This document shows, in pieces, positions 1 to 64,000 of a stretch of 64,000 nt of DNA. A program made the position numbers and the translations under genes. The notes under the pieces are model-generated. The model worked only from the letters and a program-made list of their open reading frames with translations. It was not told where the DNA came from and did not search any database. Source of the stretch: Gemmataceae bacterium (GTDB lineage: Bacteria > Planctomycetota > Planctomycetia > Gemmatales > Gemmataceae); NCBI GenBank assembly GCA_019636445.1, contig JAHBXO010000028.1, forward strand, positions 1 to 64,000. The letters run 5' to 3'. Each line of letters opens with the position of its first letter. Within the stretch, counting starts at the first letter, position 1.

Positions 1-34
1 GCAGGCTACAGGACAGAATGAAACGCAAAATGCT

Positions 35-1573
35 CTAACGACCGCCGCGATTGAACGGGTTGCCGCCACTACTTGGTGGACCGCCACGACTCCGATCGGA
101 GGAACCGCGGTCGCCACCGCTCGGCGGTCCGCCGCGACCACGATCGGAGCCACGGTCGCTTCCGCGATCCCGACCCGATTCGCTGCGGGAATCGGAGCGA
201 GTATCGCCGTTGCCCCCGCGATTGAACATCCCGCTGAACGGGCTACCGCCTCGCGGAGCCTCGCCGGAGGAACGTCCGCCGCCGCGGGGATCCCCCGATG
301 CGCCGGAGGTACCACCCGACAGGCTCGGGTTCTTGAAACGGAGATATTCCTCCGCCGTGACAAGTCCATCGCCATTCAGATCCATAGGCAGGAAGTCCGT
401 TGCCAAACGGCCATCGTTGCGCCATTCGTAGAGTGCGATTTGGCCGTCCTGATTCGTGTCGAGGCTGTTGAACCAGCTGGGCAGTTCCTTGGGCAACTTG
501 CCGTAACGGAGGACGACCGGCTTGGGTTCCTCGATTGGCTGACGCGGATCGCGCCCGCCGGAGCCGTCCCAGCCGCCGGGGCTGCCAGGAGGCAAGCCCT
601 GGTTTGAAGAACTGGAACCGCCCGAACTCTGGCCGCTGATCGCGTCCACGTAATAGGTCTTGTATTCCGCGAAATCCATCGAGCCGTCGGCATTTTTGTC
701 GTACTGCTGGAAGACGCCACGCAGCCGGTCCGATTGCTGGGCTTCCGCCGCGGTGATCTTACCGTCGTTGTCCCGGTCGTAGCGGCGGAACCGTTCCTGG
801 ACTTGTTGGTCGGTGATCTGGCTGGGGTCAAAGCCGCCGCGGCCGCTGAATCCGCCCGGTTGTTGCATGGAACCCCATTGCGGTTGCATCCCGCCGGGGG
901 GCGCGCCCGGCGTGGTAGTCGTCGCGTCGAACGAGACCGCTGCGGTCGGCGCACCGGGGGTCGGGGTCGTCATGGTCATCGAGAAGCCGCCACGGCCGCC
1001 ACCCGACCGCATCGCCTCCATCCGCTTGGCGAACTGATCGCGGAACTGGTCCTTGGTAATGGAACCACTGGTCGGCAGCGGTTCGCCGCCGAAGCGTTGC
1101 GCCATGGCATTGGACTGGTCGCGCGTCGCTTGTGGAATGCGGGAATAATCGAGGGTGTCTCCGCTTCCACCATAGGACGCCTGGAGGCGGGAGAAGCTGC
1201 CGTCGGCCATGGAACTGGAATTGAATCCGCCACCGCCGAAGCCGGAGAAACCGCCTCCCTGGGGCGGCCCGCCGCTCATCGGGGAACCGCCGAAGCCGCC
1301 GAAGCCGCGCGATCCCCGGTCGCCGCCGCGATCCCGACCACCAAACCCTCCGAATCCGCCGGGACTGCCACCCATCGGCGAACCGCCTGCGGGCACCTGG
1401 AACTGGATCGCGCCAGGAGCCGCCGAGTCACCACCCCGGTCGCCACGACCGCCGCGGTCCCGCCCGCGGTCGCCGCCCGGGAATTGGCCGCTCGAACTTT
1501 CGGGATTCGTGCCAAGCACGACGACCGCGAGGCCGATCGGAGCGAGCAGTTTGATGAGTTTGAGAAGACGCAT
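35..1573 (-). CDS. Secreted EF-hand protein rich in Gly, Arg, Asp and Ser
   Basis: A 512-residue protein with an N-terminal signal peptide (basic MRLLKLIKLL start, then a hydrophobic stretch to about residue 25). Four EF-hand-type calcium loops are visible in two pairs: DRDNDGKITAAE (about residue 265), DKNADGSMDFAE (about 292), DTNQDGQIALYE (about 373) and DLNGDGLVTAEE (about 398). The flanks are low-complexity Gly/Arg/Asp/Ser sequence, with RGDRGG-type repeats after the signal peptide and at the C-terminus. The protein is probably exported and binds calcium; its partner is unknown. Planctomycetes encode many EF-hand proteins of this style. The gene is divergent from the HAD phosphatase, with 123 bases between the two starts. 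Confidence 0.85.
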   Translation of the reverse strand: MRLLKLIKLLAPIGLAVVVLGTNPESSSGQFPGGDRGRDRGGRGDRGGDSAAPGAIQFQVPAGGSPMGGSPGGFGGFGGRDRGGDRGSRGFGGFGGSPMSGGPPQGGGFSGFGGGGFNSSSMADGSFSRLQASYGGSGDTLDYSRIPQATRDQSNAMAQRFGGEPLPTSGSITKDQFRDQFAKRMEAMRSGGGRGGFSMTMTTPTPGAPTAAVSFDATTTTPGAPPGGMQPQWGSMQQPGGFSGRGGFDPSQITDQQVQERFRRYDRDNDGKITAAEAQQSDRLRGVFQQYDKNADGSMDFAEYKTYYVDAISGQSSGGSSSSNQGLPPGSPGGWDGSGGRDPRQPIEEPKPVVLRYGKLPKELPSWFNSLDTNQDGQIALYEWRNDGRLATDFLPMDLNGDGLVTAEEYLRFKNPSLSGGTSGASGDPRGGGRSSGEAPRGGSPFSGMFNRGGNGDTRSDSRSESGRDRGSDRGSDRGRGGPPSGGDRGSSDRSRGGPPSSGGNPFNRGGR

Positions 1574-1696
1574 GACGGGACGCCTCGAACGGATGACCGC
1601 ACCGGTATACTAGCCTTCCCACCGCCAGGGTGTCACGCGCGATCCGCGCGGCTATCATCCGGCATTCATAAAGCCTAAACGGCGGAATCGCCCACC

Positions 1697-2509
1697 ATGC
1701 GACAGCCTTTCGAGATCGTGAACCCAAAACTCCGTCGAGGGGGCTACCGCGCCGTCGTATTCGATTTCGATGGCACAATTTCCCTGCTGCGCGAAGGCTG
1801 GGCGCGGATCATGGCCGAGATGGGCCGCGAACTCCTGGCCGAACAAAAGCTCAACCGGGAACCCGACGAAGATTTGCTGGCATTTTTCGAGCGGGAAATG
1901 CTCCTTCTCAGCGGCAAGCCGAGCATTTTCCAGATGCGCCGGCTCGCCGAGGAAGTCGCGACGCGCGGCGGAACCCCGCCGGTCGCCGACAAGCTGCTCG
2001 CCGAGTTTCTCAGCCGACTGCTCGCGAACATCCAATCGCGCATCGACGATGTGACATCCGGAAAGTGCCGGCCGGCCGACTGGACCGTCCCCGGCACGCA
2101 CGCGCTGCTCGACGAACTGAAGCGGCGTGGCATCCTGCTCGTCCTCGCCAGTGGCACCGATCGCGCTTTCGTCGAGCACGACCTGGCACTGCTCGACCTC
2201 GCCCGTTACTTCGGCGACCGCGTCCATGCCCCGGCGAACAATACGCCGAATTTCAGCAAGCGGGACGTGATCGAGGGTCTGATCCGCGATGGAATCCCCG
2301 GCGAGCAGTTGCTCGGCTTTGGCGACGGCTATTCCGAGACGGTCGAGATGAAGCGGATCGGCGGAACCGCCATCGGCGTCGCGAGCGTCGAGCCGCCACT
2401 GGATGGCGTGAATGCCGTGAAGCGCGCGATGTTGATTGAATTGGGCGCGGATGTCATCGTGCCGGATTACCAGGACGCGGGGGCGTTGGTGGAATGGTTA
2501 GGGAATTAA
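1697..2509 (+). CDS. HAD-family hydrolase (phosphatase)
   Basis: A 270-residue cytoplasmic protein. HAD motif I is DFDGTIS (about residue 22), with both Asp residues of the DxD pair. Motif II is the LASGT segment near residue 152, and an acidic motif IV lies in LGFGDGYSETVEMK near residue 212. The helical cap between motifs I and II fits a small phosphatase of the phosphoglycolate-phosphatase type. The substrate cannot be named. The gene stands alone and converges on guaA; the gap between them carries two interspersed repeats. Confidence 0.85.
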   Translation: MRQPFEIVNPKLRRGGYRAVVFDFDGTISLLREGWARIMAEMGRELLAEQKLNREPDEDLLAFFEREMLLLSGKPSIFQMRRLAEEVATRGGTPPVADKLLAEFLSRLLANIQSRIDDVTSGKCRPADWTVPGTHALLDELKRRGILLVLASGTDRAFVEHDLALLDLARYFGDRVHAPANNTPNFSKRDVIEGLIRDGIPGEQLLGFGDGYSETVEMKRIGGTAIGVASVEPPLDGVNAVKRAMLIELGADVIVPDYQDAGALVEWLGN

Positions 2510-2525
2510 GTGGTCGCGACCGCCC

Positions 2526-2563
2526 GCGCTCGGCTCCGAAGACTCCGCCTCGCCGCTTAACGG
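2526..2563 (+). repeat. Interspersed repeat A, copy 1
   Basis: This 38-base element (core CGGCTCCGAAGACTCCGCCT, then CGCCGCTTAACGG) lies between the convergent HAD and guaA genes. Near-identical copies are at 28707-28744 and 52830-52866. Here there is no opposing arm, so it is a single half-element. Confidence 0.85.
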
Positions 2564-2574
2564 GATTGTTCTGA

Positions 2575-2606
2575 ATTCCGCACTCCGCACTCCGCACTCC
2601 GCACTT
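2575..2606 (+). repeat. Interspersed repeat C, copy 1 (CCGCACT tandem units)
   Basis: ATTCCG followed by four CACTCCG-like heptamer units, just beyond the 3' end of guaA. Related arrays occur at 17231-17325, 61345-61380 and 62446-62536. There is no spacer structure, so it is not a CRISPR. Confidence 0.85.
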
Positions 2607-2611
2607 CTTCC

Positions 2612-4153
2612 TCACTCCCATTCGATCGTCGCGGGCGGCTTGCTGCTGATGTCGTAGACCACGCGGTTCACACCTTTGACGCGGTTGATGATCGCCGTCG
2701 ACACGCGAGCGAGTAGGTCGTGCGGCAGGTGACTCCAATCGGCGGTCATGAAGTCGTCGGTCTGTACGCAGCGGATCGCGATGGTGTTTTCGTAGGTGCG
2801 GCCATCGCCCATGACGCCCACGCTGCGCACCGGAAGCAACACGGCGAAGGCTTGTGAGGTCTTGCGGTACCAGCCGGCCTTGTGAAGTTCCTCCAGGAAA
2901 ATCGTGTCGGCCATGCGGAGCGCCACGAGCTTCTCGGCCGTGATTTCGCCAAGACAGCGCACCGCGAGGCCGGGGCCGGGGAACGGGTGCCGCCAGACAA
3001 CCTCTTCCGGCAGGCCGAGTTCGAGGCCGAGCCGGCGCACTTCATCCTTGAAGAGATCACGTAGCGGTTCAACGAGTTCGAAGCCGAGTTCCGCCGGCAA
3101 CCCGCCGACATTGTGATGGAGCTTGATGGTTGCAGCGGGTCCGTCCGCGGAACCTCCGGACTCGATCACGTCCGGGTAAAGCGTACCCTGCGCCAGAAAG
3201 TGGGCGTCCGGAATCGCCTTGGCCTCGTTCTTGAAAATCTCGATGAAGACACGGCCGATGATCTTGCGCTTCTCCTGCGGGTCGGTGACTCCCTGCAGGG
3301 CGGCGAGGAAGTGCTCGGCCGCGTGGACGACAGTGAGGTCGGCCTTGAACCAGTCGCGGAAGGTGTGGCGGACGAGGTCGGTCTCGCCTTCGCGCATCAT
3401 GCCGTTGTCGACGTAGATGCACGCGACCTGTGGACCGATCGCCTTGACGAGCAGCGCGGCGCACACGGCCGAGTCGACGCCGCCGGACAGCCCGCAGATG
3501 ATGCGCTTGTCGCCGACCTGCGCCCGGATCTTCGCGACGGTCTCGTCGATGAACGTCTGCATGCGCCAGAGACCCTGGCAGCCGCAGACGTCGCGGAGGA
3601 AATTCGCGAGGATCTGTCCGCCGTGGGGCGTGTGGCTCACTTCCGGATGGAACTGGATGCCGTAGACGGGGCGGCTTTTGTGCTTCACCGCCGCGACGGG
3701 GCAGGTGTCGGTGCTGGCGAGCGGTTCAAAGTCGCCGGACATCGCGTGGACCTGATCGCCGTGACTCATCCAGACAGTGGATTCGACCGGATAACCGCGG
3801 AAGAGCTGATTCGCATTGGTGACGTTTAGGGTGGCGCGGCCATACTCGCGGGAGTGCGCGGGGGCGACGTGCCCGCCAAGGAGATGGCAGGCGAGTTGCA
3901 TGCCGTAGCAGATGCCGAGCACCGGGATGCCGAGGTCGAAGATTTTGGGGTCGCACTTCGGGGCACCGTCTTCGTAGACGCTCGACGGGCCGCCCGAGAG
4001 GATGATCCCCTTGGGGTTCAGTTCCTTCACGCGCTCGGCCGTGATGTCGTGGCGAACGAGTTGGCAGAAGACATGCTGCTCGCGCACGCGCCGCGCGATG
4101 AGTTGCCCGAACTGCGAGCCGAAGTCGAAGACGAGAACGAGTTCGTTGGTCAT
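2612..4153 (-). CDS. guaA: GMP synthase (glutamine-hydrolysing)
   Basis: GuaA aminates XMP to GMP using glutamine and ATP, the last step of guanine nucleotide synthesis. From the ATG at 4153 it is 513 residues. A class I glutamine amidotransferase domain comes first, with nucleophile Cys82 in GICYGMQL and the His169/Glu171 pair in QFHPE. The ATP-pyrophosphatase domain follows with the P-loop SGGVDS at 223-228, and the dimerisation domain ends in KPPATIEWE, the usual GuaA tail. A TTG four codons upstream (4165) keeps the frame open, but the ATG is the more likely start. Its 5' leader contains the hairpin repeat at 4174-4257. Confidence 0.97.
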
Positions 4154-4173
4154 GGTGTCACTCAAAAGAAATC

Positions 4174-4257
4174 AGCCACAGATGAACACGGATGAAAACA
4201 GATCAAACCAAGAATTGATTGTTTCTGATCTGTTTTCATTCGTGTTCATCTGTGGCT
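4174..4257. repeat. Long imperfect inverted repeat (family D) at the guaA leader and proC 3' end
   Basis: The left arm (from 4174, AGCCACAGATGAACACGGAT) and right arm (ending at 4257, TGTGGCT) pair over about 35 bases with one substitution and one single-base bulge, around a short AT-rich loop (about 4211-4220). The stem is much richer in A and T than the surrounding genes. The right arm covers the last codons and stop of proC, so those residues are encoded by the repeat. Confidence 0.9.
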
Positions 4258-5079
4258 ATTTTTTTCTCCCAGTTCCGTGGATCGTTTGGCGGCGGCTTCG
4301 ACGGCATCTATCAGGCCGGCGCGGACGCCGGCTCGCTCGAGGGCGTGCAGGCCGGCGATGGTCGTGCCGCCGGGCGAGGCGACGGCGTCTTTGAGCGCGG
4401 CGGGATGCGTGCCCGTCTCCAATACCATTTTGGCCGAACCCAGCACGGTCTGCGCAGCGAGGGCAAGCGCCACGTCGCGGGGCAGGCCGACGCGGACACC
4501 ACCGTCGGCAAGGGCTTCAATCATGACGTAGACGAACGCCGGACCGCTGCCGCTTAATCCCGTGACCGCGTCGAGGAGGTGCTCCGGCAGCGCGAACGCC
4601 TTGCCCACGGCGTTGAACAGCCTCGCCACGAGTTCGGCATCCGCCGGCGTTGCCGCGGGCCCGGCGGCGAACCCCGCCGCACTCGCACCAACGAGGCACG
4701 GCGTGTTCGGCATCACGCGGATCAATCGCGTGTCGGCTCCGAGGTTGTCGGCGAGTTGCTTGAGTGTGATCCCGGCTGCAATCGACACGACCAACTGCCG
4801 TTCCATCAGCGAGGACCGGACTTCGCCGAGCACGGCGTGCATGGTCTGCGGCTTGACCGCCAGCACGAGCACGTCTGCCGCCGTCACGACTTCGAAGTTG
4901 GATGCGGTCGCCTTCAGGCCGGTCGCCGTCTGAAACTTCTCGCGGGCCGCGGGCACCGGATCGCTCGCGAGGCTCTTCGTCGAATCGAGCAGGCCGGTCG
5001 CGCGCCAGCCTTGGGCAAGCGCCGTCGCCATCTGTCCGGCGCCAAGGAAACCGATCGCGAGTGGTGCGGGAGCCGCCAT
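4246..5079 (-). CDS. proC: Pyrroline-5-carboxylate reductase
   Basis: ProC reduces pyrroline-5-carboxylate to proline with NAD(P)H. The start at 5079 gives 277 residues, the usual family length; an open frame runs upstream to 5334, but nothing in it resembles the family. The Rossmann loop GFLGAGQM is at residues 10-17, and the family signature GLSGSGPAFVYVMIEALADG lies near residue 165. The C-terminal NSHR and stop codon come from interspersed repeat D, suggesting the original 3' end was replaced. The gene is divergent from the MFS transporter. Confidence 0.93.
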   Translation of the reverse strand: MAAPAPLAIGFLGAGQMATALAQGWRATGLLDSTKSLASDPVPAAREKFQTATGLKATASNFEVVTAADVLVLAVKPQTMHAVLGEVRSSLMERQLVVSIAAGITLKQLADNLGADTRLIRVMPNTPCLVGASAAGFAAGPAATPADAELVARLFNAVGKAFALPEHLLDAVTGLSGSGPAFVYVMIEALADGGVRVGLPRDVALALAAQTVLGSAKMVLETGTHPAALKDAVASPGGTTIAGLHALERAGVRAGLIDAVEAAAKRSTELGEKNSHR

Positions 5080-5214
5080 GGGTGCGGTCTCGGGGGAGAA
5101 ATCGGGAAACAGACAATATAGCGATTCCGGTTCAATGAGGGAAATGCTGGCATTGACAGGGCCGATCGGATATATCAGTGCGAAGCCCTCCCAACCTGCC
5201 TGTCGAGATCCGAT

Positions 5215-6609
5215 ATGACCGAACCCGTCGCCCCCCGTACCGGCTGGGCCAGCCTGAAGGACCTTAACCGATATCAGTGGTTCGTGTTCGTCATTTGCTG
5301 CCTCGCGTGGGATCTCGACTGCCTTGATCAACAATTGTTTGTGCTAGCCCGCGATCCGGCCATCGCCTCATTGATGGGGAAGCCGGTGAATGATCCGGAA
5401 GTGGGTAAATATGGTGGCTATGCAACTGCCGTGTTCATGATCGGCTGGGCGATCGGCGGCATCGGCTTCGGAGTCCTCGGCGATCGCTTGGGCCGCGTGA
5501 AGACCCTTACGGCCACGATCGGCTTGTACGCCCTCTTTACGGGACTGAGCGCCGTCTCCACGAGCGTGAACGATTTCATGCTTTACCGGTTGCTCACGGG
5601 CCTTGGCGTCGGCGGAGCCTTCGCTGCCGCAGTCGTCCTCCTTGCCGAGTCCGTGCCGGACAACGCCCGACCTTACATTCTCGGCCTCTTCCAGGCGTCG
5701 AGCGTCATCGGCAACTGCGGGGCCGCGTTCATCAGCATGTACCTCGGCTCGCTCCAGAAACAAAACTATTTCACGCCCGGCGAATGGCTCACTCCCTGGC
5801 GCGTCATGTTCCTGATCGGCATCCTGCCTGGAATCCTCCTCGCCATCGTGCAATTCTCCCTGAAGGAGCCGGCCAAATGGCAGGCGATGCGCGATGCCGA
5901 GCGGGCCGGCGTGCGCCCCTCCCCCTGGAAGGCGTTTTTCGGTACGCTCACCTCGATTCTCGTCACGCCGCCGTGGTCGAAGCGGGTTTTGTTTGGCCTT
6001 CTGCTCACGAGCGCCGGCGTGATCGGCCTTTGGGGCATCGGCTTCTTCTCCCCACGACTAACCACGCTCGCCCTCGAGAATACGCTGAAAGCCGAAGGCT
6101 TGGAAGGGGCCGCACTCAGTGGCGAACTCGGTTGGTGGCGCGGCATTACTTCGCTCCTTCAAAACCTCGGTGCGTTCTTAGGTATCTTTGCTTTCAGTTG
6201 GGTCACGGGTCTAACTGGCCGCCGGCCCGCGTTCGCCCTCTTCTTCATCCTGGCAGCCATTGCAACGTCCTATACCTTCTTCAACTTGCAAACACGCGAA
6301 GACATTCTCTGGATGATCCCCATCATGGGGTTCTGCCAGTTGGCGCTCTTCGGCGGATACGCGATCTACCTTCCGGAACTCTTCCCGACCAAATACCGAA
6401 GCACCGGTACGAGTTTCTGCTACAACGCCGGGCGATTCCTGGCCGCGACCGGCCCGTTCACGCTCGCGCACCTGACCTCGACCGTGTTTGCCGGCTACGG
6501 AGCGGAGGCCTTCCGCTACGCCGGAGTGACGATGTGCTCCGTCTTCCTTCTTGGGCTTCTTGTGCTACCGTTCCTGCCGGAAACAAAGGGCAAGCCGCTG
6601 CCGGAATGA
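5215..6609 (+). CDS. Major facilitator superfamily transporter
   Basis: A 464-residue inner-membrane protein with about 12 hydrophobic helices. The MFS motif A, GVLGDRLGR, is at about residues 86-94 in the first cytoplasmic loop. A central loop (about 220-245) separates the two six-helix halves. The segment YLPELFPTKYRSTGTSFCYN near residue 382 is typical of the sugar and aromatic-acid transporter branch (PELFPTxxR). The substrate is unknown. No catabolic partner is adjacent, and a hairpin terminator follows directly. Confidence 0.88.
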   Translation: MTEPVAPRTGWASLKDLNRYQWFVFVICCLAWDLDCLDQQLFVLARDPAIASLMGKPVNDPEVGKYGGYATAVFMIGWAIGGIGFGVLGDRLGRVKTLTATIGLYALFTGLSAVSTSVNDFMLYRLLTGLGVGGAFAAAVVLLAESVPDNARPYILGLFQASSVIGNCGAAFISMYLGSLQKQNYFTPGEWLTPWRVMFLIGILPGILLAIVQFSLKEPAKWQAMRDAERAGVRPSPWKAFFGTLTSILVTPPWSKRVLFGLLLTSAGVIGLWGIGFFSPRLTTLALENTLKAEGLEGAALSGELGWWRGITSLLQNLGAFLGIFAFSWVTGLTGRRPAFALFFILAAIATSYTFFNLQTREDILWMIPIMGFCQLALFGGYAIYLPELFPTKYRSTGTSFCYNAGRFLAATGPFTLAHLTSTVFAGYGAEAFRYAGVTMCSVFLLGLLVLPFLPETKGKPLPE

Positions 6610-6625
6610 GTTTGCTCGGGCAACC

Positions 6626-6658
6626 CGGATCGGGAATCGCGAAGCGGTTCCCGATCCG
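6626..6658. terminator. Bidirectional hairpin terminator
   Basis: A perfect 11-base inverted repeat (CGGATCGGGAA, 11-base loop, TTCCCGATCCG) sits between the convergent MFS and prenyltransferase-repeat genes. It is followed on the plus strand by T-rich TTACTTCTTCC. It touches the stop codon of the minus-strand gene at 6659. Confidence 0.75.
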
Positions 6659-7519
6659 TTACTTCTTCCCGTCCATCCACTTCGACACGATCGCCCAGTA
6701 GTAAGTCCCGCTCGCGCTCGACGGCTCGCCGGGGGCGACGCCACAGCCGCCGTCGGCATTGCGACAGGATTTCAGAAACTCGCCCAGCTTATAGGTGTTC
6801 TTCGGTCGTTCCTTCGCCAACATCAGGGCACGCATCACGCGATAAGTTGTTTCGAGGTCGCTGCCGCCGGCACCATCCTTCTTCCAGCCGCCGTCGGCAC
6901 CCTGGCTCGCCCGGATCATCGAAACGATCTTGTCCTTGTTCGCCACGGGGAAGTTCAGTCGCAGTTTCATCGCCACCACGGACGCGGTGTCCCGCGCGCG
7001 GCCGTCGCCCTTGCCGGCGGTCCCGTCGTTGTTGAGTTGCTTGTTGGCGATGACGTTCCATTTGTCGAGCCATTTCGGCTTGGCCTTGAGGCTCTCGATC
7101 GCGGCCGCGCCGATCCGCACGTCCTCGAAGGTCTTCGCCTCGGATTCGAGAAAATCGATCGCCATCGGAAACTTCGATTCGGGAATGCCCAGTTCCACGG
7201 CGGCCATGATGCCGATGCTTGTCACCAGCACCGTTGGCTTTTCGCCCGCCTCCGCGAAGCCGCCGGTCGGCGGGTCGTAGCACGACAGCACATAGGCTTT
7301 CACTTGCACTGGGTTCGGCAGTTCGCCGCCCAAGTATTTGATCGCCCGGACGGCCGCGGACGTCGCGCGCAGGCTCGGCCCGCCCTTCGCATCGGATTTG
7401 TACGAGCCGCTCTCCTGCCGCAACCCGGCGAGGTACTTCAGCGACGCCGCCTTCTCCTCGGGCGTCTGCGCGCACGCGAGGGACGGAATGACAATGAAGA
7501 AGGCAAAGAGGAATCGCAT
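6659..7519 (-). CDS. Secreted prenyltransferase/squalene-oxidase repeat protein
   Basis: A 286-residue protein starting with a signal peptide (MRFLFAFFIVIPSLACA), which fixes the start at 7519. The rest is an alpha-alpha toroid of the prenyltransferase/squalene cyclase repeat type: recurring blocks such as GGFAEAGEKPTVLVTS, GADGGWKKDGAGGSDLETTY and NADGGCGVAPGEPSS each carry a GG-x-G-like turn. Because it is exported, true prenyltransferase activity is unlikely; such proteins are common in planctomycetes and their role is unknown. It lies 20 bases downstream of the DUF1549/1553 gene on the same strand and is probably co-transcribed. Confidence 0.75.
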   Translation of the reverse strand: MRFLFAFFIVIPSLACAQTPEEKAASLKYLAGLRQESGSYKSDAKGGPSLRATSAAVRAIKYLGGELPNPVQVKAYVLSCYDPPTGGFAEAGEKPTVLVTSIGIMAAVELGIPESKFPMAIDFLESEAKTFEDVRIGAAAIESLKAKPKWLDKWNVIANKQLNNDGTAGKGDGRARDTASVVAMKLRLNFPVANKDKIVSMIRASQGADGGWKKDGAGGSDLETTYRVMRALMLAKERPKNTYKLGEFLKSCRNADGGCGVAPGEPSSASGTYYWAIVSKWMDGKK

Positions 7520-7539
7520 GGTATGGCCACCCCACGAAT

Positions 7540-9735
7540 TCAATGGTTGAACGCGAACTCCTTCGAGTTCAAGAGCGCCCACATCAGATCGCTGAAGACA
7601 TCGTGGCGCTTCTCGCCCTCGGCGAGCAACTTCGTCACGGCGGCGCGTTCATCCTCGCGCGGCCGTCGCGCTAGCGTCCGAAGGAAGATCCCCTCCAACA
7701 CGGCCGCGTCGTCCTTCTCCCTCGCAAGCGTCGAATAGACCCAGCCGGCCGCCGTAGTGATGCGGCTTTGCAGGGCCTCGTTGTTCTGGAGGTGCAGGAG
7801 TTGCGGGAGTGTCACTTCCCCGCCGCGTTCGCACGCGCACGCCGTCACACGGTCGGACCGGCCGAACATGCGGAGGAAGGACGAGTTCAGATTCGGATCG
7901 GCAATCTGCACGGCTTTCATGCCGTACGGGTAGCCGTCGAGGCGCTCGGGCACGCCGACGGCGTCGCCGATCGCGTCGTGCAGCACCTCGGCCGGCAACC
8001 GTCGGGCGTAGTAGTGCGAATAGAACTTCGCGTCCGCTTCGTTCGTCGGCCGGGTCGCGGAACTCAACTGGTAGGTCTGCGAATTCAAGACAAGCCGCAT
8101 CAGGTGCCGGAGGTCGAACTTCGACCGGACGAACTCGGCCTTGAGCGCGTCCCAAAGCTTCGGCACCGTCGGCGGGTTCGTCGCCCGCAGGTCGTCCACC
8201 GGTTCGACGAGGCCGACGCCCAGGTAGTGTTTCCAGACGCGGTTCACCATCGCGCCGGCGAAGTACGGGTTGTCCGGGTTCGCGATCCATGCCGCCAGCG
8301 CCGCGCGCGGATCGTCCGTCGGCGCGATCGCCACCGCGGACCGATCCAGCGGTTGCGGTTTCAGGAACCGCCCCGTGCGTGGCTGGCTCACGCCGACCGT
8401 CTGCTTGTTCTGGTTCGCATCGGGATGGCTGACGCGCAGCACCGTCGCGCCCCCGGTCTTCGCTTCCTTCCGGTCCAGCTTCACGCGGCTGAAGAACCCG
8501 GCGAAGTGGTAGAAGTCGTCCTGCGTGTAGCGTTCCAGCGGGTGGTTGTGGCACTTCGCACAGCCGATGCGCGTGCCCAGGAACGCCTGCGCGACCGACT
8601 CGGCCGCTTCCGATTGCTCCGCATGCCGGTGCTCGCCGACCGTCACGATGTAGTACCCGACGGCGGGCGAATCGGTCACGCTTCCCGTCGCCAGCAGGAC
8701 GTCGCGTGCGATCGCGTCCCACGGCCGGTTCTCCGCCACCTGACGGCGAATCCAGGCGTGGAACTGCCGCACGCCCTTCGCCCCGCGTACGTCATGGTCG
8801 CGCTCCTTGCGGTTCTGAAACAGGTCGCCGAGTTGAAGCGCCCAGTAGTCGGTAAACTCCGGCGACGCTAGGACCTCGTCGATCAGCTTCGCGCGTTTCG
8901 CGGGCGAAGCGTCGGCCAGGAACGCCTTCACGCGATCCGGTTTCGGCAGCGTGCCGGCGGCGTCCAGCCAGACGCGTCGGATGAATTCGGCGTCGGTGCA
9001 GACATCCGACGGTTCGATCCGCAACTCGGCGAGCTTTGCGAAGGCGTGGTCGTCGATGAAGTTGTTCCGCGTCGCGAAGCGGGTCGGATCGACGGCGCGG
9101 TCGAACGGCATGGCGAACGAGGCGACGGCAACTTCGGTCTGGTACATCACGCGCACGGCCGTCGCACCGTGGCGGAGGGCCGTGGCGACGCCAGCCGGGG
9201 ACACCGACAGGTACGCGGCGTCGTTCGAGTCGAACTTCGCGAGCCAGGTGACATCGGCATTGCGGCCGTCGGCGAAGGTGGCAATCGCCTTCAAGGGGAC
9301 GGACTCACCGATCTTGAGCGTCCGCGCGTCGGGTTCCACCTTCAAAGAAACGATTGCTACGGCATCCTTCGCCGGTCCGGGCGCGCCGGCCGCGATCCAG
9401 TCGCGCAGGACCGTCCACTCGCGCGAGCCGGCGGCGAACAGCTTGCCCCCTTCGTGCGGGGCCTGCCCCGTGGCCTTGCGCAGCAGCAGACTCGACTCCG
9501 GGTCGGCCGGGTCGATGCGCCGGCCGTCGTGTTCGCGCGTGAGGGTGCGGTGGTCGAGTTCCGGCGCGTAGCCGCGCAGCGAGAGGCGGAAGCCGTTCTG
9601 CCCCGCGCCTTTTCCGTGGCATGCGCCCTGGTTGCAGCCGGCCTTCGTCAGCAGCGGTACGACTTCGTCGAGGTAGTTCGGCGATTCGGCCCGCAGGGGC
9701 GCGGCGAACAGAAAGAGTAGCAATGCGGTGCGCAT
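7540..9735 (-). CDS. DUF1549/DUF1553 secreted protein with haem-c-like motifs and a Big_2 domain
   Basis: A 731-residue exported protein (signal peptide MRTALLLFLFAAPLRA). A planctomycete cytochrome-like segment comes first, with the expanded motif CNQGACH (CX4CH) near residue 34. A bacterial Ig-like (Big_2) domain follows at about 130-210, then DUF1549 (about 225-430), which contains a standard CAKCH haem motif, and DUF1553 (about 480-710), beginning near NPYFAGAMVNRVWKHYLG. This architecture is a hallmark of planctomycetes; the function is not established, though a role in periplasmic redox or polysaccharide processing is often proposed. It leads a two-gene unit with the prenyltransferase-repeat gene. 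Confidence 0.9.
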   Translation of the reverse strand: MRTALLLFLFAAPLRAESPNYLDEVVPLLTKAGCNQGACHGKGAGQNGFRLSLRGYAPELDHRTLTREHDGRRIDPADPESSLLLRKATGQAPHEGGKLFAAGSREWTVLRDWIAAGAPGPAKDAVAIVSLKVEPDARTLKIGESVPLKAIATFADGRNADVTWLAKFDSNDAAYLSVSPAGVATALRHGATAVRVMYQTEVAVASFAMPFDRAVDPTRFATRNNFIDDHAFAKLAELRIEPSDVCTDAEFIRRVWLDAAGTLPKPDRVKAFLADASPAKRAKLIDEVLASPEFTDYWALQLGDLFQNRKERDHDVRGAKGVRQFHAWIRRQVAENRPWDAIARDVLLATGSVTDSPAVGYYIVTVGEHRHAEQSEAAESVAQAFLGTRIGCAKCHNHPLERYTQDDFYHFAGFFSRVKLDRKEAKTGGATVLRVSHPDANQNKQTVGVSQPRTGRFLKPQPLDRSAVAIAPTDDPRAALAAWIANPDNPYFAGAMVNRVWKHYLGVGLVEPVDDLRATNPPTVPKLWDALKAEFVRSKFDLRHLMRLVLNSQTYQLSSATRPTNEADAKFYSHYYARRLPAEVLHDAIGDAVGVPERLDGYPYGMKAVQIADPNLNSSFLRMFGRSDRVTACACERGGEVTLPQLLHLQNNEALQSRITTAAGWVYSTLAREKDDAAVLEGIFLRTLARRPREDERAAVTKLLAEGEKRHDVFSDLMWALLNSKEFAFNH

Positions 9736-9785
9736 CGTTTCAAACCCGGAACGGGTCGGCAGGAGGTATTAGGTAAGGATAGCAC

Positions 9786-10451
9786 TTACTGGGCCGAATC
9801 CAGTTCGCGAACCGAATTCGCGGGTTCGGGACGGGGCGAGTTCCTGCGGCCCCGATGTTCCGCCTGGCGTCCGCCGATGGATCGCGAAGCGACCCGGCTT
9901 CGGCGTTCGAGGACCGCCTGGCCTACGTGCTGGCGGAACGCCTCCGTCGCCATCGTTCGCGCGTCGTCCTCCGCGACGCCCTGCGAAACCAGCTTCGTTC
10001 GCAGCTCCTCGATCATCGGCACGTACCGCTCGTGGCGAACCATCGCCTCGATCACCGCCCGCTCCTTTTCGTCGAACACGTTCGGCTCGTCGTCGACTTC
10101 CTCTTCGACGGCGTCTTCCGCGTCGTCCCCGCACGGCTTCCCGATCGGCGACAACTCCCGCAGCGGTTCCATCGACGATCGCTGTTCCGGCTCCGACCGT
10201 GGGACCCTCGCGCCGGCGAGTTCGCCCCCATGGCGGAGGCGGGTCTTCTCGAGGTCGAAGATCGCCTTCGCGGCGCGCTCGGCCACGCGTTCATCCGGGT
10301 GCGTCAGTTGCGACTGGTAGAACATCATCGCCGCGAAGACCGCATCGCTCCACGCCGCCGCCTTGACGTCCGGATTTGCCGGCAGGGGATTCGGCGTCGG
10401 CGCGAAATGCGACGCGATGCGGTTGTGAAGTTGAGGAGCGGTGGCGAGCAT
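9786..10451 (-). CDS. Hypothetical protein, charged
   Basis: A 221-residue protein that I do not recognise. The start at 10451 is chosen because GGAGG lies six bases upstream of the ATG; the frame stays open to 10661 without a better start. The N-terminal 70 residues are helical (AAAWSDAVFAAMMFYQSQL). An acidic stretch (about 113-125, DDAEDAVEEEVDDEP) follows, then a second helical block, and the tail is basic and Arg-rich. There is no signal peptide or membrane segment. Confidence 0.6.
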   Translation of the reverse strand: MLATAPQLHNRIASHFAPTPNPLPANPDVKAAAWSDAVFAAMMFYQSQLTHPDERVAERAAKAIFDLEKTRLRHGGELAGARVPRSEPEQRSSMEPLRELSPIGKPCGDDAEDAVEEEVDDEPNVFDEKERAVIEAMVRHERYVPMIEELRTKLVSQGVAEDDARTMATEAFRQHVGQAVLERRSRVASRSIGGRQAEHRGRRNSPRPEPANSVRELDSAQ

Positions 10452-10649
10452 GGGAATCCTCCAAGAAGCGTGGTGGCGGAGGATTCGAGAGAAGTGAATA
10501 TTTGTCAACTCAAAGTGGTGGGAACTGAAAATTGGTTCTATCGCGCCGTGCTGGTGTAAAAGTGTTATGTCGCTCCGCGCGAGGATTCGCAAGAAAAATA
10601 CGGAAGGCAACGAGTGGAAATCTTTCACGTTTCGGAATGAGAATTTGTG

Positions 10650-10680
10650 TTGGACTGCCACGGGTTGCCAACGGTATTAT
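10650..10680 (+). promoter_or_regulatory. Possible promoter of the small lipoprotein gene
   Basis: TTGGAC (10650-10655) and TATTAT (10675-10680), separated by 19 bases, lie about 54 bases upstream of the lipoprotein start. The spacing is longer than ideal, so this is only a candidate. The rest of the gap 10452-10733 shows nothing else. Confidence 0.25.
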
Positions 10681-10733
10681 CTAGCGCAGCGTGGCAGAAT
10701 TACTAGTTCGGCGGCAGAAGGAGCCCAACGACC

Positions 10734-11042
10734 ATGCGAAGCGTCTTTCGGGGTGTGGCGGTTCTCGCTCTCGCGGCTGTCATCGGCTGCGTCGGGTGTA
10801 GCGGCTCGGGTGGCAAGTCGGCCGCGGATGCGAGGGCCGAGTTGATCGCCACTGCCAAGAAGATGGAAGGCGGGATGTGGGTGGCGGTCGAGGATTACGT
10901 GAAGTCGGTGGAGAGAGGCGAATGGAGCTGGTCAATTGCGGACATGAACTTCGCACCCGGCAAGTTCACCCCGGAGACGATCGCCGCGTACCAGAAGTGG
11001 CGGGCCGCCAAACTCGCCGAAGATAAGACCAAGAAGAAGTGA
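10734..11042 (+). CDS. Small hypothetical lipoprotein
   Basis: A 102-residue protein with a lipoprotein signal: a hydrophobic stretch (VAVLALAAVIGC) ending at Cys19, with another Cys at 22. The mature part is short, helical and Lys-rich at the end (AEDKTKKK), and contains two WS/WR tryptophan pairs. AGGAG is placed about 12 bases before the ATG. The function is unknown. The small gene at 11080 follows on the same strand after 37 bases. Confidence 0.65.
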   Translation: MRSVFRGVAVLALAAVIGCVGCSGSGGKSAADARAELIATAKKMEGGMWVAVEDYVKSVERGEWSWSIADMNFAPGKFTPETIAAYQKWRAAKLAEDKTKKK

Positions 11043-11079
11043 TGCCGCAGTTCGCCGCACGAATAACACAGGAGTTCTC

Positions 11080-11262
11080 ATGTCTGCGAGCAGCCAAGCC
11101 ATCACAAAGGATGAGGCGGTGCGCCGCCTACGGACGGCTGGGTTCACCCAGGAAGCGGATGAGCTTGATGCTTGGCGTGATGTCAACGGAAATAGCTGGG
11201 GTTGGGACGGCTGGGTTCGCGGGCAGCACCCTCATGTAGTTGCGACCATCTGGCAGGAGTAA
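11080..11262 (+). CDS. Small hypothetical protein (60 residues)
   Basis: A 60-residue, Trp-rich soluble peptide with a clear ribosome binding site (AGGAG, six bases before ATG). It has a short amphipathic helix (TKDEAVRRLRTAGFTQEADEL) followed by a WGWDGW segment. No family is recognised. It may be co-transcribed with the lipoprotein gene upstream. Confidence 0.5.
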   Translation: MSASSQAITKDEAVRRLRTAGFTQEADELDAWRDVNGNSWGWDGWVRGQHPHVVATIWQE

Positions 11263-11311
11263 AGGCATGCCGAACCCGGATGAAGGTTGCCAACTCAAGA
11301 GAAAAAATCAA

Positions 11312-11438
11312 ATAAGCAAAGGGGACGCAGCTGAATGCCGTACCGTGAAGGACGGTTTCGCTTGAAAACAAGGCGAGATAAGCAAAGGGGACGCAGTTCA
11401 TTCCACGGATAAGCAAAGGGGACCCAGTTCATTCCACG
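11312..11438 (+). repeat. Family F direct repeats, three copies
   Basis: The core ATAAGCAAAGGGGACGCAG occurs at 11312-11330 and 11378-11396, and with one substitution at 11409-11427. The last two copies continue into the same TTCATTCCACG. The GCAAAGGGGAC core resembles, from memory, AAAGGGGACAG-type repeats found near REP-associated transposases in other bacteria; this was not checked. Confidence 0.85.
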
Positions 11439-11474
11439 AATGAGCTACGCCCTTCGTCTCTTCGGATGGCTCGT

Positions 11475-11557
11475 CGTTTTGCGTTTTATCATTGGTCATT
11501 TTGAATTGGTCCGATTGTTGGAATCAATTCAAAATGACCAATGAAAAATGCAAAACG
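11475..11557. repeat. Family E long hairpin downstream of the RNase E/G gene
   Basis: Left arm 11475-11508 and right arm 11525-11557 pair over 33-34 bases with one substitution and one bulge, around a 16-base loop. The core is CATTGGTCATTTTGAATTG against its complement. It starts about 10 bases beyond the RNase stop codon, so it could serve as a terminator or transcript-end stabiliser for that gene. Confidence 0.88.
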
Positions 11558-11566
11558 GAATCCGGA

Positions 11567-14458
11567 TCACTCCATCGGCGCGGCGTGCCGGCGGTCCCGA
11601 TCCCCACGGTCGCCACGATCCCGTTCGCCGCGATCCCGTTCGCCGCGATCACGATCCCCACGCTCCCGATCACCGCGGTCGCGGGGCGGGCGGCCGTAGA
11701 CCTTCGGCGGCGGAACGGGCGGTAGGAGCCGCACCTCGTTGCCGTTCGCGTCGTGGCACTTGATCTCCAGATGGTCCGGCGACACGTTCGGCACCGGCAC
11801 GATCGTGATCTCCGTGCGGCCCTTCTCCTCGAGCGCCGCGATGTCCCGCCGCTTCTTGTTCAGCAACTGGAACGCCGCGTCCGGGTGGACCGATACGTGC
11901 ACGCTCGACGGCCCCGTGCCGTTCGACCCGGCTCGGTGGACGGCCAGTTGCAGCAGCCGCATCACTTCGATGCCGGTCGTCTCGCCGGTCTTCACGTAGC
12001 CCGTGCCCTTGCAGTGGCCGCAGTCGTTGTAGATGCGCTTCTTCAGGGACGGGCGCAGCCGCTGGCGCGTCATCTCGATGATGCCGAACTGCGAGATGCG
12101 CAGGATCTTCGTGCGCGCCTTGTCGCGGAGCAGGGCGTCGCGGAGCGTGTCCTCGACCTTGCGGCGGTGCGACTCGCTGCGCATGTCGATGAAGTCGTTG
12201 ACGATCACGCCGCCGAGGTCGCGCAGGCGGAGCTGCCGGGCGATCTCCTTCGCGGCGATCGTGTTCATCTGGAAGGCGGTCTCCTCGGCGTTGTTGTCGG
12301 CGCGGAAGGTGCCGCTGTTGACGTCGATGGCCACGAGCGCCTCGGTCTGCTCGATGATGATCGAACCGCCGCGCGGCAGGTCGATCCGCTTGTTGTTGAT
12401 CTTCGCGATCTCGTCCTCGACCTTGTACTTGTGGAACAGCGGCACGATCTCCTCGTGCAGTTTGATCCGGTTGGCGAACTTCGGCATCACGATCTGCAGG
12501 AACTCGCTGGCGTGCTGGAAGGCGGTCGGGTCGTCCACCCAGATGGTGTCCACGTCCTTGGTGAACATGTCGCGGATGGTGCGGGTGATCATGTCGGATT
12601 CGCGGTACGCCTCGACGGGGGCGGACATCTTGCGGATGCGCCGCGCCACCACCTGCCAGAGGCGCAGGAGGTAGACGAGGTCGTTCTGGAGTTCCTCGGC
12701 ATCGCGGTCGATGGCGGCGGTGCGGACGATGAAGCCGACGCCCTTGGGCGTCTGCAGTTGACCCATGATGTCCCGCAGGCGGCGGCGCGCCTCCGGGTCC
12801 TCGATCTTGCGCGACACGCCGACGCGCGCGAGGCTCGGCATCAGCACGAGATAGCGCCCGGCGATGCTCACCTTCGTGCTGAGCGTGGGCACCTTCGTGC
12901 CGATCCCTTCCTTGATGACCTGCACGATCACTTCCTGGCCGCGCTTGAAGATCTTCTCGATGGGCAGGCGCGGGAACTCGCGCTCGCGGCGCGGCCCGCC
13001 GAATCTCGGTCCGCCACGCCGGTCGCCGCCGCGGTCCCCTCGGTCGCCGCCACGGTCGCCACGGTCGCCTCGGCCGCCGCGATCGCTACGGCCCCGGCCG
13101 CCACGATCGCCCCGATCCCCGCGACCGCCACTGCCGCGACGGTCGCGGCGTTCATCCGCGCCGACGTATTCGCCGTCCTCGGTGTCGTTGAACCCGCGCC
13201 CGATCACCATTTCAGGGTCGGCCGGCTCCACCGGTTCGGCGCTATCGTCCGAAGAGGCCGGCAAGTCCGGTTCCGTCTCGTCCTCCACGGCGAAGCCGCT
13301 CGGCGCGTCGAAATCCCGAGGCTCGTCCGCGAAACGGTCGTTCGGAGCGTCCGGGTCGAAGCCGGTCGAGTCGGTGAAGAACGGCTGGATCTCCGGTTCC
13401 GGCATGCCGTCGTCGGTCGTGCGATGTTCCGCCGCCGGTGCCGGCAACGCGGGCGGTTCGTCGCCCTCGTCGTCCTTCTTCTTGCGACGGACGCGGGGCT
13501 TCTTGGCCGTGTCATCCTCGCCATCGTCCGCCTTCGCTTTCGGCTTCGCGCGGCCGCGCCGAGGCTTCTTCTCGTCCGCCTCGCCTTCGTCCACCTCCGC
13601 CGGCGCTTCGATTGCGACCTCCAATTCGATGACCGGCTCTTCGACCATCCGGAAGGCCGGCGCGGGTGCGGGAGTCGGGTCCGCAACCGGGATCAGTTCG
13701 AGATCGTCGAGCAAGCCGGCACCGAACCCGCCGTCGTCCTCGTCGGCCGCAGCCGGAACCGGTGCCGCTTTCGGAGGCGAAGCAGGAAGAGGCCGGGGCA
13801 CGCTCGCCACGGGTTCCCGGAGTTGTGGCGGATCGAATGAGGCAACCACGGTTTCCACGCGCGCTTCGGGCGGCAGCGGGGGCGGCGTGTCTTCCGGCGC
13901 GTCTTCGAGCAGGCCGATGCCGAATCCGCCTTCATTTTCATCGAGGACGGATTCCGGGAAGGAAGCGGGCATCTCGACCGGCGTGAGTGCGATTGGTTCG
14001 ATCGGATCAGCGGACTGCGGTTCCAACCAGGAGGTCAGCTCGCGCGGTTGCGGTTCGGCCGGTGCTTCTTCGCGGCGGTCGCGCCGTCCCCGGCCGCCGC
14101 GATCGCCGCGGTCTCCGCGGTCGCTGCGGCCGCGCGGGGCGCGGTCCGGGCGGTCCACGCCGTACTCCTCGTCCTGTTCCGCTTCCAGTCGCGCGGCCAC
14201 GTCCTTGGGCAGCAGATGCTTGAAGTAGGCCGGGTCGACGTCCGACACGTGCAGGAAGCCGTTCCGACCGCCGCCGAAGTCGACGAAGGCGGCCTGGATG
14301 CTCGGCTCGATGTTGACGATCTTGCCCTTGTAGATGTTGCCGACGTACGTCTCCTGGTTGGCGCGCTCGACGTAGAGTTCTTCGAGAACGCCGTCCTCCA
14401 GGATGGCGATGCGGCATTCCTCCGGCTGCGCCGCGTTGATGAGCATTTCCTTCTTCAT
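11567..14458 (-). CDS. rng: Rne/Rng family ribonuclease with a giant insert in its S1 domain
   Basis: An RNase E/G-type endoribonuclease for RNA processing and decay, 963 residues from the ATG at 14458 (GAGGAT lies just upstream). The S1 domain starts normally at about 37-75 (VGNIYKGKIVNIEPSIQAAF). It is then interrupted by about 400 residues of RGDRGG repeats, acidic/proline-rich and Lys/Arg-rich sequence, and resumes near 500 at IEKIFKRGQEVIVQV. The catalytic core carries AIDVNSG and VNDFIDM, matching the two metal-binding Asp positions of RNase E, and the zinc-link motif CGHCKGTG is near 814. The C-terminus is another Arg/Asp/Gly repeat tail. It is co-oriented with the DUF2344 gene, 41 bases downstream of it. 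Whether it is closer to RNase E or G was not resolved. Confidence 0.92.
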   Translation of the reverse strand: MKKEMLINAAQPEECRIAILEDGVLEELYVERANQETYVGNIYKGKIVNIEPSIQAAFVDFGGGRNGFLHVSDVDPAYFKHLLPKDVAARLEAEQDEEYGVDRPDRAPRGRSDRGDRGDRGGRGRRDRREEAPAEPQPRELTSWLEPQSADPIEPIALTPVEMPASFPESVLDENEGGFGIGLLEDAPEDTPPPLPPEARVETVVASFDPPQLREPVASVPRPLPASPPKAAPVPAAADEDDGGFGAGLLDDLELIPVADPTPAPAPAFRMVEEPVIELEVAIEAPAEVDEGEADEKKPRRGRAKPKAKADDGEDDTAKKPRVRRKKKDDEGDEPPALPAPAAEHRTTDDGMPEPEIQPFFTDSTGFDPDAPNDRFADEPRDFDAPSGFAVEDETEPDLPASSDDSAEPVEPADPEMVIGRGFNDTEDGEYVGADERRDRRGSGGRGDRGDRGGRGRSDRGGRGDRGDRGGDRGDRGGDRRGGPRFGGPRREREFPRLPIEKIFKRGQEVIVQVIKEGIGTKVPTLSTKVSIAGRYLVLMPSLARVGVSRKIEDPEARRRLRDIMGQLQTPKGVGFIVRTAAIDRDAEELQNDLVYLLRLWQVVARRIRKMSAPVEAYRESDMITRTIRDMFTKDVDTIWVDDPTAFQHASEFLQIVMPKFANRIKLHEEIVPLFHKYKVEDEIAKINNKRIDLPRGGSIIIEQTEALVAIDVNSGTFRADNNAEETAFQMNTIAAKEIARQLRLRDLGGVIVNDFIDMRSESHRRKVEDTLRDALLRDKARTKILRISQFGIIEMTRQRLRPSLKKRIYNDCGHCKGTGYVKTGETTGIEVMRLLQLAVHRAGSNGTGPSSVHVSVHPDAAFQLLNKKRRDIAALEEKGRTEITIVPVPNVSPDHLEIKCHDANGNEVRLLPPVPPPKVYGRPPRDRGDRERGDRDRGERDRGERDRGDRGDRDRRHAAPME

Positions 14459-14499
14459 TCGATCCTCGTTCGTGGGGCCACGCGATCGCGTGGCGAATG

Positions 14500-15276
14500 T
14501 CATTCGACGACCGGTCCGCTGGGGGAGAGGCCCCAAGTGGCGGTCGGCGAGGGTTCGTCGTCGACGGGCACCGTGCCCGGCGACAGTTCCAATCGGCGCG
14601 TGAGAGCCGGCCCGGTGGGCGGGCCGTCGGTCGCGTCCGGTGGTGTTTCGTCGATCAATTCGAGTTCGGTTCGCTCGAGCACGTGTCCGGCGTCGGGCAG
14701 GTCGTCGATGGCGAGCAGCTTCAACAGTTCGTCGGCGCGGGCGGTGCCGGTGCCCGTCACCCAAAGGTCGGCTTCGAATGCGCCGTCGTGGATGCGCAGC
14801 CCGCGCAGGTACGGGCGGATGTCCAGCTGGCGCGGGCGCGGGTGGTAGCGGTCGACCCAGACCTCGGGCGACGCGAGAAGTTCCGAAGCGCGGTCCTGCA
14901 CGGCGACGGCGCGATCGTCGGGCACGGCGATCCGGTAGACGATCCGCCGGGCGACCGCGGACGCCTTCATCGGCACGACCTTGACGGAGTGGAAGTTCCA
15001 ACCGGTGGGGGCCTGGGCGCGGAAGGCGGCGAGGACGGCGTCGGAGTCGCGGGGTTCGGTGAGTTCGAGTTCGACGACTTCGTTGCGGCCGACGATGCCG
15101 AGGGAGAGGGAAAGCGCGAAGACGAGACGCGGGGCCGGATGGAATCCGGCGGTCATTTTGAAGGGGATGGCGGCGCGGCGCATCATCCGCTCGGCGCACC
15201 GCATGAGGTCGTGGTGGCTGAGGAATCGGAGATCGCCGGTTTTTTCGAACCGGAAGCGCAGTTTGTCGCCGACCAT
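14500..15276 (-). CDS. TIGR03936/DUF2344 family protein
   Basis: A 258-residue protein beginning LRFRFEKTGDLRFLSHHDLM, the typical opening of the DUF2344 (TIGR03936) family, followed by AGFHPAPRLVFALSLSLGI. This family usually sits next to or is fused to a radical SAM protein and is very often followed by an RNase E/G gene, as here. No radical SAM gene is visible in the window, so this copy is separated from that partner. The molecular function is not established; the link to RNA metabolism is inferred from gene order. Confidence 0.88.
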   Translation of the reverse strand: MVGDKLRFRFEKTGDLRFLSHHDLMRCAERMMRRAAIPFKMTAGFHPAPRLVFALSLSLGIVGRNEVVELELTEPRDSDAVLAAFRAQAPTGWNFHSVKVVPMKASAVARRIVYRIAVPDDRAVAVQDRASELLASPEVWVDRYHPRPRQLDIRPYLRGLRIHDGAFEADLWVTGTGTARADELLKLLAIDDLPDAGHVLERTELELIDETPPDATDGPPTGPALTRRLELSPGTVPVDDEPSPTATWGLSPSGPVVE

Positions 15277-15463
15277 CGGTTGCGGGGATCGCGGCTCGGC
15301 GCGATCACCCCCTCCGGCCGCCCTCCCGAGAACGGGACGGAGACGGCAGGAGGCCGGCGGTCCGGCGACGGAACAGGCCGCGGGGGCCTGGCGTCGGAAC
15401 GGGTTGTCGGGGAATCCTCATCGTCGTCTCGACCCTCGGAGGACCAGCCGGCCATGCCGGGCG

Positions 15464-17209
15464 CTAGTCGGCCCCGTCGGGGAGGAAGCGGCGCAATTGT
15501 CCGCGTAAGTAAGTCGTCACCTCGCGGGCGGTCTCCATCTGGAGAGCATCGGTCGCCACCCGCTCGGCGTCCGGAATCGTCAGATTCCGGATCACATGCT
15601 TGATTTCGGGTATCTTCCGGGGGGTTGCGGAGAGTTGCCGGATGCCCAGCCCCAGCAAAAGGGCGGTATACAGCGCCTCGCCGCTCATTTCCCCGCAAAC
15701 GTTGACTTCAATCCCTTGCCGGTTGCCGGCCTGCGCGACCTGATGGATCAATCGCAGCACCGACGGATCGACCGGACTGTAGAGATTCGCCACCGTTTCG
15801 TTGTTCCGGTCCGCGGCGAGGGTGTACTGGACGAGGTCGTTCGTTCCCAACGAGAAGAAACTGACCTGCTTCGCCAGCACGTCGGCCATGATCGCCGCCG
15901 ACGGAACTTCAATCATTGTACCAACCGGCACGTTCGGCTTGTAGTCGATTCCGGCCTCGTGAAGGTCTTCCTCCACTTCCCGAAGTAAACTCAGGCATTG
16001 CCGGAGTTCCAGGACCGTGCTGACCATCGGGAACATGATGCGCAGGTCGCCGTGGCAGCTGGCACGCAGGATGGCGCGGAGTTGCGTCTTGAACAGCGTG
16101 CGGTTCTGAAGGCACAGCCGCACGCTGCGCAGGCCCAAAAAGGGATTCCGTTCGTGCGGGGCGCCGCCGGCCGGTGAAAACTTGTCCGCGCCCAGATCCA
16201 GGGTCCGGATGACGACCGGGCGGTTCGGCCCCAACACGGTGAGCACTTCGCGATACGCTTCGTAGTGCTCGTCTTCGGTGGGATCGTCGGTCTTGTTGAC
16301 GTAGAGGAATTCGGTGCGGTACAGGCCTACTCCGCCAGCGCCCTTCTCGATGCAGGCCTTGGCTTCGGTCGGGAACTCGATGTTGCCGAACAGGCGCACC
16401 ACCGCGCCGTCCTTCGTGATCGCCTCGGAATCGCGGAGCGACTCGTAGCGGTCGGTGGCGTGTTCGTCCTCGCGAAGTCGTTCCCGATAGCGTTCGAGGG
16501 TGGCCTCGTCGGGTTCGAGGATGATGAGGCCTTCGTAACCGTCGATGATGACGGTATCGCCGCCGGAGACATCGTTGAGGAGCTTGCCGAGGCCGACGAC
16601 GGCCGGGATGTTCAGCGCACCGGCGAGGATCGCGGTGTGGCTCGTCGGACCGCCGGATTCCGTGGCGAATGCGCGCACGGTCTTGGTGTTGAAGATCGCC
16701 GTCTCGCTGGGGGTCAGGTCGTTGGCGAGGACGATGACGTTTTCCGTCGCCAGATCCAGCGAATCGCCGCGCGCGCCGAGCAACCGGTGGAGCAGTTGCT
16801 TTTCCACGTCGATGAAATCGGCGCGGATGCGCTGGGCGATTTCATTGCCGGTGTCGTCCAGGCTCTTCACACGCGAGCGGATGCATCGGCTGACCGCGTA
16901 TTCGGCCGAGTAGGACTCGGCCTTCATGAGCATTTCGATGTCGTAGCGCAGGGCCTGATCGGAGAGCAGCAGGGCGTGCGAGGCGAAGATCTTGCCGATA
17001 TCCTTGCCGAGCCGCGTGGTCATCTCCTGTTCGCGGCGGCGGGAGTCCTCGGTGGACTGGTGCAGGGCGACCTGGAGCCGGGCCAGTTCGGACGGAATCA
17101 GGTCCGCGGGGACCGTGCGGCGGGGAATATGTACGCCTTCGGTATCCAACACCAGCGCGGGACCGATCGCAATGCCGGGGGAAGCCGGGATCCCGTGTTT
17201 GGTTTCCAT
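15464..17209 (-). CDS. ptsI: Phosphoenolpyruvate-protein phosphotransferase (PTS enzyme I)
   Basis: Enzyme I transfers phosphate from PEP to HPr. At 581 residues it is full length, with no N-terminal GAF domain, so it is of PtsI type rather than PtsP type. The phosphorylated His191 is in GGPTSHTAILAG. The PEP-binding barrel follows, with GVGLYRTEFLY and the active-site Cys in VNVCGEMSG (about residue 507). It is the last gene of hpf-ptsN-ptsH-ptsI and is separated from ptsH by a 118-base gap holding the repeat C hairpin. No sugar-specific IIB or IIC is seen, so the system is probably regulatory. Confidence 0.95.
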   Translation of the reverse strand: METKHGIPASPGIAIGPALVLDTEGVHIPRRTVPADLIPSELARLQVALHQSTEDSRRREQEMTTRLGKDIGKIFASHALLLSDQALRYDIEMLMKAESYSAEYAVSRCIRSRVKSLDDTGNEIAQRIRADFIDVEKQLLHRLLGARGDSLDLATENVIVLANDLTPSETAIFNTKTVRAFATESGGPTSHTAILAGALNIPAVVGLGKLLNDVSGGDTVIIDGYEGLIILEPDEATLERYRERLREDEHATDRYESLRDSEAITKDGAVVRLFGNIEFPTEAKACIEKGAGGVGLYRTEFLYVNKTDDPTEDEHYEAYREVLTVLGPNRPVVIRTLDLGADKFSPAGGAPHERNPFLGLRSVRLCLQNRTLFKTQLRAILRASCHGDLRIMFPMVSTVLELRQCLSLLREVEEDLHEAGIDYKPNVPVGTMIEVPSAAIMADVLAKQVSFFSLGTNDLVQYTLAADRNNETVANLYSPVDPSVLRLIHQVAQAGNRQGIEVNVCGEMSGEALYTALLLGLGIRQLSATPRKIPEIKHVIRNLTIPDAERVATDALQMETAREVTTYLRGQLRRFLPDGAD

Positions 17210-17230
17210 TCGTCCGCCAAGAAAGAAATT

Positions 17231-17325
17231 CGGAATGCGGATTTCGGAATGCGGAATTCAAAACCGGAGTACACGGATCGTGGGATGTCTTTCATTCCGC
17301 ACTCCGCATTCCGCACTCCGCATTG
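17231..17325. repeat. Interspersed repeat C, inverted pair between ptsH and ptsI
   Basis: The left arm (17231-17258, two CGGAATGCGGA units) and right arm (17293-17325, CATTCCGCACTCCGCATTCC and further units) are complementary. They could form a long stem in the ptsH-ptsI intergenic region. Members of the same family are at 2575, 61345 and 62446. Confidence 0.88.
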
Positions 17326-17327
17326 GT

Positions 17328-17615
17328 TTAGTCGGGGTCGCCAGGCGACGCCAAAATATCGACGAACTGGCCGATGATGGTTTCGGCGTCCGGGCCGTCG
17401 GCCTCGACGGTCAGTTCGGTGCCGCGCAGCGCACACAGGCCGATCAAGTCCCACAGGCTTTTGCCATTCGCCCGTTTCTCGCCGAGCCAGACGGTGATAT
17501 CGCAGGTGACGCCGGCGGCGAGTTGAGCAAACGTCGTGGCCGGGCGCATGTGCAACCCGTTGGGGTTCACGACGACCACCGTGCGGCGCACCGGTTCGTG
17601 GAGGGTGCCGGTCAT
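17328..17615 (-). CDS. ptsH: HPr family phosphocarrier protein
   Basis: A 95-residue HPr. The phosphorylated histidine is His22 in NPNGLHMRPA, and a serine at position 53 (NGKSLWDLIGL) occupies the regulatory Ser46 region. It carries phosphate from enzyme I to the IIA protein encoded just upstream. Its ATG overlaps the ptsN stop as ATGA, indicating translational coupling. Confidence 0.95.
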   Translation of the reverse strand: MTGTLHEPVRRTVVVVNPNGLHMRPATTFAQLAAGVTCDITVWLGEKRANGKSLWDLIGLCALRGTELTVEADGPDAETIIGQFVDILASPGDPD

Positions 17616-18082
17616 GGCGCGCCTCCCGGCTTGTGATTCGCCAGAACTGCGAGGATTTCCTCACGGGTTTGCGCGGCGCGAATGGCCGCGACCAGCGATT
17701 CATCCCGGAGGGTGCTGACCACGCTTTCGAGGCAGCGCAGGTGTTCGCCGGGGCGATCCGGCGGCGAAATCAAGAGGATCATGACGTGGACGGGTTCTCC
17801 GTCCACGCTGTCGAAGCCGATACCCGGACCGGAGACGGCCAGCGCTCCGGTCAGCTTTGCGACGGCGGCGTGGCGCGAGTGCGGGATTGCGATGTTTCGG
17901 CCGATTCCGGTCGTGCCAAGTTGCTCGCGGCGCAGGATGGCGCGCACGATGTCCGCCTGGTCCGACTCGACGAGTACGCCGGCGCGGAACAGGCTGGCCA
18001 CCAGCTCGCGAATCGCATCGTCCCGGTTGGTGGCCTGGAACTGCGGGGCGGGGACGATGGCGTCCGGGATCAGAAAATTCAT
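17612..18082 (-). CDS. ptsN: PTS IIA component, nitrogen-type (PtsN-like)
   Basis: A 156-residue EIIA of the fructose/nitrogen family; the phosphorylated His68 lies in GRNIAIPHSRH. The start at 18082 is preferred because GAGGAA sits eight bases upstream; a longer frame from 18154 would overlap hpf by 29 bases. Position between hpf and ptsH and the absence of IIB/IIC suggest a regulatory PTS-Ntr-like role, as in proteobacterial rpoN operons. The target is unknown. Confidence 0.87.
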   Translation of the reverse strand: MNFLIPDAIVPAPQFQATNRDDAIRELVASLFRAGVLVESDQADIVRAILRREQLGTTGIGRNIAIPHSRHAAVAKLTGALAVSGPGIGFDSVDGEPVHVMILLISPPDRPGEHLRCLESVVSTLRDESLVAAIRAAQTREEILAVLANHKPGGAP

Positions 18083-18125
18083 CGGCCGTTCCTCGTCCGG
18101 TCCTGCTGCGGCGTCCTGATCGGCG

Positions 18126-18458
18126 TTATTCCCGGATTCCTTCCGGGCCGCCATGCGACGGATTGCGGCGGTGATCCTGGATCTTTTCCTTGTAATGCTT
18201 GATTTGATGCTTCATTTTCTCGACCGCGGCGGTGACGGCGGTCTGGATGTCCTCCGCCTCCGCATGCGCGACGAAGTCGTGCTTGTGTTCCGCATTCAGC
18301 AGGATTTCCGCATGCTTTTGTAGACCCCGCAACTCCACCGTCACTTCGATCAGCGAGACCCGCTCGAAGTAGTGGAGGAGTTTCTCCGCTTTCTCGCGGA
18401 TCTCGGTCTGGGTCGATTCATCCAGATGCCCGTGGCGGGCGGATACCTTGACTTGCAC
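18126..18458 (-). CDS. hpf: Ribosome hibernation promoting factor (short HPF)
   Basis: A 110-residue protein starting at GTG (AAAGGA upstream). It has the beta-alpha HPF/RaiA fold pattern: VKVSARHGHLDESTQTEIRE, an edge strand, HKHDFVAHAEAEDIQTAVTA, and a Lys-rich helix KMKHQIKHYKEKIQDH. HPF binds the 30S subunit and stores inactive ribosomes. It is the short form, lacking the C-terminal dimerisation domain of long HPF. It leads the PTS operon, an association known from proteobacteria. Confidence 0.92.
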   Translation of the reverse strand: MQVKVSARHGHLDESTQTEIREKAEKLLHYFERVSLIEVTVELRGLQKHAEILLNAEHKHDFVAHAEAEDIQTAVTAAVEKMKHQIKHYKEKIQDHRRNPSHGGPEGIRE

Positions 18459-18578
18459 GACACAATCCTTTCAAGCGTTCCGATGGACGTTCGGGGATTG
18501 TATCCGGCCGGAGCGGTCGGATCAATCGCACGGGCGTGCGGGAACCGTCGGCGGCCTCGCGGCGCGCCGGCGCGATCC

Positions 18579-19412
18579 TCACCGGGCGCGTGCCACCGCC
18601 GGCTTGCGACGAACGGGCCGGGCCGGTTCCCCGAATTCAATGCGCTGCAACCGCCGGCGGACGCCGTCGGCGTATTCTTCCGAAAGTTCGACGCCCAGAC
18701 AGCGCCGGCCGAGCTTCTTCGCCGCCGCCAGCGTCGTCCCGCTTCCCGCGAACGGGTCCAGCACCAGGTCGCCGGGGTTGGACGCCACCTGGATGATCCG
18801 CTCCAACACCGCCTCCGGCATCTGGCACGGATGCTCCCCGCGCTCCTTGAACGTGCCGCACACCCGCGGCACGTACCAGGTGTCCGCGTCCGACTGGAAA
18901 TGGACGTCGGATTCCTGCGGACGCAGCACCCACGTATCGTCCGGCAGCTTGCCGACGGGATTCGCCCGCCGGTCGGCGTATGTGGTCATCCGCGCCGACG
19001 GCACGCGCACCGGATCGGGATTGAAGGTGAAACGGTTCGGATCGGCCACGTAATAAAAGATGTGCGCGTGGCTGCGGTTGAACTTCTTCTTGCAGTTCAC
19101 CCCGAAGGTGTAATGCCAGACGATCCAGTTCCGCATCGTGAAGCCGAGGGCGTCTAGCCGCACCTTGTGCTCGGCCGCATACTCATCGCCGATGGCGACG
19201 AAGAACGAGCCGGTCGGCTTGAGGACGCGCTTGACGGCCGCGAGCCAGCGCTCGGTCCACTCGAGGTAGTCCTCGCGGGCGCGGCGGTCGTCGTAGAGGT
19301 CGTATTCGTAGCCGATGTTGAAAGGCGGGTCGGCGAAGGCGAGATCGACGGACGCGGCGGGCTGCTCTGCGAGGATGCGCAGACAGTCGCCGGTGAGGAC
19401 ATCATGGTCCAT
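18579..19412 (-). CDS. Orphan site-specific DNA methyltransferase (beta class)
   Basis: A 277-residue N6-adenine/N4-cytosine DNA methyltransferase. Catalytic motif IV, DPPF, is at residues 28-31, and the SAM-binding motif I, DPFAGSGTT, is near the C-terminus at 219-227. The order IV then I is the beta class, which includes CcrM and HinfI methylases. A very strong ribosome binding site (AGGAGGTAG) precedes the ATG. No restriction endonuclease or specificity gene is nearby, so it appears solitary. The recognition sequence cannot be read from the protein. Confidence 0.93.
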   Translation of the reverse strand: MDHDVLTGDCLRILAEQPAASVDLAFADPPFNIGYEYDLYDDRRAREDYLEWTERWLAAVKRVLKPTGSFFVAIGDEYAAEHKVRLDALGFTMRNWIVWHYTFGVNCKKKFNRSHAHIFYYVADPNRFTFNPDPVRVPSARMTTYADRRANPVGKLPDDTWVLRPQESDVHFQSDADTWYVPRVCGTFKERGEHPCQMPEAVLERIIQVASNPGDLVLDPFAGSGTTLAAAKKLGRRCLGVELSEEYADGVRRRLQRIEFGEPARPVRRKPAVARAR

Positions 19413-19621
19413 GGCGCTACCTCCTGTAGGTTCACGGCGAGCCGTGTTTGCACCATGATAGGAGAACTTTGCCGAATGCGCCAGTGGAAATGATTGTGAC
19501 GATTGTGCGGGCGAGTTTTGGCGAACCGAGTCGCGTCAGAAGCCGGGGCAGGGCGATGTTATGAGCGGATTGTCCAATGCGATAGAATAAAGACGATCGT
19601 CTACGAGAGCCGGGTGATTCG

Positions 19622-19858
19622 ATGGCCACGATTTCGATTCGCAGGAAAATCGATTCGGACACGCTCGTGCTGCCCGAACTCGTGCCGTTGATCGGCAAGA
19701 CGGTGGATATCCAGGTGACGGTCGAACCCGAATTGTCCAGCGACGAGCGTTGGGCGGCAGCGGCGAAGGCGATCGCGGAACTGGAGGATTACGATTTCTC
19801 GGCCTACGCGGAGCAGCGAGAATTTGACCGGCTCCATGCCGAGGACCACCTGAAGTGA
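19622..19858 (+). CDS. Antitoxin-like small protein
   Basis: A 78-residue protein: an N-terminal beta region (TISIRRKIDSDTLVLPELVP), then VDIQVTVEP and an acidic helical tail (AIAELEDYDFSAYAEQREFD). From memory, similar planctomycete proteins sit directly upstream of PIN-domain (VapC-like) toxins. Here no toxin follows: the bases after the stop read GTGATCCTC, a plausible toxin start, but the frame ends after about 36 codons without PIN features. It may be an orphan antitoxin left by a deletion. Confidence 0.5.
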   Translation: MATISIRRKIDSDTLVLPELVPLIGKTVDIQVTVEPELSSDERWAAAAKAIAELEDYDFSAYAEQREFDRLHAEDHLK

Positions 19859-19907
19859 TCCTCAATCCGCCGGCTGGCGTGCTCCAACGGCGGATGGCGC
19901 GGCATCA

Positions 19908-19939
19908 GTCCGCCGGTGGTCGACGTGACACCGGCGGAC
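19908..19939. repeat. Perfect 11-base palindrome downstream of the antitoxin-like gene
   Basis: GTCCGCCGGTG (19908-19918) and its exact complement CACCGGCGGAC (19929-19939) flank a 10-base loop containing GTCGAC. It could be a terminator for the small gene or a solo REP-like element. No T-run follows. Confidence 0.65.
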
Positions 19940-19986
19940 TCGCGTCGCGCCGTTCGAATTGGTAAGGTGGTGTTCCCCGCTCCTTC

Positions 19987-19995
19987 TGCTATACT
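19987..19995 (+). promoter_or_regulatory. Candidate extended -10 promoter of glnA
   Basis: TGCTATACT matches an extended -10 element (TGn plus TATACT), 72 bases before the glnA start. No convincing -35 box is at the normal distance, which is tolerated with an extended -10. No sigma-54 GG/GC pair was seen upstream. Confidence 0.35.
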
Positions 19996-20066
19996 GCCCT
20001 CACCCGCGATCTCACTTCCTCTCTCGCGGACCGACGATCCGCCCTCCGCACCGAGAGGTTTTCTCC

Positions 20067-21479
20067 GTGACCCCACGCGAAGTTCTCGCCTTCCTCCGCG
20101 AACGCGACGTCAAAGCGGTCGACCTGCGATTCATGGACTTCCCCGGCCTCTGGAAGCATTTCACCATCCCGGCCGAACAACTCGACGAAAGCTCGTTCGA
20201 GGACGGCATTGGATTCGACGGTGCCAGCCTTCGTGGCTGGCAGGCGATCAACGAGTCGGACATGATCGTGGTGCCGCAGCCGGAGACGCCGTTCCTCGAT
20301 CCGTTTCGGAACGAGACGACGCTGGTGATGATCTGCAACATCCAGGACCCGCTCACGAAGGAAGACTACAGCAGGGACCCGCGGAACGTGGCGAGGAAGG
20401 CCGTCAACTACATGAAGCAGACCGGCATCGCGGACGCGGCGTTCTTCGGGCCTTCGGTGGACTTTTTCGTGTTCGACGACGTGAAGTTCGACCAGACGAG
20501 CCATAGCGCGTTCTACTACGTGGACAGCGTGGAGGGGGCGTGGAACAGCGGGCGGGACGAGCGGCCGAATCTCGGCAGCAAGATCCCCTATCGGCAGGGT
20601 TACTTCCCGTGCCCGCCGGCGGACCAGACGCACGACCTGCGTAGCGAGATGATGCGTGTGATGATGGACAGCGGGCTGACGGTCGAGAGTCACCACCACG
20701 AGAAGGCGAGCGGCGGGCAGTGCACGATCGACGTCCGGTACGGGGAACTGGTGCAAACGGCGGACAACGTGCTGAAGTACAAGTACATCGTGCGGAACGT
20801 GGCGCGGCGGCACGGGAAGACGGCCACGTTCATGCCGAAGCCGCTCTTCGATGAGTTCGGCTGCGGCATGCACGTGCACCTCTCGCTGGCCAAGGGCGGC
20901 AAGAACCTGTTCACCGGCAGTTCGTATTCGGGATTGTCCGAGACGGCGATGTACGCCATCGGCGGGCTGCTCAAGCACGCCCCGGCGCTCGCCGCGTTCA
21001 CGAACCCGACGACCAACAGCTACAAGCGCCTTGTGCCGGGCTTCGAGGCGCCCTCGGCGCTCGCCTACAGCCAGCGGAACCGCTCCGCCGCGATCCGCAT
21101 TCCGGTCTACTCCTCACGGCCCGACTCCAAGCGCATCGAGTATCGCATGCCGGACGGCGCGGCCAACCCGTACCTCGCCTTTTCCGCCATCCTGATGGCG
21201 ATGCTCGACGGCATCCGCACGCGCACGAACCCCGGCCCGCCCCTGGACAAGGACATCTACGACCTCGCCCCGGAGCAACTGCGCGACGTACCGAAGCCGC
21301 CGGGCAGCCTGGACGAGGCGCTGTCGGCCTTGCAGAAGGACCACGAGTTCCTGATGCATTCGGACGTCTTCACCGAGGACGTGATCGAGACGTGGATCGC
21401 CTTCAAGCGGAAGGAAGAAGTGGACGCGATCCGCCTGCGCCCGCACCCGTACGAGTTCGCGCTGTACTTTGATAGTTAG
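20067..21479 (+). CDS. glnA: Glutamine synthetase, type I
   Basis: GlnA makes glutamine from glutamate, ammonia and ATP. The GTG at 20067 (GAGAGG upstream) gives 470 residues, the standard GSI length; the frame upstream to 19959 has no family features. Visible are FEDGIGFDGASLRGW (about 44-58), the metal and ATP region GMHVHLSL, NPTTNSYKRLVPGFEAP, and the C-terminal motif KDIYDLAPEQ, whose Tyr398 aligns with the adenylylated Tyr397 of enteric GlnA. This indicates the beta subtype with possible adenylylation control. The gene is followed by an unrelated Uma2 gene. Confidence 0.97.
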   Translation: MTPREVLAFLRERDVKAVDLRFMDFPGLWKHFTIPAEQLDESSFEDGIGFDGASLRGWQAINESDMIVVPQPETPFLDPFRNETTLVMICNIQDPLTKEDYSRDPRNVARKAVNYMKQTGIADAAFFGPSVDFFVFDDVKFDQTSHSAFYYVDSVEGAWNSGRDERPNLGSKIPYRQGYFPCPPADQTHDLRSEMMRVMMDSGLTVESHHHEKASGGQCTIDVRYGELVQTADNVLKYKYIVRNVARRHGKTATFMPKPLFDEFGCGMHVHLSLAKGGKNLFTGSSYSGLSETAMYAIGGLLKHAPALAAFTNPTTNSYKRLVPGFEAPSALAYSQRNRSAAIRIPVYSSRPDSKRIEYRMPDGAANPYLAFSAILMAMLDGIRTRTNPGPPLDKDIYDLAPEQLRDVPKPPGSLDEALSALQKDHEFLMHSDVFTEDVIETWIAFKRKEEVDAIRLRPHPYEFALYFDS

Positions 21480-21496
21480 GATCGGGAGGTGAATCG

Positions 21497-22126
21497 ATGA
21501 GCGCCGTACCCAAGAGAAAATTGACGGTTGAGGAATATCTCGCCATCGAGGAGAAGGCCGAGTTCAAGAGCGAGTTCTACGACGGCGAGATGTTCCCGGT
21601 CTACCGCGACGCCCCGCAAGGGATGGCCGGCGTGAGCCGACGGCACAACTACGCCAAGGACAATCTCATTCTCGAGTTGGGAATGCGCTTCAAGGGCGGG
21701 CCGTGCCGGACGCTGTCCAGCGATCAGCGCGTCCGCGTCAACCGGACCGGCCTCTACGTTTACCCCGACATCGTCGTCTTGTGCGGCGAACCCGAGTTCG
21801 ACGGCGACACGCTCCTCAATCCGCAAGTCATCGTCGAAGTGCTCTCCGATTCGACCGACCTCTACGACCGCACGACGAAGTTCCGACACTACCAGCAGAT
21901 CCCGGCGCTGAAGGAATACATCCTCGTTTCGCAGGACCAACCGGTGATCGAGCGGTTCGTGCGGCAGGACGACGGTTCGTGGAAGCTGCAGGTTTTCGAG
22001 GGGATCGACGACACGTTCTCGCTCGATTCGATCCCCGTTTCGATCCCGCTCGCCGACGTGTACCGCGGCGTCACCTTCCAACCGCTCCCGCTGCAACCCA
22101 AGATCAAACTCGTCGCGGATGAATAA
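21497..22126 (+). CDS. Uma2 family nuclease-fold protein
   Basis: A 209-residue Uma2 protein. It opens with KLTVEEYLAIEEKAEFKSEFYDGEMF, typical of the family. The PD-(D/E)XK-like core is YVYPDIVVLCGEPEFDGD followed by PQVIVEVLSDST, with Asp and Glu in the expected catalytic places. Uma2 proteins are greatly expanded in planctomycetes and cyanobacteria; their role is unknown. GGGAGG precedes the start. Its stop lies 16 bases before the start of the PHP gene. Confidence 0.92.
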   Translation: MSAVPKRKLTVEEYLAIEEKAEFKSEFYDGEMFPVYRDAPQGMAGVSRRHNYAKDNLILELGMRFKGGPCRTLSSDQRVRVNRTGLYVYPDIVVLCGEPEFDGDTLLNPQVIVEVLSDSTDLYDRTTKFRHYQQIPALKEYILVSQDQPVIERFVRQDDGSWKLQVFEGIDDTFSLDSIPVSIPLADVYRGVTFQPLPLQPKIKLVADE

Positions 22127-22142
22127 TTCCGGAGCCTCTCCC

Positions 22143-23438
22143 ATGCCCCGCTCGCTTCTTGCCCTGCTCGTCACGTTCGCCGTGTTCGCCGCCGTCGTGG
22201 CGCAGCGCCCGACCGAGGCGCCGCCGGCGCCGCTGCCCGTCGCCGACGCGAAGCCGGAGTACCGGAAGGGGAACCTGCACACGCATTCCCTCTGGAGCGA
22301 CGGCGACGACTTCCCGGAGATGATCGCCGACTGGTACAAGCGCCACGGCTACGACTTCCTCGCGCTGACCGACCACAACATCATCGCCGACGCCGAGAAG
22401 TGGGTGGACGCCGAGACGACGCCGGTTCGGAAGAAGGCGGTGGAGAAGTACCAGGCTCGCTTCGGGAAGAACTGGCTCGAATGGCGCGAGGAGAAGGGAA
22501 AGAAGCAGGTGCGCCTCAAACCGCTGCGCGAGTTCCGCAGCCTGCTGGAGGAGCCGGGGAAGTTCCTGTTCGTGCCGGCGGAGGAGATCACGACGAAGTT
22601 CGCGAAGTTCCCCGTTCACATGAACGGGATCAACCTGCGGGATGCGATCAAGCCGATCGAAGGCGCGAACGTGACAGAGACGATTCGCACGAACCTGAAA
22701 CTCGCGGCGGAGCAGGAGGCGAAGACAACCTGGCCGAACGTGACGTTCCTGAACCACCCGAACTTCCAGTGGGGCGTGAAGGCCGAGGAAATGATCGCCG
22801 CCGAGGAACTGCGTTACTTCGAAGTCTTCAACGGCCACTCCGGCGTCCGCAACTACGGCGACGAGACGCACGCGGGCTGTGAGCGCATCTGGGATATCCT
22901 GCTCTCCGTACGTTTGGGAAAGCTCGGCCTGCCGGTCGTGTACGGCGTCGCCACCGACGACTCGCACGCCTACCACGAGTTCGCCATCGGCAAGACGAAC
23001 CCCGGCCGCGGCTGGTGCATGGTCCGCGCGCGGCACCTCACGGCCGAGTCGATCGTGCGTGCGATGAAGGCCGGCGACTTCTACTTCTCGACCGGTGTGA
23101 CGTTCGACTCGATCACAAAGGTCGACGGCAAGCTGACCCTCGCAATCAAGGCCGAACCGGGAGTGACGTACCGGACCGAGTTCATCGCCACGACGAAGGG
23201 AGCTTCGCTGGACAGCGAGCCGATGAAGGACAAGGACGGGAAGGAACTGGACGTGACGCGCCGCTACAGCCCGGAGATCGGGAAGATCGTGGCCACATCG
23301 ACGGAAGCGAATCCGAGCTATGCGTTCACCGGGAACGAACTGTATGTGCGGGCGAAGGTGACGTCGAGCAAGCCGCACCCGAACCCGTACGCGAAGGGCG
23401 ACACGGAGGTGGCGTGGACGCAGCCGTTCACGCCGTGA
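22143..23438 (+). CDS. Secreted PHP-domain metal-dependent phosphoesterase
   Basis: A 431-residue protein with a signal peptide (MPRSLLALLVTFAVFAAVVA), which with GGAG eight bases upstream sets the start at 22143. The PHP domain begins at KGNLHTHSLWSDGDDFPEMI, with metal-binding His residues in HTH, then FLALTDHN and later GVATDDSHAYHEF. A C-terminal beta-rich domain follows. Exported PHP proteins of this kind occur in planctomycetes; the substrate is unknown. It converges on the kinase gene with a three-base gap. Confidence 0.85.
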   Translation: MPRSLLALLVTFAVFAAVVAQRPTEAPPAPLPVADAKPEYRKGNLHTHSLWSDGDDFPEMIADWYKRHGYDFLALTDHNIIADAEKWVDAETTPVRKKAVEKYQARFGKNWLEWREEKGKKQVRLKPLREFRSLLEEPGKFLFVPAEEITTKFAKFPVHMNGINLRDAIKPIEGANVTETIRTNLKLAAEQEAKTTWPNVTFLNHPNFQWGVKAEEMIAAEELRYFEVFNGHSGVRNYGDETHAGCERIWDILLSVRLGKLGLPVVYGVATDDSHAYHEFAIGKTNPGRGWCMVRARHLTAESIVRAMKAGDFYFSTGVTFDSITKVDGKLTLAIKAEPGVTYRTEFIATTKGASLDSEPMKDKDGKELDVTRRYSPEIGKIVATSTEANPSYAFTGNELYVRAKVTSSKPHPNPYAKGDTEVAWTQPFTP

Positions 23439-23441
23439 CGG

Positions 23442-26400
23442 TTACGGCTTCGGCTTGAACTCGATCTTCTTGTCGGGCGTGCCGATGGGGGCGATCCAAT
23501 CGGCGTCGAGTTCGCGATAAGACGACGACGATTTCCCCGGAGGCGGTGCGATCGATTTCGCTTCGAAGATCAGTTCGTCGCCGGCCTTGAGCGCGTCGAG
23601 CGCCTTGCGGTTCACGGGTGTGTCGGCGCAGTAGAGATCCAGATTGCTGTACTGAAAGAATGCGTTTTTCAGCACGATTTTGAGCCGCCCTTCGAGGGCG
23701 GCGTAGCTTTCGAAGACGCCGCCGCCGCGGAGCGGATCGGTCGCATTCGGGTTGCTCACATAGCGAACGTCGTTCCAGAGTCTTTCGACGGCAGTAAAGT
23801 CGAGCGGTGGGATCGCCCGGCCTGTCTCCGTGATGAGCGACCGTGCGTTCGCCTTCCTTACGACGCTCTTTCCGCGCAGTTTCGGCCGATCCGAACTGTT
23901 ATCGACATTCTCGACGACGGCTTCGACATCGACGAGGTCGCCGGTTTTGTAGTCCTTCAGCGCGGCGTCGGTCGCGCCTGTCATTTTCACGTGGATGCCA
24001 CCCGAGTGCGTCTTCGGCGCGGGGTTCAAATAAATCGTGAGATTGTACGAATTGAACGAGCTGTACCGGGCCGAAAAACGGATTGCCGTGCCCACTGGCG
24101 GAGGATGCCGCTGGAATTTGGTCAGAGGGTCCAGAACGTTCGCTGCACGAAACGATTTGGGATCGCGCTTGCGACCCGAGACGGCAGCGGACTCGTTGTC
24201 GCCCGGCCGTTCGATCCGATCGAGTTGCAGGAGGGGTACCGTTGGTTCCAGGCGTTCGACGCCGGGCGGGGGCGACTCGACGACGCCGGTGACGGTAACG
24301 GTGTCGGCTTTGCCGGTCGATTCGTCCGAGGTGACGAAATCGGAGAGTTCGTCCAGAAATGCGGTACCGGCGACGCGGGCTTCGAAGTTCGTCAAACCGG
24401 CAATGGAACCGGTCACACCGACGAGCAGATGCGTACTGTCGCCCAGCGCGCGGATCTTTTTGAGCGGACCTGTCCAGGTGACCCGTGCGCCAACGTGGCC
24501 CGCGGGATTGGCATAAACGCTATCGGGCGTGGTCTTCACGGCCGGGAGGTTCGCGCGGCGTTCGCCGAACTGAACAACGGTCGTTTCCGGTTTCCCCACT
24601 TTGCGAACACTCAGGCACTCCGCTTGCAGTGCAGTGTCGAGTGAAAAGCCTTCAAAGCTCGCGCCCGGCCCGGGACCAAACGCGGGCATGGCGTGCGGGG
24701 CCGGCGGGGGAGCGGAGATCGCGACGTCGGCCTCAAGCGAGTCGCCGGCACCATAGTCGATGAATTCCTCAAGCGACGCACCGGTCATGTAGCAATGCAG
24801 AAGCGGGGCACCCTCGGCAGTATTCCCGAGTTGGAGAGTGAAGGAGACCCCCGTCTCGGATTTCCCCATCGCGCGAAACGCACCGGCGATGCGGCCGCGC
24901 GTACCACCGGCTGCGGCACGGTCTCGTACGAAAAAAGTCGGCGAGCGGCGCAGCTCGGGCTCGTTCGTCGGTGTCTCCGCCCGGCCGAGGGTCGCGTCGA
25001 TCCACGTGCCCGCCTGGTTGGCCTTTTCCATCCCCTCGCCGCGTAAGGACCAGAACGCTTGCGGCGAAGCGTTTTTCAAGACGTAGCGGGTTTCGAGGAT
25101 CAGATCGCGGACCTCGGCCGGAGCCTGCGGCGACACGATCGCGCGCAGCTCCTCGCGTGGTGCCCGTGTCGCCAGAATGCGGACGCGATCCCCCGCTCGA
25201 TAATCCATCGTATGCAAGGCCAGATTGGCGGTCTTGAACTCCACCAGACAGCCCACCGAACGTCCATAATTCATTGGTCCGCCGACGGACCCGGCGAGGA
25301 TGATCCAGGTCTTGTCAGCGTGCGTACGGATGCCGACAAGGTCACCGGAGAGGAGAATTTTCGATGGAACGGCGAGGGTTGGCGGCAGAGAATTGGGATC
25401 ACCGGGGAGGGGCGATGGAGGGAAAAGCCCCGGAGGGAGCGCCCCGGTGAGGGCGACACGGGACATTTGCGCCATCATGTGCTCGCCTAGTGTTTTGGCC
25501 TCGAACGAGGGCACGTCCTTGATGGCATTCGTCCGCGCCGCGCGGATGCGTTCCGCGGTGGCGGATTCGATCGGTTGCCAGCGCGGTGTAGCGTCGATGA
25601 GGTTTGGCAATTCCGCCCAATTCATCGGTGCCAGGCGAGTTGGTGCGTCCGGTCCCCCGCGCGAGCCAGCGTCAGTCGCGGAACCTTTGTCCGGATGGTT
25701 GGAAAACGCCCCCGTGGCGAACAAGATCGCAACTATCACCACGGTACCGCCGACGCCCGACAACGCGAGCCATCGCCACAACGACCGACGTGGCGCACGC
25801 TCCCGCTCGCGCGATGGACGGCGTCGGGATGGCCGTGCCCGTGCACCCATCGGCATCAGTTCCACCATGGTGCGCTCGTCATGCGGCCCAGCCGTGCGCT
25901 CCGCGTCGCGGACAGGCACCGCCCGCGCTAGGACCGGCGTCGCGACAACCGGTGCCACCTCCGCCGCACTCGCCGACGCATCTCCGCTGAGGCTCGCCTT
26001 CAAGGCTCGCATCACCTCGTCCGCCGAACCCGGGCGGCGCGACGCGTCCTTCTCCAACAGGCGATCCACCAACTCCACCAGTGAGGGCGGCAGGTCCGGC
26101 GCGCCGAGCGCCACGCTCGGCAACGGTTCCGCCGTCGCCAGTTCCGCAAGGATCGCCATCACGCTGGACGTATTCGAATACGGCAGTTTCCCGGTCGCGA
26201 GCTGGTACAGAATCACGCCGAGGGAATAGAGGTCGGTGCGGTGGTCCACCTTGTCGCCGCGCGCCTGTTCGAGCGACATGTAAGCGGGCGTGCCGAGCAT
26301 CACGCCGGATTTGGTCATCTCCACCTTGCGATCCACCGGGCGCGCCAGGCCGAAGTCGATGATCTTCACTGTCGGTTTGTTAGTGCGGGAATCCGTGCCG

Positions 26401-27140
26401 AGGTGGATATTGCCCGGTTTCAGGTCGCGATGCACGAGCCCGGCGCGATGCGCGTCCGACAGACCCTTCGCGATGCCGAACGCGATCCGCCGCCAGGCGT
26501 CCAGCGCCATCGGCTTGGGTTTCTGGTCCAAGGTCACGCCGACGAGCAGTTCCATCGTCAGGTACGGCACGTTGTTCCACACGCCGCAATCGTACACCTC
26601 CGCGACGTGCGGCGACCGTACCTTCACCGTCGCCTGCGCCTCTTGCAGGAACCGCTCGCGCAGTCCCTCGTCTCCGGCGTACTGCGGCAGAATGATCTTG
26701 AGTGCCACCGTCCGGTCGAGCGTCGTGTCGACGGCATGGAAGACCATTCCCATGCCGCCCTGACCGAGTTTGCGGACGATCCGGTACCGGTCGAACAATC
26801 CCAGATCAGTCGGGTGTGCCGGGTCCGGTGGATCGAGGAAATCCAAGTCGTCGGCCGGCGCGGCGTTCGACTTCGACGTCGGGGCGATCGAGGGCGGCTT
26901 CGCTGGCTGGCGAAGGATCGCGTCCACGACGGACGCGTTGACCGAACGACCGGCCACGGACTGCGCGATGCGCACTTCCGAGAAGCGGGTTTCGGTCTTG
27001 AGCATGACTTCTGCGCGCTGCCGGCACGGCGCGCAGTCCCGCACGTGGTCGCGCGTCGCACCGGCGTCGCCGCCGCGATACGCCTCGGCCAGACACCGGC
27101 GCAGCGCATCGTCGGAAGGGCAGGGGGTTTTCGAGTTCAT
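23442..27140 (-). CDS. Ser/Thr protein kinase with zinc-finger N-terminus and five extracytoplasmic OB-like repeats
   Basis: A 1232-residue membrane kinase; the ATG at 27140 is used because the upstream frame overlaps the propeller gene. An anti-sigma-like zinc motif, H32-x3-C36-x2-C39, comes first. The kinase domain (about 118-385) has GQGGMG (126-131), Lys148, HRDLKPGN (237-244) and DFG (262-264), so it should be active. An Arg-rich linker precedes one membrane helix (about 455-476). The roughly 750-residue outer part contains about five blocks of about 100 residues with a recurring motif (DYRAGDRVRI, DYGAGDSLEA, DYKTGDLVDV, LKAGDELIFE), suggesting OB-fold-like repeats. The ligand is unknown. 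Confidence 0.88.
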   Translation of the reverse strand: MNSKTPCPSDDALRRCLAEAYRGGDAGATRDHVRDCAPCRQRAEVMLKTETRFSEVRIAQSVAGRSVNASVVDAILRQPAKPPSIAPTSKSNAAPADDLDFLDPPDPAHPTDLGLFDRYRIVRKLGQGGMGMVFHAVDTTLDRTVALKIILPQYAGDEGLRERFLQEAQATVKVRSPHVAEVYDCGVWNNVPYLTMELLVGVTLDQKPKPMALDAWRRIAFGIAKGLSDAHRAGLVHRDLKPGNIHLGTDSRTNKPTVKIIDFGLARPVDRKVEMTKSGVMLGTPAYMSLEQARGDKVDHRTDLYSLGVILYQLATGKLPYSNTSSVMAILAELATAEPLPSVALGAPDLPPSLVELVDRLLEKDASRRPGSADEVMRALKASLSGDASASAAEVAPVVATPVLARAVPVRDAERTAGPHDERTMVELMPMGARARPSRRRPSRERERAPRRSLWRWLALSGVGGTVVIVAILFATGAFSNHPDKGSATDAGSRGGPDAPTRLAPMNWAELPNLIDATPRWQPIESATAERIRAARTNAIKDVPSFEAKTLGEHMMAQMSRVALTGALPPGLFPPSPLPGDPNSLPPTLAVPSKILLSGDLVGIRTHADKTWIILAGSVGGPMNYGRSVGCLVEFKTANLALHTMDYRAGDRVRILATRAPREELRAIVSPQAPAEVRDLILETRYVLKNASPQAFWSLRGEGMEKANQAGTWIDATLGRAETPTNEPELRRSPTFFVRDRAAAGGTRGRIAGAFRAMGKSETGVSFTLQLGNTAEGAPLLHCYMTGASLEEFIDYGAGDSLEADVAISAPPPAPHAMPAFGPGPGASFEGFSLDTALQAECLSVRKVGKPETTVVQFGERRANLPAVKTTPDSVYANPAGHVGARVTWTGPLKKIRALGDSTHLLVGVTGSIAGLTNFEARVAGTAFLDELSDFVTSDESTGKADTVTVTGVVESPPPGVERLEPTVPLLQLDRIERPGDNESAAVSGRKRDPKSFRAANVLDPLTKFQRHPPPVGTAIRFSARYSSFNSYNLTIYLNPAPKTHSGGIHVKMTGATDAALKDYKTGDLVDVEAVVENVDNSSDRPKLRGKSVVRKANARSLITETGRAIPPLDFTAVERLWNDVRYVSNPNATDPLRGGGVFESYAALEGRLKIVLKNAFFQYSNLDLYCADTPVNRKALDALKAGDELIFEAKSIAPPPGKSSSSYRELDADWIAPIGTPDKKIEFKPKP

Positions 27141-27238
27141 GGAAAGGATTCCGCGGGAATCGTCCCTCACTCTACGCGGAAGCGGCAACAATCTGTCGCA
27201 AAAAATGGATTGGCGGTCGATACGAACCGATCGCGGAA

Positions 27239-28639
27239 TTACCGGCCAAGACAAACCACGCACGTCGGTTTGCGGGCGAAGGGGCCTTCGAGATTGCAGG
27301 TGGCGACGACGAGCTTTCCGCCGACCACGATCGGGCCGCCGTAGACCATGCCGGGCGACGCCGTTGCCGGGTCGGTGCCGAGATCGACGAGGACTTTGCC
27401 GTTGCCGGTCTTCAGGTCGATCGCGTGGATCGCGCCCTTGAGGTCGCCGACGTACACGACTCCCCCGGCGATGGCGGGCGGGGCGAAGATCGGCGTCTTC
27501 GCGTCGTAGATCCAGCGCCGCTCGCCGTCGGCGAGCGCGAAGGAGCGCACTTTGCCGTCGGTCGCGGTGCAGACGGCGAGGTCGCCCGACAGGGCCGCGC
27601 AGCTGGCGAGGCCGGCCGGCGCGTCCTTCCGCCACTTCTCCGCGCCGGTCTTCAGGTCGAAGGCGGAGAGTTCGCCCTTCGCCCCCTTGAGCTGGGCGTA
27701 GTAGTAGCCGACGGAACTGCCGGCGACGACGACGGTGTCGCCGAGGACCGAAGCGCCGCCCCACGGGTTGAACCGCAGCGGCTTCGTCCAGACCGTCTCG
27801 CCCGTCGCCGCGTCGAGGCAGTAGATCGCCCGCTCGCCGACCCTCTCGGCGTCGAGGTACGACGTGCAGACCAGTACGCGGTCGCCGACGACGTTCACGG
27901 GGGCGTCGACATGCCACTTCTTCTCCCCCTTCCGCCAGAGGACTTTGGGTGTCGGCTTCGGCAGTTCGTCTTCGCTCGGCGGAATGGCCAGACTCGGGTC
28001 CTTCTTCTTTTCGGCCTCGTACTTCGCGAGCAGTTCCTTCCACTTCGTCTCTTGCAATTTCGGCAGGTCCGCCGCCGCGACCGGTTTGCCATCGAGCGTC
28101 AGTGATGTCGGATCGACACGGAAGGCTCCGGCCGCGCCGCCGCCCATGTACACGTGGCCGTTCGCAATGGTCGGCGCGCCTTCGAGGTGGATGAGTTCGC
28201 CAGGCATCGGCAGTTGCCAGAGCGGCAGGCCGGTGTCGGCGGCGAGACCATGCAGCGTGCCGCCGGCATCCTGGTGCATGCCGTCGCCAAAGACGAGGAG
28301 GTTCCCCGCCTGCGAGGGCGACGACACCGACGCGAGCCTCAGATACGGCACGGCCTTGGTCCAAACCGCCTTCGGTTCGCCGGCGGACGCGAGCGGGTAA
28401 ACGCCGAGCCGGGGCTGGTTGAACGCGCCGAGGCGCGAGAGGTAGACGCCATCGCCGACCGGCACCGGGGAGGCGATGAACTGATCGTTCGCCTTGATCG
28501 CCCAGAGGATTTTCGGCGAATCGGGCACGGCGACGCCGTCGGCGTTGCCGGTGCGGGCCGGGTTGCCGCGATACGTCGCCCACGGCTCGGCGGCGGCGAT
28601 GTTGGAAGCGAACACGAGACAAAACAAGACCGTGCGCAT
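27239..28639 (-). CDS. Secreted PQQ-like beta-propeller protein
   Basis: A 466-residue protein with a signal peptide (MRTVLFCLVFASNIAAA) opening WATYRGNPARTGNAD, as usual for planctomycete PQQ-repeat proteins. Blades carry motifs such as IYCLDAATGETVW, LSAFDLKTGAEKWRKD and IHAIDLKTGNGKV. It lacks obvious catalytic residues of alcohol dehydrogenases, so it is probably a structural or binding propeller. It lies 98 bases upstream of the kinase gene on the same strand; such pairs are common in planctomycetes. Confidence 0.9.
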   Translation of the reverse strand: MRTVLFCLVFASNIAAAEPWATYRGNPARTGNADGVAVPDSPKILWAIKANDQFIASPVPVGDGVYLSRLGAFNQPRLGVYPLASAGEPKAVWTKAVPYLRLASVSSPSQAGNLLVFGDGMHQDAGGTLHGLAADTGLPLWQLPMPGELIHLEGAPTIANGHVYMGGGAAGAFRVDPTSLTLDGKPVAAADLPKLQETKWKELLAKYEAEKKKDPSLAIPPSEDELPKPTPKVLWRKGEKKWHVDAPVNVVGDRVLVCTSYLDAERVGERAIYCLDAATGETVWTKPLRFNPWGGASVLGDTVVVAGSSVGYYYAQLKGAKGELSAFDLKTGAEKWRKDAPAGLASCAALSGDLAVCTATDGKVRSFALADGERRWIYDAKTPIFAPPAIAGGVVYVGDLKGAIHAIDLKTGNGKVLVDLGTDPATASPGMVYGGPIVVGGKLVVATCNLEGPFARKPTCVVCLGR

Positions 28640-28656
28640 GATCGAAACCGTTGAAT

Positions 28657-28782
28657 GTTTAGCGGCGAGGCGGAGTCTACGAAGCCGGGCGCGAGACGTC
28701 GGTTTCGCGCTCGGCTCCGAAGACTCCGCCTCGCCGCTAAACGGATTGGTGGATGATCGGAACTCGCCTCGCGGCTAAACGG
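28657..28782. repeat. Interspersed repeat A as a long hairpin, plus a partial copy
   Basis: The right arm 28707-28744 is repeat A, as at 2526 and 52830. The left arm 28657-28693 is its reverse complement over about 37 bases with three mismatches, so the two form a long stem around a short loop. A further partial unit (CGCCTCGCGGCTAAACGG) is at 28764-28782, next to the stop codon of the FG-GAP gene. It separates the FG-GAP and propeller genes. Confidence 0.9.
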
Positions 28783-28783
28783 G

Positions 28784-31174
28784 TTATTGGAATTTCACGC
28801 TCATCGGCGCGGCTGTCACCGTGACATCTTTGACGATCGCGGCCGCGCTGCCATTTCGCACTTCGACCTTGTACGCCCCCGGCGCGAGTGCGAAGCGCGG
28901 GGCCAGCCCCGACTGCCCTCCGCGGCCGTCGGCGCCGGTCACGGTCGCACCGGCGATGCGCTTCCCATCTGCCAATACCGTCACGCGCCCGCCGACCGGC
29001 ACGCCGGCCAACGTCACCGGCGTCTTCTTCGCGTCCGCCGCCGCGCCGAACAGCACGGCCGAGTCCTGGCCCTCGTTCGCGAGGATCAGGTCGAGCCGGC
29101 CGTCGCCGTTCAGGTCCGCGAGGCAGGCCGCCTGCGAGTTGAAAATCTTTTGGTTCAGACCGAGCGACGCCGACTGCTCCGCGAACGCACCATCGCCCGT
29201 ATTCCGAAAGAAGAGGTTCGGCCCACGCAATCGCGTCACGAGTAAATCGGGGTGGCCGTCGTTGTCGAAGTCGCCCCACGCCGCGCCGACCGCGCCGGGG
29301 ATCGGTTTGGCGAGATCGCCGCCCGGCACTTCGGCGAAGTTTCCTTTGCCCGTGTTCCGGTACAGCTTGCAGGCACCGTTCGATTGGGGAACGAACAAAT
29401 CGATCCGGCCGTCGCCGTCGAAGTCTTCCGCTGCCGGTCCGACCTTGCCCACGAACTTCAACCCCGAATCGGGCTTCGCCTCAAAGCGGCCGCCACGGTT
29501 CACGAACAGCGTGCTCCCGTACAGGAAGTCGGGCAGCGCTTCGCCGGCGAAGTTGGCGACGGTCAGCGCGTCAGCCTTGAGTTCGACGCCGGCGAGGCCG
29601 AACTTCGCCGTGACATCCTCATAGAGAGGCTTGTTCCCCGCCCCGCCGAGCCGGAAATAGAAGGCCGATTCGCCCTCGGCATGGACGAGTTTCATCACGA
29701 GCCGGTTCTTTCCCGCTTTCAGCTTCAACGTCAGGTTCACCTGATCGGCGGCCGCCTGTCGAGGCGCGTTGTCGGTGTGGATCCGTTCGCCGTTCAGATA
29801 CACCGAGAGCGAATCGCGGGCACCGAACGACACCGGGATGTCGGCGGCAGTGGGCAGTTCGATCTCGCGGTGCAGGTAGATCGCACAGTTCGCGCCAAAC
29901 GGTGCAAGGCTCGTCACGTTGCCGTCGGTCGAGTCGAGTTTCGTCCACTTCACCTCCATGTCCCGCTTGCCCTTGTAGGCCTTGTTCGCGTCGAAGGCGT
30001 CCGCCTCGGGGCCGAACGCGGTCTCGTAATTCTTCTGCGGCGTGTCCTTCACGCGGAACGGACCAACGGCGTGCCAGTCGCCGAGCTTCGGTGTGGGCAG
30101 CTTCGCCGTGGCGTCCTGCCCGCGCAGGTTCCGGTAGAGACGCAGGCCGTGGAATCCGTTGGCGAGGAGAATATCGGGGTAGCCGTCGCCGTCGGCGTCG
30201 ATCCACGCGGCGGCGGTGAGGTTGTAGCACGGCTCGGCAGGGAGGAGCTTCGAGTCGTCGCGGAACTGGCCTTTGCCGAGGTTCGTGAACAGCCGCGGCC
30301 CGGTCGGCGTGGAGACGAGAGCATCCGGCAGGCCGTCGCCGTTCGGGTCGGCCCACACCACCGACCGCGCGCCGGTCGTCAGGCCGAGCGACGATTCCGA
30401 GAACCCGTCGCCGTTGTTCTGGAGCAGCATCACCCGGTTCGCGCCGACGAGGACGATGTCGAGCTTGCCGTCGCCGTCGAAGTCGATCGCGGAGGCGGCG
30501 AGCGTGTCGGCCCCGGCGTTGCCGAGCGTGCCGAGGCGGTCGAAGCCGGGCATGCCGGCGAGGCGGCGGATGTCGTCGCCGCCCCAGCCGACGAAGTCGC
30601 GCTTCGGGTTGTAGTCTTGGAGCTTCAGGCTCGCCTTCAGCCGCTGCACCTTCGCGGTCTTCTTGTGCAGGGCTTCCTTGTCGCCGTCGACCATGCACGG
30701 CACGATCACTTCCTTGCCATCGACGATCTCCTTCACGATGTCGCCGAGTTTCTCGACCTTGCCGGAATAGCTGCGGAGCAGGAACGGTTCGCCGTGGGAC
30801 ATACCCCACCACTCGCCCTGCGGGTAGGCCTGGTAATAGCTGGTGCCGAAGTAGGTTTCGCTCGCGCCGCCGTTGTGGAGGAACACCGCCGTCTTGCCGA
30901 CCTCGGCCCAGTTCATGATCTCCTGCCACTCGCCGGGGCGCAGGCCGCCGAAGCCGATATTGTGCTTGATCTCGTCCTGCGGGTGCTTGCCCTTATCGTC
31001 GCGGACTTTCTTGTAGATGATGAGGTTCTTCTGCTTGTCCACCTTGGTGACGACCATGGTGACGACGTTCGTGGACTGCGCGATCATCGCACCGAGCGAG
31101 AGCGGTGCCTCAACATAGGCGGATGCGTTCGCGGTCAGGAGAAGTACGGCGAGAAAGGCAACGGCGCGGCGCAT
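28784..31174 (-). CDS. Secreted FG-GAP/VCBS repeat protein
   Basis: A 796-residue exported protein; the signal peptide MRRAVAFLAVLLLTANASA and GGAGG upstream fix the start at 31174. At least six FG-GAP calcium-binding motifs are visible: DFDGDGKLDIVLV, DPNGDGLPDALVS, DADGDGYPDILLA, DFDGDGRIDLFVP, DFDNDGHPDLLVT and DLNGDGRLDLILA. A jelly-roll-like insert (about 400-560) lies between the third and fourth. The fold is a beta-propeller resembling integrin alpha heads. It is probably a surface or periplasmic binding protein. Confidence 0.88.
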   Translation of the reverse strand: MRRAVAFLAVLLLTANASAYVEAPLSLGAMIAQSTNVVTMVVTKVDKQKNLIIYKKVRDDKGKHPQDEIKHNIGFGGLRPGEWQEIMNWAEVGKTAVFLHNGGASETYFGTSYYQAYPQGEWWGMSHGEPFLLRSYSGKVEKLGDIVKEIVDGKEVIVPCMVDGDKEALHKKTAKVQRLKASLKLQDYNPKRDFVGWGGDDIRRLAGMPGFDRLGTLGNAGADTLAASAIDFDGDGKLDIVLVGANRVMLLQNNGDGFSESSLGLTTGARSVVWADPNGDGLPDALVSTPTGPRLFTNLGKGQFRDDSKLLPAEPCYNLTAAAWIDADGDGYPDILLANGFHGLRLYRNLRGQDATAKLPTPKLGDWHAVGPFRVKDTPQKNYETAFGPEADAFDANKAYKGKRDMEVKWTKLDSTDGNVTSLAPFGANCAIYLHREIELPTAADIPVSFGARDSLSVYLNGERIHTDNAPRQAAADQVNLTLKLKAGKNRLVMKLVHAEGESAFYFRLGGAGNKPLYEDVTAKFGLAGVELKADALTVANFAGEALPDFLYGSTLFVNRGGRFEAKPDSGLKFVGKVGPAAEDFDGDGRIDLFVPQSNGACKLYRNTGKGNFAEVPGGDLAKPIPGAVGAAWGDFDNDGHPDLLVTRLRGPNLFFRNTGDGAFAEQSASLGLNQKIFNSQAACLADLNGDGRLDLILANEGQDSAVLFGAAADAKKTPVTLAGVPVGGRVTVLADGKRIAGATVTGADGRGGQSGLAPRFALAPGAYKVEVRNGSAAAIVKDVTVTAAPMSVKFQ

Positions 31175-31250
31175 TGGGGTGTCCTCCCGCGATTCGATGT
31201 AGTCCAGTATCCGGGATATGGGACGCCGGGGCCAGCGCAGAGTTCCACCC

Positions 31251-31285
31251 CGACTTCCGAAGTCGAAGCCGGACATCGGAAGTCG
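31251..31285 (+). repeat. Solo REP palindrome (family B)
   Basis: CGACTTCCGAAGTCGAAGCC followed by GGACATCGGAAGTCG; one base differs from the REP copies around the transposase at 52 kb. It lies in the divergent gap between the FG-GAP and hydrolase genes, ending 18 bases before the hydrolase ATG. Confidence 0.9.
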
Positions 31286-31303
31286 AAGACCTAAAACGTC
31301 CGC

Positions 31304-32131
31304 ATGGCTTCCTTCGAACTGCGAACCTTCTCCGCGACCGACGGCTATCGGTTCTACTACCGCCACTATCCCGCCGCCGGTCGGCCGCGCGGGCGGATCG
31401 TGGTCCTGCACGGTATCCGCAGCCACGCGGGCTGGTACGGCCGTTCGTGCGAAGCGTTTGCCGCCGCCGGTTACGACGTGTTCTTCCTCGATCGCCGCGG
31501 TTCGGGGCTGAACACCGCTCACCGCGGCGACACGCCAAACTTCCGCCGCCTCCTCGACGATGTCGCCGAGTTCCTGCTCGATCTCCGGCGCACGCAACCG
31601 TGGCTGCCGATCCACCTCGCGGGCATCTCGTGGGGCGGCAAGCTCGCCGTCGGGCTGCCGTACCGCAAGTCGGGCCTCGTGAGTTCACTCGTGCTGCTCT
31701 GCCCCGGATTGTGCCCGAAGGTCGGACCATCGCTCGGCCAGCGCATCGCCATCGGCCGGGCACGCGTCCGCAATCCGTCGAAGCTTTTCACGATCCCGTT
31801 GAGCGAGCCGGAACTGTTCACCGGTTCGCCGGAATCGCAGAAGTTCATCGATGAGAACCCGCACGACCTGCGAGAGGCGACGGCACGGTTCCTCTTCGGC
31901 AGCACCTCGCTCGACATCTACCTGAAGCGCGCGGCGAAGCGCGTCGCCGTTCCGTCCCTCCTGCTGCTCGCGGAGCACGACCGGATCATCGACAATGCGC
32001 GAACGAAGGAGTTCGTACAGGTGTTTCCGACGCCGCCGAAGATCGTCGACTACGCCGGCGCGCACCACACGCTGGAATTCGAGACGAACACGACATTCGT
32101 GGCGGACATCCTCGCGTGGCTTGCCGATTGA
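31304..32131 (+). CDS. Alpha/beta hydrolase (monoacylglycerol lipase-like)
   Basis: A 275-residue cytoplasmic alpha/beta hydrolase of the Hydrolase_4 type. The oxyanion strand is VVLHGIRSHAGWYGR (about 33-47), the nucleophile Ser is in GISWGG (about 109), the acid is in LLLAEHDRIIDN, and the catalytic His is in GAHHTLEFE near 257. Lipid or ester hydrolysis is likely. It has a REP palindrome in its leader and is followed on the same strand by the DUF1592-type gene. Confidence 0.88.
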   Translation: MASFELRTFSATDGYRFYYRHYPAAGRPRGRIVVLHGIRSHAGWYGRSCEAFAAAGYDVFFLDRRGSGLNTAHRGDTPNFRRLLDDVAEFLLDLRRTQPWLPIHLAGISWGGKLAVGLPYRKSGLVSSLVLLCPGLCPKVGPSLGQRIAIGRARVRNPSKLFTIPLSEPELFTGSPESQKFIDENPHDLREATARFLFGSTSLDIYLKRAAKRVAVPSLLLLAEHDRIIDNARTKEFVQVFPTPPKIVDYAGAHHTLEFETNTTFVADILAWLAD

Positions 32132-32198
32132 GGCGCTTTTCGTTTTCCCCGGCAGCCGAGTGCGGTACACTCGAGGGTCTCCCTCGGAAGTGCGTTCC

Positions 32199-34580
32199 AT
32201 GCGTCGCCTCGGCTTCGTTCTTTTCCTGATAGCCGCGCCACCCGTTTTCGCGGCCGATCGAACCTTCGACGCCGCCGCGAAGCCGTTCCTCGCGAACCAC
32301 TGCGCGGACTGCCACGACGGCGACGAGCCGAAGGGCGGCTTCCGAATGGCCTCGCTGAAGAACGACCTGACCGGTGCCGCGGCCCGCGCCGCCTGGGCGC
32401 TGTCACGGGAGAAGATCGAGACCGGCGCAATGCCCCCGAAGGGCAAGCCCCGACCGGCCGCGAAGGAAGTCCGGGCGCTCGTCGATTGGCTCGCGGCGGC
32501 CGAGACGGACCGACGCGCCAAGCACGGACGCACGGCGCTCCGTCGGCTCAACAAGGTCGAATTCGAGAACACGATCCGCGACCTGCTCGGCATCACGATC
32601 GACCTGCAGGAACTCCTCCCGCCCGACGCCGCCGCCGACGGATTCGACACCGCGGCCGCGGCGCATCACGTCTCGCCGTTCCTGCTGGAAAAGTATCTGG
32701 AGGCCGTGGATCGCTCACTCGACCGCGCGATCGCCAACGGCCCGCGCCCGCCGCTCGTGAAGAAGCGCTACTCCCTCGCCGACGAACGGATCGTGAAGGT
32801 GTCCACGGAGAGCGTGTACCGGAAGCGCGAAGCGGACCTCGTGATGTTCAGTTCGTCGCCGTGGAATTCCATCACGGTCGGGCAGTTCTACCCGCCGGAC
32901 CGGGGGCGATACCGCATCCGCATTTCGGCGTCGGCGGTGCAAAGCGGCGGCAAGCCGGTGTCGTATCGCGTGGATGCCGGGCCGATGCTGATGGCGACGA
33001 AGAACCACCTTGTGGATTACTTCGATGCGAAACCGGACGAGCCGACCGTGGTGGAGTTCGAGGACTTCTTCGAGGCGCGGGACCACATCCGCATCCATCC
33101 GTACGGATTGGCGAACGCGCAGACGGTGACGAAGACGGGTGCGGCGACGTACGCCGGGCCGGGCCTGGCGGTGCAGTGGGTCGAGGTGGAGGGGCCGCTG
33201 TCCGACGCGTGGCCGCCGGAGAGCCATCGGCGCATCTTCGGGGAGATGGAGCAGAAGCCGGCGCCGGTGTTCAACAACAGCCGTCGCGTGGAAGTCGTGT
33301 CGAGTGATCCGATGGCGGACGCCGCGCGCATTTTGAAGTCGTTCGCCCGCCGCGCGTTCCGCCGGCCCGTGACGGACGCGGACCTGAAGACGCCCCTGAA
33401 CCTTGTGGAGGCGAAACTCGCGGCGAAGCAATCGTTCGAATCGGCCGTTCGGGTCGGCCTCGCGGCGATCCTCGTTTCGCCGGACTTCCTTTTCTTGAAG
33501 GAGAAACCCGGCAGTCTGGATGACCACGCGCTGGCGAGCCGGCTGTCGTATTTCCTTTGGAGTTCGATGCCGGACGCGGAGTTGTTCGAGGCGGCCGACG
33601 CGGGCCGTTTGACCGGGTCCGACGGGTTGCGGGCGCAGGTCGAGCGGATGCTGAACCACCCGAAGGCCGCGATGTTCGTCGAGCAGTTCGTCGGCCAGTG
33701 GCTCGGCCTGCGCGACATCGACTTCACCGAACCGAGTTTCCTCCTTTACCCCGAATACGACGCGATGCTCCGCGCCTCGATGGTGCGCGAGGCGGAACTC
33801 TTCTTCCGCGAGATCCTGAAGCAGGATCTCAGTCTGACGAATTTCGTCGCCTCCGATTTCGCGATGCTCAACGGTCGGCTGGCGAAGCACTACGGCATCG
33901 CCGGCGTCGACGGCTTTGCCTTCCGCAAGGTACCGCTCCCGCCCGACAGTCACCGTGGCGGCGTCCTCACCATGGCGGCCGTCCTCAAGGTCACGGCCAA
34001 CGGCACGAGCACATCGCCGGTCACGCGCGGCGCCTGGGTGCTCGATCGCATCCTCGGCAGTCCGCCGCCGAAGCCCCCCGCCAACGTCGCCGCCATCGAG
34101 CCGGACATCCGCGGTGCCACGACCATCCGCGAGCAACTCGCCAAACACCGGGACGTGCCCTCGTGCGCGAGCTGCCACGTCGCCATCGACCCTCCCGGCT
34201 TCGCCCTCGAAAGCTACGACGTGATCGGCGGCTGGCGCACGCAGTACCGTACCACCGGCAACGGCGATCGCAAGGAGGTGATCGTCGATGGCCGCCGCAT
34301 GCCCTACCGGATGGGACTGAAGGTCGATCCTACCGGCGAGTTGGCCAATGGAACGAAGTTCGCCGACATCGACGAATTCAAGGCCCTACTGCTGAAGGAC
34401 AAAGACCGACTCGCCCGCGCGCTCGCGTTCAAGCTGCTGACCTATGCCACTGGTGCCGCCCCGGACGCCAACGACCGTGCGGAGATCGCCAGCCTCGTGG
34501 CTCGCGTGAAGGTGAAGGATTACGGCCTGCGCACCTTGGTCCACGAAGTAGTGCAAAGCGACCTGTTCCGCCGGAAGTGA
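32199..34580 (+). CDS. DUF1587/1595/1592/1588/1585 planctomycete secreted haem-c-like protein
   Basis: A 793-residue exported protein (signal MRRLGFVLFLIAAPPVFA). Domain order: a cytochrome-like domain with CADCH (about 33), DUF1587 (RRLNKVEFENTIRDLLG), a carbohydrate-binding-like beta region, DUF1595 (ILKSFARRAFRRPVTDADL), DUF1592 (LASRLSYFLWSSMPDAELF), DUF1588 (HRGGVLTMAAVLKVTANGT, then CASCH) and DUF1585 (RLARALAFKLLTYATGA). This set is typical of planctomycetes. In most genomes I know a DUF1552 gene follows; here it does not. The next gene starts four bases after the stop, so the two are probably coupled. Confidence 0.93.
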   Translation: MRRLGFVLFLIAAPPVFAADRTFDAAAKPFLANHCADCHDGDEPKGGFRMASLKNDLTGAAARAAWALSREKIETGAMPPKGKPRPAAKEVRALVDWLAAAETDRRAKHGRTALRRLNKVEFENTIRDLLGITIDLQELLPPDAAADGFDTAAAAHHVSPFLLEKYLEAVDRSLDRAIANGPRPPLVKKRYSLADERIVKVSTESVYRKREADLVMFSSSPWNSITVGQFYPPDRGRYRIRISASAVQSGGKPVSYRVDAGPMLMATKNHLVDYFDAKPDEPTVVEFEDFFEARDHIRIHPYGLANAQTVTKTGAATYAGPGLAVQWVEVEGPLSDAWPPESHRRIFGEMEQKPAPVFNNSRRVEVVSSDPMADAARILKSFARRAFRRPVTDADLKTPLNLVEAKLAAKQSFESAVRVGLAAILVSPDFLFLKEKPGSLDDHALASRLSYFLWSSMPDAELFEAADAGRLTGSDGLRAQVERMLNHPKAAMFVEQFVGQWLGLRDIDFTEPSFLLYPEYDAMLRASMVREAELFFREILKQDLSLTNFVASDFAMLNGRLAKHYGIAGVDGFAFRKVPLPPDSHRGGVLTMAAVLKVTANGTSTSPVTRGAWVLDRILGSPPPKPPANVAAIEPDIRGATTIREQLAKHRDVPSCASCHVAIDPPGFALESYDVIGGWRTQYRTTGNGDRKEVIVDGRRMPYRMGLKVDPTGELANGTKFADIDEFKALLLKDKDRLARALAFKLLTYATGAAPDANDRAEIASLVARVKVKDYGLRTLVHEVVQSDLFRRK

Positions 34581-34584
34581 CCGC

Positions 34585-35466
34585 ATGAAATCATTCACCA
34601 TTCTCTTGCTTCTGTCCGGCGCAGCCTTCGCGCAGGATCGCGGCCTTGGGATGAAGTACCCCGCCGATGCCGGGATCGCGAAGGACCCGGCCGTGCTCTT
34701 CCACGACGACTTCGAGGCCGGTGATTTCGGCACGAAGTGGGACGACGTGAAGCGCCGCAAGGCGCGCGGCGCGACGGACGGTAGCGACCCGTTTGCCGTT
34801 GAAACGGACAAGTCGATCGTGCGCGGGACGCGCTCGGCGCGCGTTCAACTCCGCAAGGATGGCCACGAGGACGCCACGCTGACGAAGTTTCTCAAGCCCG
34901 GCCACGACGAACTCTTCATGCGGCACTATGTCCGCTATGGAACCGACTACGGCTACCACGGCCACGGCGGCAGCGGTTTCATGGCCGACGCCGGGAAGGG
35001 GAACTTCAAGGGCGCGGGCAAGGCGCCGAACGGCGACAAGCACTTCTGGGCCACGCTCGAACCGATCGGCCCGCGCCAATGGGACCCACCCGGCGCGCTC
35101 ATCTTCTACGCCTACTGGTGGAAGATGAAGCCCGACGGCCGCGGCAACCACTGGGGCAACTGGTTCCAGCCGACCCCCGACCAGGTGCCGAAGCGCGAGA
35201 CGTGGACGTGTGTTGAGTGGCGCGTGAAGGCGAACGCGGCCGGGAAAGCCGACGGCGAACTGGATTGCTGGATCGACGGCAGGAAGTGCGGCGAGTTCCG
35301 CAAGATCGAATGGCGCTCCACCGACGAACTCCGGATCAACGCGGTGCAGCTTTCGCTCTGGCTCGAACCGGCATCGTACGCCCGCGCCGGCGGCGGCACC
35401 ACGCGGACCGTCTGGTACGACGATGTCGTCGTCGCCACAAAGTTCATCGGTCCGAAAACTCCCTGA
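34585..35466 (+). CDS. Secreted concanavalin-like (polysaccharide-lyase-like) protein
   Basis: A 293-residue protein with a signal peptide (MKSFTILLLLSGAAFA). The mature part opens LFHDDFEAGDFGTKWDDVK, the usual start of a jelly-roll glycan-active domain. Aromatic and charged motifs (MRHYVRYGTDYGYHGHGG, FYAYWWKMKPDGRGNHWGNW) and the late YDDVVVAT strand fit a concanavalin-like fold, perhaps near polysaccharide lyase family 14. The substrate and activity are inferred only. It sits between the DUF1592-type and Gfo/Idh genes in one apparent operon. Confidence 0.65.
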   Translation: MKSFTILLLLSGAAFAQDRGLGMKYPADAGIAKDPAVLFHDDFEAGDFGTKWDDVKRRKARGATDGSDPFAVETDKSIVRGTRSARVQLRKDGHEDATLTKFLKPGHDELFMRHYVRYGTDYGYHGHGGSGFMADAGKGNFKGAGKAPNGDKHFWATLEPIGPRQWDPPGALIFYAYWWKMKPDGRGNHWGNWFQPTPDQVPKRETWTCVEWRVKANAAGKADGELDCWIDGRKCGEFRKIEWRSTDELRINAVQLSLWLEPASYARAGGGTTRTVWYDDVVVATKFIGPKTP

Positions 35467-35475
35467 GGCGTTCCC

Positions 35476-36534
35476 ATGCTGTCCCGTCGCGAATCGTTGG
35501 TCGCGTTCAGTGGAGCCATCGTGGCCGGAGCCGCCGCGGCCCGCCCTTCGAAGCCGCGGATCAAGGTCGGGCAGATCGGCGTCGGCCATGCCCATGCGAC
35601 GAAACTGGGCGTTTATCGGACATCGCCGGACTATGAGGTCGTCGGCGTCGTCGAACCGGACGCCGGGCTGCGGAAGGCGGCCGAGAATCTGCCGGCGTAC
35701 AAGGGTCTGAACTGGCTGACGCGCGACGAACTACTAAAGACGCCGGGTCTGCAAGCGGTGCTCGTCGAGACGCGCGTCCGCGACCTTCTCGACAACGCCG
35801 AGGCGTGCGTGAACGCCGGGATGCACGTCCACATCGACAAGCCCGCCGGCGAATCGCTGCCGCAGTTCCGCCGCATCCTGAAGACGGCCGTGGAGAAGAA
35901 ACTCGTCGTGCAGATGGGCTACATGTACCGGTACAACCCGGCCGTCGTGCTGCTTCGCGAGTTCCTCAAGAACGGCTGGCTTGGCGAGGTCTTCGAGGTC
36001 CACGCCGTCATGAGCAAGGTCGTCGGCGCGGCCGAGCGGAAGAAACTTGCCGAGTACAAGGGCGGGTTGATGTTCGAGCTGGGTTGCCACGTCCTCGACC
36101 TCGTCGTCGGCGTGCTAGGGCCTCCGAAGGAAGTCGCGTCCTTCAACCGGCATTCGTCCCCGCTCGACGATGGCCTGCTCGACAACATGCTCGCCGTTAT
36201 CAGTTATCCGAAGGCGACCGCGACCGTGAAATCGACGGCCCTCGAAGTCGACGGCGGCGACCGCCGGCACCTCGTCGTCTGCGGCACCGAAGGCACCTTC
36301 CAGATCCAACCGCTGGACAATCCGTCCGCGAAGATCACGTTGGCGAAGCCGTGCGGCGAATATCGAAAGGGGACGCAGGAGGTCAAGTTTCCGAAGTACG
36401 TCCGCTACGTCGACGACGCGGCCGACATGGCGAAAGTCATCCGTGGGGAGGCGGCCTTCGGCTTCCCGCCCCGCCACGACCTCGCGGTGCAGGAGACGCT
36501 GCTGCGTGCCTGTGGGCTACCGCTGGATCAGTGA
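35476..36534 (+). CDS. Gfo/Idh/MocA family oxidoreductase, Tat-type signal
   Basis: A 352-residue NAD(P)-dependent oxidoreductase. It begins with a twin-arginine-like signal (SRRESLVAFSGAIVAGAAAA), so it is probably exported with its cofactor. The Rossmann segment is KVGQIGVGHAHATK. The family motif HIDKPAGESL (EKP-like, here DKP) is near residue 118, and GGLMFELGCHVLDLV carries the conserved His. Such enzymes act on sugars; here it follows a putative glycan-binding gene after nine bases. Confidence 0.9.
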   Translation: MLSRRESLVAFSGAIVAGAAAARPSKPRIKVGQIGVGHAHATKLGVYRTSPDYEVVGVVEPDAGLRKAAENLPAYKGLNWLTRDELLKTPGLQAVLVETRVRDLLDNAEACVNAGMHVHIDKPAGESLPQFRRILKTAVEKKLVVQMGYMYRYNPAVVLLREFLKNGWLGEVFEVHAVMSKVVGAAERKKLAEYKGGLMFELGCHVLDLVVGVLGPPKEVASFNRHSSPLDDGLLDNMLAVISYPKATATVKSTALEVDGGDRRHLVVCGTEGTFQIQPLDNPSAKITLAKPCGEYRKGTQEVKFPKYVRYVDDAADMAKVIRGEAAFGFPPRHDLAVQETLLRACGLPLDQ

Positions 36535-36535
36535 A

Positions 36536-37186
36536 TCAGCGAGCTTCGATCGCGTCGAGGATTCGAGTGGCCAGTTCGGCGCGCGGGACTTTCGCGTAGT
36601 CCGCGCCGGTACCGACGTAGGCCCAATCGCGCATCCCCTCCAGAGTGTTCGCGACCATCAGGTCGGCTCCGGAGTGCATGCGCGACGCCTCCGCGATCCG
36701 CAGCAGGTCCGCGTCCGTCGCTCCCACCTCCAACTTGAACTTCACGAGAGTGCCTTTGAATCCCCAGGCGGATCGGAACCGGTCGACGAGTTTCGGTGCT
36801 GGTATCAGCTTCATCCAAAGCTCCGCGTGGTTTCCCTTCATCTTGCCCGCCGAAACATCGACGAGTTCGCCGTCGACCTTCGCGAATGTCCCGACGACGT
36901 GATAGTCGTTGATCGCCGCGGCGTGGACGATCGCGTCGAACCCGCCGTTCGGAACGGTCGAGGCAAGCAGCGATTCCAGATCCTCAAAGGTGCGGTACGC
37001 CTCGACACGGATCGGTGTGCCCGGCGGCGCGGTGTCCGGGTGGGACGTGAACAACGAGACGGCGTGGCCACGCGAGGCCGCTTCGACGGCGATGGTCGCA
37101 CCGGTGCGCCCGGTGAAGATGTTCGTGATGCAGCGCACCCGGTCGATCGGGGTCTGCGTGTTGCCGGCCGTCACGAGGATGCGCAT
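36536..37186 (-). CDS. coaB: Stand-alone phosphopantothenate-cysteine ligase (CoaB domain)
   Basis: A 216-residue protein matching only the CoaB half of the CoaBC enzyme of coenzyme A synthesis. It opens ILVTAGNTQTPIDRVRCITN, the family signature. AAAINDYHV and KFKLEVGATDADLLRIAE follow, then ADLMVANTLEGM. The CoaC decarboxylase must be encoded elsewhere. In KFKLE the normal FAAE-type segment is altered, so activity is likely but not certain. It converges on the oxidoreductase gene with a one-base gap. Confidence 0.85.
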   Translation of the reverse strand: MRILVTAGNTQTPIDRVRCITNIFTGRTGATIAVEAASRGHAVSLFTSHPDTAPPGTPIRVEAYRTFEDLESLLASTVPNGGFDAIVHAAAINDYHVVGTFAKVDGELVDVSAGKMKGNHAELWMKLIPAPKLVDRFRSAWGFKGTLVKFKLEVGATDADLLRIAEASRMHSGADLMVANTLEGMRDWAYVGTGADYAKVPRAELATRILDAIEAR

Positions 37187-37272
37187 GGTCCACCCGATCG
37201 GTTCGATGCTGTCACATTATTCGATGCGCCGGCCCCGGAGCGGTTACAATCGGATTGTCGACGGAGACCGCC

Positions 37273-38523
37273 ATGCCGATGACGATCCATTGCCGTTGCG
37301 GCCGGGAACTGGCAATCGCGCGCGGGCGGATCGATTGCCCGTCCTGCGGCCGGTGCCACGTCGTGCTGGGCGAAGGCCGGGCGCTGCCGCTCGCGCTCGC
37401 CGCGGCGGCGGCGTTCGCGGTGGTCGCGGTCGGGCTGCTCGGCGCGCTGATCGGTTCGACACGTCCGGCTCCGGCCCCGGTCGCGGTATTACCCGGTCCG
37501 GAAATCCCGCCCGCACCGGTAATTGAGCCGGAACTCGTGCCGCCGCCCCCGCCCAAGTTGGTTCCGGCACCGGAGCCGATGCCGGTTCCCGTGCCGCCCC
37601 CGCCCGAACCCCCGCCGTCGCCGATGCCCCGTGCCGGCGCGCTGGAGGCGGCCGTTGAACCGCCGGGCCGGTACAAGGTCGGCGATGTCATCCAACAGAC
37701 GGTCCTCGTGTCGCGGCGATCGAAGTATACTGTTGCGGGCGTCGACCTCGCCTCGTCGAGCGACTACCGGCTGGAATCGTCGATCGTCATCGCGAAGGTT
37801 CACGCCGACGGATCCCTCGCCGCGACGCAGACGATCGCGGCGGCGAAACTGCTGGACGCGGACCGGGATTCCAAAGCCGGTCTGGCCGCGGCGCTCGAGA
37901 AGGCGCAGGGGAGGAAATTCGGGATCGCGATCGCCGCCGACGGGAGCGCGACGGCGATCGAGGGATGGGACGATCCGATCCGCGTCGAACGCAAGGACGA
38001 CGACCCGACGCGGTCGTTCCGCCTCTCGGCGCTGGTGGACGCAGACGGTTGGAAGGAACTGGCGGGCCTGACGTTCTTCCAGCCCGGCGCGCCGTTGAAG
38101 CCGAAGTCGACTTGGGCCAACCCAACTGCTCACGAGTGGGGGCCGCTCGGCCGCTGGAGCGGTCGCACGGTATTCGCCTCGGTGGGGCGGGCGGCGGGCC
38201 GGGGTGCGCTCGAGCGGATCGATTTCCGTCACGACCTTTCGCACGCGCCACCCGCGGCCGGGGCCGATGGTGCCCTGCCGATCCGGATTGCCAAGGCCGA
38301 GTTCCGAACGATCGCCGCCGGTGGAGCGATTCTCTACGACCCGGTCACGGCGAGGACGGTGTCCGCGGACGAATTGTTCCACGTGCGCGGATCGCTCGCC
38401 GTCGCGCTCGACGGGCTGATCGCGCCCGTCACGGTCGAAGAACGGCAATCGTTCCAACTGGTGGTCGGCGAAGGCAAGGAACAGGAACTGTTCGGCCGTC
38501 CGCCGGCACTCCGGAAGGAGTGA
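37273..38523 (+). CDS. Zinc-ribbon, single-pass membrane protein with Pro-rich linker
   Basis: A 416-residue protein of unknown function; the ATG at 37273 with GGAG upstream is chosen over an in-frame TTG at 37255. Cysteines 7, 9, 22, 25 and 28 (CRCG, CPSCGRC) make a zinc ribbon. A membrane helix (about 39-62) follows, then a Pro/Glu/Val linker (about 65-120). The large outer domain (about 125-416) is beta-rich and contains repeated YRLESSIVIAKVHADGS-like strands; I do not recognise it. It lies just upstream of yidC, separated by 97 bases. Confidence 0.7.
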   Translation: MPMTIHCRCGRELAIARGRIDCPSCGRCHVVLGEGRALPLALAAAAAFAVVAVGLLGALIGSTRPAPAPVAVLPGPEIPPAPVIEPELVPPPPPKLVPAPEPMPVPVPPPPEPPPSPMPRAGALEAAVEPPGRYKVGDVIQQTVLVSRRSKYTVAGVDLASSSDYRLESSIVIAKVHADGSLAATQTIAAAKLLDADRDSKAGLAAALEKAQGRKFGIAIAADGSATAIEGWDDPIRVERKDDDPTRSFRLSALVDADGWKELAGLTFFQPGAPLKPKSTWANPTAHEWGPLGRWSGRTVFASVGRAAGRGALERIDFRHDLSHAPPAAGADGALPIRIAKAEFRTIAAGGAILYDPVTARTVSADELFHVRGSLAVALDGLIAPVTVEERQSFQLVVGEGKEQELFGRPPALRKE

Positions 38524-38620
38524 GTTCGGAACCAGTTCCCATTGTTCGAATGGCGTCCAGGCGTTCGCCCGCGCCATAGAATGTCGGCTTGCCGAAAGTT
38601 CGATCCTCCGTGCGGTATCC

Positions 38621-41101
38621 ATGAAAGATAACAGTCTGTCGAACGTTGTCCGCCTCGTGCTTGCGATGGCCGTGGCCTACGTCGCGTGGCTTTACCTGTT
38701 CCCCACGAAGCCGCCGGCGGAAGACCCGGAGCCTGCGGCGAAACTGCCGAATGTCACCCGGGAACAGGCGGCGGCGGTGGGCAGTCCGGTGATTCTTGCC
38801 GGCGAACCGTTTGCGAAACTCGCTCCGGGGCGGCCGCCCAAGCCGATCGTCGCGCCGAAGCCCGCCGCACCGACCGAGCTGCCGACGCTCGTCGCGCTCG
38901 GCGACGATAACTTCGCGATCAAAGCGCTGCTCACCACGCGCGGCGCGGGCGTCCAGCAACTTATTCTCACGAAATTCCACGAAGCCGACCGCGTCGGGCG
39001 ACCCGTCATCGATCCCGAAACCAAGACCAAGCGCCCGCTGCACCTCATCCCGGGCTTCACGCGCGTGCCCTACGTCTTTCTCACGGACGTGAACGATTAC
39101 CCGACTCTCTCGGCGAATCTGACGGCGGCGGGCTACGCGGCCGGGGCGAAGCCGGGCAAGCTCGCGCACGCCGACCGCCTCGCCACGCCATCTTATGTGA
39201 TGCTGCATTATCCCGCGAAGGACGACCCGATCCGCGCGCTCGACAAGGAGGGCAAACCCCTTCCGGAGGACGATAAGTATCCGTTGGCGACGTTGGCGGA
39301 GATGGACTGGAAAATCGTCGCCCTGAAGCAACCGGTGGAAGGTGCGTGGGAAGTCGCTTTCGAAACCGAACTCGCCGCACCCTACCACCTGCGGTTGCGA
39401 AAGACTTACCGATTGGATCGGGCCGATTACGATTTTCAGCTGAAGGTCGAGATCGAACCGCTGCCGGGGCGCATCAAGGGCGCGGGTAAGTTCCGTTATC
39501 AGATCGCCGGCCCGGTCGGGATGCCGATCGAAGGCGAATGGTACACCACGTCGTTCCGCACGGCGTACTTCGGCTGGCTGGACGGCACCGGCACGCCGCG
39601 CCGGGAGATCGACGACGCCGGCAACATCCATTACCGCCATGGCGGCGACGGTGTCGTGAAACCCGGCCGCTTCTCGTACGCCGCGGTCGGCACGCAGTAT
39701 TTCGCCTCCGCGCTGGCCGTGGATGACGAGACCACCGACTCCGACCAACCGTGGGAATACATCCGCCCGACGCGCGTCGTGCCGCCGGCGGATGCCGTTG
39801 CGGAAACCGGCCGCCCTACCCAGCCCTACGATCAGGAACGTTACTTTCTCTTCGATATCAACTACCGTGCCGTCTCGCGCCTATTCGACCCGGCTGCCGG
39901 CGAAACACTCGCACACAACTACGCCGTCTACAACGGACCGATGAAGGTCCGCCTCCTGCGCGAAATGACCGGGGACAAAGCCGTGCCGCCGGAGACGGTC
40001 GACCGTTACCTGACCAAGTACCACCTCGAAACGCTGACCGATTACCACTCGCCGACCTGGTTCGGCCGGCGGCTCGACGGGCTGGGATGGTCCGGCCTCG
40101 TGATCTGGACGACCAATATCATGCACTGGCTGCTCGCCGCCCTGCACGGGTTGCTGGGCAGTTGGGGTGCCGCCATCATCGGCGTCACGGTCTGCGTGCG
40201 GCTTTGCTTGTTCTTCCCCAGTCGCCGGCAGCAGACGATCAACGCGCACATGTCCGCCAAGATCGCCGCCCTGAAACCGCAGATCGACAAGATCAACGAG
40301 AAGTACAAGGACGACTTCCTGGCGCAGACCAAGGCTCGCAGCGAGCTGTTCAAACAAGCCGGCATCCGCCAGTCGGCGCAGCTCGGCGGTTGCTTCCTGC
40401 TGCTTCTGCAGATGCCGTTCCTGATGGGCCTCTACTTCTGCCTGCAAGAGAGCATCTTCTTCCGTCTGGAGCCGTTCCTGTGGTTCCCGAGCCTGGCCGC
40501 GCCGGACATGCTTCAATGGTGGTCGGAAATGGTGCCGGTCATCAGTTCGCCGTCGTCGCGGTTCGGCGTGTTGAGCTTTCTGTATCTCGGCCCGTATTTC
40601 AACATCATGCCGCTGGCGGCGGTGATCCTGATGTACATCACGCAGAAGATGGTGATGCCGCCGCCGACGGACGAGATCCAGGCGCAGCAGCAGGCGATCA
40701 TGAAGTACATGTTCGTCTTCACCGCGCTCTTCTTCTACAAGGTGGCGGCGGGCCTGTGCCTGTACTTCATCGTCGGGAGCATCTGGGCGCTGCTGGAGCG
40801 GCGGCTGGTGCCGAAGCCGGACCTGACGAAAGCCCACGCGGCCGCCCGCGCGGCGCAGAATCCGGTCGATTCGATTGCCAACGCGAAGCCCGGCGCGCCG
40901 CCCGCGCCGTCGGTCGACCCCGACAAGCCTCAGGGCTTCTGGGGCCGCATGAAGACGGCCCTGGAGGAAGCGCAGCGAAAGGCCGAAGCGGACCGGCAGA
41001 TCCGCAACGACCGACCCAACGGCACCCCGCCCGCGGGACCGCCCCGCCCGAGCGCCGCCGACCGCGCCCAAGACCGGAAGAACAAGAAGAAACGCAAGTG
41101 A
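38621..41101 (+). CDS. yidC: Membrane protein insertase YidC
   Basis: YidC inserts and folds inner-membrane proteins, alone or with SecYEG. The protein is 826 residues, much longer than the roughly 550 of E. coli. One N-terminal helix (about 8-24) is followed by a large periplasmic beta domain. The insertase core starts near 495, with the conserved groove Arg in [15 protein letters not shown], the coiled hairpin ([20 protein letters not shown]), and further helices [15 protein letters not shown] and [14 protein letters not shown]. The tail is Pro/Lys/Arg-rich (ending KNKKKRK), fitting ribosome contact. No rnpA or rpmH is nearby. Confidence 0.95.
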
Positions 41102-41114
41102 CCGGAGGACGGCC

Positions 41115-41696
41115 ATGGCCGCGAAGACGATCCTGATGCTCGTGGGCGATTTCGTCGAAGACTACGAGGCGATGGTGCCGTTCCAGGCTTTGACCATGGT
41201 CGGGCATACCGTGCACGCGGTCTGCCCCGGCAAGATCGCGGGAGAGCGGATCCGCACGGCGATCCACGATTTTGAAGGCGAGCAGACGTACAGCGAGAAG
41301 CCAGGGCACCTGTTCGCGCTGAATGCTTCCTTCGCCGAGATTGATCCGACGGCGTACGACGCGCTCGTGGTGCCGGGCGGCCGTGCGCCGGAATACCTAC
41401 GGCTGAATCCGAAGGTGCTGGACGTGGTGATTCACTTCTTTCACGAGAACAAGCCGGTGGCCGCGATCTGCCACGGCCCGCAGATTCTGGCGGCCGCGGG
41501 CGTACTCAAAGGGCGCACCTGCAATGCCTACCCGGCCGTCGCGCCGGAGGTGATCGCCTGCGGGGGTACCTACCGCGACGTGCCTGTCGATGGCGTCCAC
41601 GTTGATGGCAATCTCGTCACCGCGCCCGCCTGGCCGGCCCACCCCGCCTGGCTCGCCGCGTTCCTCACCCTGCTTGGGACGACGATCAATCCCTGA
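41115..41696 (+). CDS. DJ-1/PfpI family protein
   Basis: A 193-residue member of the DJ-1/PfpI superfamily (deglycase, chaperone or protease relatives). The nucleophile elbow [13 protein letters not shown] carries the catalytic Cys (about 116) and adjacent His. [11 protein letters not shown] provides the Gly-rich loop and DFVEDYE the conserved Glu region near the N-terminus. GGAGG precedes the start, 13 bases after yidC, so the two may be co-transcribed. It converges on the fusion kinase with a three-base gap. Confidence 0.92.
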
Positions 41697-41699
41697 CCG

Positions 41700-43973
41700 T
41701 CAATTCCGCGACGAATCCTGGAAAATGCTCTCAAAGGTCGGTGCGGCGACCTTGAACGCTGCCAACAACGTCGGATCGAACTGGCCTTCGCTTTCCGCCG
41801 TGATGAGCTTCACTGCGCGGGCGTGCCCGAAGGCGGGTCGATACGGCTTGCGCGTGCGGAGGGCTTCGTAAACCGAAACGATTGCGAGGACCCGCGCGGC
41901 GAGCGGGATTGCCGCCCCCGCCAGCGAGTCCGGATAGCCGGCGCCGTCCCAACGCTCGTGGTGGTGCCGTACGATCTCGGCGGCCAGAACGATATCGGCC
42001 ACGCGGTCCGGCATGGTCCGCGCCAGATCCGCCAGCACTTCGGAGCCGGAGAGCGTGTGCGTTTGCACGAACGAATACTCTTCGGCGTTCAGCTTGGTGG
42101 GCTTCTTGAGAAGGTCGGTCGGCAGGAGGAGCAGGCCGATGTCGTGCGCCGCGCCGGTCGAAGCCAACAATTCCTGATACGTGGGGTCCTTCAGTCGGGA
42201 ATATTCACCCGAGTCTTCGGCCGCGAAGGCGAGGGCCCGAACATACCGCCCCACGCGCTCGTGGTAGCCGTGCGGGAGGTGCCCATGCTCTTCGAGCAAC
42301 CGGCCGATGCCGTAGGATAGCGGCGTGAGCGCGCCGACCTTGGTGCCGTGCGTGGTCGGCGCGGCCGGGGGCGGCGGCGCGGGCGTCCGCGTCATCGCAC
42401 CCATCGTGATGCGGACCGTTTCCTTGACCGGCGGGCTTTGGACGCCGGCCCCCGCGCTTTCGATCAGCGAAAGATAAGACCGGTTCAACATCCCCTTCAA
42501 TCGGGACCGCAACGCCGCCATCGTGAACGGCTTTTCCAGATAGTCGTCCGCCCCGGCGACCAGCCCGCTGAGGGCCTCCACGGGAATGTCCGCCGACATC
42601 AGGAGGACGCGCGGAACCGGGCGCGAATCCGACAGCTTCCGGATTCGGTCGAGAATTTCCGAACCGCTGATGCCCGGGAGATTCACGTCCAGCGTAGCGA
42701 TGTCGAACGTCTGGCGTTCGAGCAGTTCCCACGCCGCGAGGCCGTCCGCGGCTTCCGAGATTTCGCAGCCGGGAAGCGATGATCGGATCAGCTCCCGGAT
42801 GTACGGTTCGTCGTCCACGATGAGCGCCCGGATCGGCCGATCGCCCTCGGCCGCGTCGCAATTCGTCTCGTGCGATCCAAGCCAGTTCGCCAGGCCGGTC
42901 AGCGTGCTCGCCAGAATTCGGGCGGAGGCGAATCGCTTCTCCGGGTCCGGGTTCGTCAGCTTGGCGATCAACTCCGCGAGTTCGACCGGCACCTCCGGGC
43001 GAACGCGCCGGACGTCGGCCGGCGGCGCCTTCATCCGCTGCGACAGATCCGTCAGCATGTTACCGGTTTCCGGGTACGGATCGTGTCCGGTGAGCGCCCA
43101 GTACATGGTGGCACCGAGGCCGAAGAGATCCGCGCGGGCGTCCACGAGGTGGGCGTGCTGGATCTGTTCCGGAGCCATGTAGCCGACCGTGCCGAGGACG
43201 GTGCCCGGTTCGGTCATGCGATGGTGCGGTTGCAGGGCAAGGCCGAAATCCAGCACCTTCGCCTGCATGTCCGGCGTGATGAGGATGTTCGACGGCTTGA
43301 TGTCCCGGTGGACCAGGCCGAGCCGGTGGGCCTCCGCGAGGGCCTCGGCGACCTGCCGGAACAGTTGACAGACCTGCTTGGGGGTATAAGGACCGCGCAG
43401 GCGGATTGCTTCCTTCAGGTCATCCCCGCGAATCAACTCCATCGCGTAATAGTCGCGGACCGGTTGTCCCGGCCGGTTGTGCAGGCCGGCATCCAGGCTC
43501 GAAACGATATTGGGGTGCTGCATCCGCGCCACGGCGCGAGCTTCGGCGTAGAAGCGGTGCACCAGTCGCACGTTCGTGTCGACCGTCCGGCTCATGACCT
43601 TGATCGCCACCTGCCGGCGCAGATACAGGTGCTCCGCCTTGTAGACGGTCCCCATGCCGCCTCGCCCGATCACGTCCAACAACCGGTAATGACCGATGAT
43701 CAAATCCGCCTCGGAGCCGCGTCGGATCGCGTCGACTTGAAACGGCGTCAGCAGCCGTTGATCGGCCAAGCGTGTCAGCAATTCGTCGGAATCGGCGATC
43801 AGAGAAAGCTCCATTCGCGTATTCGCGGGAACTTCCTCCCACTCTTCCGGAAGCAGGATCAATTGATCCATCAACCGGCCGAGCAGTTTATCGGCTCCTC
43901 CGACCCCCACATCCAGCATGGAGGTGGGGCAATCGGACTCCAGTTCGGGTATGTATTGGATTGGCGAGGGCAT
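41700..43973 (-). CDS. Fusion signalling protein: Ser/Thr kinase, REC receiver and HD-GYP domain
   Basis: A 757-residue soluble protein with three signalling modules. A kinase domain (about 96-360) has GRGGMG (103-108), Lys125, HRDIKPSN (222-229) and DFG (242-244), so it should be active. A receiver domain (about 381-500) has acidic pair Asp387/Asp388, phosphoacceptor Asp429 (TLDVNLPG), Ser460 and Lys481. A linker with a Pro-rich run (531-539) leads to an HD-GYP domain (about 550-750) with HERV (571), HDIGL (610-614), His639 and HHERWDGAGYP (671-681). The usual Lys of HDxGK is Leu614. No membrane helix is seen. It may link Ser/Thr and two-component phosphorylation to cyclic-di-GMP turnover. 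Confidence 0.93.
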   Translation of the reverse strand: MPSPIQYIPELESDCPTSMLDVGVGGADKLLGRLMDQLILLPEEWEEVPANTRMELSLIADSDELLTRLADQRLLTPFQVDAIRRGSEADLIIGHYRLLDVIGRGGMGTVYKAEHLYLRRQVAIKVMSRTVDTNVRLVHRFYAEARAVARMQHPNIVSSLDAGLHNRPGQPVRDYYAMELIRGDDLKEAIRLRGPYTPKQVCQLFRQVAEALAEAHRLGLVHRDIKPSNILITPDMQAKVLDFGLALQPHHRMTEPGTVLGTVGYMAPEQIQHAHLVDARADLFGLGATMYWALTGHDPYPETGNMLTDLSQRMKAPPADVRRVRPEVPVELAELIAKLTNPDPEKRFASARILASTLTGLANWLGSHETNCDAAEGDRPIRALIVDDEPYIRELIRSSLPGCEISEAADGLAAWELLERQTFDIATLDVNLPGISGSEILDRIRKLSDSRPVPRVLLMSADIPVEALSGLVAGADDYLEKPFTMAALRSRLKGMLNRSYLSLIESAGAGVQSPPVKETVRITMGAMTRTPAPPPPAAPTTHGTKVGALTPLSYGIGRLLEEHGHLPHGYHERVGRYVRALAFAAEDSGEYSRLKDPTYQELLASTGAAHDIGLLLLPTDLLKKPTKLNAEEYSFVQTHTLSGSEVLADLARTMPDRVADIVLAAEIVRHHHERWDGAGYPDSLAGAAIPLAARVLAIVSVYEALRTRKPYRPAFGHARAVKLITAESEGQFDPTLLAAFKVAAPTFESIFQDSSRN

Positions 43974-44179
43974 GCGGTCTACCTGATCGTTCCCGCATCT
44001 CCGCGCGGCGGGACCGAGTCCGAGGCTGGGTTCAGAGGCACCGAACTATAGAAGACATCCGACTCAAGATGGGATTGTTGAGCGTGAGATCAGGAAGTTT
44101 ATTCGCGCCTGAGGTGAATACTTGCAGTTTTGTTTTGGTCTTTAAATCAAAAATCGCGCTCGCCAAAACCTTGGGCTGT

Positions 44180-47100
44180 TCAACGACGAAACCGCAGCTT
44201 GTCCAGGTAGAGGTAATAGACCGGCGTGAAGTAGAGGGTGAGCACCTGCGAGACAAGCAACCCGCCGACGACCGCAAGGCCGAGCGGTCGCCGGGATTCC
44301 GCTCCGGCACCGAGGCCCAGCGCGATCGGCAGGGCGCCCAGCAGCGCGCACATCGTCGTCATCATGATCGGTCGAAACCGGACCAGCGACGCCTCGTAGA
44401 TCGCCTCGTGTGCGGTCTTCCCTTGCCGTTCGGCTTCCAGCGCGAAGTCGATCATCATGATTGCGTTCTTCTTCACGATGCCGATGAGCATGATGAGGCC
44501 GACCATCGAATACAGGTTCAACTCGCTTTTGAAGAGTGCCAGAGTGAAGAGCGCCCCGACACCGGCGGACGGTAGCCCCGAAAGGATGGTGATGGGGTGG
44601 ATCAGGCTCTCGTAGAGCATGCCCATGACGAGGTAGATCACCACGACGGCGGCGATGAGCAGGAGTCCGAGACCCTGCGCCGACTTCTGGAATTCCTGGG
44701 CCGTGCCCTGGAAACCGGTGGAGAGCGATGGTGAAAGTTCCTCACGCGCGGCGGCGTCGACCTGGGCGAGCACATCCCCGAGCGAGACGCCGGGGCGCAG
44801 ATCGAAGGAGATCGTGACGGAGGGAAGCTGGCCCGAGTGGTTCACGGTGAGCGGGCCGACGCCGCGATCGACGGCGACGAGGGCGTCGATCGGCACAAGG
44901 ACACCGCTGTCGCTGCGAACGTGCAGCCGCGAGAGCAGGTTCGGGTGTTCCTGGTATTCCGGCTTCACTTCGAGTACGACCTGGTACTCGTTGTTGGGCG
45001 TGTAGATCGAAGAGATTTGCCGGGCGCCGTAGGCGTTCGCGAGGGCGTCTTCGATCTGGCGCGCGGTGACGCCGAGCGTCCGTGCCTTGTCCCGGTGGAT
45101 GCGGACATTGAGCTGCGGGCTGCGCAGTTGCATGTCGCTGGACACTTCCAGCATGTCGGGCATCTTCCGCAGCCGTTCCTCCAGCTTGGCCGCGCCGGCA
45201 TAAAGGTCCTTCGTGTCCGGCCCCTGCACGGTGAATTGGTAGAGGCTCTTGGCCGTGCGCGATCCGATCCGGATCGGCGGCGGGTTCTGGAAGAAGACTT
45301 TCAGCCCGGGGATCTCGGCGGCCTTCTTGCGGAGGCGGGCGATCACCTGATCCGCGGTGAGAGTTCTCTTCTCGCGTGGGGCGAGGCGGATGAAGATGCG
45401 CCCGGCGTTGGCGCTCGCGCTGAAGCCCGTCGAGCCGACGGTGCTGCTGAACGCGGCGATGTTCTCGTCGTCCCGCAGTACCTCGACGAGCCTGGCTTGC
45501 GAGTCCATCAGGCCCTGGAAGGAGATATCTTCCGGGCCTTCGGTCGTGCAGGTGATCTGCCCGTTGTCCTCGCTGGGCAGGAACCCCTTGGGCAAGGTGT
45601 CGAGGTAGTACGCGGTGCCGGCAATGAACGCGAAGGAGAGAAGCAGCATCAGGAGCCGGAAGCGGAGCGCAATGCGAAGCGACCAGGCGTAGGCGCGGAG
45701 CAGCAGGCCGAAACTCCATTCGGTGACACGGACGAAGAGACCAGGCTTCGCGCCGGCGTGGCCCGATTTCAACATGTACGCGCACAGCATCGGCGTGAGC
45801 GTGACGGACACGAACCCCGAGATCACGATGGCTGCGGAGATGACCACGGCGAACTCGCGGAGCAGCCGGCCGACGAGGCCTTCCATGAACAGCACCGGGA
45901 TGAACACGGCCACGAGCGAGATCGTCATCGAGACGATCGTGAAACCGACCTCGGCCGAGCCGTCGAGCGCCGCCTGCTCCGGCGATTTGCCCATGTCGAG
46001 GTGGCGCACGACGTTCTCGAGCATCACGATCGCGTCGTCCACCACGAAGCCGACGGCGAGCGTCAGCGCGAGCAGCGAGAGATTGTCCAGCGTGTAGTTC
46101 ATCAGGTGCATGACGCCGAAGGTCGCGACGATCGACACCGGCAGCGCGAGGCTGGGGATGAGCGTGGCGCGGACGCTGCCGAGGAACACGAAGATGACCA
46201 TGACGACGAGGCCGAACGCGATCAGCAGCGTGATCTGCACGTCGTGGATCGATTCGCGGATCGGGATGGAGCGGTCGGCCATCAGCGTGAGCTTGACGGA
46301 CGCAGGCAGTTGCGCCTGAAAGATCGGCAGGAGCCGCTGGACCTCGGCGGCGACTTCGACCGTGTTGGCTCCGGGTTGGCGGTAGACCGCGAGCATGATG
46401 GAACGGGCGATGTCGCCGGGTTCGCCGGCTTCGGTGCGCTCGGTGAAGACGGCGGCGACCTTGTCGTTCTCGACGCCGTCGACGACCGTGGCGACCTCGG
46501 CGAGCCGAAGCGGTTGACCCGCACTGTACGTCACGATCACGGGCCGGTAACCGCGGGCTTCCGTCAGTTGGCCGGTCGCCTGGATGTTGAACGCCTGCTT
46601 GCGGCCCTGGAACGCGCCGGTTGGCAGGTTCACGTTCGAGTCCTTGATGGCGGCCGAGACTTCGTCGATTCCCACCCCACGCGCCGCCAGAAGGTCCGGG
46701 TCCACCTGCACGCGCACCGCCTTCTTCTGCTGCCCGAACACCGTCACCTGCGCCACGCCGTTGATCTGCGACATGCGCTGTGCGAGGAACGATTCACCGT
46801 ACTCGTTCACCTCGTACAGCGGCAGGGTATCCGATCGCAGCGTCAGCAGCACGATGGGCGAATCGGACGGGTTCACCTTGCGGAACGACGGCGGCGAGGG
46901 CATATCGTCGGGCAGGGAGCGCGCCGCCTTGGCGATGGCGGTCTGCACGTCCTGCGCGGCGGCATCGATATTCCGGGACAGGCTGAACTGCATCGTGATG
47001 GATGTGACGCCGAGCGCGCTGGTGGACGTAATGCCGTCGAGGCCGGGGATGGCCGTGAATTCGCGCTCGAGCGGCGAGGCGACGGCGGCCGCCATCGTCT

Positions 47101-47269
47101 CGGCGTTCGCGCCCGGGAGCGTCGCCGTTACCTGAATCGTGGGAAAATCGACATTGGGCAGATCGTTGACGGGCAACGACGAATACCCAAGCGCCCCCGC
47201 CAGCACCACCGCGAGCGTCAGTAGACCGGTCATGATCGGCCGGCGGATGAACGGCGAGGAAATGTTCAC
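44180..47269 (-). CDS. RND efflux transporter, HAE1-type permease
   Basis: The inner-membrane pump of a tripartite drug-efflux system, 1029 residues as usual for AcrB/MdtC relatives. It starts ISSPFIRRPIMTGLLTLAVV, then LPVNDLPNVDFPTIQVTATL. Helix 4 has the proton-relay pair in VGFVVDDAIVMLENV. The porter domain GSRTAKSLYQFTVQGPD resembles the MdtB/MdtC branch. The GTG start overlaps the adaptor's stop as GTGA (four bases), so translation is coupled. No outer-membrane TolC-like gene is adjacent. Confidence 0.95.
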   Translation of the reverse strand: MNISSPFIRRPIMTGLLTLAVVLAGALGYSSLPVNDLPNVDFPTIQVTATLPGANAETMAAAVASPLEREFTAIPGLDGITSTSALGVTSITMQFSLSRNIDAAAQDVQTAIAKAARSLPDDMPSPPSFRKVNPSDSPIVLLTLRSDTLPLYEVNEYGESFLAQRMSQINGVAQVTVFGQQKKAVRVQVDPDLLAARGVGIDEVSAAIKDSNVNLPTGAFQGRKQAFNIQATGQLTEARGYRPVIVTYSAGQPLRLAEVATVVDGVENDKVAAVFTERTEAGEPGDIARSIMLAVYRQPGANTVEVAAEVQRLLPIFQAQLPASVKLTLMADRSIPIRESIHDVQITLLIAFGLVVMVIFVFLGSVRATLIPSLALPVSIVATFGVMHLMNYTLDNLSLLALTLAVGFVVDDAIVMLENVVRHLDMGKSPEQAALDGSAEVGFTIVSMTISLVAVFIPVLFMEGLVGRLLREFAVVISAAIVISGFVSVTLTPMLCAYMLKSGHAGAKPGLFVRVTEWSFGLLLRAYAWSLRIALRFRLLMLLLSFAFIAGTAYYLDTLPKGFLPSEDNGQITCTTEGPEDISFQGLMDSQARLVEVLRDDENIAAFSSTVGSTGFSASANAGRIFIRLAPREKRTLTADQVIARLRKKAAEIPGLKVFFQNPPPIRIGSRTAKSLYQFTVQGPDTKDLYAGAAKLEERLRKMPDMLEVSSDMQLRSPQLNVRIHRDKARTLGVTARQIEDALANAYGARQISSIYTPNNEYQVVLEVKPEYQEHPNLLSRLHVRSDSGVLVPIDALVAVDRGVGPLTVNHSGQLPSVTISFDLRPGVSLGDVLAQVDAAAREELSPSLSTGFQGTAQEFQKSAQGLGLLLIAAVVVIYLVMGMLYESLIHPITILSGLPSAGVGALFTLALFKSELNLYSMVGLIMLIGIVKKNAIMMIDFALEAERQGKTAHEAIYEASLVRFRPIMMTTMCALLGALPIALGLGAGAESRRPLGLAVVGGLLVSQVLTLYFTPVYYLYLDKLRFRR

Positions 47270-48378
47270 TCGGCCTTCTCCGCCGGCAGCTTCGATCTCG
47301 CTTTCACGTCGACCTTCGACCCCGCGACGAGCCGAAGCTGGCCTTCGGTCACGACCGTTTCACCGGCGGAAAGCCCCGACGCGATCACCGCCTCGTCGCC
47401 GTGCTCGAACGCGACCGACACCGATCGGAGTTCGACCGTCTTGTCCGGCGACAGCACGAACAAATACGTCCCTTTCTGGCCCGTCTGCACCGCCGCCGTC
47501 GGCACCACGACGCTGTCCGGCCGGTCCCGCACCGTCAGCACCACGTCCACGAACTGCCCCGGCCAGAGCTTGCGGTCCTTGTTCGGGAACTCCGCCTTCA
47601 ACATCACCGTGCCGCTACCCAGGTTCACGGCGTTGTCGATGAACGCCAGCATCCCCTCGATCGGCGGTTCGCCGTTGCGAAGGTAGGCCTCCACCTTCAG
47701 CGGAGCCTCGCGCCGCGCGGCGGCGACCGCCGGCAACTGCTGCTCCGGCAGCGAAAACGCCACATGGATCGGGCTGACCTGATTGATGACCACCAGCGGA
47801 TTCGCACCGTTGGCGTCGACGAGGTTGCCGCGGTTCACGAGCAGTTCGCCGACACGCCCGTCGAGCGGAGCGACGATGGTGGTGAAGCCGAGCTGGAGCT
47901 TGGCCGATTCGAGTGCGACGGAATCCACTGCCACGGTCGCCTTGGCGGTCGCGGCGGCGGTGCGCGCCGTGTCGAGTTCGACGCCGGACGCCACGCCGAC
48001 CTTTTCAAGCCGTTTCAGCTCGCGCTCGGCACCCGCTTGCACTTCCACACTCTTGGCGAGTGCGGCCTCCGCGGATTTCACCGCGACTTCATAGGGCCGC
48101 GGGTCGATGATCAGCAACTTCTGATCCTTCGTGACGTACTCGCCTTCCTTGAAGAAGACTTCGGTAATCTGCCCGCCAACGCGCGGGCGGATCGCCACCG
48201 TCGCCACCGGCTTGACGGTGCCGATCGTGCGCACCTGGATCGGCACGGTCTTCTTCGCGCTCGTGGCGACGGCGACGGGCGCGGGCGCCGGCTCCGGCTT
48301 CGGCGGTACCGGCTTCGCGCAACCGACCAAACCGATCGATACGCTCGCGAGCCACAATCCACGAAAGGGAAAGGTCAT
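47266..48378 (-). CDS. RND efflux periplasmic adaptor (membrane fusion protein)
   Basis: A 370-residue adaptor with a lipoprotein signal (LASVSIGLVGC, Cys20). The lipoyl/barrel-sandwich halves are PRVGGQITEVFFKEGEYVTKD and IVAPLDGRVGELLVNRGNLV, separated by an alpha-helical hairpin (about 115-170). A beta-barrel domain follows (QVSPIHVAFSLPEQQLPAV), as in MdtA-like adaptors. It is the first gene of the two-gene efflux operon. Confidence 0.94.
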   Translation of the reverse strand: MTFPFRGLWLASVSIGLVGCAKPVPPKPEPAPAPVAVATSAKKTVPIQVRTIGTVKPVATVAIRPRVGGQITEVFFKEGEYVTKDQKLLIIDPRPYEVAVKSAEAALAKSVEVQAGAERELKRLEKVGVASGVELDTARTAAATAKATVAVDSVALESAKLQLGFTTIVAPLDGRVGELLVNRGNLVDANGANPLVVINQVSPIHVAFSLPEQQLPAVAAARREAPLKVEAYLRNGEPPIEGMLAFIDNAVNLGSGTVMLKAEFPNKDRKLWPGQFVDVVLTVRDRPDSVVVPTAAVQTGQKGTYLFVLSPDKTVELRSVSVAFEHGDEAVIASGLSAGETVVTEGQLRLVAGSKVDVKARSKLPAEKAE

Positions 48379-48464
48379 TCAGAGGCCTCAGAACGGCCGC
48401 GGGGAGGGACTGCCAACTATACCATACCGGCTTGACCACGATGTCTAACTCGAGATGTCAATTC

Positions 48465-49445
48465 TCATTTTGCCGGACGTATGTGTTGTTCCACCTTTGC
48501 CGCTACCGCTTTCAAATCGAGCTGGTCGCCGTTCTTCGGAAAGGGGTGCTTGAGGAGCCACCACTCCTCCACGAACGACGCCGATTCGCCCGGCTTCAAC
48601 CGCTCGCGCGGGCCGATCGGCTCCAACTCGATCCGCGGGCCCGTCGGGTACCACACCGAAAGCGTCAGCCCGGCCGCCTCGTTGTACACGCGGTCCGGGT
48701 AGGTCGGGAAGCGCTTCACAAAGAGCGTGTCGTTCGGCATCGCGTAGCCGAGCCAGCCGGCGAAACTGTCGAAGCCGAGTTTCGGCTTGCGCGGCGGTGC
48801 GAGGATCTCCAGGAAGCCGTCCCGCGTGCGAATGTTCGGGTCGGTCGCCTTTACGTTGATGATCGCGCCCTCCTCGTACATCGCATATTTGGACGGAAAC
48901 CGGCTCGGTCGATCGCCGAGCGGGATGACGCAGATGCCGCCACCCGGCGAGAACGACCGCCCCCAGTGGCAAATCTCGCGGATTTCGTTCGAGACGTTCT
49001 TCATCGTCTGTTTGCAACTCAAACCGATCGAATCGCCATGCGTGATGAATTCAAAAGTGCGCGTCAGTTGAATGCCGGCATCCTCGCGCGGCGAGGTCAG
49101 AATCGCGGTGCCGTCCTTGAACTTGCCGGTCCATTCGCCGGCCCACGCCTTCGGGTGCGGCGTCACGGTCAATTCCGGCCCGTAATCGAAGCGCCCGGCC
49201 GAGATCGCCCCGGCCTTGCCCGGCTGCCATCGCTGCTCCGCGTCGTCGAGTTGCATCGCTTCCTTGCCATCGACGCTGAACGAGAGCACGCGCCCGCCCG
49301 CCTGCGGGCAAAGCACCACGCGGGCCGCGCCGCGCTTCAGTTCGATCGCCTTCGTATAGTTGTGGAACGCGAACTCCCGCGCCGTCGGCTCCTCGCCGTA
49401 CGCGGGGCCGACGGTGAGAACGGCGAACACGAACGCGCAGCGCAT
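48465..49445 (-). CDS. Secreted mutarotase-like (DUF4380-like) protein
   Basis: A 326-residue protein with a signal peptide (MRCAFVFAVLTVGPAYG; GGAG nine bases before the ATG). The sequence VVLCPQAGGRVLSFSVDGKE and the later beta strands fit the galactose mutarotase-like fold, as seen in DUF4380 proteins. CHWGRSFSPGG and RIELEPIGPRERLKPGES are the most characteristic segments. A sugar-related function is a guess. It stands alone, with small genes on both sides on the same strand. Confidence 0.65.
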   Translation of the reverse strand: MRCAFVFAVLTVGPAYGEEPTAREFAFHNYTKAIELKRGAARVVLCPQAGGRVLSFSVDGKEAMQLDDAEQRWQPGKAGAISAGRFDYGPELTVTPHPKAWAGEWTGKFKDGTAILTSPREDAGIQLTRTFEFITHGDSIGLSCKQTMKNVSNEIREICHWGRSFSPGGGICVIPLGDRPSRFPSKYAMYEEGAIINVKATDPNIRTRDGFLEILAPPRKPKLGFDSFAGWLGYAMPNDTLFVKRFPTYPDRVYNEAAGLTLSVWYPTGPRIELEPIGPRERLKPGESASFVEEWWLLKHPFPKNGDQLDLKAVAAKVEQHIRPAK

Positions 49446-49483
49446 GGGAGAGGCTCCGGGGAAAGGGCGGAGAAACTATCGAA

Positions 49484-49711
49484 TTAGACGGGAACGAGTG
49501 ACCGTGCCTGCGCGACCTCGCGTTTCCCGACGGGGCGGACTTGACGGGACTCGAGTGAAGTCACGGCGACGGTTTCCCCCGACAACGTAAGAAATTCAAC
49601 CTCGTATCCCCGGTCGGTGTGAACCAAGACGATCGTGCCCAAATCGCCGGCGAGCAGGCCGAGATCCGGCAGGTCTTCCGTCAACGCCACGACGGTCAGC
49701 TCATCCAACAT
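49484..49711 (-). CDS. DUF4926 protein
   Basis: A 75-residue protein with the DUF4926 pattern: LTVVALTEDLPDLGLLAGDL, GTIVLVHTDRGYEVEFLT, then GETVAVTSLESRQVRPV. It is a small SH3-like beta barrel. Its start lies 11 bases inside the end of the DUF6883 gene and has GGAGG six bases upstream, so the two are translated together. The function is unknown; the pairing suggests a toxin-antitoxin-like or partner-protein relation. Confidence 0.88.
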   Translation of the reverse strand: MLDELTVVALTEDLPDLGLLAGDLGTIVLVHTDRGYEVEFLTLSGETVAVTSLESRQVRPVGKREVAQARSLVPV

Positions 49712-50054
49712 CGCTTTCCTCCGGCAAGGGATAGGCTGTGATCAAACGGGGAACGGTCGAATCGGCTTCGATGAACCAGACGGATCGCAAGCATGGGGAA
49801 CGCCCATCCGGCGATCGCATTGTCCCTTCGATCACGTACCTGACACCGAATGGCGAATCCTCGACTTTGACGACATCGTGTTCCGCGGCGTGATCCCGCA
49901 AGGCGTTCTGAAGGAGTTCCCAGCGGTCTCGATCGAATCCGAACCGCGTGAAAAACGCTGCCTTGTGTTTCCCGTCGCGATGCGTAGTGGACAATAGATA
50001 TTCCTTGATCTTAGCCTCGGGAACCTCCGCAACGAGAAGGTAGGGCAGTTTCAT
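49701..50054 (-). CDS. DUF6883 protein
   Basis: A 117-residue protein with the DUF6883 pattern: KIKEYLLSTTHRDGKHKAAF, a helix (RWELLQNALRDHAAE), FGVRYVIEGTM and CLRSVWFIEADSTVPRLITA. It resembles small effector-like proteins that are frequently paired with DUF4926, as here with an 11-base overlap. The activity is unknown. It begins 44 bases beyond the 3' end of the tRNA-Arg gene. Confidence 0.82.
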   Translation of the reverse strand: MKLPYLLVAEVPEAKIKEYLLSTTHRDGKHKAAFFTRFGFDRDRWELLQNALRDHAAEHDVVKVEDSPFGVRYVIEGTMRSPDGRSPCLRSVWFIEADSTVPRLITAYPLPEESDVG

Positions 50055-50098
50055 ACATCATCCCGGAACAGTCGATGATGTCGGCGAAGATCCGCGAA

Positions 50099-50172
50099 TA
50101 CCCCCGACAGGAGTCGAACCTGTGACCTGGGCTTTAGGAAAGCCCCGCTCTATCCAGCTGAGCTACGGGGGC
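50099..50172 (-). tRNA. tRNA-Arg (anticodon CCT)
   Basis: The minus strand folds into a complete 74-base cloverleaf: acceptor GCCCCCG with CGGGGGT (first pair G-U), D arm GCTC/GAGC, anticodon stem GGGCT/AGCCC with loop TTCCTAA, five-base variable loop, and T arm ACAGG-TTCGACT-CCTGT. The anticodon CCT reads AGG. The CCA end is not encoded. It lies 35 bases downstream of dusB on the same strand. Confidence 0.95.
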
Positions 50173-50207
50173 GCCGATGGCGGCATTCTACCCATGCCAA
50201 CGCCCGA

Positions 50208-51317
50208 CTACCAGTGCGCGTTCGGTCCCGTCGGCACGCTCACTCGCGATTCCTGCACGTCCCACTCGCTCCAACCGACGGGCGGGCCATCCTCGAGATA
50301 CGGCGCGACGATCTCGTCGAACTCGGCGAGGCTGTGCAACATCACGAACCGCTGCTGCACCTTCTTCGGCATCCGCAGGGCCTTCGTGTACCACGTGGCC
50401 ACCTTGCGGAACATGACGCAGCCGAACCGCTCGTCCCGCCGCCATTCGATCAGGCGTTCGAGGTGCAGGCGCATGAACTCGATCCGCTCGCGGTAGGTGC
50501 CGCGCGGGCCGGGGTCGCCGGTTTCGATCCAGCTCGCAAGCTGCCGGAAGAACCAGGGGTTCGCGAGCGCCCCGCGGCCGACGGCGAGGCCGGGACAGCC
50601 GGTCTCCTCGATCATCTGCGCGGCGTCCGCCACGGTCATCACGTCCCCGTTGCCGAAGACGGGGATGCGTTCGACCGCTTCCACGACGCGGCGGATGCCG
50701 TCTCGGTTGACCCGGCCACTGAAGCCCTGCTCGCGCGTGCGGCCGTGGATCGTGAGCGCGGCCACGCCGACCTTCTCGAACTCGCGGGCGAAGTACGGGG
50801 CGGTCAGTTGCGAGTCGTCCCAGCCGAGCCGCATCTTGACGGTAACCGGCAGCGCGACCGCCTCGACGACCTTGCGGACGAGCTCGATGGTGCCGCCGGT
50901 GGTATCGCACATCAGCGACGATCCGCCGCCGACGGCGACGACCTTGCGAACCGGGCAGCCCATGTTGATGTCCACGATGTCGGCGAGTCCGCGATCCTGG
51001 AGCCAGCGGGCGGCCCCGGCGAGTTCGTCGGCCTTGCCGCCGAAGATCTGCACGGAGAGCGGCCGGTCCGTCGGGTGCGTGGCCAGCAGGTCCATCGTCT
51101 TGGCCTTGCCTTCGAGGATGGCCCGCGCGTTGACGAGGTCGGTGGTGCAGAGTCCGACGCCGCCGATCTCGCGCACGGAGAGCCGGAAGGGCAGGTTCGT
51201 GTAACCCGCCAGCGGGGCGAGCGCGAATCGCGACGCGAGCTGGATGCGCCCGATGGCGATAGGCTCGCGGTAGTGCCGGGGCGGGGCGGGGATGGCGGTA
51301 TCGACGAGGGCGGTCAT
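50208..51317 (-). CDS. dusB: tRNA-dihydrouridine synthase
   Basis: A 369-residue flavoenzyme that reduces uridines in the tRNA D-loop. The TIM-barrel starts at LASRFALAPLAGYTNLPFR. The catalytic Cys is in DINMGCPVRKVV, and FMN-binding segments VKMRLGWDDS, LTIHGRTREQGFSG and VFGNGDVMT follow. The C-terminal helical RNA-binding domain contains VATWYTKALRMPKKVQQRF. It closely follows the DusB pattern. It is directly upstream of tRNA-Arg(CCT) on the same strand. Confidence 0.95.
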   Translation of the reverse strand: MTALVDTAIPAPPRHYREPIAIGRIQLASRFALAPLAGYTNLPFRLSVREIGGVGLCTTDLVNARAILEGKAKTMDLLATHPTDRPLSVQIFGGKADELAGAARWLQDRGLADIVDINMGCPVRKVVAVGGGSSLMCDTTGGTIELVRKVVEAVALPVTVKMRLGWDDSQLTAPYFAREFEKVGVAALTIHGRTREQGFSGRVNRDGIRRVVEAVERIPVFGNGDVMTVADAAQMIEETGCPGLAVGRGALANPWFFRQLASWIETGDPGPRGTYRERIEFMRLHLERLIEWRRDERFGCVMFRKVATWYTKALRMPKKVQQRFVMLHSLAEFDEIVAPYLEDGPPVGWSEWDVQESRVSVPTGPNAHW

Positions 51318-51361
51318 CGTGTAATCTTACGGGCGGTGACAACAGTTGCGGAGGGCGGGCG

Positions 51362-52066
51362 ATGACGGAGGACGAGTGGTATGACATGAAAGACGTGTTC
51401 GCGGTCCTGAATCCGGAACCTGCAATCATCTCTGATCGCAAGCTGAGACTCGCAGCGTGTCATACCCTTCGTTCTCTTGGCGATATGTTACCGTTTGAAA
51501 GTCAGGCATGCATCAAATACGTGGAACAGCATCTCGATGGACTTTTGAAGTGGAACGATGTTGTAAGCCGTGTGCTAAGTCGAAGTGTTCCGTTTCTGCT
51601 TGATCATATGGCGACACTCAAGCAGCTTGTCACCCGCGGCATTCCGGGTTTGCTCATTGCTTCCTCGGCGGCACGAGCTGTGAACGATTGCGCATTTTGG
51701 GCAGAGATGCTACACCGTGAGGGCCCGAATTGGCCCCAATGGTTTCGGATTGTTCATCGAAGCGGCGGTTTTCATCGCGGAGATGAGGATCGCGTGGATG
51801 GTGCGATGTTTCTCAAGCCATTTCACGACATCTTCGGCAACCCCTTCCGCCCCGTCGCCTTCGATCCCCGCTGGCGAACCTCCACCACCTTCGGCCTCGC
51901 GCGGACGATGTACGACGCCCGCGACTTCACCGCGATGCCGATCCTTGCGGACGCACTGCAAGACGCCGGCTGCGAAGACGACGCGATCCTGAACCACTGC
52001 CGCGACCCGCACCAGGTCCACGTCCGCGGCTGCTGGGTTGTCGATCTGGTGTTGGGGAAAACCTAG
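51362..52066 (+). CDS. Gemmata-type hypothetical protein with DIFGNPFRP signature
   Basis: A 234-residue protein. The C-terminal third (DIFGNPFRPVAFDPRW, ILADALQDAGCEDDAILNHC, VRGCWVVDLVLGK) is a signature of a large Gemmataceae-specific family, and SDRKLRLAACHTLRSL near the N-terminus is also typical. The first 450 bases are visibly richer in A and T than the end and the neighbouring genes, and residues 50-150 do not resemble family members I know, so the gene looks mosaic. The function is unknown. The stop codon abuts a REP palindrome. Confidence 0.75.
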   Translation: MTEDEWYDMKDVFAVLNPEPAIISDRKLRLAACHTLRSLGDMLPFESQACIKYVEQHLDGLLKWNDVVSRVLSRSVPFLLDHMATLKQLVTRGIPGLLIASSAARAVNDCAFWAEMLHREGPNWPQWFRIVHRSGGFHRGDEDRVDGAMFLKPFHDIFGNPFRPVAFDPRWRTSTTFGLARTMYDARDFTAMPILADALQDAGCEDDAILNHCRDPHQVHVRGCWVVDLVLGKT

Positions 52067-52100
52067 ACTTCCGAAGTCCGGCTTCGACTTCGGAAGTCGA
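52066..52100 (-). repeat. REP palindrome B2 (inverted orientation)
   Basis: GACTTCCGAAGTCCGGCTTC followed by GACTTCGGAAGTCGA; the asymmetric centre CCGGCTTCG shows it is the reverse complement of the other copies. It begins at the last base of the upstream gene's stop codon. Confidence 0.9.
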
Positions 52101-52170
52101 CGCGGCGCAGGCAATATTTTTGCAGAAGACGATAAGCTATTTCAATCGTGCAATAGGTCCCTGATACCCT

Positions 52171-52205
52171 CGACTTCCGAAGTCGAAGCCGGACTTCGGA
52201 AGTCG
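52171..52205 (+). repeat. REP palindrome B3 (upstream of the transposase)
   Basis: CGACTTCCGAAGTCGAAGCC followed by GGACTTCGGAAGTCG, ending 13 bases before the transposase ATG. Together with B2 it forms an inverted REP pair around a 70-base, partly AT-rich spacer. Confidence 0.92.
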
Positions 52206-52218
52206 GTGGAGATTCGCC

Positions 52219-52863
52219 ATGCCCCGCAGGCAGGAACCGCTCGTCGCTGGGCGGTTCTACCACATCTACAATCGCGGCCACAACCGACAGCCGATCTTCC
52301 AATCTCCGAACGATTACGGCCTCTTTCTTCGCAAGTATCGCCAATACGTCTGTCCGGAACATGCGGTCACGTTGGCCTATGTCTTGATGCCGAATCACTT
52401 CCACATGTTGGTCAAGGCCGCGACGGACGGCCTATCCCACGCGATGCAGTTGTTCGCGATCTCGTTCGCGAAGATCGTAAACCGCGAGCGGGATCGCGTC
52501 GGGGCACTGTTTCAAGGCCCGTTCCAGGCGAAGGCGGTTGAATACGACGAGTACCTGCTGCACCTGACGGGATATACTCACTTAAATCCGGTGAGGGCCG
52601 GCTTGGTTTCGTGTCCGGAAGAATGGGCGTATTCGAGTTGTCCGGAGTATCTCGGATTGCGGTCGGGATCGTTGCCGGAGACGGAAATGGTGTTCAAGCT
52701 ACTCGACTCGTATCAAATCGCGGGCCGTTCTCGGCAGGAAAAGTATTCGCGGTTCCACTTCGAAATGGCTGACCGCTATCTCTCGACTTCCGAAGTCGAA
52801 ACCGGACTTCGGAAGTCGGTGGCGGCGCCGCGCTCGGCTCCGCGGACTCCGCCTCGCCGCTAA
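52219..52863 (+). CDS. REP-associated tyrosine transposase (Y1 family)
   Basis: A 214-residue single-strand DNA transposase of the RAYT group. It opens FYHIYNRGHNRQPIF, with the HUH pair in MPNHFHMLVKA (HFH, about 64-66). The catalytic Tyr lies in YLLHLTGYTHLNPVRAGLV (likely the Tyr of the GYTHLNPV segment), and PEEWAYSSCPEYLG follows, all diagnostic of RAYTs. The last 26 residues (STSEVETGLRKS and on) are encoded by REP copy B4 and repeat A, and the TAA stop comes from repeat A. It overlaps the convergent GH3 gene by four bases. Confidence 0.93.
   Translation: MPRRQEPLVAGRFYHIYNRGHNRQPIFQSPNDYGLFLRKYRQYVCPEHAVTLAYVLMPNHFHMLVKAATDGLSHAMQLFAISFAKIVNRERDRVGALFQGPFQAKAVEYDEYLLHLTGYTHLNPVRAGLVSCPEEWAYSSCPEYLGLRSGSLPETEMVFKLLDSYQIAGRSRQEKYSRFHFEMADRYLSTSEVETGLRKSVAAPRSAPRTPPRR
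52784..52818 (+). repeat. REP palindrome B4, inside the transposase C-terminus
   Basis: CGACTTCCGAAGTCGAAACC followed by GGACTTCGGAAGTCG, one base different from B3. It is read in frame as STSEVETGLRKS within the transposase. Confidence 0.92.
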
Positions 52864-52866
52864 ACG
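52830..52866 (+). repeat. Interspersed repeat A, copy 3
   Basis: GCGCTCGGCTCCGCGGACTC then CGCCTCGCCGCTAAACG, two substitutions from copy 2 at 28707. It supplies the TAA of the transposase on the plus strand and the TAG of the GH3 gene on the minus strand. Confidence 0.9.
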
Positions 52867-54455
52867 AACTCGACGAGTTTGCCGTTCGACTTCAGCCACT
52901 CGAAGATCGTCGCGGTCAGCGTGCCGTCGTTGTCCATCCGCGGCACCTTCGCCTGCACGTCGAGCGAACCTTTTCGGGCCTCTACCCAGGCACTCAAGGC
53001 CGTCAGCTTCACCGGCACGACTTCCGGCCGCGTCATCGTTAGGTCGCCGATCCGGTGGGCGGCGTAGTCCTCGTTCAAACGATCCAATTCTTTATCCAGA
53101 TGCATCGCGAATTCCGTCAGGTCCGGCACGCGGTCGCGGAACTCGACGAGGTAGCGGTGGAAGCCCGGCGCGTCCGGCTTCGACGGGAACACCGGGCCGA
53201 CGTGGAAGTCGCCGGTGAACACGCCGCACGCCTTCGCCGCGAACGCGATCCCCTTCTCGACTTCCTCCTCGATCAAGTGCTCGCCGAACGCCGACAGGAA
53301 GTTCTTCGTCCGACCCGCGAATCGCATCAACGGCGGATCCGTCTTCTCGAAGATCACCGTGTCGCCGATGAGGTAGCTCCAGAGGCCGGCGCAGGTCGTC
53401 AGCACGACGGCGTAGCGCACGCCGATCTCGATCTCGCGCACGGTATGCCGCGTCGGCTTCTCCTTCAGCACGCCCTTCGAATCGAAGTCCTCGCACGGCA
53501 CGAACTCGAAAAAGATGTCGTGGTCCGGCACCAGCCGCAGCAGCTTGTACCGCGGGTCTTCGGTGGCGATGAACCCCTCGGAGGCCGGGTAGACTTCGCA
53601 GAACTCGAACGCATCCCCGCCGATCTGGGCGCGAAAGAGGTCGCGGTATCCGTCGAACTTCGTGCCGCCGTGGATGAGCATGCGGAAGTTCGGCCAGATT
53701 TCGGAGATGGTGTTCTTCCCCGTGACCTTCTTCATCATGTCGAAGAGCAGCGCCATCCAGGACGGCACGCCGGAGAGCGCGACGATGTCCGCCTTCGCGG
53801 CCGCCTCGGCGAGGCGCGGCATCTTCTCTTCCCACTTCGGGATGCGGCTCAGCTCCAGCGGCGGAAAGGTCAGCGGTCGCACGGCCGCGGGCACCTCGCG
53901 CGCCGCGATGCCGCTCAGGTCGCCGCCCCGCGCGCCGTTGGCGAGCAAGTTCACGTCGGTGTTGCCGCCGAGGAAGAAGAACTGGCCGGTGAAGATGCGA
54001 TGCTTCGGGAAGGCGTGCCGGAAGAGCGCCATCGTCGTCCGCGCGGCCTGCCGGTTGGACTTCACCATCTCCATCGAGACGGGGATATACTTCGTTGCCC
54101 CGCTGGTGGTGCCGGACGAGAGCGCGAAGTACGGCATGAAGCCGGGCCAGGTCTGGTCCGCGATGTCGGGGTAGCCCTTCCAGTAGTGTTCCCAGAAGTA
54201 CTCGTAGGACCGCACGGGCACGCGGGCCTGGTAGTCGGCGACGGAGTCGATCTTGGCGAAGCCGTGGTCCTGGCCGAAGCGCGTGTCGCGAGCGCGATGA
54301 ATCAGACTGAGAAGCGTCTCGGATTGAACCTTGGCGAGGTCGAGCGCGTCGAGGGCGCGGACGTCGCGGTGGGCGAGTTGCACGAACGCGGCGTCGGCGA
54401 CGCGGCGCGAGAGTCTGTGGTTGACGAGCGGCGCGAGGAACGAAGAGTCGATCAT
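52860..54455 (-). CDS. GH3 auxin-responsive-like acyl-acid amido synthetase
   Basis: A 531-residue adenylating enzyme of the GH3 family, known in plants for joining amino acids to jasmonate or auxin and present in some bacteria. The ATP-binding motif SSGTTSGATKYIPVS is at about 122-136. VYPASEGFIA and GLWSYLIGDTVIFEKTDPP follow, as does the C-terminal lid with RTKNFLSAFGEHLIEEEVEK. The bacterial substrate is unknown; an acyl acid and amine or amino acid are expected. It lies 68 bases downstream of the PmtA-like methyltransferase on the same strand. Its stop codon is supplied by repeat A. Confidence 0.92.
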   Translation of the reverse strand: MIDSSFLAPLVNHRLSRRVADAAFVQLAHRDVRALDALDLAKVQSETLLSLIHRARDTRFGQDHGFAKIDSVADYQARVPVRSYEYFWEHYWKGYPDIADQTWPGFMPYFALSSGTTSGATKYIPVSMEMVKSNRQAARTTMALFRHAFPKHRIFTGQFFFLGGNTDVNLLANGARGGDLSGIAAREVPAAVRPLTFPPLELSRIPKWEEKMPRLAEAAAKADIVALSGVPSWMALLFDMMKKVTGKNTISEIWPNFRMLIHGGTKFDGYRDLFRAQIGGDAFEFCEVYPASEGFIATEDPRYKLLRLVPDHDIFFEFVPCEDFDSKGVLKEKPTRHTVREIEIGVRYAVVLTTCAGLWSYLIGDTVIFEKTDPPLMRFAGRTKNFLSAFGEHLIEEEVEKGIAFAAKACGVFTGDFHVGPVFPSKPDAPGFHRYLVEFRDRVPDLTEFAMHLDKELDRLNEDYAAHRIGDLTMTRPEVVPVKLTALSAWVEARKGSLDVQAKVPRMDNDGTLTATIFEWLKSNGKLVEFV

Positions 54456-54523
54456 GGGTCCATCCGACGAAAACGGCCCGCACGACGGCGGGCCGTTCTT
54501 GCATTCTATCTATCGCATACCAT

Positions 54524-55177
54524 TCATGGCGCTTCGGCTTCGGGCTTGAAGCCCTTGCAGAAGTAGACGCCGGCCGGCGGGAAGTTCAGCGGCACCAGTT
54601 TGAACTTCACGTCGCTGAAGTAGTTCCGATAGAAGTTCCAGTAGACGTACGGCATCACGGTCAGTTGCCGGAAGACGCCCTCGGGGCCCATGCACTTCAT
54701 CGAACTCTCGAAGATCGCCTTGCGGACCGGATGCGGGATCGACGGCATTGGCAGACCGGACACGATGTGGTCGACGTGCTCGATGCCGCGGTCGGCGAGC
54801 AGTTTGTCGAGGTGCGCCGCGTCGCCCTGCACGATCTCGGCGTTCGGGAAGCGGCGGCGAAGGCGGTCACAGAAATCGGCTTCGATCTCGACAATCATGA
54901 GCCGCGTCTGCGGTTTCACGCGCTTGAGCAGGATATCCGTGATCGGCCCGGTGCCCGCTCCGAGTTCGACGATGACCTTGGCGGAATCCCAGTCGATCCC
55001 CCGCAGCATTTCCTTGACGAGGAATCGACCGCTCGGTGCCGGCGTGGCGATGGCGGTGCCCTGTGTCATGAACTTCTTGAAGACCATCCAGAAATCGCTG
55101 CGGTGCTTCGAGTCCGCCGGGGCGGCGGGGCTTCGGGCGTCGACGGAGCCGGGTGTCATGGGGGACTCGTGGGGCAT
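54524..55177 (-). CDS. SAM-dependent methyltransferase, phospholipid N-methyltransferase (PmtA)-like
   Basis: A 217-residue class I methyltransferase. The SAM motif VIVELGAGTGPITDILL is near residue 56, followed by MIVEIEADF and IVQGDAAHLDKLL. VSGLPMPSIP and the end NFPPAGVYFCKGF match the PmtA/rRNA-dimethylase-like group that methylates phosphatidylethanolamine. The start ATG at 55177 overlaps the stop of the hydrolase gene as TAATG, so translation is coupled. A lipid head-group substrate is inferred. Confidence 0.8.
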   Translation of the reverse strand: MPHESPMTPGSVDARSPAAPADSKHRSDFWMVFKKFMTQGTAIATPAPSGRFLVKEMLRGIDWDSAKVIVELGAGTGPITDILLKRVKPQTRLMIVEIEADFCDRLRRRFPNAEIVQGDAAHLDKLLADRGIEHVDHIVSGLPMPSIPHPVRKAIFESSMKCMGPEGVFRQLTVMPYVYWNFYRNYFSDVKFKLVPLNFPPAGVYFCKGFKPEAEAP

Positions 55178-56019
55178 TAGCGTCGGGTGGGTTTGACCAG
55201 GAATTGACGGGTCCAGCTGGGATGCGCCGTCGGATTCGGATCGGTAAGGAATGAAAGCACCAGCCGGTTCACTTTTCGCGAGCGTTCGATTTGCGGGGCG
55301 TGGCCGCATTTCGGGATCGAGAGGAAGTGGCCAATTCCATCGGGCATTTCGGCGGCGGCTTCCTCGGCCGTTTTCGGGCAGCAGATGCGGTCGTTCTCGG
55401 CCGTGATGAGCAGCGTGGGCACCTTGAGTTGCGACATCAACTGCCGGACGGAGTGTTCCTTCGTGTCATTGACGGTCCGAAGCATGCCGCGCTTCCAGCG
55501 GCGGTTCTTCACGGCCGCCTTGTAATAGCGAACCATGTCGCGATCGACATATCGGCGTCGGTGGAACACGCTGCGAACGACCGAGTTCCAGTCTTCCTTG
55601 CGAACCCCTTCCATGATCGGGAGCGATTCCTTGTCGCCCATGCCGGACGGGCACAGCAGGACCATCCGGTTGACCATTTCCGGGTAGCGATGGGCGAACT
55701 CGACGACGATCTTTCCACCGAGGCTGCTGGCCACGAGGTGGTATGGCGGGGTTTGTGCGAAGTTGAAGAGATAACTGTGGAGCTGTTCCACGAGGTAGTC
55801 GACCGAAACTTCCTTCTTGTCGTCGATCCGTTTATGGATGGCGTCGCCGTCGTAGACCAGGAAGTTCGGGAGATGGACGTCGAAGTATCGGCCCCAGAAT
55901 CGCCGGTTGCGGAACCAGGACTCGGCTTGTTCGGCGAGACCGTTGACGAGCACGAGCGGCTGCCGGCGGCCGTACGCCTTCGGGCGGATCCGTTCGAACA
56001 GGCCGTTCAATGCGGGCAT
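55177..56019 (-). CDS. Alpha/beta hydrolase
   Basis: A 280-residue alpha/beta hydrolase; the ATG at 56019 (MPALNGLFERI) is preferred to the in-frame TTG at 56040. The oxyanion strand is PLVLVNGLAEQAESWF. The nucleophile Ser is in VASSLGGKIVVEFAHRYPE. The acid lies in LLITAENDRICCP and the His in IPKCGHAPQIERS. It is the first gene of a probable hydrolase, methyltransferase, GH3 operon. The substrate is unknown; an acyl ester or lipid would fit the neighbours. Confidence 0.85.
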   Translation of the reverse strand: MPALNGLFERIRPKAYGRRQPLVLVNGLAEQAESWFRNRRFWGRYFDVHLPNFLVYDGDAIHKRIDDKKEVSVDYLVEQLHSYLFNFAQTPPYHLVASSLGGKIVVEFAHRYPEMVNRMVLLCPSGMGDKESLPIMEGVRKEDWNSVVRSVFHRRRYVDRDMVRYYKAAVKNRRWKRGMLRTVNDTKEHSVRQLMSQLKVPTLLITAENDRICCPKTAEEAAAEMPDGIGHFLSIPKCGHAPQIERSRKVNRLVLSFLTDPNPTAHPSWTRQFLVKPTRR

Positions 56020-56197
56020 TGCTCGGGGCTCCGCAGCCAACGGGGTGATCTCGGCGGGAATTGGAATAGCCTACCGCGCCCCGGGCCGGGCGCGAAGGAA
56101 AATCCGGGAACGGCGTTCCACCGGGACAGCTTATGCCACGGCGTGAAAAAATCCAAGCGCCGTTCCGATTTCCTGACGTCGCCCAGGCTGCGCGATT

Positions 56198-56860
56198 TCA
56201 CCCGGCCGGGGTTGAACCCAGTACGATCGTGAACTGCGCCTGCAATTCGCCAATCTTGGAACCCTTCACTTTTTGGAAGTCGACGGTGACCGACTCGCGG
56301 GCCTTCGGGTCCTTGATGCCCATGTAAATGCCGTCTTTCTCGTTCCGAGCTTTCTCGTCCTTGGCATAGCACTGCGTAATGAGCAGCGTATCCTTGCCCA
56401 TCTTGATCTTCACGTGGATGTGCGGCGCGCGGCCGGGATACTCGACCGGCTTGATCGTGCGGAAGTAGTATTCGCCGGTCGAGCCGGTGAGGAAGCGGCC
56501 GAAGCCCTGGAAGTGCTTGTCCTGCTTGTCCTTCTTGGGTTCGCTGTCCTTGGTGTGGAGGTAGACCCCGTTGGCGTCGCACTGCCAGATCTCGACGAGG
56601 GCGTTCTTGACCGGGTTGCCCTTGGGGTCCAGCACTTTGCCGGTCAGATGCGTGATCGTGCCGACGGAGGGATTGGTGCCGTCGTTGATGATGATCAGGT
56701 CGTTATCGGTGTCGAGGGGGAGCTTGTTGGGGTAGAAGGGCCCTTCGGTCTGTTTGGGGGTCTTCACGAGTTCTTCGGCGAAGGCACCGGGGGTGAAGAG
56801 CGCGAGGGCGGCGGAGCCGAGGACCAATCGACGCGAAACGGGAATGATGGACGAGGACAT
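56198..56860 (-). CDS. Exported intradiol ring-cleavage dioxygenase-like protein
   Basis: A 220-residue protein with a Tat signal (SRRLVLGSAALALFTPGAFA); GGAG eight bases upstream supports the start at 56860. The dioxygenase core starts QTEGPFYPNKLPLDTDNDL, then TGKVLDPKGNPVKNALVEIW. The Fe(III) ligands are visible as the Tyr in GVYLHTKD, and Tyr, His and His around PVEYPGRAPHIHVKI. It resembles the protocatechuate 3,4-dioxygenase beta family, but secreted relatives are often of unknown substrate. It is monocistronic here. Confidence 0.87.
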   Translation of the reverse strand: MSSSIIPVSRRLVLGSAALALFTPGAFAEELVKTPKQTEGPFYPNKLPLDTDNDLIIINDGTNPSVGTITHLTGKVLDPKGNPVKNALVEIWQCDANGVYLHTKDSEPKKDKQDKHFQGFGRFLTGSTGEYYFRTIKPVEYPGRAPHIHVKIKMGKDTLLITQCYAKDEKARNEKDGIYMGIKDPKARESVTVDFQKVKGSKIGELQAQFTIVLGSTPAG

Positions 56861-56933
56861 GATTTTCTCCGGGAGAGGGGCGAAGTCAGCGTATCGGTCC
56901 AAGGATAAACGGCGATGGAGCGAGCGTGGCGAC

Positions 56934-58988
56934 TCACGCCCCCGCGAGGATGATGCGCGGTCGCTTGTTCGGATCCGGTTCGGCGCGCTTGAGCAGGTCC
57001 CGCACCATCCACGGCACGTTGCCCTCGCCGAAGAGCAGGAAGCCGAGCGTGCCGCTCACCGGCGATTCGTCGGTCCAGCCGAAGTGGATTTCGGGAGGAC
57101 GGCCGACCTTGCCCATTTCGAGCGCCACCGCCGCGAGCGTGTGCGAGATCGAGGCCGCCTCGGTGATGTCGATCACGTAGCGTCCCTCCTCCTGCTGCAC
57201 CTTCACGATCGGTTGCGGGGCGAAGTCGCTGGCGTCGCTCAACTCCACCTCGATGAACACGATCATCAGGTCGCGCGGGATGCGGTGTTCGCGGCGGATC
57301 GCCGACTCTTTTTCGGCGAGGCTGCGCCGGCCGGGGCGGTGCGGCACGAGCACCGTCAGGTCCATTTCGCGGATCGCGTCCCAGAGCAAGTGCGACTGCG
57401 CGTCCGCCATGCGGAAGCCGCTGAAGCGCAGTTCCTTGCTCCGGGCGAAGCGGGAGATGAGCGAGGTGATCAGGATCGTGGCGATGAAGAACAACGAGAT
57501 GATGAGGCCCTGAAAGTTCTTCTCGACTTCATTCGCGATCGTGGTGTAAACGAAGACGGCCGTAATAAGCACAAAGGGTTTCGAGAGCCGTTTGTGCCAC
57601 GGCCCGGTGCGACTGCGGTAAACGTCGATCAGGCTCGCGACGCAGGCGCTGGTCATGAGCATGAGCACGCCGGTGGCGTAGGCGCCGCCCTGGGCGTCGA
57701 CGTTCGCTTTGAAGAGAATCGTGACGAGAAAGTTGATGGCCGTGAAGAGTAACACGAGCGGGCGGACGGCGCGGGCCCAATCGGGCGCCATGCCAAACTT
57801 GGGCAGGTATTGCGGCACGAGGTTCAGCAGGCCGACCATGGCGCTCGCTCCGGCGAACCAGAGAATCACGATGGTGCTGATGTCGTAGATCGTGCCGAAG
57901 GTCGCGCCGAAGAACGGGCAGATCGCTTTCCCTTCAGGACTTTCGCCGTGCGCGAGGTAGGCGAGCGCGCGGCCTGCGGCGGGCTTTTTCGGCCAGTCCT
58001 CGATGTGATGGATCGGCTTCCCGTTCGCGTCGAGTGGCAGGCCCCCTTCGGCCTTCACGGGCGTGATCTGGTCCGGCGGAATCAGCGTGCTCACCACGAC
58101 GGACGACGCGAGCAGCATCACGGACATGATGAGCGCGGCGGTGAGGAGTAGTTTCTTGGTGTTGGCGATGCGGCCGAGCGGGTGCTTCTTGTCGTCGTCG
58201 GGCCGGCCGCGAACGTGCGCGACGACGGCGACGCCGGTCTCGAAGCCTGACAGTCCCAGGGCGAGCTTCGGGAAGAGCAAGAGCGCCACCGCGACCATCA
58301 TGACGAGGCCGCTGCCGCCCGCGCCAAGCGGATTGTGCGGCAGGTGCCACTCACCGGCCCGGAGGTGGTTCCACCGGTCGCTCAACTTTTCGGGATGCTC
58401 GATCAAGTAGTTCAACCCGTAACCGAGCACGACGACGTTGAGTGTGAGATAGACGCCGACGATGACGGCCGCGATGCCGATGACCTCGCGGAAGCCACGC
58501 AGGAACATGCCGCCCAGCAGCGTGAGCATGAAAAGCGTCACGCCGATCTGCTGGCCGACGACCGGGTCGGCGCCGTGTTCCGGCCGCCATGGCCAGTTCG
58601 GGTTCTCGATGAGGTGGACGGCGGCGTCGGCGGCGGAGAGCGTTTTCGTGATGACGAAGCCGGTGGCCGCGAAGCCGAGCAACACGAGAACCATGATCTT
58701 GCCGGGCCAGCCCGAGACGAGCCGTGCGAGCATGCCGATGGAGCCTTGCCCCTCGAACGACTTGGATGCGACGTACGAATAGACCGGCAGCGCGCCGAAG
58801 AGCGTGACGAGGATCAGCACGACCGTGGCGATCGGCGCGAGCAGTCCGGCGTTCTGGACCGCGATCGAGGGCTGGTAACCGAGCGTCGAAAAGTAATCGA
58901 CACCGGTCAGGCACATGACCCACAGCCAGAACGACTGATGGGGGGCGTGGACCGGCTCCTTAGTGGAACCTGCGGTCGGTGTGGACAT
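56934..58988 (-). CDS. APC-family amino acid/polyamine permease
   Basis: A 684-residue integral membrane transporter of the APC superfamily with about 12-13 hydrophobic helices. It starts [30 protein letters not shown], the first helix with the unwound substrate site. A cytoplasmic C-terminal domain of about 170 residues (from about 515) contains [20 protein letters not shown] and may be regulatory. The substrate is not clear, and no metabolic partner is adjacent. Confidence 0.85.
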
Positions 58989-59166
58989 GGTGGGTGGAAC
59001 GCGCCCGGTCCGAATGCTCCGCGCCGAGCCGAGCCGAACGGACCGAGTCAGGCGGGCGCCCGGGGGGCGACCGGCCTTAAATCGGGAAGAGAGATTTTAG
59101 CGGAACGGGATGCTGTCAAGGGACCCGAAGGGTATCGAGCGATCTATCGTCTTGCAAATATTGAGG

Positions 59167-59583
59167 TTAGCGAGGTTTTTTCTCCGGAGCCGGCTTCGTC
59201 TCCCTCGAGACCGGTTTCGCTTTCGCGTTCAGAGTGGCCGCATCCGTTAGTTTGAATTTATCCGCTTCGCGATGAATCGAGAACGTTGTATCGTCCTTCC
59301 AGGTCACGTCGCCATTGAAGAGTTGTCGGCCGAGAAGTCCCGGTTCCAGAATCGTGAGCTTCTTGGTTCCGCCCGCCGGGTGGAACTCCCGCACCGTTTC
59401 GCCGGGAGCGAGTTTAAAGGGCTTGCATTTGCGGACCTGGCCGTTCACCGTCACCATTTCCTGGACCACAACCGTCTGACTCGTGTCGTTGGACAGTGTG
59501 ACCCAACCGGCCCGTGCCACGCCGCCGGCCGGGCCCCAAGCGAGGCCGATCGCGACGACAATGATGAGCAGGGACCGGGTCAT
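59167..59583 (-). CDS. Small secreted hypothetical protein
   Basis: A 138-residue protein with a signal peptide (MTRSLLIIVVAIGLAWGPAG), which sets the start at 59583 rather than the open frame to 59709 that would overlap pxpC. The mature part is beta-rich (WVTLSNDTSQTVVVQEMVTV) and the end is Lys/Pro-rich. It is of unknown function. Confidence 0.6.
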   Translation of the reverse strand: MTRSLLIIVVAIGLAWGPAGGVARAGWVTLSNDTSQTVVVQEMVTVNGQVRKCKPFKLAPGETVREFHPAGGTKKLTILEPGLLGRQLFNGDVTWKDDTTFSIHREADKFKLTDAATLNAKAKPVSRETKPAPEKKPR

Positions 59584-59669
59584 GTTCCACCGGAGCGGAC
59601 GGAGTTCCGCCGGAGGAACGCATGGGAATGCACGACTTGCGCGGGAATCAACGATTCGTAAAAGCATAA

Positions 59670-60563
59670 TTAGGATAGATTTGCGGCGACGCTCATCCGC
59701 AGAAGCCATTCTCGGATCGTTGCGGACCGCGAGTCCCAGGCTCGGACCGCTTCGTCGTTCACCACTTGGCGGAACCGCACGGCCGAGCCGGGGCGCAGTT
59801 GCGCGAGTCGATCCAGGTCGGCGCGGATGACATGGGCGAGCTTTGGATAACCGCCAATGGTTTGACCATCAACACCAAGAACGATCGGCTGGCCGTCGTT
59901 CGAAATCTGAATGGCGCCGGGGGCGACGGCCTCCGAGACCATTTCTCCCGGCCGGCGTTCCAGCTTTTCCCCCGACAGGCGCACGCCCATCCGGTTGCTC
60001 GCCGGCGAGACGCGGTATTCGTTGGCAAAGAACGGTCCGACATCCAGAAACCAATCGTATTGCGGTCCGGCCACGACGCGGATCGGGGCATCCGGCGGCT
60101 CGCCCGGCAACGCTACGAACGGAAGCGAGCGACCACTCCGGCGCGACTCGGCGCACTCCAGCACGTCGTCGACCTGGATCGGTTCGTGGGGGTGTGACGC
60201 AAAACCACCGGGGACGCAAAGGTACGCGCGCACGCCGGATGGAGTACCGCCGATCTTGAGGGTGTCGCCGGCCTCGAGAGTAAACGTCGTTCCCGACTCG
60301 AGGCGGCTCTTGTTCGCGACGGCGGCGAGGAACGGGGCACCGAAGATCACGGCGGCGGTGGGGCGGTCGGCTCGGAGCGTCGGTCCGCTGGCGGTGATTT
60401 CGAGCGCGAGGGTGTCCGGTGGGTTGCCGACGAGTGCGTTGCCGAGCGCCAGCGCGGCACGGTCGGCCGCGCCGCCGACAGGCAGGCCAAGATGCCGCGT
60501 CGTCGGCCGGCCGGCGCCGACGACGAGCGAGTGAAGTCCGGGGTCGAGAACGACGAGCGCCAT
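59670..60563 (-). CDS. pxpC: 5-oxoprolinase subunit C / KipA-like protein
   Basis: A 297-residue member of the biotin-dependent carboxyltransferase-like family (PxpC/KipA). It begins VLDPGLHSLVVGAGRPTTRH, then GLPVGGAADRAALALGNALV. The later block ASNRMGVRLSGEKL and QPIVLGVDGQTIGGYPKLAHV are family hallmarks. PxpC with PxpB and PxpA hydrolyses 5-oxoproline; no pxpA or pxpB is adjacent in the window, so they must lie elsewhere or be absent. It is divergent from the GlcD-GlcF fusion gene. Confidence 0.9.
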   Translation of the reverse strand: MALVVLDPGLHSLVVGAGRPTTRHLGLPVGGAADRAALALGNALVGNPPDTLALEITASGPTLRADRPTAAVIFGAPFLAAVANKSRLESGTTFTLEAGDTLKIGGTPSGVRAYLCVPGGFASHPHEPIQVDDVLECAESRRSGRSLPFVALPGEPPDAPIRVVAGPQYDWFLDVGPFFANEYRVSPASNRMGVRLSGEKLERRPGEMVSEAVAPGAIQISNDGQPIVLGVDGQTIGGYPKLAHVIRADLDRLAQLRPGSAVRFRQVVNDEAVRAWDSRSATIREWLLRMSVAANLS

Positions 60564-60616
60564 GACGGATATTGATAGGACCGCCGCGTTCGCGCGAACA
60601 ACGCTAGAACAACCCC

Positions 60617-63589
60617 ATGACCCCCATCGCGGCCGCGCGGCACGATTCGCTGCTCCGTTACCTCCGTCGTCATGTCGAAGGCGAAGTCCGTTTCGACGAT
60701 ACTTCCCGCCGACTCTACGCCACCGACGCCAGCCACTACCAGATTCCCCCGCTCGGCGTCGTGGTGCCGAAGTCCGTCGAAGACGTCGTCGTCACGGTGC
60801 AGATCGCCGCGGACTTGAATGTACCGATCACGGCGCGGGGCGGCGGTACGAGCCTGTCGGGGCAATCGATCGGCCCCGGCATCGTGTTGGACTGTTCGAA
60901 GTATTTGAACCAGATCGGCGAAGTTGACACCGTGAACCGGACCGTGCGCGTGCAGCCCGGCGTCGTGCTCGACCAGCTCAACCGCGAACTGGCGAAATCC
61001 CATCTCCTCTTCGGGCCGGATGTCGCCACTGCCAGCCGCGCGACCCTCGGCGGCATGATCGGCAACAACTCCGCCGGCTCGCGCTCCATCCGCTACGGCA
61101 AGACCATCGACCACGTTCGCGCGCTGGACGCGATCCTCTCCGATGGTACGAAGACGACCTTTCGTTCGTTGTCGCCCGTCGAGAAGCAGAGGAAGCTGGA
61201 ACTCCGCAACCGCGAAGGCGACATCTACCGCATGGTCGATCGTGTCGTGGCCGAGAATCGGGACGAGATCGACCGGCGCTTCCCGAAGATCGTCCGGCGC
61301 GTGAGCGGGTACAATCTCGCCGATTTGTTCCGTGGCGACTCGTCTTCCACTCCGCACACCGCACTCCGCACTCCGCACTCGTTGGTGCCGATCGTGGTGG
61401 GCAGCGAAGGGACGTTGGCGGTGGTGGCGGAGGCGGAACTGGCACTGGTGCCGAAGCCGAGGGAACGCGGGCTGCTGGTTCCGCAGTTCGATTCGCTGCG
61501 GGCGGCGCTCGACGCGCTGGCGGTGTGTCTGGAATTCGCCCCCTCGGCTGTCGAGTTGATGGATGAGCTGTTGCTGAAGCTGGCGCGGGAACAACGGGCA
61601 CTGAAGCATGCGATGGGGGCGATCCGAGGCACGCCGGCGGCGGTGCTGATGGTCGAGTTCGTCGGCGACGACCCCGGCGCAGTGAACGACACGATCGAGA
61701 AACTCGCGAAACGGCTGACCGGCGCCCGGGGCCTCACGGCGGCCGTGACCGCGACCGACCCGAACCTGCGCGACCCGCTCTGGAACCTTCGCTCCGCCGC
61801 CGTGCCGTTGCTCTATGGCATGAAGGGGGACGGCAAACCGGTTACTTTTTGCGAAGACACGGCCGTTTCGCCGGAGCAGCTCCCGGAGTTCGCCACGCGC
61901 TTTCGCGAGATCTTCCACAAGCACGGCACCGACGGCACCTTCTACGGCCACGCGAGCGTCGGCTGCCTGCACATCCGCCCCGTGCTCAACCTGCACGATC
62001 CCGCCGACGTGGTGCGAATGCGCGCGATCATGACCGACGTTACGGATCTCGTCCTCGAATTTGGCGGTTCGCTCAGCGGCGAGCACGGCGACGGCCTCGT
62101 GCGCAGCGAGTGGAACCGCAAGATGTTCGGAGATGCGATCTATGAGGGCTTCCGGCAGATCAAGCGAGCCTTCGATCCGGAGAACGTGCTGAACCCCGGC
62201 AAGGTCGTGGATGCGCCGGCGATGGAGGAGAATCTGCGCTTCACGCCGGGGCACGTCGTCGCCGAACCTCCGACCGTCTTCGACTACTCGAAGCAGGGGG
62301 GCTTTTTCCGCAGCATCGAGCTGTGCAACGGCGCCGGTGTCTGCCGCAAGACCCAGGGCGGCGCGATGTGCCCGAGCTACCGCGCGACACTGGACGAAAA
62401 CGACAGCACCCGAGGCCGGGCCAATGCGCTGAGATTGGCTTTGACTTCGGAATGCGGAGTGCGGAGTGCGGAGTTAAAACCAGAAGAGCAATCGCAAACT
62501 TCCCACTCCGCACTCCGTACTCCGCACTCCGCACTTTCCGAACGGTGGCTCGCTCCCGTCATGGATCTCTGCCTGTCGTGTAAGGCATGCAAGGCGGAGT
62601 GCCCGAGCAATGTCGACATGGCGAAGCTCAAAGCCGAATGGCAGCACGCCTATTACCGCCGCCGGCCGCGGCCTGTCTCGCACCTGATGCTCAAGAACAT
62701 CGACTGGCTCTCGCCGATCGCGGCGAAGTTTGCGGGGCCGCTGAACTGGCTGGGCCGTCGAGGACTCGTCCGGCGTGCGATGCAGTGGAGCACGGGCTTC
62801 GACCGCCGCCGGAGCCTGCCGGAGTTCCACCGGACGCATTTCCGAAAATGGTTCGCGTCGGAGGGGAAAAGGGAAAACGGAAACGGGAAAAAGGTCATCG
62901 TTCTGGACGACTGTTTCACGACGTTTCAGGAGCCGCAGATTGGCCGCGCAGCCGTGACGGTTTTGGAGCGCGCCGGCTACGAAGTGGAACTGGCGGGAAT
63001 CTGCTGTGGCCGCGCGATGCTGTCGAAGGGATTCCTGACGGCGGCCAAGGCGCTGGCGCAGCACGGGATCGAGCGGTTGAAAACCGCGGCCGGGCAGGGC
63101 ATTCCCATCCTGGGTCTCGAACCGAGTTGCCTCCTCTCACTGGTCGACGAATGGCCGGAACTGGTACCGGGCGAGGATGCGAAACACGTGGCGGAGTCGG
63201 CGCACCTGGTGGAAGCGTGGCTGGCGAACGAGATCGCGGACGGCCGTTGTGAACTCCCCGTGCCGGCACGGGCCGCGAAGGCGCTTGTCCATGGGCACTG
63301 CCATCAGAAAGCACTCGTCGGCGTCGGCGGTACGATGGCGGCGCTCAAACTCGTCCCGAACCTGACGGCCACGGCGCTCGATGCCGGTTGCTGCGGGATG
63401 GCGGGCGCGTTCGGCTACGAGGAAGAACACTTCGACCTGAGCGTGCAAATCGCCGGATTGCAACTGCTTCCGGCGCTCGCCGCCGAGCCGGACGCGCTTG
63501 TCGTGGCGACCGGCACGTCCTGCCGACATCAGATCCGCGACCTTACCCGCCGTATGGCCGTCCACCCGATCGAACTGTTCGCGGATTGA
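60617..63589 (+). CDS. FAD-linked oxidoreductase with Fe-S and CCG domains (GlcD-GlcF-type fusion)
   Basis: A 990-residue fusion related to glycolate oxidase and D-lactate dehydrogenase. The FAD-binding PCMH domain has ITARGGGTSLSGQSIGPG (about 75), and the FAD-linked C domain contains LSGEHGDGLVRSEWN (about 490). Fe-S motifs follow: CNGAGVC (about 569) and CLSCKACKAECP (about 651). The CCG domains include CCGRAML (about 795), HCHQKAL (about 893) and CCGMAGAFG (about 925). Residues about 243-255 (STPHTALRTPHS) and 610-640 (SECGVRSAE, SALRTPHSALS) are encoded by repeat C insertions that keep the frame. It is probably an electron-transfer-linked hydroxyacid dehydrogenase. Confidence 0.93.
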   Translation: MTPIAAARHDSLLRYLRRHVEGEVRFDDTSRRLYATDASHYQIPPLGVVVPKSVEDVVVTVQIAADLNVPITARGGGTSLSGQSIGPGIVLDCSKYLNQIGEVDTVNRTVRVQPGVVLDQLNRELAKSHLLFGPDVATASRATLGGMIGNNSAGSRSIRYGKTIDHVRALDAILSDGTKTTFRSLSPVEKQRKLELRNREGDIYRMVDRVVAENRDEIDRRFPKIVRRVSGYNLADLFRGDSSSTPHTALRTPHSLVPIVVGSEGTLAVVAEAELALVPKPRERGLLVPQFDSLRAALDALAVCLEFAPSAVELMDELLLKLAREQRALKHAMGAIRGTPAAVLMVEFVGDDPGAVNDTIEKLAKRLTGARGLTAAVTATDPNLRDPLWNLRSAAVPLLYGMKGDGKPVTFCEDTAVSPEQLPEFATRFREIFHKHGTDGTFYGHASVGCLHIRPVLNLHDPADVVRMRAIMTDVTDLVLEFGGSLSGEHGDGLVRSEWNRKMFGDAIYEGFRQIKRAFDPENVLNPGKVVDAPAMEENLRFTPGHVVAEPPTVFDYSKQGGFFRSIELCNGAGVCRKTQGGAMCPSYRATLDENDSTRGRANALRLALTSECGVRSAELKPEEQSQTSHSALRTPHSALSERWLAPVMDLCLSCKACKAECPSNVDMAKLKAEWQHAYYRRRPRPVSHLMLKNIDWLSPIAAKFAGPLNWLGRRGLVRRAMQWSTGFDRRRSLPEFHRTHFRKWFASEGKRENGNGKKVIVLDDCFTTFQEPQIGRAAVTVLERAGYEVELAGICCGRAMLSKGFLTAAKALAQHGIERLKTAAGQGIPILGLEPSCLLSLVDEWPELVPGEDAKHVAESAHLVEAWLANEIADGRCELPVPARAAKALVHGHCHQKALVGVGGTMAALKLVPNLTATALDAGCCGMAGAFGYEEEHFDLSVQIAGLQLLPALAAEPDALVVATGTSCRHQIRDLTRRMAVHPIELFAD
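61345..61380 (+). repeat. Interspersed repeat C, copy inside coding sequence
   Basis: Four to five CCGCACT-like units starting TTCCACTCCGCACACCGCAC. It is read in frame as STPHTALRTPHS, in the loop before the conserved IVVGSEGTLAVV segment of the FAD domain. Confidence 0.92.
62446..62536 (+). repeat. Interspersed repeat C, inverted pair inside coding sequence
   Basis: The left arm (62446-62475, TTCGGAATGCGGAGTGCGGA and on) and right arm (62502-62536, CCCACTCCGCACTCCGTACT and on) are complementary around a 26-base loop. It is read in frame as a roughly 30-residue linker between the first Fe-S motif and the CLSCKACKAECP motif. Confidence 0.92.
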
Positions 63590-63674
63590 TTTCTCATTTG
63601 CCTCTCACGCCGCGCATCGCAATCATGGACCGTATCGGTTCGCCCGATTTTTCCGTCTCTCCAGGAGTGTCCTC

Positions 63675-64000
63675 ATGCGTTTTCTGTCCGCTCTGATGTT
63701 GACCGTCGCCGTGGCGGCGTGCGCCGTCGCGGCCCCCGCCAAGAAAGGCTCGCTGGAACTGAAATCCGTCACCGCGCTCGCCTTCAACAGCGAGGGTGTG
63801 CTGTTCATCGGCGATTCGACCGCCGCGAAGGTTTACGCCGTCGAGACCCACGAAAAGACCGACGCCAGTAAAGGTGCGCTGAAGGTCGAGAAGCTCAACG
63901 AACAAATCGGCGGGATGCTCGGCGTGCCGGCCGCGCAGGTCGCCATCGCCGACGTGAAGGTGAACCCGGCTTCGGGCACCGTGTACCTGGCCGTGCGCCG
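63675..64000 (+). CDS. Secreted protein, probable beta-propeller (cut by the window edge)
   Basis: A partial gene of about 108 codons. The start is supported by AGGAG seven bases upstream and a signal peptide (MRFLSALMLTVAVAACAVAA). The mature part begins SLELKSVTALAFNSEGVLFI and later GTVYLAVRR, repeats that look like propeller blades. No family can be assigned from this fragment. Confidence 0.6.
   Translation, partial: MRFLSALMLTVAVAACAVAAPAKKGSLELKSVTALAFNSEGVLFIGDSTAAKVYAVETHEKTDASKGALKVEKLNEQIGGMLGVPAAQVAIADVKVNPASGTVYLAVR

Follow-up and report, generated by a model that had tools for sequence, protein, structure and literature searches.

A cytosolic Ser/Thr kinase fused to a receiver and a degenerate HD-GYP domain in Gemmataceae: a possible cyclic-di-GMP input to Ser/Thr phosphorylation

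Response regulators in which a receiver (REC) is followed by an HD-GYP domain, of the PA4781, RpfG, and TM0186 type, share this order with the C-terminal half of a putative protein encoded in the 64,000-nt stretch of Gemmataceae DNA analyzed here (contig JAHBXO010000028.1; hereafter “the window”). Its nearest solved structure, by sequence and by fold, is PA4781 (4r8z, 7e-34), a REC-HD-GYP enzyme with limited activity. The window protein differs from these regulators in having an N-terminal Ser/Thr kinase, and in belonging to a lineage that has lost both catalytic residues and the helical linker. Its kinase has the fold and catalytic motifs of PknA, PknB, and Stk1, but it lacks their transmembrane helix and PASTA domains, and its regulatory half consists instead of the receiver and HD-GYP. 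N-terminal region, kinase, and receiver follow one another in the same way in STK-REC proteins (L202, L203) from elsewhere in the Planctomycetia, which are about 51% identical over this part to a member of the lineage called B below; unlike the window protein, they stop after the receiver and its helix, without an HD-GYP domain.

The DvhD protein of Desulfovibrio vulgaris has a catalytically dead HD-GYP domain that binds c-di-GMP and alters its dimer geometry, with E668 contacting the second guanine (PMC13090378; PDB 9RBZ, 9RC0). The window protein resembles it in having an HD-GYP fold without hydrolysis residues, a largely conserved pocket, and an acidic residue at the E668 position. The two differ in setting and in what was lost: DvhD sits in the membrane as a receptor carrying dCache and PAS domains, while the output of the window protein would be its kinase; and DvhD has lost the HD (to SQ) and HH (to MN) pairs but kept the lysine, while the window protein keeps HD and HH and has lost the lysine. 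Among protein kinases, SgmT of Myxococcus xanthus is reported as a c-di-GMP receptor; it is a histidine kinase rather than a Ser/Thr kinase (PMC3509222).

No description of a planctomycete fusion of kinase, receiver, and HD-GYP was found in the literature searched, in line with a first-pass annotation of the sequence that had named it as a candidate for an undescribed system. Gemmataceae planctomycetes have about 100 or more Ser/Thr kinases, and a survey of planctomycete Ser/Thr kinases counts 105 accessory domains and 307 architectures, its text naming neither HD-GYP domains nor receivers (PMC11032199). Its supplementary tables may list the fusion, so that any novelty lies in the function and the pattern proposed here rather than in absence from every database.

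Architecture of the window protein

The gene (Table 1) translates in one intact frame to 757 aa and a stop codon, in which Pfam finds Pkinase (96-356, 1.1e-46), Response_reg (384-492, 2.9e-22), and HD_5 (588-736, 1.3e-26). Over the entire gene, a single frame shows high third-position GC. That frame is also present in a relative from a second genome of the genus (G053), at 98% amino acid identity and an overall dN/dS of 0.046, so that a join of separate genes is excluded. A frame join through sequencing error was rejected on the basis of this relative, and because all 55 family members scanned with Pfam have all three domains. The one-chain fusion proposed in the first-pass annotation thus stands, and the residues cited there (K125, H222-R223-D224, D242-F243-G244, D387, D388, D429, K481, HDIGL, and HHERWDGAGYP) are all in place. 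Its description of the protein as soluble is consistent with the AlphaFold2 model, which has no transmembrane helix; the most hydrophobic stretch (683-701) lies within one of the core helices of the HD-GYP fold. The domains of this full-length model are confident (mean pLDDT 83.9), but their arrangement relative to each other is unreliable (pTM 0.55).

Besides the motifs in Table 1, the kinase domain has the GRGGMG (103-108) and full HRDIKPSN (222-229) stretches of Hanks-type kinases; its best structural matches are mycobacterial PknB/PknA (5u94, 1mru, 4x3f), and K125, HRD, N229, and DFG are invariant in the alignment of all 37 lineage A members (see below). Its catalytic motifs are complete, and Ser/Thr phosphotransfer is predicted. 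The receiver has the acid pair, acceptor Asp, Ser, and Lys of response-regulator receivers. The C-terminal block, which might in principle have proved to be something else, is an HD-GYP domain by its HD_5 match, its HHERWDGAGYP signature, and its fold: modeled alone (pLDDT 93, pTM 0.91), it matches the solved HD-GYP structures 4r8z, 4mcw, and 9rbz.

Table 1. Features of the window protein and its gene (PmGH numbering for reference residues; A and B, the two lineages of the family).
Feature	Window coordinates	Strand	Remarks
Whole gene: N-terminal helical region, Ser/Thr kinase, receiver, linker, HD-GYP	41700..43973	(-)	Single frame, 757 aa
N-terminal helical region, residues 24-95	43689..43904	(-)	LPEEWxELP and LLTxxQ motifs common to whole family
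Hanks-type Ser/Thr kinase domain, residues 96-356	42906..43688	(-)	K125, HRD 222-224, DFG 242-244, APE 267-269; PknB/PknA-like fold
Receiver domain, residues 382-495	42489..42830	(-)	D387/D388, phospho-acceptor D429, S460, K481 all present
Disordered linker, residues 496-552	42318..42488	(-)	Model confidence <50 at 508-546; E518-T-V-R and TRTP motifs
HD-GYP domain, residues 553-750	41724..42317	(-)	Fold matches PA4781, PmGH, DvhD
Lost catalytic/metal positions D183->G564, E185->L566, H189->Y570	42264..42284	(-)	PmGH numbering
HDIGL, residues 610-614	42132..42146	(-)	H221 and D222 kept; catalytic K225->L614
HHERWDGAGYP, residues 671-681	41931..41963	(-)	H276/H277 and GYP loop; invariant in A, nearly so in B
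Lost metal ligand D305->S700	41874..41876	(-)	PmGH numbering
K709..R712	41838..41849	(-)	Equivalents of PmGH guanine-reading R314/K317; basic in 37/37 lineage A
E727	41793..41795	(-)	Equivalent of DvhD E668; acidic in 36/37 lineage A, 2/30 lineage B

Distribution and two lineages

The protein is not unique, but belongs to a widespread order-level family. Homologues are found at E<=1e-70 in 71 of the 102 genomes of the window's order, a tally that includes some partial matches; the 55 aligned members with all three Pfam domains come mainly from these genomes. In a survey of 298 genomes from the class, every complete example of the architecture came from this order; two genomes of another family encode STK-REC proteins with a region related to the N-terminal helical region, a kinase, and a receiver, without HD-GYP. 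Among 343 genomes across the phylum, the window genome alone gave a full-length match, and two others encode REC-HD-GYP proteins without a kinase (3 to 11 candidates were scored per genome in both surveys, so that weak or rearranged cases may be missed). A scan of genome contigs gave at least two full-length matches, the two listed being from planctomycete MAGs, while a viral-contig scan and a viral fold library gave only matches to the domains unconnected with each other. An apparent myxococcal fusion (L082, from a Myxococcales MAG) was rejected: the HD-GYP (1-2520) and Ser/Thr kinase (2524-4017) are separate genes, the first directly upstream of the second on the same strand. In a protein from another family of the class (L214:1091-3082), two receiver-like stretches come after the kinase.

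About 70 members aligned with solved HD-GYPs fall into two groups, A (37 members, including the window gene) and B, first split by similarity score rather than by the residues discussed below. Lineage A is one clade both in a REC-HD-GYP tree (SH-aLRT 100) and in a kinase-only tree (99), though these are quick trees without bootstraps, with near-copies among the members; the kinase-only tree makes the grouping independent of the HD-GYP columns. Lineage B has retained a largely intact, trinuclear-type HD-GYP domain and sometimes seems to have shed its kinase. In at least one member (L158) the kinase is degenerate alongside an intact HDIGK HD-GYP, and stand-alone REC-HD-GYP proteins of the same family (L204-L210, L212) nest inside lineage B, suggesting that the kinase has been lost, or domains reshuffled, more than once; a single clean fusion followed by vertical descent only is too simple.

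Both lines often occur in the same genome. The window genome itself has a lineage B paralogue (L116:6661-9036; G000:C1:154660-157035) with intact E-T-G, HDIGK, and D305. In seven genomes, such B genes are immediately preceded by a conserved gene coding for about 230-300 aa (cluster c151). Another genome (G006) has two lineage A copies in tandem, from different subclades (L137:5317-7614 and L137:7942-10281).

The lineages differ also in the connection between receiver and HD-GYP. The stretch matching residues 500-550 is exactly 36 residues long in every lineage B member, with 3% Pro+Gly, as expected of a signaling helix running from one domain to the other; in lineage A it has 24 to 58 residues and 26% Pro+Gly. 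Lineage A has thus lost, besides catalytic residues, the rigid link through which a receiver would act on the HD-GYP domain. The linker contains 16.5% Ser/Thr in A against 8.6% in B, and an [ED]T[VLMI]R motif, often with RTP next, is found in 9 of the 37 lineage A members against 0.24 expected after shuffling, which is not a clean probability since the members are related. The combination [ED]T[VLMI]R...RTP recurs in several lineage A subclades, and in the window (42318-42488) is a candidate phosphorylation site.

Residues lost and kept in the HD-GYP domain

Residues were tallied with PmGH as reference over 37 lineage A and 30 lineage B members, the A set including near-duplicates. K225, E185, D183, and D305 are gone from every lineage A member, H189 from 29, and H221 from 21, while D222, H250, H276, H277, G284, Y285, P286, and a basic R314/K317 pair are kept in all 37. 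Lineage B keeps H189, H221, and D305 in 30/30, E185 in 24, K225 in 21, and D183 in 7; 16 of the 30 are intact at all checked positions except D183. Lineage A thus has neither the lysine of a catalytic HDxGK nor the trinuclear E/D-T-G (PmGH 185-187). Of the seven or eight metal ligands of a catalytic HD-GYP domain (E185, H189, H221, D222, H250, H276, H277, D305), three are lost and five kept in the window protein.

In PmGH itself, K225A and D183A abolish activity (D183 being the partner of K225), D305A and E185A retain some, and R314/K317 read a guanine, although alanine mutants at these two and at the GYP positions barely reduce hydrolysis (PMC4159591). RpfG also lacks E185 and H189, yet is an accepted phosphodiesterase, so that among the changes seen here it is those at K225, D183, and D305 that carry real weight; D183 is likewise missing in most of lineage B. 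The first-pass annotation had pointed to HDIGL in place of HDxGK and suggested an altered or conditional activity. The substitution is real, and the doubt justified, but it is not the sole change (H189, E185, D183, and D305 are Y570, L566, G564, and S700 in the window protein), and given the PmGH mutants the losses taken together make a stronger case against hydrolysis than HDIGL alone. Judged from these residues, the lineage A domain very probably does not hydrolyze c-di-GMP at enzyme-like rates. With K225, D183, and further metal ligands missing throughout the lineage, a non-hydrolytic module is a better reading than a conditional enzyme, and of the three signaling currencies which that annotation saw meeting in one protein, phosphodiesterase is unlikely to be a working activity.

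Simple decay of the domain was ruled out: mean pairwise HD-GYP identity is 55% within lineage A and 54% within B, and comparison of the window gene with its 98%-identical relative gives dN/dS values of 0.057 (HD-GYP), 0.028 (kinase), and 0.018 (receiver). The domain appears instead to be kept for a purpose other than its original chemistry.

DvhD offers one comparison. Like DvhD, the window domain has lost residues needed for hydrolysis, though different ones, and its model matches DvhD with a TM of 0.73-0.77. In the DvhD pocket set (Y621, L577, R650, Y652, E668, K582), the first five are matched by Y680, L628, K709, Y711, and E727; K582 corresponds to Y633, at a position which is R or Q in most relatives. 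The equivalence of E668 and E727 comes from a gapless count from the shared tyrosine (Y652/Y711), and the E727 position is one of only seven in the HD-GYP domain that are class-switched and lineage-fixed.

Possible roles of the three domains

Loss of the cutting residues together with retention of the messenger-binding pocket suggests that the HD-GYP domain probably senses the messenger on behalf of the kinase. On this reading, the protein would be a Hanks-type Ser/Thr kinase of the cytosol, with a C-terminal half derived from a response regulator of the REC-HD-GYP type. The lineage A HD-GYP domain would have ceased to be a phosphodiesterase and taken on a regulatory role, most likely as a sensor of c-di-GMP or a related dinucleotide; the receiver, with D429 phosphorylated by a histidine kinase, would provide another input; and the kinase would be the output, its activity changed by c-di-GMP binding or receiver phosphorylation. 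This sensor-kinase model, with receiver and dead HD-GYP as inputs, seems to us evenly balanced between right and wrong. The binding of c-di-GMP by lineage A HD-GYP domains, considered by itself from the conserved residues and the DvhD analogy, could go either way: the residues kept contribute as well to the fold and to part of the metal site, so that their retention is not proof of nucleotide binding, nor is conservation of GYP and R314/K317 a strict marker for it, given the near-normal hydrolysis of the PmGH mutants. The messenger is presumably available in these bacteria: GGDEF proteins are found in 94 of 95 family genomes, and the window genome encodes two proteins with GGEEF motifs (FHA-GGDEF and REC-GGDEF) and has three PilZ matches. 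The FHA-GGDEF protein (L176:1101-2057, on G000:C19), of a kind conserved in 73 of the 95 genomes, may itself link Ser/Thr phosphorylation to c-di-GMP synthesis.

If the sensor-kinase model holds, a single chain would translate c-di-GMP levels, along with the signaling state of its two-component receiver, directly into Ser/Thr phosphorylation. No such direct meeting point of c-di-GMP with Asp and Ser/Thr phosphorylation was found in the literature searched. One argument against sensing is that the dead HD-GYP domain could be a structural or docking module, for dimerization or for contact with a GGDEF or other partner, that binds no c-di-GMP and still leaves the kinase as output. HD-GYP domains do act through protein contacts as well, as RpfG does with GGDEF domains (PMC4159591), and strong purifying selection on the fold and a flexible linker would suit a tethered docking module. 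Nevertheless, the positions held invariant include those lining the pocket (Y285, R314, K317, H276/277), and an acid is fixed in lineage A at the position of DvhD E668, and docking alone is, in our view, a rather unlikely explanation, if the strongest of the competing ones.

It seems improbable that the domain has remained a phosphodiesterase, its center altered and perhaps mono- or binuclear, or its substrate a different one such as pGpG, so that kinase and hydrolase are joined in one chain. The window protein does have H221, D222, H250, H276, and H277, D305A and E185A leave PmGH with some activity, RpfG is active without two ligands, and the closest solved structure, PA4781, is an enzyme, if a limited one; but the losses include K225 and D183, both indispensable in PmGH, besides H189 and D305, over half of lineage A has lost H221 as well, and lineage B, including the window genome's own copy, keeps H189, H221, and D305 throughout.

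The first-pass annotation had suggested that the kinase might phosphorylate its own receiver or HD-GYP module. A self-contained switch, in which the kinase acts mainly on Ser/Thr in its own chain (receiver, HD-GYP, or linker, with E518-T519-V-R and T-R-T-P there), would draw on the disordered, Ser/Thr-richer lineage A linker with its excess of [ED]T[VLMI]R, and on the widespread FHA-GGDEF proteins as possible phosphothreonine binders. Most lineage A members lack the linker motif, though, and its sites are candidates only; moreover, Ser/Thr kinases are not known to phosphorylate receiver aspartates. We would give such a switch only a slim chance.

For the sensor-kinase model, the flexible lineage A linker makes tight mechanical coupling less obvious. 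The simplest reading of the retention patterns is that the indispensable activity would be the phosphodiesterase in lineage B and the kinase in lineage A. A duplicated protein may accordingly have split its work, with B a kinase/phosphodiesterase whose kinase is dispensable, and A a c-di-GMP sensor gating a soluble Ser/Thr kinase, with a histidine-kinase-fed receiver as second input; this is offered tentatively, as somewhat less probable than the sensor-kinase model itself. The family would then be a natural experiment, in which the same three-domain ancestor persists as an intact enzyme in lineage B and as a conserved pseudo-enzyme in lineage A, and since both are often encoded in the same genome the change from a degradative to a sensing domain could be tested by comparing paralogues.

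The phosphodonor of the lineage A receiver is likely to be a histidine kinase. As the first-pass annotation had said, no histidine kinase gene adjoins the fusion in the window, and none of the 25 HisKA matches in the genome lies on its contig (C21). In six sister genomes (G015, G017, G022, G023, G024, G027), the lineage A gene adjoins a divergently oriented gene for a PAS hybrid histidine kinase (assigned in G022 by clustering and in G027 by inspecting the frame), which is followed by a REC-HDOD gene; this hybrid kinase is an ordinary candidate phosphodonor, and by comparison the window receiver is a lineage-specific orphan. REC-HDOD is absent from all four genomes of the window's genus, and no such partner was found elsewhere in the window genome at E<=1e-20. 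Receiver input is not universal in lineage A, since some members (L105, L107, L111, L112, L137, L138) have lost receiver residues.

The gene lies between a DJ-1/PfpI gene and the genes for an RND pump and its fusion protein, an arrangement kept only in the 98%-identical relative; no operon partner was found in the window. Nearby, the window also encodes a YidC/60KD_IMP insertase of 826 aa (38621-41101), beside a 422-aa frame without a Pfam match (37255-38523), the pair spanning 37255-41101.
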